NCBI GenBank assembly: GCA_028281385.1
Contig: JANQJY010000101.1
Coordinates: 1 to 34,531, forward strand
Direction: 5' to 3'
Source of the DNA: Rickettsiales bacterium
GTDB taxonomy: Bacteria > Pseudomonadota > Alphaproteobacteria > Rickettsiales > UBA3002
DNA length: 34,531 nucleotides
Shown here: one piece after another, positions 1 through 34,531 of the stretch
Numbering within the stretch: position 1 is the stretch's first letter
Layout: the number at the start of each line of letters is the position of its first letter
Program-made: the position numbers and the translations under genes
The notes under the pieces: model-generated
Database searches by the model: none
What the model was told of the DNA's origin: nothing
Seen by the model: only the letters and a program-made list of their open reading frames with translations

Positions 1-1
1 G

Positions 2-88
2 ACAAGCCGCGCTGCCGGCGCTGGCATTACCCGCCTCGCCTCCTGCGCCATGGCCCTGCTTTACGCACGCAGACAGCAGCATGACTGA
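2..88 (+). CDS. C-terminus of phosphate acetyltransferase-like protein (partial)
   Basis: The frame is open from base 2 to a TGA at 86-88 and encodes the last 28 residues of a protein that begins outside the window. The tail contains TRLASCAMALLYARR, which resembles the C-terminal helix of phosphate acetyltransferase/phosphate butyryltransferase proteins, including the bifunctional enoyl-CoA hydratase-phosphate acetyltransferase forms of alphaproteobacteria. Its stop codon overlaps the acetate kinase start by 8 bases. That fits a pta-ackA operon converting acetyl-CoA to acetyl phosphate and then acetate plus ATP. The family call rests on a short tail and on context, so it is moderate only. 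Confidence 0.6.
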   Translation, partial: TSRAAGAGITRLASCAMALLYARRQQHD

Positions 89-1157
89 CGCCATCCTCAC
101 GCTGAACGCCGGATCATCGACCCTTAAATGGGCGCTGTTCGACAGCGGCCTGACGTTGCTGGCGCGCGACACGCTGGAGCATCATGACGTATCTGCCATA
201 TGGCGCCAGATAGAAGCCTCGCACGGTGGAGTGAACATCCGCGCGGCAGGACACCGGCTGGTCCATGGCGGCAGGGAGCTGAGCGCACCCATTGTCCTGA
301 ATCGGGACAGTATTCAGACATTGGAAACACTGATACCGCTCGCACCGCTGCATCTGGAACCGGAATTGCAGATCATCCACGCGGTTGCAGCATATGATCC
401 GGAACTTGTGCAGATCGCCTGTTTCGATACCGCCTTTCATCACACGCAACATGCCCTTGCCAGACGGTTCGCGCTGCCGACATCCTATACGGAAGAAGGT
501 ATTGTGCGTTACGGTTTTCATGGGCTGTCCTATGACTATATCGCCTCACAACTGCCGGATGTGACCGACCGTGCGGAGGGAAAAACCATCGTCGCGCATC
601 TGGGCAACGGCGCCAGCATCTGCGCCATGGAAAACTGCCAAAGCGTCGCTACCAGCATGGGATTTTCCGCGCTCGACGGCTTGATGATGGGCACGCGCAG
701 CGGCGCGATTGATCCGGGCGTATTGCTGTATCTGATCCAACAGAAACAAATGTCTGCGGATGCGGTGCATCATCTGCTTTATAAGGAATCCGGCCTGCTT
801 GGGGTGTCGGGCATCAGCCATGATGTGCGCCTGCTCGAACAGAGCGACGATCCACGCGCAGCACTGGCGCTCGATCTGTTCTGTTACCGTGCGGCGTGTG
901 ACATGGCATCCCTCGTCTCGGCACTGGGTGGAATGGATACACTGGTGTTTACCGCCGGCATCGGCGAGAATAGCACGCTCATCCGCCGGAAAATCTGCGA
1001 GCAAAATCACTGGCTGGGCATCGCACTCGATGCTGAGCGCAATCGCGCGCATCACACGCGCATCAGCACCGATGACAGCCCTGTGGAGGTCTATGTCATC
1101 CCCACCAATGAGGAATGCATGATTGCCAAACACACCGCACGGATGATCGCTGAGTGA
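81..1157 (+). CDS. ackA: acetate kinase
   Basis: This 358-residue protein is an ASKHA-fold kinase that makes ATP and acetate from acetyl phosphate, giving substrate-level phosphorylation when oxygen is short. Visible family motifs are the N-terminal phosphate loop LTLNAGSSTLKW (about residues 6-17), AGHRLVHGG, FDTAFHHT, RYGFHGLSY, the adenosine-motif region AHLGNGASICA, the long TSMGFSALDGLMMGTRSGAIDPG-type block, and FTAGIGENS near residue 295. It is shorter than the usual roughly 400 residues, but all signature motifs are present, so it is probably functional. The start overlaps the upstream phosphate acetyltransferase-like stop, indicating translational coupling. Downstream lie anaerobiosis-linked genes and an FNR box. 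Confidence 0.95.
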   Translation: MTDAILTLNAGSSTLKWALFDSGLTLLARDTLEHHDVSAIWRQIEASHGGVNIRAAGHRLVHGGRELSAPIVLNRDSIQTLETLIPLAPLHLEPELQIIHAVAAYDPELVQIACFDTAFHHTQHALARRFALPTSYTEEGIVRYGFHGLSYDYIASQLPDVTDRAEGKTIVAHLGNGASICAMENCQSVATSMGFSALDGLMMGTRSGAIDPGVLLYLIQQKQMSADAVHHLLYKESGLLGVSGISHDVRLLEQSDDPRAALALDLFCYRAACDMASLVSALGGMDTLVFTAGIGENSTLIRRKICEQNHWLGIALDAERNRAHHTRISTDDSPVEVYVIPTNEECMIAKHTARMIAE

Positions 1158-1184
1158 CAGGCAGGATAATGTGAAAGATACGTC

Positions 1185-1421
1185 ATGAAATGCATACCCG
1201 TCATCCTCATCGTCAGCATGTTGCTCTCTGCCTGTGACAGTGACATATTCCGTTTCAAGGAATATGATTATGATGAAGGTAAGAATGCCGAGCTCGGCGC
1301 CAAAGGCATCGAAACAAAACTGGAATTGCGCGGACGAAAAGTCTATCTTAAGCGCGAATGGAAACTACCCAAGACACCCCCGCGGAAGGACTCCGTTCTG
1401 CAGAAGCCGACGCCCGACTGA
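1185..1421 (+). CDS. small putative lipoprotein
   Basis: This 78-residue ORF begins with a short hydrophobic signal segment ending in a lipobox (LLSAC, Cys at residue 17), so the mature protein would be a lipid-anchored peptide of about 60 residues. The rest is charged (FRFKEYDYDEGK, KVYLKREWKLPK) with no recognised domain. It follows ackA by 27 bases on the same strand. Its 3' end overlaps the remnant P-type ATPase reading frame by about 64 bases; because that downstream gene is degenerate, the overlap does not rule the lipoprotein out. No strong Shine-Dalgarno sequence is visible. The gene is plausible because of the lipobox, but could be a chance ORF. Confidence 0.5.
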   Translation: MKCIPVILIVSMLLSACDSDIFRFKEYDYDEGKNAELGAKGIETKLELRGRKVYLKREWKLPKTPPRKDSVLQKPTPD

Positions 1422-1766
1422 TCGAGGTCGGCCATAATATTCTGCCACGCCCGAAGCCTCCGTCGGTGGCGATTATTTTCCTACAACAGTTTCTCAGTCC
1501 GTGGATCTATATCCTGCTGGCGGTGCAGTTGCTATGGCTCAATCTGGTGACCAACGGCCTTCAGCACCCCGCTTCTGCTCTGGAGCGTGCTGGACGCGCA
1601 TGCGTTGCACGTCGCCGCTATGCACATACCGGTGATGCAAGATGTGTTGCAGCTTCAGCCGATATCCCTATATGAATGGACATCCCTGTTCGCCATCGCC
1701 ATTGGTCTGCTGTTGGTCGAATGGGTCTATCAATTACTGAGGAGGCATCGCCATGACACCCATTGA
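1358..1766 (+). pseudogene. remnant of a cation-transporting P-type ATPase
   Basis: The first frame (from 1358) encodes the start of a P-type Ca2+/Mg2+/Na+-type ATPase: the cation-ATPase N-terminal motif SAEADARLIEVGHNILPRPK and the first membrane segment (FLQQFLSPWIYILLAVQ). It then jumps straight to LLWLNLVTNGLQ, a motif that belongs far downstream in the C-terminal membrane domain. After about base 1563 the homology continues in the other frame (TPLLLWSVLDAH, HIPVMQDVLQLQPISLYEW, FAIAIGLLLVEWVYQLLRR) up to a TGA at 1764-1766. The phosphorylation (DKTGT) and nucleotide-binding domains are missing. So there is at least one large in-frame deletion, probably a second loss after LVTNGLQ, and a frameshift. 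The end overlaps the fabI start by 14 bases, suggesting an intact ancestral gene once sat between ackA and fabI. Confidence 0.85.
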
Positions 1767-2523
1767 CGTCGCGGGAAAGAAAGGACTGATTGTTGGCATC
1801 GCCAATGAACACAGCATCGCCTGGGGCTGTGCGCAATCGCTGCATCAGGGAGGCGCTGACTTAGCAATTACCTATCTTAACGACAAGGCCAAACCTTACG
1901 TGCAGCCTCTGGCGGAGTCGGTGGGTGCCGCCCTATTCCTGCCGCTGGATGTAACCGATACCACACAGATGGAGACGCTGTTTGAGGCCATCACCAGCCG
2001 GTGGGGTACGCTGGATTTTGTCATTCACTCCATCGCTTTCGCGCCGAAAGACGATCTGCACGGCCGCGTTGTGGATTCCTCGGAAGTAGGGTTTCTGCAG
2101 GCGATGAATATTTCCTGCCATTCCTTCATCCGCATGGCACGCGCCGCCGAGCCGCTGATGAAAGACGGCGGCAGCCTGATCACCATGAGCTATTACGGCG
2201 CCACACAGGTCGTGCCGCATTACGGCATTATGGGCCCGGTTAAAGCGGCGCTTGAATCAGCCGTGGAATATATGGCCGCCGAGCTGGGAGAGCATAATAT
2301 CCGCGTCAATGCGATTTCTCCCGGCCCGATCAAAACGCGCGCCGCTTCCGGTATCGCAGAGTTCGATCAGATGTTGGCAAGCGCCGAACAAAAAGCGCCG
2401 CTCCGCCGCACCGTCACCCCCGAAGATGTCGGCCATCTGGCAACGTTCCTGATCAGCGATTATGCCGTAAACATCACCGGCGGCATTCACTATGTCGATG
2501 CCGGATATGAAGTCATAGATTAA
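1753..2523 (+). CDS. fabI: enoyl-[acyl-carrier-protein] reductase (NADH)
   Basis: A 256-residue short-chain dehydrogenase-fold protein that reduces the enoyl-ACP double bond in the last step of the fatty-acid elongation cycle. The FabI-type cofactor motif GIANEHSIAWG is at residues 15-25, IHSIAFAPK follows near 91-99, and the catalytic YxxMxxxK is seen as Y157, M160 and K164, with SYYGA just before it. NAISPGPIKT near 325 bases from the end and the C-terminal TGGIHYVDAGYEV are also typical. Length matches the family. AGGAGG lies at 1740-1745 ahead of the ATG. The gene follows the decayed ATPase and precedes an FNR box; its grouping with pta-ackA suggests a second, oxygen-responsive FabI copy, but the rest of the genome would be needed to know. 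Confidence 0.93.
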   Translation: MTPIDVAGKKGLIVGIANEHSIAWGCAQSLHQGGADLAITYLNDKAKPYVQPLAESVGAALFLPLDVTDTTQMETLFEAITSRWGTLDFVIHSIAFAPKDDLHGRVVDSSEVGFLQAMNISCHSFIRMARAAEPLMKDGGSLITMSYYGATQVVPHYGIMGPVKAALESAVEYMAAELGEHNIRVNAISPGPIKTRAASGIAEFDQMLASAEQKAPLRRTVTPEDVGHLATFLISDYAVNITGGIHYVDAGYEVID

Positions 2524-2537
2524 TTGACTTTGATCAA
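2524..2537 (+). promoter_or_regulatory. FNR/FixK-type box upstream of 54-aa protein
   Basis: TTGACTTTGATCAA matches the anaerobic-regulator consensus TTGAY-N4-ATCAA. It starts directly after the fabI stop and lies 63 bases before the ATG at 2601. A -10 at the class II spacing would fall near 2559-2565, where only a weak hexamer (TAGTGT) is seen. It probably drives the two small genes that follow. Confidence 0.65.
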
Positions 2538-2600
2538 TGCAGCAGCATGACACCCTCATTAGTGTAAGCACACTCTGTTCATTTAATCGGCAGGAGGCAT

Positions 2601-2765
2601 ATGTCCATTGCAGAAACAGTTCGCTCCATCTCCTTTAAAAAGCCGGTACTGAAACAACAGGGCAAAAAATTGTTCTGGACATGGGTGATCTATCAAACCG
2701 TCAAGGGAACGCTGACAACAGCGCTGATCTGGGTTCCCCTGATATGGGCATTATGGAGTCAATAA
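2601..2765 (+). CDS. 54-aa single-pass membrane protein, unknown function
   Basis: This small gene encodes 54 residues: a basic, hydrophilic N-terminal half (SFKKPVLKQQGKK) followed by an aromatic-rich hydrophobic segment (LFWTWVIYQTV...LIWVPLIWALW) that can span the membrane. A strong Shine-Dalgarno AGGAGG at 2592-2597 sits four bases ahead of the ATG. It lies directly downstream of an FNR box, and only one base separates its TAA from the next ATG, so the two are a coupled pair. I do not recognise a named family. The strong ribosome site, coupling and promoter argue that it is real. Confidence 0.7.
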   Translation: MSIAETVRSISFKKPVLKQQGKKLFWTWVIYQTVKGTLTTALIWVPLIWALWSQ

Positions 2766-2766
2766 C

Positions 2767-3123
2767 ATGACAGACACACAGGAAATCGATGCATTGTTCG
2801 AGCAATATCTGAAGGTATGCAATCAAGCGATGGAAAAACATAAAGATCATTTTCCCTACAAGCATATCTGGGAAGCGGTAGAACGTCTGCAACAGGGAGA
2901 GGAAATCGATCTGACGATTTATGATGACGCACCGAAAAGTCATTACACATTACAGCTGAAAGACAAGCATATCGATATTGTCGATGTCGATCATGAGGAC
3001 AGACACAAAGGCTGGAAAATGAATACGAGTTATCTGCGGCGTGTGGTCGATCATCCGCAGGATTATATCGATCATCCCGCAAAGCTGGACTGGGACTGGC
3101 TGAAAGACCGTGCTGGCTTGTAG
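2767..3123 (+). CDS. 118-aa hypothetical soluble protein
   Basis: This 118-residue, acidic, soluble protein has no signal peptide or membrane segment. It has a helical N-terminal half (IDALFEQYLKVCNQAMEKHKDHFPYKHIWEAVERL) and a C-terminal half rich in His, Asp and Trp (DIVDVDHEDRHKGWKMN; DHPAKLDWDWLKD). It starts one base after the stop of the 54-aa membrane protein and therefore shares its FNR-box promoter. I do not recognise the family and assign no function. Codon use and position support a real gene. The next feature downstream is a palindromic element that may also serve as transcription stop. Confidence 0.75.
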   Translation: MTDTQEIDALFEQYLKVCNQAMEKHKDHFPYKHIWEAVERLQQGEEIDLTIYDDAPKSHYTLQLKDKHIDIVDVDHEDRHKGWKMNTSYLRRVVDHPQDYIDHPAKLDWDWLKDRAGL

Positions 3124-3165
3124 CGTTGTGTCATAGTCTATTTTATTTAGTGCTTTCCCATGCAT

Positions 3166-3283
3166 GTCATTCCCGCGACCCGCTACGCCAGCGCTTGCGC
3201 GGCGAGAAGCGGGAATCTTGTTGCCATATTGCACGAGGATCCCTGCCGGAGCCTGTGCCCGCGTAGGCGGGTACAGGGATGAC
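3166..3283. repeat. two-hairpin intergenic palindromic element (GTCATTCC family)
   Basis: The element starts GTCATTCCCGC (3166) and ends CAGGGATGAC (3274-3283). The left half closes on itself (TTCCCGC with GCGGGAA near 3209-3215) and the right half closes as GATCCCTG (3238-3245) with CAGGGAT, so two hairpins stand side by side inside outer GTCAT/ATGAC ends. It lies between the convergent 118-aa gene and the Crp/Fnr gene, and could also act as a bidirectional terminator. Four relatives occur in this window. Confidence 0.75.
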
Positions 3284-3301
3284 AAAACATACGTAAAAAG
3301 A

Positions 3302-4051
3302 CTACAAATCATTGCAGGGAAATGCCGTGGAGCAATGATTGCAGGTGTATTCGACCAGCCGTTCTAGATTATGGATACAGACCGTCGGCCCGGCAATGGT
3401 AATCCCCGTATGATCCTTTAATTTTGCCAACGCGCGCGAGAATGTCTCCGGCTTCATGCCCAGACGTGCGGCAATTAGAGTTTTATCATAGGGAAGCGTC
3501 AGGGTCACCGGACTGTCCACATTGCTACGGCACAGGCGCAGCAGAAAACATCCGATGCGCTGCGGTGCATTCTGAACATTCAGATGCTCAATCTCGCGAT
3601 GCTGCTGCAGGCGGTGGCGCGACATCGAAGACAGCATGTTCAGCGCCAGCCGGTTATCCGAAGCAATCACCTCTTTCAACAAGGCGGTGGGCAGGGCAAT
3701 TACCTCGGCATCTTCGATCACTTCCACCGCATAGCTGTAACAGTCATTTTCAAACACGGCATTTTCGCCAAACATATGGTCATCGGTCAGCACGTCGATA
3801 ATCGCTTCACTCCCCTCCAACGTTTCACGAAACAATTTAATCCAGCCGCGGATAATCACATAAAACCATTCCGCCGGATCGTCCTGCAGATACAGCATGT
3901 GTCCTTTTAAGATATGCCGATGCTGTGCCTGCTGTTCGAACCTCTCCACCACTTCGGCATCCAACCCGTCAAATAACGACGTCTGCCGAAGGACTTCCCC
4001 AATTTCTACCGAATAGTCCTGTTTTATCGCTGCCTGTCCCATCTCTCTCAT
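3302..4051 (-). CDS. Crp/Fnr-family transcriptional regulator with C-terminal cysteine cluster
   Basis: This 249-residue regulator has an N-terminal cyclic-nucleotide-binding-like beta roll (about 25-130), a long dimer helix (about 130-160) and a C-terminal winged helix. The recognition helix IAARLGMKPETFSRALAKLK carries E202, S205 and R206, the E..SR signature of regulators that bind TTGAT-N4-ATCAA. It lacks the N-terminal cysteine cluster of classical FNR, but the extreme C-terminus has C237, C240 and C246 (CNHCSTAFPC), plus C168 and C174. It is divergent from the cbb3 operon, with an FNR box in between. The start at 4051 is preceded by AAAAGG; a second ATG at 4042 preceded by GAGAG is an alternative. 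It is probably the local oxygen or redox regulator; the ligand is unknown. Confidence 0.88.
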   Translation of the reverse strand: MREMGQAAIKQDYSVEIGEVLRQTSLFDGLDAEVVERFEQQAQHRHILKGHMLYLQDDPAEWFYVIIRGWIKLFRETLEGSEAIIDVLTDDHMFGENAVFENDCYSYAVEVIEDAEVIALPTALLKEVIASDNRLALNMLSSMSRHRLQQHREIEHLNVQNAPQRIGCFLLRLCRSNVDSPVTLTLPYDKTLIAARLGMKPETFSRALAKLKDHTGITIAGPTVCIHNLERLVEYTCNHCSTAFPCNDL

Positions 4052-4068
4052 TACCTTTTCAGCGTTGT

Positions 4069-4109
4069 TTGACTAATGTCAAACCGTTGCCATCCCGTTT
4101 GATTATACT
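4069..4109 (+). promoter_or_regulatory. FNR box plus -10 for the cbb3 operon
   Basis: TTGACTAATGTCAA at 4069-4082 is a perfect inverted repeat matching TTGAY-N4-RTCAA. A -10-like TATACT lies at 4104-4109. With a start near 4117 the box centre falls at -41.5, the class II activator position. The box is also only 18 bases upstream of the leftward regulator gene's start codon at 4051, a position that would suit autoregulation. Confidence 0.72.
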
Positions 4110-4141
4110 CACCTTTGCATTAGTCTAAAATGAGCGAATGA

Positions 4142-4831
4142 ATGGAATGGTTCTTAGCAGATTGTAGCGCATTGCTAAAGGGAAATATGCCCGTTTTACT
4201 CAGTCTGTTTCTGGCCGGTCTGCTGGGAAGCATCAGCCATTGCAGCGTGATGTGCTCACCGCTGGTGGCCACACAGATGCTCGATATTCAACATCGCAAG
4301 CAATCCCAGTGGCTTATGCTGTTATACCATCTGGGCCGCATCAGTACCTATGCCGCACTGGGAATGCTAGCCGCCACGGCAGGGCACTGGCTGTTTGCCG
4401 GAGAGATGGCCCCGTTTTCCAGACTGTTAATCCTGTTGGCCGGCGCGGTGTTCATCGTCAGCGCCATCAGGCCGCATCAGACACATCAATGCTGCTCCAA
4501 ACAAACAAGCAACCTATTGATTCATATAGATAAGCTGTCGTCACCGGCGCTGGCTTATTACATGCGCGGTATGCTGATGGGCTTCATGCCCTGTGGGATG
4601 ATCGTAGCCGCCCTGCTGCTCGTGGCAACGATGGATACGCAATTTGGCGCTGCACTCGGGATGGCGCTGTTCGGGCTGGCGACAATACCGGTCATGCAGT
4701 TGACCGGTTATGGGTCGCTTTTTTTGAAAAAACATTACCCGAACTTTACAACTAAGGCAGGGCGCAGTGTGATGGCATGTAACGGTTTTTTGTTATGCGG
4801 TATCGGGCTTAACCTGGTGAGTGTGAATTAG
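4142..4831 (+). CDS. TauE/SafE (DsbD_2/UreH-like) membrane protein of the cbb3 cluster
   Basis: This 229-residue polytopic protein has about six hydrophobic segments. It belongs to the sulfite-exporter TauE/SafE, DsbD_2-like group that is often encoded with cbb3 oxidase genes. The motifs [12 protein letters not shown] (about 30-41, cf. G..HC..MCGP) and [14 protein letters not shown] (about 146-159, cf. LPCG) place cysteines and a histidine in membrane segments, a pattern consistent with metal or thiol handling. A CC pair (HQCCSKQ) sits in the central loop. It is the first gene of the operon, 10 bases before ccoN. A role in copper supply to the oxidase is inference from context, not shown here. 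The start is uncertain because no strong ribosome site is visible. Confidence 0.8.
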
Positions 4832-4841
4832 GAGAAACACC

Positions 4842-6287
4842 ATGAACGAAACAACACCACGCTATAATGACGACATCGTCAAACTGTTCGCCATTGCGAC
4901 GATCTTCTGGGGGATCGCCGGTTTCGCGGTGGGCGTCGTCATCGCCCTGCAGATGGCCTTTCCCGAATTGAATTTCGAGCCTTATTTCACCTTCGGTCGC
5001 CTGCGTCCGCTGCATACTTCGGCGGTGATTTTCGCCTTTGGTGGCAATGCGCTGTTTGCCACCTCCTATTACGTCGTGCAGCGTACCTGCCGCACGCGGC
5101 TGTGGGGTGATGGCTTTGCCGGCTTCACCTTCTGGGGCTATCAGCTGTTCATTCTCATGGCGGGAGTCGGCTATCTTGCCGGCTATACGCAGGGCAAGGA
5201 ATATGCCGAACCGGAATGGTGGGCTGATCTGTGGCTGACCGTGGTATGGGTCGTGTATCTGCTGGTCTATATGATGACGCTGAAAAACCGCCGCGAGCCG
5301 CATATCTATGTCGCCAACTGGTTCTATCTCGCCTTTATTATCACGGTGGCGATTCTGCATCTGGGCAATGGCGTGTCGCTGCCGATCGATATCAATGCCA
5401 GCAAGTCCTATCCGGTGTGGGCGGGCGTGCAGTCGGCGATGATCCAGTGGTGGTATGCGCATAATGCGGTGGGTTTTTTCCTGACTGCCGGCTTCCTCGG
5501 CATGATGTATTATTTCGTTCCCAAACGCGCCGAGCGGCCGGTCTATTCCTATCGTCTGTCGATCGTGCATTTCTGGTCGCTGATTTTCATCTATATGTGG
5601 GCGGGTCCGCACCATCTGCATTACACCGCCCTGCCCGACTGGGCGCAGACGCTGGGCATGACCTTTTCCATCATGCTGTGGATGCCGAGCTGGGGCGGCA
5701 TGATCAACGGCATGATGACGCTGTCGGGCGCCTGGCACAAGCTGCGCGAGGATCCGGTGCTGCGTTTCATGATCATCTCCCTGTCCTTCTACGGCATGAG
5801 TACCTTTGAAGGGCCGCTGATGTCGATCAAGACGGTCAATGCCTTAAGCCACTATACCGACTGGACGATTGGTCACGTTCATTCCGGCGCGCTGGGCTGG
5901 GTCGCCTTCATTACCTTCGGCGCGCTGTATCATCTGGTGCCGCGGCTGTGGAACCAGCGCCTGTATTCGATGCGGCTGGTCAATCTGCATCTGTGGATCG
6001 CCACCATCGGCATCGTCGTCTATATCTGCGCCATGTGGGTGTCCGGCATCATGCAGGGCCTGATGTGGCGCGAATATGACGCGATGGGCTTTTTGCAATA
6101 CAGCTTTGTCGAAACCGTGATGGCGATGCATCCGATGTATCTCATCCGCGCGCTGGGCGGCGTGCTGTTCCTCATCGGCTCATTCATCATGGTGTATAAT
6201 TTCCGCATGACGATCAAAGGCGCACGCCGCGAAGAGCCGGAATATAACATGGCCCTGAATGCCGGCTGGAAGGAGGCTGTCGCATGA
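4842..6287 (+). CDS. ccoN: cbb3-type cytochrome c oxidase subunit I
   Basis: This 481-residue, roughly twelve-helix catalytic subunit reduces O2 to water at a heme b3-CuB centre and pumps protons. All ligands are visible: H58 (RPLHTSAV) and H347 for low-spin heme b, H345 for heme b3 (IGHVHSG), H207 ([11 protein letters not shown]) with H257 and H258 (GPHHLHY) for CuB, and Y251 in the position of the cross-linked tyrosine. The numbering coincides with the well-studied Pseudomonas enzyme. AGGAG precedes the ATG. The end is GCATGATG, so the TGA overlaps an ATG by four bases. That was probably the original ccoO start, now separated from ccoO by an insertion. Confidence 0.98.
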
Positions 6288-6539
6288 TGAACATCTCTAC
6301 TCGTCATTCCGGAAGCGAGCGAAGCAGCGCGAGCTGTCCGGAATCCATCTATCTTCCGCAAAGACATACTTGTAGCGAGTCAGGAGACTCGCGTGCATGG
6401 CAGCGTTTCAGCGCACGCCGTTCTCCTGAACGGCTACGCCTGAATACGAATATGTTGAGCCATGGATCCCGTGCTCGTCGGTCTGCTGACCTCCTCCACG
6501 GGATGACACGTCAATACAGGGGAGCTATCGCATGATGAA
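6280..6539. repeat. palindromic element inserted between ccoN and ccoO, flanked by a direct repeat
   Basis: The 12-base TCGCATGATGAA occurs at 6280-6291 (ccoN end) and again at 6528-6539 (ccoO start). It sits in a longer near-repeat, with GGAGGCTG before the first copy and GGGGAGCTA before the second. Between them lies the element proper at 6303-6507, running from GTCATTCCGG to CACGGGATGAC with internal closures CCGGAATCCAT (6338) and ATGGATCCCGTG (6462). Two further hairpins, at 6375-6392 and 6417-6434, have 7-base stems around AGGA and TCCT. The pattern fits insertion with target duplication. Unit length, first copy to second copy, is 248 bases. Confidence 0.8.
6284..6535 (+). other. ORF bridging the insertion, possible translational relay from ccoN to ccoO
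   Basis: An uninterrupted 83-codon frame begins at the ATG that overlaps the ccoN stop (ATGA, 6284-6287) and ends at the TGA that overlaps the ccoO start in the same way (ATGA, 6532-6535). The peptide is rich in Arg and Ser, has no recognisable domain and is encoded by repeat DNA, so it probably has no function of its own. Its interest is mechanical: ribosomes finishing ccoN could reinitiate, cross the insert and reinitiate again at ccoO. Whether it is translated cannot be told from sequence. Confidence 0.35.
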
Positions 6540-7284
6540 GCATCACACGAAACTGGAGAAAAACTCGTTCCTCATGCTGCTGTTGATCATTGTCGTGGTC
6601 GTGTGGGGCGGTATTTTTGAAATTATTCCGCTGTTCCGCAAAGAGGTGACGATCGAGCCGGTCTCCGGCATGCGCCCCTATACGCCGCTCGAACTGGTCG
6701 GCTATAATATCTATATCCGCGAAGGGTGTTACACCTGTCATTCCCAGCAGATTCGTCCTCTGCGCGATGAGGTGGAGCGCTATGGCCATTACTCGCTGGC
6801 GGCGGAAAGCATGTATGACCATCCGTTCCAATGGGGCTCCAAACGCACCGGCCCCGATCTCGCGCGCGTCGGCGGGAAATATTCCGATGACTGGCAGGTG
6901 CAGCATCTGATCGATCCGCGCAGTCTGGTGCCCGAGTCGATCATGCCCGCCTATTCGCATCTGGCAGAGCGCGGAGCCGATCTCAACGATCTGAGCAAAC
7001 ATCTGAAAGCGCTCCAGACATTAGGCGTGCCCTATACGGACGACATGGTCAATGCCGCCTATCACGATGCGGTGGCACAGGTGAATCCGGACAGCGACAA
7101 TGCCGACGGGCTGATAGAGCGCTATGGTGAAAAAGTCAATATCCGTGACTTCGACGGTGATCCGCAGTTCATCTCGGAGATGGATGCGCTGGTGGCCTAT
7201 ATGCAAATGCTGGGCACGCTGGTCGATTTCACCGATTTCGATCCGAATATCGACATGCACATGCAACAAACGGAGGCGGAATAA
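6532..7284 (+). CDS. ccoO: cbb3-type cytochrome c oxidase subunit II (mono-heme)
   Basis: This 250-residue subunit is anchored by one N-terminal membrane helix (about 12-32) and carries a periplasmic c-type heme domain that passes electrons to CcoN. The heme site is C66-Y-T-C69-H70, with M138 ([10 protein letters not shown]) as the probable axial ligand. [20 protein letters not shown] is characteristic of CcoO. The start ATGATGAAG is preceded by AGGGGAG, both supplied by the right-hand copy of the duplicated junction. Its TAA overlaps the ccoQ ATG by one base. In most genomes ccoO follows ccoN directly; here a 244-base insert intervenes. Confidence 0.97.
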
Positions 7285-7448
7285 TGAAAGCGTTATTCGC
7301 CAGCGCCGATGTCGGTGTGATCGGACTGCTGTTCTTCTTCGCACTGTTCCTGGGCATCGCCGTATGGGCGTATAACCCTGCCAGGAAACATCAGATCGAA
7401 GCATTGAAAAACATTCCACTGCGTGAGGATGATCATGACGGAGCATAA
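7284..7448 (+). CDS. ccoQ: cbb3-type oxidase small subunit CcoQ
   Basis: This is a 54-residue protein with a single membrane helix (GVIGLLFFFALFLGIAVWAY, about 11-30) followed by NPARK and a short charged tail. That is the usual build of CcoQ/FixQ, which stabilises the assembled oxidase. The ATG overlaps the ccoO stop (TAATG). Its 3' end overlaps the preferred ccoP start by 14 bases. The position between ccoO and ccoP confirms the assignment. Confidence 0.9.
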   Translation: MKALFASADVGVIGLLFFFALFLGIAVWAYNPARKHQIEALKNIPLREDDHDGA

Positions 7449-8313
7449 GGAAAAAGACGAACATTCAGGCGTCGAGACAACCGGCCATGAATGGGACGGC
7501 CTCAAGGAACTCAACAACCCGTTGCCGCGCTGGTGGCTGTGGGTGTTTTACCTCACCATCATCTGGTCGGTCGGCTACTGGGTGGTCTATCCGGCCTGGC
7601 CGACGCTCTCAGGCGAAGGGGAACGCGGCGGCACCGCAGGCACCTTGGGGTGGACGCAATATAAAAAGCTCAAAGAGGACCAGGCGGAAATCATGGCACG
7701 CCGCGCCGACTATCTGAAACGGTTTCACGATGCGTCTTTTGAAGAGATTACCAATGACCCCGAACTTTATGCCTTCGCACTGGCGGGCGGCAAGTCCGCC
7801 TTTAAGGACAATTGCGCCACCTGTCACGGTACCGGCGGCGCAGGTGCGCCCGGCTATCCGAATCTCAATGACGATGACTGGATCTGGAGCGGCGATATGG
7901 ACGGCATCTATCAGACCATCAAATACGGTATTCGCATGCATGACGAGGCACATGAGTCGCTGATGCCGGCCTATGCCGACATACTCAGCGCCGAAGAGAT
8001 TTCCGCCGTTGCGGATTATGTGCTGGCACTGGGAGGCCGGGATCCGGCAGGCAGTCACGCTGCTGGGGCCCAACTGTTCGCCGAACATTGCGCTACCTGT
8101 CACGGCGCTGACGGACGCGGCATACGCGAGCTTGGCGCTCCCAATCTGGCGGATGCCATCTGGCTGAAAAGTGAAGACGGCTCGAAACAGGGGGTCATGG
8201 ACCAGATACGCTATCCCAAACACGGCATGATGCCTGCCTGGGTGGATCGTCTGGATGAGGATACCATCCGGCAGTTAACCGTTTATGTGCACAGCTTAGG
8301 CGGAGGTGAATAG
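7435..8313 (+). CDS. ccoP: cbb3-type cytochrome c oxidase subunit III (di-heme)
   Basis: This 292-residue subunit has an N-terminal FixP-type membrane anchor (WDGLKELNNPLPRWWLWVFYLTIIW, about 20-44) and two periplasmic cytochrome c domains. Heme sites are C127-A-T-C130-H131 and C219-A-T-C222-H223, with M177 (SLMPAY) and M266 (GMMPAW) as probable axial ligands. It takes electrons from soluble cytochrome c or the bc1 complex and passes them to CcoO. The ATG at 7435 was chosen because GAGG stands six bases ahead. A GTG at 7423 and an ATG at 7429 are in the same frame but would overlap that ribosome site. It overlaps ccoQ and is followed by a palindromic element before ccoG. Confidence 0.97.
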   Translation: MTEHKEKDEHSGVETTGHEWDGLKELNNPLPRWWLWVFYLTIIWSVGYWVVYPAWPTLSGEGERGGTAGTLGWTQYKKLKEDQAEIMARRADYLKRFHDASFEEITNDPELYAFALAGGKSAFKDNCATCHGTGGAGAPGYPNLNDDDWIWSGDMDGIYQTIKYGIRMHDEAHESLMPAYADILSAEEISAVADYVLALGGRDPAGSHAAGAQLFAEHCATCHGADGRGIRELGAPNLADAIWLKSEDGSKQGVMDQIRYPKHGMMPAWVDRLDEDTIRQLTVYVHSLGGGE

Positions 8314-8358
8314 AGCCTGGAAAGTGGAACGGTGTTTGTCTAACCTGTGTTAACCGGC

Positions 8359-8450
8359 GTCACCCCGCAGAAGGCTGAAAGCCTGATTGCGGGGTTAGAG
8401 TCATCCCTTAACCCCGCAATGCGCTTGCAAGCGAGCTTATGCGGGGTGAC
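8359..8450. repeat. tandem two-hairpin palindromic element between ccoP and ccoG
   Basis: Outer ends GTCACCCCGCA (8359-8369) and TGCGGGGTGAC (8440-8450) are exact inverted repeats. Each half also folds alone: the left as CCCCGCA...TGCGGGG with an inner AGGCT-GAA-AGCCT, the right as ACCCCGCA...TGCGGGGT with an inner GCTTGCAAGC palindrome. It sits inside the oxidase operon. It could slow or partly stop transcription, or stabilise the upstream ccoNOQP message relative to the assembly genes. Confidence 0.75.
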
Positions 8451-8477
8451 AATTGTCAAGGTAAAGCGAAATAAATC

Positions 8478-9920
8478 ATGACTGTTTCCCGACTTCCAGA
8501 TTCCGGATCTCCAGATTCCATTCAATATTTCGCCAAGGAACCGAAAGTCTATCCGAAACGCGTCTGGGGGCGGTATCGTAAAGTCAAATGGCTGGTGATG
8601 ATCGTCACGCTGGGCATTTATTACCTTGCACCCTTTCTGCGCTGGGACCGTGGCCCCAATGCGCCGGATCAGGCGATCCTGATCGATATGGTGAACCGCC
8701 GCGGCTATTTTTTCTTCATCGAAATCTGGCCGCAGGAAGTCTATTACCTCACCGGCATTTTGATTCTGGCCGCCGTCGCGTTGTTTTTCGCCACCTCTCT
8801 GGCGGGCCGCATATGGTGCGGCTATCTGTGTTTCCAGACGGTATGGACCGATCTGTTCGTCTGGGTGGAACGCATCGTTCAGGGAGACCGCAACGCCCGC
8901 AAGAAGCTCGATGAATCTCCCTGGACGTTCCGAAAACTTTATCAGAAAGGGCTCACACATCTGATCTGGCTGATCATCGGCCTGTGTACCGGCGGCGCCT
9001 GGGTATTTTACTTTAATGATGCCCCAACACTGCTTGAGCAGATTCTGCATCTCGATGTGCCGACGTCGGTGCTGGGGTGGATTATTACGCTGACCTTCAC
9101 CACCTATCTCATGGCCGGTTTTGCCCGTCAGCAGGTCTGCAAATATATGTGCCCTTATGCACGGTTTCAGTCAGCGATGTTTGATCGTGATACGCTGATC
9201 ATCGGCTATGATGAGAAACGGGGTGAAAAACGCGGAAAACTGAAAGACCGGGAAGACAATCCCGATCAGGGCGATTGCATCGACTGTTCCCTGTGCGTGC
9301 AGGTCTGCCCGATGGGCATCGATATCCGCGAGGGGCTGCAATATGAATGTATCGCCTGCGGGCTGTGCATTGATGCCTGTAACAATGTAATGGACAAGAT
9401 AGGGTTTGAGCGCGGCCTGATCCGTTATGATACAATGACCAACCAGGAAGCACGCGACGCCGGCAAGCCGGTGGCATCGGCATGGTCGCATGTCCTTCGT
9501 CCACGTACCTTTTATTACACTGCCATCCTCATTCTGGTTGGCAGTATCATGCTTTACAGCCTGCTGACACGCTCACCGCTGGAATTGCATGTACTACACG
9601 ACCGCAACCCGCTCTTTGTCAAACTGTCGGACGGCTCAATTCGCAACGGCTATGATATCCGCATTCTGAACAAGACCCATGAGGACCGTGTCTACCGCCT
9701 GCACATCTCAGGGCTGGAGAATGCCACCATGCAGATGCAGGGAGCCGGGGAGATCGACCCCAATCGTCTGCCCGTATTTGCCGACAGTGTCGGCCATTTT
9801 CGCCTGTTCGTAACGGCAGAAAAGCAAATCGAAAACCGATATGACGTGACATTTCATCTGGAAGAGCTAAACTCAAAAGAAACGGATCAGCTGAGAAGTG
9901 TTTTCATCAGCGGGAAATAA
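8478..9920 (+). CDS. ccoG: cytochrome c oxidase accessory protein CcoG (FixG), polyferredoxin
   Basis: This 480-residue membrane protein has about five hydrophobic helices (about 38-52, 88-108, 160-178, 196-215, 340-357) and a cytoplasmic ferredoxin region with two [4Fe-4S] sites: C267, C270, C273, C277 and C291, C294, C297, C301. Membrane-loop motifs WCGYLC (residues 113-118) and CKYMCPYARFQ (221-231) are typical of the family, and the C-terminal part is an Ig-like domain. CcoG reduces Cu(II) during assembly of the cbb3 CuB site. The ribosome site ahead of the ATG is weak. It follows the palindromic element and precedes the chemoreceptor-like gene by 12 bases. Confidence 0.96.
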   Translation: MTVSRLPDSGSPDSIQYFAKEPKVYPKRVWGRYRKVKWLVMIVTLGIYYLAPFLRWDRGPNAPDQAILIDMVNRRGYFFFIEIWPQEVYYLTGILILAAVALFFATSLAGRIWCGYLCFQTVWTDLFVWVERIVQGDRNARKKLDESPWTFRKLYQKGLTHLIWLIIGLCTGGAWVFYFNDAPTLLEQILHLDVPTSVLGWIITLTFTTYLMAGFARQQVCKYMCPYARFQSAMFDRDTLIIGYDEKRGEKRGKLKDREDNPDQGDCIDCSLCVQVCPMGIDIREGLQYECIACGLCIDACNNVMDKIGFERGLIRYDTMTNQEARDAGKPVASAWSHVLRPRTFYYTAILILVGSIMLYSLLTRSPLELHVLHDRNPLFVKLSDGSIRNGYDIRILNKTHEDRVYRLHISGLENATMQMQGAGEIDPNRLPVFADSVGHFRLFVTAEKQIENRYDVTFHLEELNSKETDQLRSVFISGK

Positions 9921-9932
9921 ACAGAGGAACAG

Positions 9933-10589
9933 GTGAGCCAGGCAATACAGCAACAACTTCAGCATGTGCTGCAGATCAACCATCTGATCTCACGTCTGCC
10001 TGTGATAGCAGAAGATATCAAACTCATTGCCTGTAATGCTGAAATTTCCGCATCACGCGCTGGAGAATCCGGTCGTTCGTTGCGTGTCATGACGTCTGAT
10101 ATCAACCAGCTCGCCAATATCATACATGAGCGGGTGAGTGATGTGATTCGGCATATCACCAACGCCACACGGCATATCGGCGTTTGTGCCACCAATCTGC
10201 GTAACTACAAAGCACTGAACGACGCCTCTGACCATTTGAGCTCTTTCGATACCAGCCTGTCCCGCCATAATCTTGAAAAGATACAACATTGCACCGATGT
10301 CGTCATGAAGGAAAACCTCCAGCTGTTTGACGCCACGGAAGACGCGCTTTATAAATTGTCGCAAGGGTTGCTGGATATCCGTGAGCAGATCCGTTTCGGC
10401 GAAATGCTCAGTGTGAACATTGGCATCGAAGTGCCCACCGCACTGAGCGGCAATGAAAAGCTGGAAGTGTTTCTTATTCTCTCCGACCACCTGCGCCAGG
10501 CGTGCGAGGAGATGACAGGCATCATCAGCCAATGTGATAAACTGGCAGTTACATTGCGGCAGCAGGCCGCCAAAAGGGAGGCAGCATGA
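9933..10589 (+). CDS. short cytoplasmic chemoreceptor-like signalling protein
   Basis: This 218-residue, largely helical soluble protein has no membrane segment, HAMP or sensor domain. Residues 29-64 (IKLIACNAEISASRAGESGR...TSDINQLA) match the signalling-hairpin tip of methyl-accepting chemotaxis proteins, which contacts CheA and CheW. The helix entering the tip is only about 25 residues long, much shorter than in ordinary receptors, so the hairpin lies at the N-terminus and the remaining 150 residues form other helices. The start is GTG with GAGGA upstream. The TGA overlaps the next gene's ATG by four bases, so it is translationally coupled to an ODP-type di-iron protein. It probably relays the oxygen or iron state of that partner; whether it joins a chemoreceptor array is unknown. 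Confidence 0.8.
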   Translation: MSQAIQQQLQHVLQINHLISRLPVIAEDIKLIACNAEISASRAGESGRSLRVMTSDINQLANIIHERVSDVIRHITNATRHIGVCATNLRNYKALNDASDHLSSFDTSLSRHNLEKIQHCTDVVMKENLQLFDATEDALYKLSQGLLDIREQIRFGEMLSVNIGIEVPTALSGNEKLEVFLILSDHLRQACEEMTGIISQCDKLAVTLRQQAAKREAA

Positions 10590-11353
10590 GAACAGAGATA
10601 CTATTTGAATCGGACGATCATCGCTGGATTGTATTCGGCCGTGATCCGGATAAACCCGATTATGTCATCGATACCAACGAGTATATCGTCACGTCCGGCG
10701 GTCATACGCTGGTACTGGATCCTGGCGGTACCGAAATCTTCCCCGAGGTCGTCACCGCCATCAGCCAACATGTGGCGGTGGAATCCATCACCGGTATCTT
10801 CGGTTCGCACCAGGATCCGGATATTCTCTCGTCTCTGTCACTATGGCTCGGTATCTGTCCCAATGTCAAAGTGTATGTACCCTGGACATGGACCGGGTTT
10901 GTGACCCATTTCGGGTGCGACGCCTCGCAGCTGGTTTCCGTGCCCGATGAAGGGAGCAGCATTCAGCTGAGTTCCTCCACCAAGCTGGATATCGTCCCGG
11001 CGCATTATCTGCATTCTTCCGGTAATATTCATCTGTATGATTCTAAAGCAAAAATTTATTTTTCCGGTGATGTCGGTGCAGCACTGCTGCCTGCGGAACA
11101 TAACCAACTGTTCGTCGAGAATTTTGATCAACATGTCAAATTCATGGAAGGCTTCCATCGCCGCTGGATGCCCTCCAACGTCGCTCGAGACCATTGGCTG
11201 GCGCGTGTGCGCAAACTCGATATCGACATGCTGTGCCCGCAACATGGCGCCGTGTTCACCGGCGAGAACGTCACCCGTTTCTTCGACTGGTTTGCCTCAC
11301 TGGAGTTGGGCTCGGCCACTCTTGATACCTCAGATGAACAGGAGGCCGCTTAG
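10586..11353 (+). CDS. ODP-family oxygen-binding di-iron protein (metallo-beta-lactamase fold)
   Basis: This 255-residue protein resembles the ODP family, whose characterised member in Treponema is a di-iron oxygen/iron sensor for chemotaxis. Family-type stretches are visible along its length: VFGRDPDKPDYVIDTNEYIV, LDPGGTEIFPEV, GSHQDPDILSSL, PAHYLHSSGN, YFSGDVGAALLP, NFDQHVKFMEGFHRRWM and LCPQHGAVF. Candidate metal ligands are H75, D77, D79, H140, D162 and H220. The start overlaps the chemoreceptor-like gene (ATGA) and its TAG abuts the ccoH ATG, with the ccoH ribosome site AGGAGG inside its last codons. It is therefore an integral part of the oxidase operon. A hydrolase role is less likely given the ODP-specific motifs and the partner gene. 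Confidence 0.85.
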   Translation: MRTEILFESDDHRWIVFGRDPDKPDYVIDTNEYIVTSGGHTLVLDPGGTEIFPEVVTAISQHVAVESITGIFGSHQDPDILSSLSLWLGICPNVKVYVPWTWTGFVTHFGCDASQLVSVPDEGSSIQLSSSTKLDIVPAHYLHSSGNIHLYDSKAKIYFSGDVGAALLPAEHNQLFVENFDQHVKFMEGFHRRWMPSNVARDHWLARVRKLDIDMLCPQHGAVFTGENVTRFFDWFASLELGSATLDTSDEQEAA

Positions 11354-11581
11354 ATGACTTCGACTCCGCTGAAAGATCGTCTGATCCCTTGGTATTTCGT
11401 CATGGCATTCCTGGTGGTGTTCGCCGTCAACGGCGTCTTTATTTATCTCGCGACCAGCACGCATCCGGATGTCGTCACCGAAAATGCCTATGAAAAGGGG
11501 CTGGCGTATGACCGCATCGTTGAGGAAGTGAGACAACACAAAGCCGACACACTGTTACAGCATGGAACAGGCGATCAATAG
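11354..11581 (+). CDS. ccoH: CcoH/FixH, short form
   Basis: This 75-residue protein has the FixH N-terminal hallmark: IPWYFVMAFLVVFAVNGVFIYLATST (one membrane helix, about 11-36) followed by TENAYEKGLAYDR. Typical FixH proteins are about 150-170 residues and continue into a periplasmic domain. Here the frame ends after about 25 more charged residues, so that domain is missing. CcoH helps assemble or stabilise the oxidase through its membrane helix. AGGAGG lies upstream, and the gene overlaps ccoI by 20 bases. No continuation of the lost domain was seen in other frames, since ccoI begins at once. It may be a naturally short variant or a truncation that remains functional. Confidence 0.85.
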   Translation: MTSTPLKDRLIPWYFVMAFLVVFAVNGVFIYLATSTHPDVVTENAYEKGLAYDRIVEEVRQHKADTLLQHGTGDQ

Positions 11582-13703
11582 TCAGCATTTTCATATTGAA
11601 GGAATACGTTGCGCACGCTGCATTCATGCGATTGAATCGGCCCTACAGCATGAACCGGCCGTCACCCAGGCACGCGTGAATATGAGCACCAACCGGCTTA
11701 CCCTTGCCGGGCAGGGGGAGTATTCACTGATCCATCATTTCACCCAACTCATTGAATCGCTGGGTTATAAGGTCAGCGCATCGGACGCACCAGCCACCGA
11801 CCATGATGATGCAAAACACCTGCTGCGCTGCATGGCTGTCGCCGGTTTCGCCATGGGCAACATCATGCTGATCTCCTTTGCGCTGTGGAGCAGTGAGCAA
11901 CAGGTCATGGGACTGGCCACGCGCGATCTGCTGCACTGGATTTCCGCGCTCATCGCCCTGCCGACGATCGCCTATGCCGGCCGGCCGTTTTTCGCCTCAG
12001 CATGGGGCGTGCTACGACATGGCCGCACCAACATGGATGTACCGATCTCACTGGCACTCATTCTGGCAAGCGGCATGAGCCTATTTGAAACCTTCCATCA
12101 TGGGGAACACGCCTATTTCGATTCCGCTGTCATGCTGCTATTCTTTCTGCTTATCGGACGCTGGCTCGATGCACGTGCACGCGGCAAGGCACGCGAGAAT
12201 GCCGGAAACCTGCTGGCCATGATGCAAGGTTCGGCAACGGTGGTCGAAGAAGACGGAACACAACGCACCGTTCCTATCAAGGAGCTGCGGGAAAATAGGG
12301 TGATTCGCATCGCAACGGGGGAAAAAATCCCAACCGATGCCACCATTATCGAAGGCCGTTCCGAAATCGATACCAGCCTGGTCACCGGCGAAACATTGCC
12401 GCACGCTGTCACGGAAGGCGATACCGTCTATGGCGGCACGTTGAATCTGTCCGCACCGCTGACAGCCCGTGTATTAAAGGCCAGCGACGACAGCCTGCTC
12501 GCCGATATCATCCGCCTGATGGAACAGGCGGAACAAGGCCGTGCGCATTATGTGCGGCTGGCGGACAAGGCTGCAGCCCTCTATACACCCGTGGTGCATA
12601 CGCTCGCCGCTTGTGCCTTTTTCGGATGGTACCTGGTTGGCGGTATCGCCTGGCAGGAAGCGCTGCTGATTGCGATCACCACACTGATCATCACCTGCCC
12701 CTGCGCACTGGGGCTGGCAGTGCCGGTGGTCCAAGTGCTGGCGACCAGCTGGCTGATGTCACGCGGCATGCTGGTCAAATCCGGCGATGCACTAGAACGG
12801 CTGGCACGCATCGATACGGTCCTGTTCGACAAAACCGGTACACTGACAAAGGGCGCACCGGCACTGGTGGGCGATTATCCCGAAGACAGGCTGCAACTTG
12901 CCGCCTCACTCGCCGCGCACAGCAAACATCCCTATAGCCAGGCCATCAGCCGCGCCTATGACGGTGCGTTGCTGACGCTGGACGGCATACGCGAAATCCC
13001 CGGCACGGGTGTGGAAGGTGTCTATGACGGACAGCCCGTCTTTCTTGGAAAACAGAAAGAAGAGGTGACGGAGGATGCTACCCCACCATCATCGGACGGT
13101 AGCAGCCACATCTGGCTGTATCAGACTGGAAAGGAAGCATGCGTCTTTCAGTTGTGTGACCCGTTGCGCGACGATAGTAAAGACATCGTATCGGCCCTGA
13201 AACAGGCGCAGATGGACATACATCTGTTATCAGGAGACCGCCGGACAACCGTGGAAAATGTGGCAAACACGCTGGATATCAACCATTGGCAAAGCGGAAT
13301 GCTGCCTCAGGATAAGACAGCGGCCATCAAGCAGCTGCAGGAGCAGAAACGCCATGTGCTGATGGTGGGTGATGGCCTCAATGATGCGCCGTCGCTGGCA
13401 CAGGCCGATGTGTCGATGTCACCGGCAAGCGGGATGGATATGACGCAAAACAGCGCCGATATTGTGTTTCAGGGTGACCGGCTGGCGCCGGTACTGCACT
13501 CATGGCGCATGGCCAGATTCTCAACCACGCTGGTAAAGCAAAATTTTATGCTGGCGGTGTTGTATAATTGCCTCGCCATTCCGCTGGCCGTGGCTGGCTA
13601 TGTCACGCCGCTCATTGCGGCGATTGCCATGTCCTCTTCATCCCTGATTGTGATCGCCAACTCATTCCGTATCCATATGATACAGGAGGAGGGGACAAGC
13701 TGA
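11562..13703 (+). CDS. ccoI: copper-translocating P1B-type ATPase CcoI (FixI)
   Basis: This 713-residue ATPase exports Cu+ across the inner membrane for insertion into the cbb3 oxidase. An N-terminal heavy-metal-associated domain carries GIRCARC (C17, C20). Two early membrane-helix pairs follow, then the actuator loop with SLVTGETLP (about 272-280), the metal-binding membrane motif C379-P380-C381 (ITCPCALGLAVP), the phosphorylation site D423 in DKTGTLT, the HP motif (SKHPYSQAI) and the hinge GDGLNDAPSL near residue 607. Length and motif order are complete for CopA2/FixI. It starts inside ccoH, and its stop overlaps the ccoS start by one base (TGATG). Confidence 0.96.
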   Translation: MEQAINSQHFHIEGIRCARCIHAIESALQHEPAVTQARVNMSTNRLTLAGQGEYSLIHHFTQLIESLGYKVSASDAPATDHDDAKHLLRCMAVAGFAMGNIMLISFALWSSEQQVMGLATRDLLHWISALIALPTIAYAGRPFFASAWGVLRHGRTNMDVPISLALILASGMSLFETFHHGEHAYFDSAVMLLFFLLIGRWLDARARGKARENAGNLLAMMQGSATVVEEDGTQRTVPIKELRENRVIRIATGEKIPTDATIIEGRSEIDTSLVTGETLPHAVTEGDTVYGGTLNLSAPLTARVLKASDDSLLADIIRLMEQAEQGRAHYVRLADKAAALYTPVVHTLAACAFFGWYLVGGIAWQEALLIAITTLIITCPCALGLAVPVVQVLATSWLMSRGMLVKSGDALERLARIDTVLFDKTGTLTKGAPALVGDYPEDRLQLAASLAAHSKHPYSQAISRAYDGALLTLDGIREIPGTGVEGVYDGQPVFLGKQKEEVTEDATPPSSDGSSHIWLYQTGKEACVFQLCDPLRDDSKDIVSALKQAQMDIHLLSGDRRTTVENVANTLDINHWQSGMLPQDKTAAIKQLQEQKRHVLMVGDGLNDAPSLAQADVSMSPASGMDMTQNSADIVFQGDRLAPVLHSWRMARFSTTLVKQNFMLAVLYNCLAIPLAVAGYVTPLIAAIAMSSSSLIVIANSFRIHMIQEEGTS

Positions 13704-13846
13704 TGGACGTACTTCTCTTTCTCATTCCTCTTGCCCTGTTGTTAGGCGTCATCGGACTTATCGCCTTTTTCTGGACACTTAAATCCGGCCAGTATGATGA
13801 TCCGGAAGGCACCGCGAACCGGATTTTGATCGATGATGACGACTAA
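13703..13846 (+). CDS. ccoS: cbb3 oxidase maturation protein CcoS
   Basis: This 47-residue protein has a single membrane helix (about 4-26) followed by LKSGQYDDPEGTANRILIDDDD, the conserved CcoS tail of the form GQ(F/Y)DD.EG...RIL.DD. CcoS is needed to bring cofactors into the oxidase. GGAGG stands upstream within ccoI and the ATG overlaps the ccoI TGA. It closes the cco operon. The longer in-frame extension upstream lies within ccoI and is not used. Confidence 0.9.
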   Translation: MDVLLFLIPLALLLGVIGLIAFFWTLKSGQYDDPEGTANRILIDDDD

Positions 13847-13862
13847 CAAATGATATGGGGAT

Positions 13863-13903
13863 TTGATCAAAATCAATTTTCTGCTACTTTGCCTGACTAT
13901 AGT
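13863..13903 (+). promoter_or_regulatory. perfect FNR box and -10 for ompW
   Basis: TTGATCAAAATCAA at 13863-13876 is a full match to TTGAT-N4-ATCAA. A -10-like TATAGT lies at 13898-13903, the same 35-base offset from box start to -10 as at the cbb3 promoter. Transcription would start near 13911, putting the box at -41.5 and predicting activation under oxygen limitation. It is 17 bases after the ccoS stop. Confidence 0.8.
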
Positions 13904-13943
13904 GACAGTTGAAATACCTAAACTCATCAAAAGGAGTATTCGC

Positions 13944-14588
13944 ATGACAAAACATTTCGCCCTGGGTGCATTACTGGCAACCACATTACTTTCTTCTCCC
14001 GTTACGGCCGCAGAGTCCGTTGAAGGAAAAGCATGGGACGCGAAGGAGCGCTTCATGATACGTGCGCGCGCAATTAACGTAATGCCGGACGAAAGCAGTT
14101 CCACCAATATCGGCGGACGGGTGACTGCAGACGATGCGTTTACACCGGAAGTAGATTTCACCTATTTCTTCACCGACCATATTGCCGCTGAGTTAATTGC
14201 TGCGACCAGCAAGCATGATATGGGCGCCAAAAATACCACGCTCGGTAATCTCGATCTGGGTGACGTATGGGCGCTGCCCCCTACCCTGACCGCACAATAT
14301 CACTTCAACCCGCATGGCCAGCTACGCCCTTATGTGGGCGCAGGGCTTGGTTATATCGTCTGGTATGATGAAGATCCGGGCCAGGTCGTGAATATAGACT
14401 ATGACAATAACATTGCTTATGCACTGCAGGCAGGCATCGATATCGGGCTGGACGAGCATTGGGCGATCAACGCCGATGTGAAAAAACTCTGGCATAATGT
14501 CGATGTCAGCATCAACAGCGGCGCGGTCACCGCCGATGTCGATCTTGATCCGTGGATATTCGGTGTGGGTGTCGCCTACCGCTTCTAG
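13944..14588 (+). CDS. ompW: outer membrane protein OmpW family
   Basis: This 214-residue precursor has a signal peptide (MTKHFALGALLATTLLSSPVTAAES, cleavage near residue 23) and an eight-strand beta-barrel sequence with alternating hydrophobic residues. Family features are WALPPTLTAQYHFNPHGQLRPYVGAGLGY, IDIGLDEHWAINADVKKLW and a terminal aromatic residue (VGVAYRF) for BAM-dependent insertion. OmpW forms a narrow channel for small or hydrophobic molecules. The ATG at 13944 was chosen for its AAGGAG site and signal peptide; upstream in-frame codons would run into the promoter. It is preceded by a perfect FNR box, in keeping with oxygen-controlled ompW in enteric bacteria. Its stop shares the palindrome CTAG with the stop of the convergent gene. 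Confidence 0.9.
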   Translation: MTKHFALGALLATTLLSSPVTAAESVEGKAWDAKERFMIRARAINVMPDESSSTNIGGRVTADDAFTPEVDFTYFFTDHIAAELIAATSKHDMGAKNTTLGNLDLGDVWALPPTLTAQYHFNPHGQLRPYVGAGLGYIVWYDEDPGQVVNIDYDNNIAYALQAGIDIGLDEHWAINADVKKLWHNVDVSINSGAVTADVDLDPWIFGVGVAYRF

Positions 14589-17500
14589 CGCATCGTCGCC
14601 GTAGGAGGGGGGGTGGTTTCCGCAGGGGTAACCGCGTTGTTCAGTTCCGGTGCGATATAGTCGATCTCCCGCTGAAAAGGCGGGCGTATTAATGTCGCCA
14701 TATCCCGCAGGTTGTGGATGGCCTTATTCATCGCATTGCTGACAAGCCCTCCGCCATCTTTACGTTCCGCTTCACGGTCCTTTGCTGATGTGCTCTGATA
14801 CACCGCATCTCCCACGCGCATGATGACATCCTGCTGATGCAATGCATCCTGATAACGCCCTAATTCTTGTCGTACGTCTTTCGTGATTTCACGCGTCGTC
14901 TTTTGTTCTATAGTGTATTTTTCGCCCGTTATCGCTTCCATCACCATCTTCCCGGCATCACGATATTCCACTTCCAGCCAGGCAAGAAACTGTTCCGCCG
15001 TAAATTCCTTCGATGCGTCCTGCAATCTTTCTTTTTGAGCAGCCAGTGCCTTCAGTTTGGCAATATCTTTTGGACGTTCGGTGATCCGTTCTTCTTTGTA
15101 TGGCTTATCTCCATCACCAATGTTGATGACACGCGGTTCTCGTTTACCACTTGAATAATCATACATTGCACTATCCCATACATGATCAAAATCCGTCGTT
15201 GCCACTGCATAGGCAACGCGGTCAATCCCATCATTTAAAAAAGGGTTCTTCTTATAAAGAAAATGTAATTTCTGCTGGGCGGTCTTGCCTACAAACTCTC
15301 TTCGCAGAAGCGTCATACATTCCTTGTCTATAATCTTATCCAACCTCTCCCCTGTCAGAGTATCGTAAATTCTTTTCGATCCAATATAGTTCGGGTTTAA
15401 CCGGCCATGCTGAAAAGTTTCGCTGTAGCCGATTGTACGGGTGTCCGTCACCGGGTTGAGGTAAAGGGACTGGTCCTTTTTTCCTTTACCACGGCTACCG
15501 CTTCGGGAACCCACCGTTCCGGATTGCTTATTCTCTTCATAATGAAATATCTGCGCCATGATATTACCAAGCACAATGTTGGGAGGATTCTTTTTTGGGT
15601 CTTTTCCATCTCCACCGAAATAATCCTTACGGTAGCGTTCCACTTCATCAATCACCGCCTGAGTAATGGCATCACTCTCGGTCATGCTTCGCGTTCTATA
15701 AATCTTTCTGCGCCTCTCCGGCAGCTGCTCTAGCCTTTTTCCACGTTCACTCAGAATACGCACGCTATTGGCAATATTCTCCTCGATAAAGGCTTCTATC
15801 GTCAATGGCGTACTGAAAATCTGCGTCAGGTCCATGCCCTGGACCGTTGATTTCATAAAGTCATGCGTCTCATACATATTCACCTGACTCTTATAGCTGC
15901 GCACCCCCATACGGAATGAGTCCGTGTGCGACCCTCCCTCAAAGAAATGCATGCCGATGCCAAGCTTATACGCCTCGTCAAGCGTTTCATGATGCGCTTT
16001 GTACAATCGTGCGCGCGCACCGGCCGTGCCACCCCGGCGAGCATTGTCGCTATGCGCCAGCTGAATCTGATTATGAATGATATGTCCGGGGAAAATCTTA
16101 TAGGGTGCCAGTGCCTCCCCCAACGCGTGACGCGCTTCATTGATTTTTTTCTTATCTCTAAATGCTTCCTTCAACGCGTGAAGTGCTTCATCGGTTTTTT
16201 TCTCATCTCCAACCGCATCGGCCAGTGCATATAATCTATCTTCCATGCCTTTGGGTAATGCCGGCTTAATGCCTCGTCCTACATCGCGTTCCCAATCCAC
16301 CAGACTTACATCGACGAGATGACGGAAGATGTAAGGGTCATGGTTGAGTGTATACATGATATTGTTAATATCCGCCAATACGTTCGGATCCTCAAACAGC
16401 GGTATGAGACGAATCTGCTTGTCGGTTCCGGTCAGTTTCAGCAGCAGCAGCATTTCCTTGACCTGCGCCGGATTGACAGCCTCTGCCAACACCTGACCGC
16501 GAAACATATCAGGATTACTTTTCGCCAGCAGCAAACGCTCGATGGTGTGAAAGAAAATCGCGTTGTTATCGTCCGGTTCCTGCTCACTTTTGGGTTTATC
16601 TTTCTCACCCTCTTTGACGCCGCTATCGGCATATTTGTAATCTCGTGTTTTGACATGTTGCGGAATCTTCTCATACGCTTTCCGCAACCGCTCTTCCATA
16701 TCGGCGATGTGCTCCATTGCATAATTCAGCACTGTTTCCTTATCATCCAAATTATCCAGCTGCGAATAATATCGCCCTTTATATTTGTCCCCCAAAACCT
16801 CCTGTACCACATTCGGGGTAATGAAATGGTTGAGTATGAACTCCAGTTCATCCGCCGTTTCGCGAAATTCGATCTGTCCCAGATTAAGTCCGAACACATC
16901 CAGACAACGGCGCATGCCCAGTGCTTTGCGTGCGGAACGGCCATATTGTGCGGCATCCTTATCGCGGGTAAATGCATATACCTGCTGTGCAAACGATTTA
17001 AGGTCTTTTAACAATGCTGGAACTTCATGCCCACCCACCGGGTTGACCGGATGACGCCACAGACTGTCCAGACGGCGGCTTAATGCCTGCCATTCTGTTT
17101 GAAAATTCACTTTCTCATCGGATTCCGGCAACCGTTCAACCATTTTCCGGAAATCATCCTTATAGGACGAAATGATGGTACGGCGATGAAGCTTTGCCGC
17201 ATCCTCCAGCGACATTGCCGTGATATTGACATTCCCGTCCTTGTCGCCGGACGACCCCCAGGACTGGAAATTCACATTCAGCCGCAGCTCGAGCGGATCA
17301 TATTCTATCCCATTATGATGCAATGCCGCATCGAAATTCTCATAGATATAAGGAAGCGACTCATAACAATTCTTCAGATAATGGCGCATATAATACGCTT
17401 CATCCTGCGCCGTGAGCCGCTTCTCAACCAGTGAGTTGCTGGACAGCAAATCATCTATGGCCGCCTTGACGCTTGCAGCAGCACCTTCTTTTTCTTCCAC

Positions 17501-17986
17501 ATACGCCTGAAATACGGCCCGGTCAAATGCGCGTAATTTTTTCGCATACGCCAGATCACCGATATAGGTCGGGTGGGTGGTAAACACATTATCCATCGCC
17601 GGGCGTTTGAATTGTTCAATGATTCTGTCCGCACCCAGACCAGACTCTTTCAGTGTCGCCACCAACTCTTCTAGAGGTTTGTTTTTCACATATTTTTTCG
17701 TCGCCGTGATACTGGCAGTACGACTCGTATGTACGAGTAGTGTCATCACATTGGTCAGTTGAAATTTCTGCTCGTTATTGAGCCGGTCTGCCACGCGCTG
17801 TTCGATCTCTGACATCACATCGCTCTTAGAAAAGAAATCACTCATTTCATCCTGACGCTTCATCTGGACAATGACGTCTTGTACCACCGCTTTCACTTCG
17901 GGGTCGGAAATACCATCTGCAATCTGTTTCCACAACGCATCGCGTAATGCATCAAAACCGGAACGGTCCTTAATCGGCTGTGTCAC
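14585..17986 (-). CDS. divergent phosphoenolpyruvate carboxylase homologue with altered catalytic loop
   Basis: This 1133-residue cytoplasmic protein has the PEPC landmarks in order: FTTHPT with H138 (cf. TAHPTE), SWGSSGDKDGNVNIT near 243-256 (cf. GGDRDGNPNV), FGLNLGQIEFRE near 365, RLIPLFED near 527-533 with the metal-ligand Glu, QLAHSDN near 642-648 with the metal-ligand Asp, STVQG near 714, YIGSKR near 868 and NPFLNDGIDRV near the C-terminal third. The glycine-rich catalytic loop FHGRGG.V.RGG is replaced by FFEGGSHTDSFRMG (about 681-694), losing the catalytic His and Arg. No QNTG-type C-terminus exists. About 75 extra residues separate the two metal ligands. GTG at 17986 was chosen because AAAGGA stands eight bases upstream; an ATG at 18013 would add nine residues. 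It is either a pseudoenzyme or an enzyme with new chemistry. Confidence 0.75.
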   Translation of the reverse strand: MTQPIKDRSGFDALRDALWKQIADGISDPEVKAVVQDVIVQMKRQDEMSDFFSKSDVMSEIEQRVADRLNNEQKFQLTNVMTLLVHTSRTASITATKKYVKNKPLEELVATLKESGLGADRIIEQFKRPAMDNVFTTHPTYIGDLAYAKKLRAFDRAVFQAYVEEKEGAAASVKAAIDDLLSSNSLVEKRLTAQDEAYYMRHYLKNCYESLPYIYENFDAALHHNGIEYDPLELRLNVNFQSWGSSGDKDGNVNITAMSLEDAAKLHRRTIISSYKDDFRKMVERLPESDEKVNFQTEWQALSRRLDSLWRHPVNPVGGHEVPALLKDLKSFAQQVYAFTRDKDAAQYGRSARKALGMRRCLDVFGLNLGQIEFRETADELEFILNHFITPNVVQEVLGDKYKGRYYSQLDNLDDKETVLNYAMEHIADMEERLRKAYEKIPQHVKTRDYKYADSGVKEGEKDKPKSEQEPDDNNAIFFHTIERLLLAKSNPDMFRGQVLAEAVNPAQVKEMLLLLKLTGTDKQIRLIPLFEDPNVLADINNIMYTLNHDPYIFRHLVDVSLVDWERDVGRGIKPALPKGMEDRLYALADAVGDEKKTDEALHALKEAFRDKKKINEARHALGEALAPYKIFPGHIIHNQIQLAHSDNARRGGTAGARARLYKAHHETLDEAYKLGIGMHFFEGGSHTDSFRMGVRSYKSQVNMYETHDFMKSTVQGMDLTQIFSTPLTIEAFIEENIANSVRILSERGKRLEQLPERRRKIYRTRSMTESDAITQAVIDEVERYRKDYFGGDGKDPKKNPPNIVLGNIMAQIFHYEENKQSGTVGSRSGSRGKGKKDQSLYLNPVTDTRTIGYSETFQHGRLNPNYIGSKRIYDTLTGERLDKIIDKECMTLLRREFVGKTAQQKLHFLYKKNPFLNDGIDRVAYAVATTDFDHVWDSAMYDYSSGKREPRVINIGDGDKPYKEERITERPKDIAKLKALAAQKERLQDASKEFTAEQFLAWLEVEYRDAGKMVMEAITGEKYTIEQKTTREITKDVRQELGRYQDALHQQDVIMRVGDAVYQSTSAKDREAERKDGGGLVSNAMNKAIHNLRDMATLIRPPFQREIDYIAPELNNAVTPAETTPPPTATMR

Positions 17987-18040
17987 GTTTTTTATCCTTT
18001 CTTGCTGCATCATACTCTATTGCTATTCTTCAATGCAGTA

Positions 18041-18232
18041 CTATATTTCCCGGACATCTATTGTCGTACGTTCATCTACAAAGCGTTGTAAATCCACCCT
18101 GGCTATGCGGAACTCACGCTCCAGCTTCACGGCCCGCAACTCTTCGTTTTTTATCCAGTTGCGTACCGTGGCATTGCTGACTTTTAGCAGATCCGCCACT
18201 TCCTGAATGGTCATAAAAGGCGCACTTAACAT
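18041..18232 (-). CDS. small helix-turn-helix (excisionase/MerR-like) DNA-binding protein
   Basis: This 63-residue protein consists of one HTH_17-type domain: MTIQEVADLLKVSNATVRNWIKNEELRAVKLEREFRIARVDLQRFVDE, with the helix-turn-helix at about 8-30 and the basic wing residues after it. Such domains occur in phage excisionases and small MerR-like regulators. The start could be the ATG at 18232 or the internal ATG at 18214; neither has a strong ribosome site. It lies on the same strand just upstream of the PEPC-like gene and may control it. No integrase or attachment site was found nearby, so an excisionase role is not supported. Confidence 0.75.
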   Translation of the reverse strand: MLSAPFMTIQEVADLLKVSNATVRNWIKNEELRAVKLEREFRIARVDLQRFVDERTTIDVREI

Positions 18233-18352
18233 AACTCATTGTCTCTTATTTTCATATAATTGCTCTTTTTTATATCTATTTTTATTTACTTAAAACTATT
18301 TTATTTCTATGATCCTGCCTCGTAATAAAAACCAACTCATGGAGTACATAAT

Positions 18353-18880
18353 ATGAAAAAGTTATTGCTAGTCACGTTATTCTATCATTTCTCCGTATCG
18401 GGGGCTTATGCCGATATGTCTGCCATCAGTGAGCAGGAAGTGCTTTTGGCTCAGAAAGCCTGGGGGGAAGGTATTGTAGCCATTGGCAAGAAATATCAGG
18501 AAAAAGGCGACTATGCAGCTGCTGCTGCCGATCATATCCGCAGCCTTTATGCCTATGAACAGGGCAAGGTCTTATTCAAGCCGACCCTGGCATCCGATGA
18601 TCAGTTCCGGCAGACTTTCGATGAAGCCCTGTCCTATTTTGTGGGCGGCAAAATCGAAGAGGACAAAGGGTTCGCCATCAAGCCATGGTCCAAGGTACGC
18701 TTCGGGGAACAGGAGATCATCCTCGATAAGGACTCCGCAATCGCCATGGGAAACTATTACTTCACCCCTGTGGACAGCGAACAGGAAACAAAGGTCGAAT
18801 ATACGTTTGGATATGTAAAGGATAGTGAAGGGAAGGTGCGCATCAATGTGCATCATTCCTCGTTACCATTTGCGAAATAA
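18353..18880 (+). CDS. periplasmic SnoaL-like protein, unknown function
   Basis: This 175-residue protein has a signal peptide (MKKLLLVTLFYHFSVSGAYA, cleavage before D21). The mature part (EVLLAQKAWGEGIVAIGKKY, ALSYFVGGKIEEDKGFAIKPWSKVRF, AIAMGNYYFTP, VEYTFGYVKDSEGKVRINVHHSSLP) matches a small secreted family with a SnoaL/NTF2-like cone fold, some members of which carry a doubtful phosphoribosyl-AMP cyclohydrolase label in databases. No HisI metal motif is present, so that label should not be used here. The region upstream (18233-18352) is very AT-rich and carries divergent promoters for this gene and the HTH gene. Ligand and role are unknown. Confidence 0.8.
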   Translation: MKKLLLVTLFYHFSVSGAYADMSAISEQEVLLAQKAWGEGIVAIGKKYQEKGDYAAAAADHIRSLYAYEQGKVLFKPTLASDDQFRQTFDEALSYFVGGKIEEDKGFAIKPWSKVRFGEQEIILDKDSAIAMGNYYFTPVDSEQETKVEYTFGYVKDSEGKVRINVHHSSLPFAK

Positions 18881-18936
18881 CCCGCTCCTGTTAACATTCA
18901 GAATGAGAATCTGAAAAACAGACGGGGAGTCTTCAT

Positions 18937-19875
18937 ATGCACCACTACCATAATCTGCTCTATGTCAGCGATGGAACTGCTGATGAAACAGAAGGGTTGA
19001 AACAGGCACTGAGTCTGGCACGGAACAATGATGCGTCGCTGAAAGTGCTGGTGGTAAGCCCTGCATTCCCAAAGGAATTCCATGATTATCAGAAAAAATA
19101 TGAAGACTCCCTTTTGACTCAGACTGAAGCTTCTATCACGTCCACCAGAAAAGCTATTGAGTTGAAAGAAGATTCCGTTGATATTTCCATGGAACTAGTG
19201 AGCGATGAAACGCCGTCTATCAAGATTATCCAACATGTTCTGCAGTATGGTCACGATCTGGTGATCAAGGAAGCGGCGCCTCGCGACAATAAAGGCGGCT
19301 TCAAAGCCATTGACATGGACCTGTTGCGTAAATGTCCATGTGCCGTATGGCTATGCCACCCGATTAAACACTCCCGCCAGCATATTCAGGTAGCAGTAGC
19401 GATTGACCCGGAAAGTCAGGAGCCCGCATCAGAAAATCTTTCAAAACGCATGCTGGAGCTATCACGTTCACTCGCCGATAGCTGCAGCAGTGAACTGCAT
19501 ATCCTTTCCTGCTGGGATTACGAATTTGAGGCGTATCTGCGCGGTAATGTCTGGGTAAAAGTATCGGATGACACTATTGCAGAAACGGTTTTGAAAACGC
19601 AGCACGAACATCGCGCCGCATTGGAGGAATTGATCACGGCATCCGGTATTTCGGGTACGCATCACGTGCATCATCTGCGTGGCAAGGCGGATGAGCAAAT
19701 ACCTTCGTTCGTAAAAGACAACAAAATCGACATTCTGGTGATGGGTACGGTCGCGCGCACCGGTATACAGGGGTTCATGATTGGCAATACGGCAGAAAAC
19801 ATCATGCAGAAACTGACCTGTTCGCTGATGGCGTTGAAACCGCAAGGGTTTGTTTCACCGGTAAAGGCATATTAA
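18937..19875 (+). CDS. tandem-domain universal stress protein (UspE-like)
   Basis: This 312-residue cytoplasmic protein has two Usp domains (about 1-145 and 150-305). The C-terminal domain retains the ATP-binding signature MGTVARTGIQGFMIGNTAE (G-2x-G-9x-G(N/T)-like), while the N-terminal domain has KEAAPRDNKGGFKAIDMDLLRKCPCAVWL and lacks a clear one. Such proteins help survival in stationary phase, oxygen limitation and stress. GGGGAG precedes the ATG. The gene stands alone between the SnoaL-like and OsmC genes. No FNR box was seen in the 56-base gap upstream. Confidence 0.9.
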   Translation: MHHYHNLLYVSDGTADETEGLKQALSLARNNDASLKVLVVSPAFPKEFHDYQKKYEDSLLTQTEASITSTRKAIELKEDSVDISMELVSDETPSIKIIQHVLQYGHDLVIKEAAPRDNKGGFKAIDMDLLRKCPCAVWLCHPIKHSRQHIQVAVAIDPESQEPASENLSKRMLELSRSLADSCSSELHILSCWDYEFEAYLRGNVWVKVSDDTIAETVLKTQHEHRAALEELITASGISGTHHVHHLRGKADEQIPSFVKDNKIDILVMGTVARTGIQGFMIGNTAENIMQKLTCSLMALKPQGFVSPVKAY

Positions 19876-19973
19876 TCACGAAGCACACATAGGCCGGTTA
19901 TATGAAACATCATATATTCCGGCAAATACACAGTTAGGTCGTGCCGGCATCCGGCTAAAGGATGACGCCGATA

Positions 19974-20054
19974 ATGAATCCATTAGACATAGAGCGTATC
20001 ATTGATAAACTAATCCCACCGGCAGAATATGAGGAGCGTCCATGGTCACCATGA
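19974..20054 (+). other. possible 26-codon leader ORF upstream of osmC
   Basis: A short frame (MNPLDIERIIDK..., 26 codons) starts at 19974 with AAAGGA about eleven bases upstream and ends in a TGA at 20052-20054. That stop overlaps the second in-frame ATG of the OsmC gene (20051). The arrangement could couple translation. The peptide is too short to judge by composition, so this is a weak candidate. Confidence 0.2.
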
Positions 20055-20452
20055 ATATCGTCTATCAGGGGGAATTACGCTGCGAAGCGATGCATGGCCC
20101 CTCGGATACCCGGCTCTTTACCGATGCACCGGTGGATAACCACGGCAGGGGGGAAAGCTTCTCTCCGACCGATCTGGTCGCCACCGCACTTGGCAGCTGC
20201 ATGCTGACTATTATGGGCATCACCGCCGACAAACGGCAGATGGATATTCGCGGCACCACAGTAAGGGTGGAAAAAACCATGGTAAAAGACCCGATGCGGC
20301 GCATTGGTACGCTAACCGTTCATTTCCAGGTAACAGGCAGCGTTACAGAGGAAGATAAAGCCGCGCTTGAACATGCCGCACTAACCTGTCCGGTCCATCA
20401 CAGTTTACACCCGGATATTGCCATTGAACTGGCATGGCAGTGGCCGAACTAA
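20042..20452 (+). CDS. OsmC/Ohr-family peroxiredoxin-like protein
   Basis: This 136-residue protein has the OsmC fold and probably reduces organic hydroperoxides through two cysteines: C53 (TALGSCMLTIMG) and C116 (TCPVHHSL). FSPTDLVATALGSC and the C-terminal CPVHHSL are diagnostic of the family. The ATG at 20042 has GAGGAG five bases upstream; an internal ATG at 20051 is also possible. Gene order with a universal stress protein suggests a stress-response neighbourhood. It could equally be called a general OsmC family protein, since substrate choice cannot be read from the sequence. Confidence 0.88.
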   Translation: MVTMNIVYQGELRCEAMHGPSDTRLFTDAPVDNHGRGESFSPTDLVATALGSCMLTIMGITADKRQMDIRGTTVRVEKTMVKDPMRRIGTLTVHFQVTGSVTEEDKAALEHAALTCPVHHSLHPDIAIELAWQWPN

Positions 20453-20482
20453 AGAACAAATAAGGAATGCAAAGGGATTGAT

Positions 20483-21298
20483 ATGCAATGGATTGACACT
20501 CATGTTCATCTTTTTACCGATAAGGAAACCAGCCAGGATGCCGTGCCGCTTTACGGCAATCCACCTGCACTCTTAACAGCGTCTCATTATCTCGCTTCGC
20601 TTCCTGTGACGCCCGATGGTGTGGTGGTGGTCGATTTCAGCCGCGCACCAGACCCTGCCCATGTGGTTCATGCCATGGCAGAGCTTAACAGATTAAACAT
20701 TCCGGCAAAAGGCATTATCAGGGGCACGGTATCGGAACAAACCATGGCTTGGCTGAAACGCTCCGATGTCTGCGGATTGCGGCTCTATGCCCTCGATGCC
20801 TGCCCCGGCCTGTCGGAGCATAAGGACCAGTGGGAATCGATCTTCAATCTGCTGCGTCATCACCGGCAGCATATCGTGATCTACGGTCAGGCCCCTTACC
20901 TGCTGGAACTGGTCAAACGCCTGCCGAATGATATCCCGCTTGCCATCGATCATCTCGGCATGCCGGATGCGGAAAAAGGGCATAATGATTCGACATTCAA
21001 CGCATTGCTGCAGCATCTGTCATCGCGCAATAAAAGCCATAGTGCGGTCTATTTCAAAGGGCCGGGCTATCGCAGCCACCTGCAGGCGAAAAAGCTTGTG
21101 CCATTCCTGGGCAGGATGGCTGATGCGCTTGGCGAGGAACGTCTGTTGATGGGTACCAGCGATGCTCCCTTCGCCAAGTTCGAAGGCATAATGACGATGG
21201 AGAAAGTCACGCATTATATTGATGAACTCACAAGACTGGCAGGTGTGAACCCGCGTGCTGTGCTATATGAGAATGCCAAAGCCTTGTATGGATTCTAA
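20483..21298 (+). CDS. amidohydrolase-family metal-dependent hydrolase
   Basis: This 271-residue TIM-barrel protein belongs to the amidohydrolase_2 group. Metal-site signatures are DTHVHLF at residues 5-11 (HxH), IDHLGMPD near residue 155-162, and MGTSDAPF near 228-235 with the final Asp. The family includes dicarboxylate-type lactonases and decarboxylases acting on small carboxylic acids; the substrate here is not evident. AAAGGGA precedes the ATG. It follows osmC by 30 bases, possibly co-transcribed. It converges with the chemoreceptor gene at 21303, leaving only 4 bases between the stops and no room for a terminator. Confidence 0.85.
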   Translation: MQWIDTHVHLFTDKETSQDAVPLYGNPPALLTASHYLASLPVTPDGVVVVDFSRAPDPAHVVHAMAELNRLNIPAKGIIRGTVSEQTMAWLKRSDVCGLRLYALDACPGLSEHKDQWESIFNLLRHHRQHIVIYGQAPYLLELVKRLPNDIPLAIDHLGMPDAEKGHNDSTFNALLQHLSSRNKSHSAVYFKGPGYRSHLQAKKLVPFLGRMADALGEERLLMGTSDAPFAKFEGIMTMEKVTHYIDELTRLAGVNPRAVLYENAKALYGF

Positions 21299-21302
21299 CG
21301 CA

Positions 21303-23441
21303 CTACATAGAGCTGTTGCGGATACCAGTCAGGAACCGCTGCACTTCGCCATCCAGCCCCTCCGCATGCGTTGACAGTTCTTTCGCCGCGGCCAGCACCT
21401 GTTCAGAGGAATGCTTGGCTTCTGCCGCCTGAGACGACACGCCTTCCAGGCTATTGCTGATTACCGTCGTACCGTCACTGGCAGTGTGCATGTTCTGTGC
21501 AATTTCCGCCGTGGTTGCCGACTGTTCTTCCACCGCCGATGCGATAATGCCCGATGACTCCGACACACGGTGTATCGAGCTTTTAATATCCGAAAGAGAC
21601 GCAATGATATTGTTACTCGCATTCTGCATTTCCTCGATCACCTTCTGCACTTCATGCACCGAATTATCGGTTTCATTGGCGAGCATCTTCACTTCATTGG
21701 CCACAACGACAAACCCTTTACCAGCTTCCCCTGCACGTGCGGACTCAATCGTCGCATTCAACGATAACAGGTTGATCTGCCCGGCGATATTGGAAATGAT
21801 ATCGATGACTTCTTTCACCTTGGCCGTCGCGTCGCCCAATGCTTTTGCGTGCGCGTCCGCTTCATCCGAGATGCGGACAGACTCTTTCACTACATCATTC
21901 GCCCGCTGAATTTGTTGAGAAATTTCACGAACCGAGCCGGTCATTTCCTCAATCGCCGCCGCTACCGCCTGAACATTACTGGTGGTCTGAGACGATGCAG
22001 ACGTGGCGCTCTGTGCGCTTGTGCTGCAGCTATCCACCAGATGCGTCATATTCTCCGCCGTCATCGACAACTGAGTCGCGGCCGACGCAAGTGTGGCGAC
22101 AATACCCTGCACCTGCTGTTCGAATGAATTAGCCAACTCATCCAGCATTTGGCGGCGCTCCTGCTTGGCCCGTTCCTGACTGGCAATCTGATCCGTCTGC
22201 AACTGACGTTTTTCAATCGCATTCTTTCTGAATTTTTCGGCGGCTATGCCCAACTCACCCACCTCATCATGACGGTCGGCAAAATCAATATCGACATCCA
22301 ACTGATCATTGGCCAGTTCGTTCAGCACATGGCTGGCATTGGTCAACGGCACTGTAATCGTGCGTGAGAAGAGATAACCGACAAAGCCAAGCACCGACAC
22401 AATCGCAATCGTCGCAGTAACCATATGGCGTTCTAAAGCCGTCACAGCCTGCAATGCTTCGTCTTTATTTTCAATGGCCAGGACAACAAACCCTACTCCC
22501 AGAAATTCAAACGGCTCGGCTGCCGCCAGATAGGTACTGCCATTCATGTCCACTACGTCAACGACAGCTCCCAACTGGAAGGCTTTTTCAACAATCGGCA
22601 GTTCTATCTTACGGGTTAATATGTCATTCTCTGCGGTTAAAGGACTGTCATTTCGTACCAGAAAATCCTGCCCTATCAGCAACATCTCCCCGGTTTCACC
22701 CAATGCCTTGCCTACTTCCATCGCGCGGTTAATACCATCAACCGGCATCTGGAATACCAATACACCTACCTTTGCATCATTCTCAAATATGGGGGTTGAC
22801 ATAAAACCGGCCGGGGCACCATGGCTTGGCACATATGGCTTGAAATCGAAGAAAAACACATCATCCTGCTTAGCGGATGATGCGGCTGCAGCACGAAACG
22901 CATGACCTAAGTCCGTATCTCTGTATTTGCCATTATTCAGATTCGTTGCGTAATCTGCCCCTTTGGAGACAGTGTAGACAAGGTCACCATTCATATTAAA
23001 CAGGAAAATATCATTGTAACCGCGTTGTTTGAGAAGAGTATAAAAGGATTCATGATGCTTCGCATGCACCCGGCTGTAATAGCTGTCATCCCCCGCATCA
23101 TGCAGTTTATCTTTCTCACCGTCTGGATAAGAGTTACCATGGACATAAAGTCCCTGCAGCACCTGCTCCTGACTGTCCCCTATCACATTCCAGGCGAAGG
23201 AAAATTCTCTCACGGCTTGTAGCGTTTCCCTGTTATGGGCGGCGGTAATCACATCCTGTTGAATCGTTCCAAGATAATCGACCAGCGCACTTTCTCTGTC
23301 ATACATGATATTGGCGACACCCTTTTCAATCGTTTCAGTCAATGCCTGAGACGCCATAGTGATCGCGATTGCCGCCAGGATAATACTATTCAGAATGGCG
23401 CCGCCGATGATGATAAGAGGCATCTTTTGTGCGATTTTCAT
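21303..23441 (-). CDS. methyl-accepting chemotaxis protein with periplasmic Cache-type sensor
   Basis: This 712-residue chemoreceptor has a first membrane helix at about 8-30, a large periplasmic double-Cache-like region at about 35-335 ([60 protein letters not shown]), a second membrane helix at about 341-358, HAMP at about 359-412, and a cytoplasmic signalling domain at about 440-700. The tip is [33 protein letters not shown]. No C-terminal CheR-docking pentapeptide is visible. The paired [11 protein letters not shown] motif is common in receptors of this class. It is transcribed alone. The ligand is unknown. It is the only full receptor here and a possible partner for chemotaxis signals from the oxidase operon. 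Confidence 0.93.
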
Positions 23442-23624
23442 GCTTTATCTCCCTGATGCAATATACTTATGAGTGCATTCAGCCGGATTATGCCGCAAAG
23501 CATCTGTTAAATCAACGCACAAAAACAAACTGCTACCGTCCCGGGGTTGACAGAGACCGTCACTGCGCTATGGATGGGCATATCGCCATTACCATTGACA
23601 AACCGCTATTTACAAGGAGTCTGC

Positions 23625-24377
23625 ATGGCCGGCCATAGTAAATTCAAAAATATCATGCACCGTAAAGGTGCACAGGATAAAAAGCGTGCCAAAATCTTCA
23701 ACCGCCTGGCACGGGAGATCATTGTCGCCGTCAAGGAAGGCGGTGGCGACGATCCGTCGATGAATCCGCGCCTGCGCCTGGCATTGCAGAATGCCCGCGC
23801 CGACAATATGCCCAAGGATAAAATTGAGAATGCGATTAAAAAAGGTGCCGGTACAGGCGGCGGTGCCGATCTGGAATCGATCCGCTATGAAGGCTACGGT
23901 CCGGGAGGTGTGGCGATTATCGTCGAAGTCATGACCGATAACACCAACCGCAGCGTCGCCGATATTCGCACTATTTTCTCTAAAAATGGCGGCAATGTAG
24001 GCGAAACCGGCAGCGTGAGCTTTATGTTCGACCGCGTCGGCGTCATTACCTATCCGCCGGAAGCGGGCGATGAAGAAAGCATGTTCGACGCCGCAGTAGA
24101 AGCGGGAGCCGATAATTGCGAAAGCGATGAGGATGGCCATCATATCACCTGCGCGCTCGATGATTTCGGCAGCGTCCGCGAGGCGCTGGAAACCTCGCTC
24201 GGGGAAGCGAAATCGGCTAAACTGGCCTGGCAACCAAAAAATGCTACTCCCATTGGCGAAGACAAGGCACCCACCCTGCTTAAACTGATGGAAGCGCTCG
24301 AAGATTATGACGATGTACAGGAAGTTGCTGCCAATTTCGACATCGATGAAGAGGTCTTACAGAAACTGAGTGCCTGA
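23625..24377 (+). CDS. yebC: YebC/PmpR family regulatory or ribosome-rescue protein
   Basis: This 250-residue protein of the YebC/TACO1 family has a characteristic start, [32 protein letters not shown], then [49 protein letters not shown]. Members act as transcription regulators or help ribosomes through proline stretches. The ATG at 23625 was chosen because AAGGAG stands seven bases ahead and the family always begins MAGHSK(W/F); the open frame extends further upstream to 23547 but without support. In alphaproteobacteria yebC commonly precedes ruvCAB, as it does here. Confidence 0.95.
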
Positions 24378-24381
24378 GTTC

Positions 24382-24894
24382 ATGCCTGATTCCTTTACCA
24401 TACGCACCGCCGAACCGGCGGATATTGATGTTATCATCGGCTTTATCCGCGAACTCGCGGAATATGAAAAACTGCTGCATGAGGTGCAGCTCAAGAAATC
24501 GGTGCTGAGAGAACAGCTATTCGGCAAGCGGCCGTTTGCCCATGTATTGCTCGCCGAGTGGGAGGATGGATCGCCCGTCGGCTTTGCACTTTATTTTTAT
24601 AATTTTTCCACTTTTATGGGCCGCCGCGGCATTTATGTAGAAGATGTCTATGTTAAACCCGATTACCGCGGCAGGCAGATCGGCCATCGCCTGTTCCAGA
24701 CCATTGCCGCACAGGCCGTCGCCGAAAAATGTGGACGCATTGAATGGCAGGTGCTCGACTGGAATAAACCTGCACTTGATTTCTATGAAGATATGGGCGC
24801 ACGCCATAAAAAGGAATGGTATACCTACCAACTCACAGGAAAGGCACTTGCCGCATTGGCAGCCGGAACAAAAGCTGTTAAAGATGTGGCATGA
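24382..24894 (+). CDS. GNAT-family N-acetyltransferase
   Basis: This 170-residue GNAT protein has motif A, IYVEDVYVKPDYRGRQIGHRLF, whose R-G-R-Q-I-G loop binds the acetyl-CoA pyrophosphate, and motif B, WNKPALDFYEDMGA. Overall it resembles diamine/spermidine-type acetyltransferases, but the substrate cannot be decided from this. The ATG at 24382 lies four bases after the yebC stop; a GTG at 24370 within yebC is an alternative. The stop overlaps the ruvC ATG (ATGA), so it is translationally coupled into the yebC-ruv operon. Confidence 0.9.
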   Translation: MPDSFTIRTAEPADIDVIIGFIRELAEYEKLLHEVQLKKSVLREQLFGKRPFAHVLLAEWEDGSPVGFALYFYNFSTFMGRRGIYVEDVYVKPDYRGRQIGHRLFQTIAAQAVAEKCGRIEWQVLDWNKPALDFYEDMGARHKKEWYTYQLTGKALAALAAGTKAVKDVA

Positions 24895-25406
24895 ACTCCA
24901 TTATCTTAGGCATTGATCCCGGCCTGCAGAAAACCGGCTGGGGAGTGATTGCGGTCGAAGGAACACGGCACCGCTTCCTTGGATGCGGTACTATCAAACC
25001 GCCCACCAAACTGCCATTGTCGGAACGGTTGTTTATTTTGAACGACAAATTACAGGAACTCATTGCTAATTACAGACCGACACAGGCCGCCATTGAAGAA
25101 ACCTTTGTCAGTGTCAACGGTGCCTCTACACTGAAATTAGGCCAGGCGCGCGGCGCCTTATTATTGTCGCTGTCACTGGCCGACTTGCCTGTCAGCGAAT
25201 ATGCCGCCAACCTCATCAAGAAAACCATGACCGGCTCCGGCCATGCCGATAAACAACAAATCGGCCGGATGGTCGCCACCCTGCTGCCCAAAGCCCGCGC
25301 AGAGATCGAACAGGCAGGCGAAGATGCACGCGACGCACTGGCCATTGCGCTGTGTCATGCGCAACATCTGTCGCTGAATGATGCAATGAAAAAGGCAAGC
25401 GCATGA
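24891..25406 (+). CDS. ruvC: Holliday junction endonuclease RuvC
   Basis: This 171-residue RNase H-fold nuclease cuts Holliday junctions symmetrically in recombination repair. The acidic catalytic residues are visible: D8 in LGIDPGLQKTGWG, the Glu pair in AAIEETFVSVN near residue 69, and the two Asp in GEDARDALAIALCHA near residues 143-146. SVNGASTLKLGQARG is the family's junction-binding loop. Length is normal. Both ends overlap neighbours by four bases (ATGA), indicating tight coupling with the acetyltransferase and ruvA. Confidence 0.97.
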   Translation: MNSIILGIDPGLQKTGWGVIAVEGTRHRFLGCGTIKPPTKLPLSERLFILNDKLQELIANYRPTQAAIEETFVSVNGASTLKLGQARGALLLSLSLADLPVSEYAANLIKKTMTGSGHADKQQIGRMVATLLPKARAEIEQAGEDARDALAIALCHAQHLSLNDAMKKASA

Positions 25407-26014
25407 TCGGCAAACTCAAAGGGCTCATAGACAGCGGCGAGGCGGATCATGTCATTATTGATGTCGGTGGCGTCGGCTATCTGGTCTATGCCTCGGGCAA
25501 AACCCTGGCGGCATTACCGCCTGCCGGTGAAGCAGCCGAGCTTGTGATCGAAACCCATGTACGCGAAGATCACATTCATTTATATGGATTCTCTCATAGT
25601 GTTGAGCGTGACTGGTTCCGCCTGCTGGTGACGGTGCAAGGCGTCGGCGTGCGCATGGCGCTCGCCATTTTAGGACTCTATACACCGGAAGAACTCACCA
25701 CCATCATCGCCGCACAGGATAAAAAGGCGTTAACCGCAGTCAGCGGTGTCGGCTCCAAACTGGCTGAGCGGATCATGACCGAACTGAAAAACAAAGTCGG
25801 CACATTGCCAACCGGCGCAACCGTCATCGATCATCCGGCTTCCCCGGCTGCCGGCACGTCGGGAGGGCTATCGGAAGATGCGGTCTCGGCGCTGGTGAAT
25901 CTCGGCTATGGCCGTGCCGAAGCCTACCGCGTCGTTACCGGCGCCCTGCAGAAAGATGCCGGTGCCTCGCTGGATGCGTTGATTAAGGAAGGATTGAAAC
26001 AATTAGCCAGCTAG
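25403..26014 (+). CDS. ruvA: Holliday junction DNA-binding subunit RuvA
   Basis: This 203-residue tetrameric protein grips the four-way junction and loads RuvB. Domain I is an OB fold with MIGKLKGLIDSG and HVREDHIHLYGFS; domain II holds two helix-hairpin-helix motifs (VQGVGVRMALAILG and VSGVGSKLAERIMTELK, about 75-125); domain III (about 155-203) ends in the RuvB-contacting helices (SALVNLGYGRAEAYRVV). The ATG overlaps the ruvC stop. A 307-base gap with a palindromic element separates it from ruvB, whereas these genes are usually adjacent. Confidence 0.97.
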   Translation: MIGKLKGLIDSGEADHVIIDVGGVGYLVYASGKTLAALPPAGEAAELVIETHVREDHIHLYGFSHSVERDWFRLLVTVQGVGVRMALAILGLYTPEELTTIIAAQDKKALTAVSGVGSKLAERIMTELKNKVGTLPTGATVIDHPASPAAGTSGGLSEDAVSALVNLGYGRAEAYRVVTGALQKDAGASLDALIKEGLKQLAS

Positions 26015-26051
26015 GAACATTTTTCGTCATCCTCGCGCACTTTCTGCCGTC

Positions 26052-26309
26052 GTCATTCCGGCTAAGGTGTCAGGCTTGTCTCGCCAAAGCGAAGCGACGG
26101 CGGAAGACACCGCGCGCCGGAATCCAGAAAAGACTCCCGGCACGTTGGCCAGGACAGGCTCCGCCAGCATTTTGCGAGCGGTCGGCCGAGGCCGGAGCGA
26201 GCGAAAAAGGCGAAGGTCGTCCAAACAATACGATTCGATACTCCTGTATCGAATCTGTTTCCACTGGACCCCGTACTCGCCTGTCTCCTGACAGGCTCCA
26301 CGGGGTGAC
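26052..26309. repeat. palindromic element between ruvA and ruvB
   Basis: The 26015-26321 gap holds no gene. The element runs from GTCATTCCGG (26052) to ACGGGGTGAC (26300-26309). Inner closures are CCGGAATCC (26117-26125) on the left and TGGACCCCGT (26265-26274) on the right. Extra hairpins are GATTCGATAC-TCCT-GTATCGAATC at 26232-26255 and GCCTGTC-TCCT-GACAGGC at 26279-26296. The right end aligns with the right end of the element between ccoN and ccoO. A further partial copy (GTCATCCTCGCGC) lies just upstream at about 26027. Confidence 0.75.
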
Positions 26310-26321
26310 GGAGGGAGAGAT

Positions 26322-27356
26322 ATGACCCAGCCACTCACGACATCAACCGAACTGGCTGAAGATCAGGATGCCTTCAGCCTGCGCCCACAACGCCTGGCAG
26401 AATTTACCGGCCAGAAACAGGCCTGCGACAATCTGCGTGTCTTTGTCACGGCGGCGCGTGAACGCAAGGATGCGCTGGATCATACCCTGCTTTACGGTCC
26501 GCCGGGCTTGGGAAAGACCACGCTGGCGCAGATTATCGCCAAGGAGATGGGCGTGAATTTCCGCGCCACCTCCGGCCCGCTTCTGACCAAAGCCGGTGAT
26601 CTCGCCGCCATCCTCACCAATATCAGCGAGCATGACGTGCTGTTTATCGACGAGATTCATCGCCTCAATGCGGCGGTCGAGGAAGTGCTCTATCCGGCGC
26701 TGGAGGACTTCAAACTCGATCTGATTATCGGCGAAGGCCCTGCCGCGCGCACCGTGCAGATCGACCTGCCGCCTTTCACCCTGATCGGCGCCACCACACG
26801 CCTCGGCCTGCTCTCCAACCCGTTGCGCGACCGCTTCGGCATTCCGGTCAAATTGAACTTCTACGAGGTCAGCGAACTTAAAAAGGTGGTCGAACGCGCC
26901 GCCACACTCCTCACGCTCTCACTGACGGATGACGGCGCCATGGAAATCGCCAAACGCTCGCGCGGCACACCGCGTATCGCCGTGCGGCTGCTCAAACGCG
27001 TGCGGGATTTTGCCCAGGCCGACGGCGCAACGCAGGTCGATGCCGCCGCTGCCGATGCCGCACTTACCCGGCTCGATGTCGATGCGCTTGGTCTCGATGC
27101 CTCCGACCGGCGCTATATGTATTTTATCGCCGAGCATTATGGCGGTGGGCCAGTGGGAATCGACACCATTGCCGCCGGTCTGTCCGAGCAGCGCGATTCG
27201 ATCGAAGAGACGATCGAGCCGTTTCTGATCCAGCTCGGCATGATTCAGCGCACTCCGCGCGGACGCATGCTGACGCAGGGTGCCTTTGCCCATCTCGACA
27301 TGACACCGCCGAAAAGTTTCGCCACCCCGCAGCTTGACATGCTGGAAGATGACTAA
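26322..27356 (+). CDS. ruvB: Holliday junction branch-migration ATPase RuvB
   Basis: This 344-residue AAA+ helicase forms hexameric rings that pump DNA through the RuvA-bound junction. Walker A is GPPGLGKTT (59-67), Walker B is VLFIDEIH (about 106-113), sensor 1 is [10 protein letters not shown], the arginine finger lies in NPLRDRFG, and the C-terminal winged helix contains QRTPRGRM. Length and motif order are normal. GGAGGGAGAG stands just ahead of the ATG, so it can be translated independently of ruvA despite the intervening repeat. It is followed by another palindromic element. Confidence 0.98.
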
Positions 27357-27360
27357 AATT

Positions 27361-27441
27361 GTCATTGCGAGCGTAGCGAAGCAATCTATCCAGTGCTGCA
27401 AGAGACATGGATTGCTTCGTCGCTACACTCCTCGCAATGAC
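27361..27441. repeat. palindromic element between ruvB and ybgC
   Basis: Outer ends GTCATTGCGAG (27361-27371) and CTCGCAATGAC (27431-27441) are exact inverted repeats. Next inward, GTAGCGAAGCAATC pairs with GATTGCTTCGTCGCTAC with one small bulge. The full fold is one long hairpin with a loop of about 25 bases. It belongs to the widespread GTCATTGCGAG type, a related but separate class from the GTCATTCC elements. It may end ruvB transcription before the tol operon. Confidence 0.8.
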
Positions 27442-27461
27442 GGACGTATGAAGAGACTATT

Positions 27462-27902
27462 ATGGCTGATATAGATTACGGTTCCTTTAAGGACGGGATG
27501 CATGTCACCGCCTATCCGGTCTATTATGAAGATACCGATGCGGCAGGCGTGGTGTATTATGCTAATTACCTGAAATTCGCCGAACGCGCCCGCACCGATG
27601 CGTTGCGCGCCATGGGCATCTCGCAAGCGGCATTACTGGCCGGGGACGGGCTCGGTTTTGTCGTCAAACGGGTAACGGTAGACTATAAACAGTCAGCCCG
27701 GCTGGATGATGTGATCACCGTGCAAACACGGTTGCGCGAGCGGAAAAAAGTGCGTATGACCATGGAGCAACGGATCCTGAGAAAAGACACGCTGTTAACG
27801 GATCTGGTGGTTGACATCGCCATGATCGATCACCATTTCACACTGGTGCGTATTCCCGGGGATATTGCCGACACATTGGACAAATATTTAACCGTAACAT
27901 AA
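27462..27902 (+). CDS. ybgC: Tol-Pal system-associated acyl-CoA thioesterase
   Basis: This 146-residue hot-dog-fold thioesterase has the 4-hydroxybenzoyl-CoA thioesterase-type motif YYEDTDAAGVVYYANYLKFAERART (about 21-45), where D24/D26 are the likely catalytic acids. In other bacteria YbgC hydrolyses short-chain acyl-CoA and binds acyl carrier protein, and it is almost always the first gene of the tol operon. Length is standard. It is followed by tolQ after 13 bases. Confidence 0.95.
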   Translation: MADIDYGSFKDGMHVTAYPVYYEDTDAAGVVYYANYLKFAERARTDALRAMGISQAALLAGDGLGFVVKRVTVDYKQSARLDDVITVQTRLRERKKVRMTMEQRILRKDTLLTDLVVDIAMIDHHFTLVRIPGDIADTLDKYLTVT

Positions 27903-27915
27903 GGATAGACTCTCT

Positions 27916-28668
27916 ATGCAAACCGCTGTGCCCACCGCTCCTGTACAAGCCTCCGATGTGGTGGGGAGTGTCGCAGTGCATGATACCTCCTTCATCGGCC
28001 TGATTCTCGGCGCCGATCCGATTGTCATGGCAATCATGGCACTGCTGTTGGTGATGTCGATTCTGAGCTGGACGATTATTTTCAGCAAGCTCATGGCATT
28101 CCGGGTGCTTAACTTCAAGACCCAGAAGTTTGAACAGGAATTCTGGTCTGCTGATGCACTCGATCAGTTCCATGAGAAAATCAAGAAAAAGAAGGTGCAT
28201 CATCCGATCGCGCATGTATTCGATGCGGCGATGGAGGAATGGGCGCGTTCGCGCAAGAAATCGGATCAGCCGTCCAAGCCGAATACTCTTAGAATCGGCC
28301 TGCCGGAACGCATGCTGCAGATGATGTCGGTGACGCGCAACCGCGAGCTTGACAAGCTCGAATCCGGCATCGGCTTTCTCGGCACCGCCGGCTCGTCTGC
28401 TCCCTTCATCGGGCTGCTCGGCACCGTCATCGGCATTATGAACAGCTTCCGCGCCATTGCCGGTGCGCAGAATACCTCGCTCGCCGTCGTCGCGCCCGGT
28501 ATCGCCGAAGCGCTGATGGTCACGGCGCTTGGCCTGTTCGTTGCTATCCCGGCGGTGATTGCTTATAATAAACTATCGCAGGAACTTGCACGTTTTGCCG
28601 GACGGCTCGATGATTTCGCCACCGAATTTGCCACGCTGCTCAACCGTCAGCTGGAGAATGCAAAATAA
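27916..28668 (+). CDS. tolQ: Tol-Pal protein TolQ
   Basis: This 250-residue inner-membrane protein is the pentameric channel part of the TolQR motor, powered by the proton gradient, for outer-membrane constriction at division. It has three membrane helices: about 37-58, and two after the cytoplasmic loop (GIGFLGTAGSSAPFIGLLGTVIGIMNSF and ALMVTALGLFVAIPAVIAYNKLS). The cytoplasmic loop is rich in lysine and arginine. AAGGA precedes the ATG by 10 bases. The stop overlaps the tolR ATG by one base (TAATG). Confidence 0.97.
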   Translation: MQTAVPTAPVQASDVVGSVAVHDTSFIGLILGADPIVMAIMALLLVMSILSWTIIFSKLMAFRVLNFKTQKFEQEFWSADALDQFHEKIKKKKVHHPIAHVFDAAMEEWARSRKKSDQPSKPNTLRIGLPERMLQMMSVTRNRELDKLESGIGFLGTAGSSAPFIGLLGTVIGIMNSFRAIAGAQNTSLAVVAPGIAEALMVTALGLFVAIPAVIAYNKLSQELARFAGRLDDFATEFATLLNRQLENAK

Positions 28669-29099
28669 TGGGTGTGCATCTTTCACCCGGCGGACGTGGA
28701 CGCGGCTATCGCAAGCAACAAATCACCGAAATCAACGTTACACCCTTTGTCGATGTGATGCTGGTGTTGCTGGTGATTTTCATGATTACCGCCCCGATGC
28801 TGACCACCGGCGTGCAGGTGGATTTACCCGACAGCAAAACCAAACCGGTCAAAGGTACCGATGAACCGCTGGCGGTTACCGTCACCGCCGACGGCAGCAT
28901 TTATATTCAGGATACCAAAGTGAAGTTTGATGAATTGCGTGCCAAACTCAAAGCCATTGTCGGCGAGAAAAAGGATACGCGCATTTTCGTACGCGGCGAT
29001 AAAAAGATCGATTATGGCCAGGTGATGCGCGTGATCGGTGAAATCAACGGCGCAGGGCTGCATAAAGTCGCACTCATCACGCAAGGTGTCAGGAAATAG
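28668..29099 (+). CDS. tolR: Tol-Pal protein TolR
   Basis: This 143-residue protein has one membrane helix, [25 protein letters not shown] (about 21-45), in which D29 is the proton-carrying residue of the ExbD/TolR family. A periplasmic domain (about 60-143) contains [17 protein letters not shown] and [22 protein letters not shown]. It forms the ion-driven motor with TolQ. The start overlaps the tolQ stop, and tolA follows two bases after its own stop. Confidence 0.97.
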
Positions 29100-29101
29100 C
29101 C

Positions 29102-29953
29102 GTGTCTGTTGCCGTTGCCAGCCGCAATGACGGATCCGCTATCGAAGGGTTCAGCCTGTCGCTGGCGCTGCATAGCGGACTGCTGCTGATATTCTTTTTC
29201 GGCCTGCCCTATCTGATGCCGGAGCAAATGGATCCGCTGCCGACAGCGATGACAGTGGAGATTGTCTCGGTGTCGGAATTCACCAATCTCAAATCCTCCC
29301 AAAAGCCGGTTAAAAAGGAGCCGCCGAAAGAAAAAGTAGCGACGACGAAAAAAGCCGTACCCAAAACCATACAGGAGGTCAGCCAGCCCGAGCCCGAAAA
29401 AATTCCCGAACCGATACCGGCACCGCCTGAAGAGAAAAAAGAGGTGAAGCCCATACCGAAGGAAAAACCCAAACCGAAAAAAGAGACAAAAAAGGAAAAG
29501 CCGAAAGAAGATGATTTTGCGGTGCTGATGTCCAAACTGAAACAGGAAGCGGAACAGGAAGACGACAAGACGAAGAAAACCAAAAAGGAAAGCAGTGACA
29601 CCAGCCGGTCCGATAAACGCTATGACGACAGCTTGCCACTGTCGATCAGCGAGCGGGACCTGATCCGCAGTCAATTCCAGAAATGCTGGCGCATGCCTGC
29701 GGGTGCGCGTAACGACTATACATTGATCGTTACCCTACGTGCTGAATTCCGTCAGGACGGCTCGGTCATCGCCGTTGACCTGATTCCAAACCAGCGCGGC
29801 CGTTATAACAGCGACAATTTTTTCCGTGCTGCGGTCGACAGCGCCATCCGCGCCGTATGGAATTGCAGCCCGCTGCGTGGATTACCTGCAAATAAATATG
29901 GCACATGGCGGGATATGGAGTTAAATTTCAATCCGCAGGATTTATTGTATTAA
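29102..29953 (+). CDS. tolA: Tol-Pal protein TolA
   Basis: This 283-residue protein bridges the inner and outer membranes and is pulled by TolQR. It has a single N-terminal membrane helix (about 18-38), a long Lys/Pro/Glu-rich periplasmic stalk (about 60-175, with many PKEK and KKE runs) and a C-terminal TolA/TonB-like domain (about 180-283: SERDLIRSQFQKCWRMPAG, LRAEFRQDGSVIAVDL, AVDSAIRAVWNCSPL). It starts with GTG two bases after tolR. The low-complexity stalk explains the long opposite-strand frames seen there, which are not genes. Confidence 0.95.
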   Translation: MSVAVASRNDGSAIEGFSLSLALHSGLLLIFFFGLPYLMPEQMDPLPTAMTVEIVSVSEFTNLKSSQKPVKKEPPKEKVATTKKAVPKTIQEVSQPEPEKIPEPIPAPPEEKKEVKPIPKEKPKPKKETKKEKPKEDDFAVLMSKLKQEAEQEDDKTKKTKKESSDTSRSDKRYDDSLPLSISERDLIRSQFQKCWRMPAGARNDYTLIVTLRAEFRQDGSVIAVDLIPNQRGRYNSDNFFRAAVDSAIRAVWNCSPLRGLPANKYGTWRDMELNFNPQDLLY

Positions 29954-29965
29954 AGGATACCATCT

Positions 29966-31285
29966 ATGCTCGTGCTGCGCTGTTTACCCTGTTTGCTGAT
30001 GTTACTGGCTGCATTTCCCGCTTCGGCCCAGGTGAAAATCGATATTACCCGCGGCCATTTAAGCCCGCTGCCAATCGCCATTGCCGATCTGTCAGGCTCA
30101 AACGGCAAGGCCAGTTCCATCGGTAAACAGATCAGCGAAGTCGTTGCTGCTAATCTCGAACGTTCCGGCCTGTTCCAGCCTATCGGTAAAAAAGCCTTTA
30201 TCCAGACGCTGAGCTATAGCGACAGCATCCCCCGTTTCGGCGACTGGCGTCAGATCAATGCCGAAGCGCTAGTCAGCGGCAAGATTACTGACAATGGCTC
30301 GGGCAAAGTCAAAATCGATTTCCGTTTGTGGGATACCAATATTGAAAAACAGATTGCCGGTAAGGAATATAACACCTTTTCCAAAAACTGGCGGCGCGTC
30401 GCGCACCTGATTTCCGACGAAATCTACAAACGCCTGACCGGAGAAGACGGCTATTTCGATACACGCATCGTGTTCGTCTCGGAAAGCGGACCGGCACGTA
30501 ACCGGATTAAGAAACTCGCCATCATGGATCAGGACGGCGCCAATCTGAAATATCTGACCTCTGGGAAATTTCTTGCACTGACACCGCGCTTTTCGCCGAA
30601 CACGCAGGAAATCATCTATATGTCGTATAAGACCAAACAGCCGCGCGTCTTCCTGCGTGATCTGGAGACCGGACGCGAGGAATCGCTCGGTAAGTTTCAG
30701 GGGATGAGCTTTGCACCGCGCTTCAACCATGACGGTAACCGTATTTTAATGTCGATCGCACATGGCGGTAATACCGAGCTGTATGAAATGGATCTGCGCA
30801 GCCGCAAGATGCAGCGTCTGACCCGCAGTCCGGGTATCGATACTTCACCTTCCTACTCGCCGGACGGTAAGCGGATTGTCTTTGAGTCGGACCGCGGCGG
30901 CTCACAGCAACTGTATGTGATGAGCGCAAACGGTTCCAACGTGACCCGTATCAGCTTCGGGCAGGGGAAATATGCTACACCGGTCTGGTCACCGCGCGGC
31001 GATCTGATCGCCTTTACCAAAATCTATGGCGGTCGTTTTTATATCGGTGTCATGCGCCCGGACGGCACCGGAGAACGCCTGCTGACCGAAAGCTGGCTCG
31101 ATGAAGGCCCGACCTGGTCACCTAACGGCCGCGTGTTGATTTTTACACGCCAGTTTAAAAGCTCCGGCCCGAGACCGCCGAAAACACGGCTTTATTCCAT
31201 TGATATTACAGGACATAATTTGAGAGAAGTGCGCACACGAACCGACGCATCCGATCCGGCTTGGTCGCCACTGTTGCCGTTATAA
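29966..31285 (+). CDS. tolB: Tol-Pal beta-propeller protein TolB
   Basis: This 439-residue periplasmic protein has a signal peptide ([22 protein letters not shown]), an N-terminal alpha/beta domain (about 25-165, with [19 protein letters not shown] and the [20 protein letters not shown] strand pair) and a six-bladed propeller of WD40-like PD40 repeats (about 185-439; recurring [31 protein letters not shown]). TolB binds Pal and is displaced by TolA. Length is normal. Stop to pal start is 87 bases, where pal may have its own promoter. Confidence 0.97.
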
Positions 31286-31372
31286 AGAACACTTGGCGAA
31301 TGCACTTGCCTTTTTTCCATCTTTCGCTAGATATGATATCAACCAACCTTAATATAATCGATGGAGTCCCCC

Positions 31373-31897
31373 ATGAAATCTAAATTACTCGCACTGCTGT
31401 CCGTTGCCGTACTTGTCTCTGCCTGTGAAGCCCCGCCAACTGATGACGGACTGGGTGCAACCGGTGTACCGTCCGGCGGCGCTGGTTATGGCGCCGGAAT
31501 GGATAGCGGCGGCGGTGTCAGCACTGGTGGTGCCAGCACGGGAGATCCGGGCGAGTTGGCCAACACCATCGGTGATCGCGTGTTTTTCGCTTATGACAGC
31601 GCTGTATTAACCTCGCAGGCACAGGCTACCCTGCAACGCCAAGCGGCATGGCTGCAACAATATCCGTATGTTAATGTGGTGGTCGAAGGCCATTGCGATG
31701 AACGCGGTACCCGCGAATATAACCTGGCACTGGGTGAACGCCGTGCTTCAGCTGCACGTAATTACCTTGTGAATCTCGGCGTGGCACCGTCGCGCATCAC
31801 GACGGTAAGCTACGGCAAAGAACGTCCGGCCGTGCTGGGCTCCAACCCTGAAGCCTGGGCACAGAACCGCCGTTCTGTCACGGTTGTCAGCTACTAG
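31373..31897 (+). CDS. pal: peptidoglycan-associated lipoprotein Pal
   Basis: This 174-residue outer-membrane lipoprotein has a signal peptide with lipobox LVSAC (Cys18), a Gly/Ser-rich linker (about 30-65) and a C-terminal OmpA-like peptidoglycan-binding domain: VFFAYDSAVLTSQAQATL, VVVEGHCDERGTREYNLALGERRASAARNYL, and SYGKERPAVLG...NRRSVTVV. The ATG at 31373 was chosen because GGAG lies just upstream and it gives a proper lipoprotein signal; the in-frame ATG at 31361 would add only four residues. Pal tethers the outer membrane to the wall and is the target of TolA/TolB. Confidence 0.97.
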   Translation: MKSKLLALLSVAVLVSACEAPPTDDGLGATGVPSGGAGYGAGMDSGGGVSTGGASTGDPGELANTIGDRVFFAYDSAVLTSQAQATLQRQAAWLQQYPYVNVVVEGHCDERGTREYNLALGERRASAARNYLVNLGVAPSRITTVSYGKERPAVLGSNPEAWAQNRRSVTVVSY

Positions 31898-31922
31898 GTA
31901 ACCTTTTGGGATATAGCCAATG

Positions 31923-31966
31923 AAAGGCGGTGCGCTTATGAAATTTTTTCTCGCATCGCCTTTTTT
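31923..31966 (+). terminator. terminator-like hairpin enclosing the cpoB ribosome site and start
   Basis: AAAGGCGGTGCG (31923-31934) pairs with CGCATCGCCTTT (31952-31963) over 12 bases with one G-U pair, followed by a T run at 31961-31966. The 17-base loop holds the ATG at 31938. It lies 25 bases after the pal stop. It could end pal transcripts in part or hide the cpoB ribosome site. Confidence 0.5.
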
Positions 31967-32891
31967 GTGCCTGCTTGCCCTTGGCACTATCCCTCCTGTT
32001 CACGCGCAAAATGTGCAAGATTTGAATGACAAGCTCTATCGCCTGGAGCGTGATCTGCAGATTCTGCAAAAGCAATATTACCGCGATGAGGAAAAACTCC
32101 ATCGCAAACGTTCCGTAGTAAAAACCAATGTATCAAATGCATCCTCAGCGCAGGTGGAGGCGCAAATACTCGAAATAGATGAAGAAATGCGCCGCATACG
32201 CGGAGATGTCGAGGAAGTGAAATATGATCTGGAACGGCTGATCCAGCGGTTCGAGAGTTTTGAACGCGATATCGATCTACGTCTCATGGCACTGGAACAA
32301 TCAGCAAAACCGGATGCCTTCCAGAAGGATGCAGAGATATTCGTACCATCATCTGCGCCCCTGCCCTCCAGCCTTGATGCGCCAAAGGCGTTGATCGATA
32401 CGCCTGCAACTATGGTTGATACAGGGGACACACCGTCTGCTCTAACGGCACCGGAAACTCAGAATACTCCCGAAACAGCATCCCCTCCTTCTTCCACCAG
32501 CGAAGAGGCGCGGCGTGATTATGATGCGGCATTCAAGCTGCTGAATCAGACCAATTATGAAGACGCCGCCAACGCCTTTGATCGATTCATTCAGACGCAT
32601 CCGAACAATAAGCTGATCGGCAATGCCTATTACTGGCTGGGCGAAACCCATTATGTGCGCGGCGATTATCTGACTGCTGCCGAGACATTCCGTACCGGTT
32701 TTGAGACGATGCCTGATGGCCCCAAAGCACCGGACAATCTGTTGAAGCTGGCGATGTCGCTGCATGCACTTGAGCGTAAGGAAGAAGCCTGCGTGGTGCT
32801 GAAAAAGCTGACAAAAGACCATGCCGACAGCTCAGACGTTATCGGCCGCAAATCCAAACAGGAATATGAGCGCGTCGGGTGCCGCGAGTAA
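31938..32891 (+). CDS. cpoB: Tol-Pal coordinator CpoB (YbgF)
   Basis: This 317-residue periplasmic protein has a signal peptide (MKFFLASPFLCLLALGTIPPVHA), an N-terminal coiled coil (about 25-120, LNDKLYRLERDLQILQKQ and EILEIDEEMRRIR-type heptads), a disordered Pro/Ser/Thr-rich linker (about 125-195) and C-terminal TPR repeats (about 195-317: DYDAAFKLLNQTNYEDAANAFDRFIQTHPNNKLIGNAYYWLGETHYVRGDY). CpoB links Tol-Pal to peptidoglycan synthesis at division. An in-frame ATG at 31920 is an alternative start, but 31938 gives the signal peptide and has AAAGGCGG upstream. Its end overlaps tilS by 13 bases. Confidence 0.93.
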   Translation: MKFFLASPFLCLLALGTIPPVHAQNVQDLNDKLYRLERDLQILQKQYYRDEEKLHRKRSVVKTNVSNASSAQVEAQILEIDEEMRRIRGDVEEVKYDLERLIQRFESFERDIDLRLMALEQSAKPDAFQKDAEIFVPSSAPLPSSLDAPKALIDTPATMVDTGDTPSALTAPETQNTPETASPPSSTSEEARRDYDAAFKLLNQTNYEDAANAFDRFIQTHPNNKLIGNAYYWLGETHYVRGDYLTAAETFRTGFETMPDGPKAPDNLLKLAMSLHALERKEEACVVLKKLTKDHADSSDVIGRKSKQEYERVGCRE

Positions 32892-34237
32892 CATCCGCCC
32901 ACTCATCCACCATCCCATGCGATGATCTCCTGTCATCCTTTACCGCTGCCATAAATGTGATGGGACCGTTCGAAGAGGCGCCACGCATCGCCGTTGCCAT
33001 CTCCGGCGGACCGGATAGTCTGGCACTGTGCCTGCTTGCCAGGGAGTGGGCTACACAGCATCACGGCACGGTACATGCGATCCATATCGACCACGGATTG
33101 CGTGCCAGCTCTGGCGAAGAAGCCCGGCAGGTTATCTCCTGGCTGAAAGAATATCACATTCCCTGCGATGTGATTCACCTGTCTGACATTTCGTCTGATT
33201 CCGCTATCCAGGCATCGGCAAGAGAGAAACGTTATGAAGCACTGGCCACATGGTGCCGGCAGCATCATATCCTGCATCTACTGCTCGGCCATCACCGGGA
33301 CGATCAGCGTGAAACCTATCTGATGCGTCGGGACGCAGGCAGTCAGGAGTTTGGGCTAGCAGGCATATCGGCCATTCGTGAATGGCAGGGAGTACGCCTG
33401 TTACGGCCACTACTCGCTTTTGACAAAGTGGATCTGCAAGCCTGGCTCGAGGCACGCAACCAGTCATGGCTTGCTGATCCGTCCAATCTGGATCAGACCT
33501 TTACCCGTGTCAAAACACGCCAGACGCTTGCCGCATTGTCTACACAGGAATGCCGGCAGATTGACAATGCCATCACACAGGCCCAGACCCATCGAAAGGA
33601 GATGACAGGGAAGATGGCGGCCACTCTGGCTCGTTACGTCACCTGCCATGACGAAGGATTTCTGCGCATCGAACGACAGATGTTCAATGAGGTGACGCAT
33701 GACGAGGCAGTGCATACCCTCGGCAATGCCATTGCCTGTATCGCCGGCAGCTACCATCCGCCACGGCGTGAAAAACTGGAAGGACTACTGGGTGCTCTTC
33801 AACAGTGGACTCACCCGCTTACCCGTACATTGAGCGGATGCGTGATTAAATCCTATTGTAACAAAACAGGGGAGTCTCTGCTGATCTACCGGGAACAGCA
33901 GGCAATCGGCAGCGATATGGTTATCCACCACAGCGGTGTCTATCAATGGGACCACCGCTTTCGTCTCTCCATTACATTATCACAGGAGAAAATGCCGATT
34001 ACCCTGCGCGCACTCGGTCAAAATGGCTGTCAACAGCTCAACATGCCTTCTTCGTCTCATCTGAGGCCGGCAATCCTGCGCACATTGCCCTCTCTCTGGC
34101 ATCTTGATTCCCTGCTATGCGTGCCCCATATGGAATACATGGCTGAGAATAATATCATCCGGCAGCTTGATTGTATCTTCCACCCTGCAAAACCGCTTGC
34201 GGATGCGCCATTTTTCGCTATGACTAATGCGGTCTAA
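32879..34237 (+). CDS. tilS: tRNA(Ile)-lysidine synthetase
   Basis: This 452-residue enzyme adds lysine to C34 of the tRNA-Ile that reads AUA. The N-terminal PP-loop ATPase domain has AVAISGGPDSLALCLLA (about 38-54), IDHGLRASSGEEA, and LGHHRDDQRETYLMRRDAGS (cf. AHH.DDQ.ET). LLRPLLAF, WLADPSNLD and TRVKTRQTL follow. The C-terminal part (about 230-452) is weakly conserved, as is usual. The start is GTG inside the cpoB end; a downstream ATG at 32957 exists but would leave a shorter lead into the PP-loop. It precedes ftsH by 17 bases, a common alphaproteobacterial pairing. Confidence 0.92.
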   Translation: MPRVTSAHSSTIPCDDLLSSFTAAINVMGPFEEAPRIAVAISGGPDSLALCLLAREWATQHHGTVHAIHIDHGLRASSGEEARQVISWLKEYHIPCDVIHLSDISSDSAIQASAREKRYEALATWCRQHHILHLLLGHHRDDQRETYLMRRDAGSQEFGLAGISAIREWQGVRLLRPLLAFDKVDLQAWLEARNQSWLADPSNLDQTFTRVKTRQTLAALSTQECRQIDNAITQAQTHRKEMTGKMAATLARYVTCHDEGFLRIERQMFNEVTHDEAVHTLGNAIACIAGSYHPPRREKLEGLLGALQQWTHPLTRTLSGCVIKSYCNKTGESLLIYREQQAIGSDMVIHHSGVYQWDHRFRLSITLSQEKMPITLRALGQNGCQQLNMPSSSHLRPAILRTLPSLWHLDSLLCVPHMEYMAENNIIRQLDCIFHPAKPLADAPFFAMTNAV

Positions 34238-34254
34238 TTGTTAAGGAAGCATCC

Positions 34255-34531
34255 ATGCCGAATTTCGGAAAAAACACCCTGATCTGGCTCTCGATTATTC
34301 TCGGCGTCATCCTACTGTATCAAATGATGCAGGGCGGTGTGGATACACAAAACCGCACGCAGCTGGTCTATTCGGAATTTCTGGAAAAAGTCAAAAAAGG
34401 TGAAGTATCGGACGTCATCATCCGCCAGTCACCGGAAGACGGCACGCGTATCAGCGGTCATTTCAGCGATGGTTCGGCCTTCGCCACCGTCGGGCTGGAC
34501 GATCCCGATCTGGTGCGGCTACTGAACGCAC
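34255..34531 (+). CDS. ftsH: ATP-dependent zinc metalloprotease FtsH, N-terminal part (runs off window)
   Basis: The frame begins MPNFGKNTLIWLSIILGVILLYQMMQG, with the first membrane helix at about 8-25, followed by LVYSEFLEKVKKGEVSDVIIRQ and DDPDLVRLLN. These are typical of the FtsH periplasmic domain; the ATPase and protease domains lie past the window end. FtsH degrades misassembled membrane proteins and regulators such as LpxC. AAGGAA stands eight bases before the ATG. About 92 codons are visible. Confidence 0.95.
   Translation, partial: MPNFGKNTLIWLSIILGVILLYQMMQGGVDTQNRTQLVYSEFLEKVKKGEVSDVIIRQSPEDGTRISGHFSDGSAFATVGLDDPDLVRLLNA

Follow-up and report, generated by a model that had tools for sequence, protein, structure and literature searches.

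Bacterial chemoreceptors are thought to require a dimer of long hairpins that carries adaptation sites. A short cytoplasmic receptor of T. maritima without a sensor part (3g67/3g6b, 213 aa) is what we take to be Tm14, and it presumably forms a dimer of long hairpins. Operons that join an oxygen-binding di-iron protein (ODP) to a chemoreceptor (MCP) are known in two gene orders, according to the account of Muok et al. 2019 (PNAS 116:14955) given in PMC7319448. As far as PMC7666581 and PMC6978683 describe the T. denticola system, the ODP (TDE2498) and the sensorless MCP TDE2496 act on CheA; deletion of the ODP alters the order of CheA in the array (PMC7666581), and PMC6978683 describes an interaction of the ODP with its cognate receptors. 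Secondary accounts of Muok et al. 2019 yielded no earlier description of the receptor architecture in the MCP-first group, and a literature search by phrase for sensorless or single-chain receptors gave no match. The pairing of an ODP with a sensorless receptor is already published; the pair described here stands out by an unusual receptor architecture and, in one lineage, by its insertion into a cbb3 operon.

A conserved gene pair between ccoG and ccoH

In the window, the whole stretch of 34,531 nucleotides from a Rickettsiales bacterium that was analysed, two genes separate ccoG from ccoH, and a CcoI-type P-ATPase gene follows (Table 1). As at TDE2498/TDE2496, an ODP is encoded beside a receptor without sensor or membrane parts, here called MCPL, in a genome that contains CheA and CheW. 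The initial annotation had placed both genes at this position and read them as one translation unit, which the junctions bear out: the MCPL stop and ODP start overlap, and the ODP stop directly abuts the ccoH start (TAG-ATG, with ccoH from 11354).

Table 1. Coordinates of the MCPL-ODP pair, its neighbours and the turns of MCPL, numbered along the window
Feature	Position	Strand	Basis
FNR-box-like site, 1 mismatch, just 5' of ccoG	8446-8459	+	
ccoG, 5' neighbour of the MCPL-ODP pair	8478-9920	+	
MCPL (sensorless chemoreceptor-tip protein, 218 aa, GTG start)	9933-10589	+	ORF, PF00015 match, AlphaFold model
MCPL first hairpin tip, residues ~34-45, CNAEISASRAGE, predicted turn at residue 43	10032-10067	+	N35 and A36 invariant (alignment A1); turn from model
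MCPL second, tip-like turn (predicted), residues ~161-176, VNIGIEVPTALSGNEK	10413-10460	+	I165 and E166 nearly invariant; hhalign, model
ODP (oxygen-binding di-iron protein family, metallo-beta-lactamase fold, 255 aa)	10586-11353	+	PF19583, solved ODPs, ligand alignment
ATGA shared by the MCPL stop and the ODP start	10586-10589	+	sequence
ccoH (FixH/CcoH), 75 aa, truncated	11354-11581	+	PF05751, 1.7e-13
ccoI-type copper P-ATPase gene	11562-13703	+	

The pair is a conserved module that recurs in many motile bacteria, Dechloromonas denitrificans and Azonexus hydrophilus among them. Scanning a genome collection with the window's ODP gave 80 loci, and an MCPL of ~200 aa lies immediately 5' of the ODP on the same strand in 77 of them; a 4-base overlap is the commonest junction (27 of the 77 homologous pairs). 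The exceptions to adjacency are L121, where the frames are broken, and L112 and L115, where the partner was not found. The latter two are sister loci with an intact ODP, a hemerythrin gene following and no recognisable MCPL 5', and the receptor has possibly been lost there. All seven other ODP genomes of a class-wide sample carry MCPL too, although the one at L136 came to light only in a frame-by-frame search and the ORF search matched the one at L140 only in part. In total the pair is conserved at ~94 other loci, far above chance. Its occurrence within the class is patchy, at 8 of 385 genomes.

The ODP retains all six metal ligands

The assignment of the second gene product as an ODP-type di-iron protein is secure. 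It matches PF19583 over profile positions 1-194 of 194 (E=2.8e-75; 252.9 bits against a cut-off of 27.2) and is homologous over its full length to both solved ODPs, 6qrq and 6qnm. Loss of the di-iron ligands would have spoken against the assignment made earlier, and the alignment gives the opposite result, with H75, D77, D79, H140, D162 and H220 invariant among 68 aligned ODPs and identical in the 6qrq and 6qnm sequences. The window's ODP shares full length and ligand positions with these two proteins, but its sequence has clearly diverged from theirs, with ~40% identity as judged by the Treponema-type homologues of Spirochaetota. By analogy with the solved homologues, we infer that it binds iron and O2 at the di-iron site. 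As far as could be checked, no structure or assay was found for the clade to which the window's ODP belongs.

MCPL carries a receptor tip and probably a second copy of it

MCPL had been read as a soluble protein with a chemoreceptor hairpin tip, and this description holds. The protein lacks a membrane segment (maximum 19-residue hydropathy 1.06), matches PF00015 with E=4.4e-8 at 33.6 bits, just below the 34.6 cut-off, and matches solved MCPs at ~1e-6; its homologue at locus L050 reaches 46.2 bits against PF00015. An hhalign comparison of the N half with the MCP tip gives a probability of 98.8% (E 9e-17). Membership of an unrelated helical family, which would have undone the receptor reading, was considered and rejected: the best matches are all MCP tips, and those to Ku_PK_bind, keratin and TGA are weak. 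MCPL shares with the PF00015 signalling domain the tip motif and the register of the first hairpin, but it has no adaptation or methylation helices, and its arms measure only ~40 and ~60 residues.

The C half of MCPL, aligned alone, falls on the same MCP columns as the N half (E 7.5e-5, score 33.8), where the best of 60 column shuffles scored 19.1 and the reversed control 18.8. A second alignment that omits the window's clade gave 28.2 for the C half, against 23.6 for the best of 60 heptad-block shuffles. HH probabilities for this second-hairpin match are modest (28-62%). Direct alignment of the two halves is marginal (23-24 against 15-22 in shuffles), and alignment A2 puts them out of register, so the case for duplication leans on the match of the C half to the MCP tip. 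Since the HH probabilities are modest and the half-to-half alignment is indecisive, we regard it as likely, short of proven, that the second hairpin is homologous to the receptor tip and that the tip of MCPL is duplicated.

The near-invariant residues of MCPL are divided between the hairpins, with N35 and A36 in the first and I165 and E166 in the second, and E166 aligns to the MCP tip glutamate. In Tsr numbering, the first hairpin presumably holds the N381- and R388-like residues and the second the E385-like one. The window's MCPL has a weaker tip motif than its homologues and lacks some tip residues: a serine stands at the E385 equivalent, and serine and leucine replace the G and F of GRGF.

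Two divergent MCPLs are predicted to form single-chain four-helix bundles

AlphaFold2 predicts the window's MCPL with a pLDDT of 94.6 and a pTM of 0.86 (helices 2-42, 44-103, 108-170 and 177-217), and the homologue from the che-operon locus L061 with a pLDDT of 87.8 and a pTM of 0.76 (helices 5-48, 51-102, 109-166 and 169-201). These two divergent proteins thus share a predicted four-helix pattern, which suggests that MCPL is a single-chain antiparallel four-helix bundle; both are monomer predictions, with which a domain-swapped dimer would also be compatible. Supporting the single-chain reading, the window model matches up-down four-helix bundles over its full length. The matches returned by Foldseek and VIA-align were mainly designed single-chain four-helix bundles (Z ~19), solved receptor tips being absent from the leading matches, and because helical bundles are common these matches say nothing about the ancestry of MCPL.

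The bundle topology would place both turns, at residue 43 and at residues 171-176, at one end. The predicted helices are 41, 60, 63 and 41 residues long, and as the central pair exceeds the outer pair by ~20 residues, the bundle would be extended at the end opposite the tip turns. It is at this extended, tip-distal end that we would expect the ODP to dock. With its tip at residue 43 of 218, the modelled MCPL does not form a long symmetric antiparallel hairpin with an adaptation region. The short N-terminal arm had been taken to mean that the protein cannot be a standard receptor bundle; it is indeed evidence against a standard receptor hairpin, but on the models the missing partner would be a second hairpin in the same chain.

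MCPL differs from the partners of Treponema-type ODPs

The 20 Spirochaetota loci fall into two groups. Where the ODP is 50-56% identical to that of the window, an MCPL lies directly 5' in 10 of 11 cases, the eleventh being at a contig edge; where the identity is ~40-43%, a single-central-hairpin receptor of 279-348 aa is located 3' in all nine. In the ODP tree these groups form two clades separated with 100/100 support, each keeping its own partner type and gene order, and the window's ODP belongs to a different, well-supported clade from the Treponema-type ODP. The Treponema-type partner has ~280-350 aa and one central hairpin (tip at ~residue 150 of 287) and is encoded 3' of odp, whereas MCPL has ~200 aa and apparently two hairpins and is encoded 5'. 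Of the features of the Treponema-type module, the window thus has the adjacent sensorless MCP and lacks the downstream single-hairpin partner of ~280-350 aa.

These comparisons bear on whether the pair is simply the known Treponema/Thermotoga-type ODP with a sensorless MCP, MCPL being a shortened ordinary hairpin that dimerises as usual. The N half is clearly an MCP tip, homologous to that of 3g67/3g6b (MCPL residues 3-74 align at 67-138 of 213 in 3g67), and ODP-MCP pairs in two gene orders are on record (Muok et al. 2019, as given in PMC7319448). We nevertheless consider this explanation unlikely, as the tips of the Treponema-type receptors and of 3g67 are central in the chain and that of MCPL is eccentric and followed by central helices of ~60 and 63 residues, as both models show a compact single-chain bundle, and as the two ODP clades are sharply split by partner.

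Genomic contexts favour an input to chemotaxis

In 22 of the 80 loci the pair adjoins or sits within a chemotaxis operon (Gallionellaceae, Sulfuricella, Methylobacter, Thiobacillus and others), typically in the order CheY-STAS-CheA-MCP(PAS)-CheW-[MCPL-ODP]-CheR-CheD-CheB, where CheY and CheB were assigned from a shared receiver-domain cluster and from position. CheW was present in 49 of 49 searched ODP genomes, and in the class sample in all eight ODP genomes against 47% overall (Fisher p=0.002, kinship ignored). The genome from which the window comes encodes five flagellins, two CheA/CheW clusters (one of them beside flagellin genes) and six further receptors, one of which lies within the window. 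Both genomic signs of a chemotaxis array component are found, CheA/CheW in the same genome and relatives' pairs in che operons. At locus L132 (G000:C62) a chemotaxis cluster lies beside five flagellin genes, and a fusion of a response regulator and a SpoIIE phosphatase is encoded directly 5' of its cheA.

Many pairs lie outside che operons, which counts against a chemotaxis input. In many Rhodocyclaceae and relatives, PhaC is followed by the pair and then by hemerythrin, DUF2249 and a 432-aa protein, with CRP/FNR or NorR-type regulators nearby; PhaC is nearby at 37 loci, and ccoN or ccoG lies at most 10 kb away in 10 Rhodocyclaceae-type loci. The ~432-aa protein that follows MCPL-ODP-hemerythrin-DUF2249 is conserved and has no Pfam match (L111:11495-12790 and ~32 homologous loci). 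Such contexts, and the position inside a cbb3 operon in the window, could mean that MCPL-ODP acts through a partner outside the array to regulate a local response to microaerobic or denitrifying conditions, such as oxidase assembly, PHB or NO/O2 detoxification, chemotaxis being incidental in such lineages. We judge this quite improbable. The known ligands of a receptor tip are CheA, CheW and other receptors, and the partner of the ODP is such a tip; che operons enclose the pair in several lineages, CheW is present in all 57 ODP genomes, and 14 of 49 genomes lack a full-score ccoN, those of Methylobacter included.

The earlier proposal that the pair reports oxygen to chemotaxis accordingly stands as the most likely one, from the che-operon contexts and the presence of CheW in every ODP genome tested. 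Occurrence at random in genomes without cbb3 or che genes had been named as a result that would count against a functional pair. In the tested genomes it never occurs without che genes, but it does occur without cbb3, since ccoN exceeded the cut-off in 35 of 49.

Together, these observations make it probable that the pair acts as a self-contained module feeding O2/iron signals into chemotaxis, in which MCPL serves as a single-chain pseudo-dimer of a receptor tip in the CheA/CheW array. The ODP would take up iron and O2 at its di-iron site and may dock on MCPL, a cytoplasmic stub receptor that would consist of the tip only, having no sensor, membrane or methylation regions. The MCPL chain is predicted to fold two antiparallel hairpins into one four-helix bundle, so that one polypeptide would mimic a normal receptor dimer at its tip. 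It could, by analogy with T. denticola, enter CheA/CheW arrays in place of a receptor dimer, and the redox or ligand state of the ODP would then shift kinase output.

It is about an even call whether MCPL represents the first single-chain pseudo-dimeric chemoreceptor to be recognised, with a duplicated tip in tandem, one polypeptide replacing the receptor dimer, conserved tip residues split between the hairpins, and a role, across Pseudomonadota and Spirochaetota, as the non-adapting socket into which a soluble O2/iron sensor plugs. If so, a minimal unit able to talk to CheA/CheW would be defined by a single chain of ~200 aa that mimics the dimer tip alone and nearly always comes with an oxygen/iron sensor as its partner. 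The acceptance of non-adapting inputs by arrays would then become testable, as would the wiring of oxygen sensing to microaerobic respiration.

The insertion into the cbb3 operon is peculiar to this lineage

Coupling of the pair to ccoGHI, as the initial annotation had supposed, finds no support as a rule outside the lineage of the window. The seven family and order relatives whose ccoG locus was read on its 3' side all have a full-length ccoH (~145-170 aa) that overlaps ccoG or follows it directly, and in none of the 80 homologous loci does the pair lie between these genes. The insertion is peculiar to this lineage, and a conserved place in the cco operon, as expected of a CcoGHIS assembly factor, was not found. 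Co-expression with the oxidase would accordingly be a property of the lineage and not of the module. A general link to cbb3 was considered as a rule and discarded on the relatives' intact ccoG-ccoH junctions and the ODP genomes that lack a full-score ccoN. Within this lineage, where the module is inserted between ccoG and ccoH, the pair is probably produced along with the microaerobic cbb3 oxidase.

The window's ccoH keeps the first ~65 aligned residues and the membrane segment but lacks the ~85-aa C-terminal part found in all relatives examined, and ccoI overlaps its end. This truncation, the weakened tip motif of MCPL and the fact that none of the 89 other relatives examined from the family and order has the pair might suggest a recently inserted, possibly decaying passenger, one that broke up the ccoG-ccoH junction and, though expressed, has only a marginal function. 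We think this very improbable, given that neither reading frame is broken, that the overlaps and ribosome sites are in place, and that the ODP keeps all its ligands and is 60-67% identical to its nearest relatives. The GC content of the pair (0.51-0.53) is the same as that of its surroundings (window 0.528), so that composition shows no sign of recent transfer.

Across the whole window FNR boxes show no excess over chance. Three sites match the FNR-box consensus exactly (4069-4082, 2524-2537 and 13863-13876), and one exact box lies between a divergent Crp/FNR-type regulator gene (3302-4051, minus strand) and a DsbD_2 gene 5' of ccoN. The window also encodes a HAMP-containing chemoreceptor of 712 aa (21303-23441, minus strand) ~10 kb 3' of the MCPL-ODP pair.
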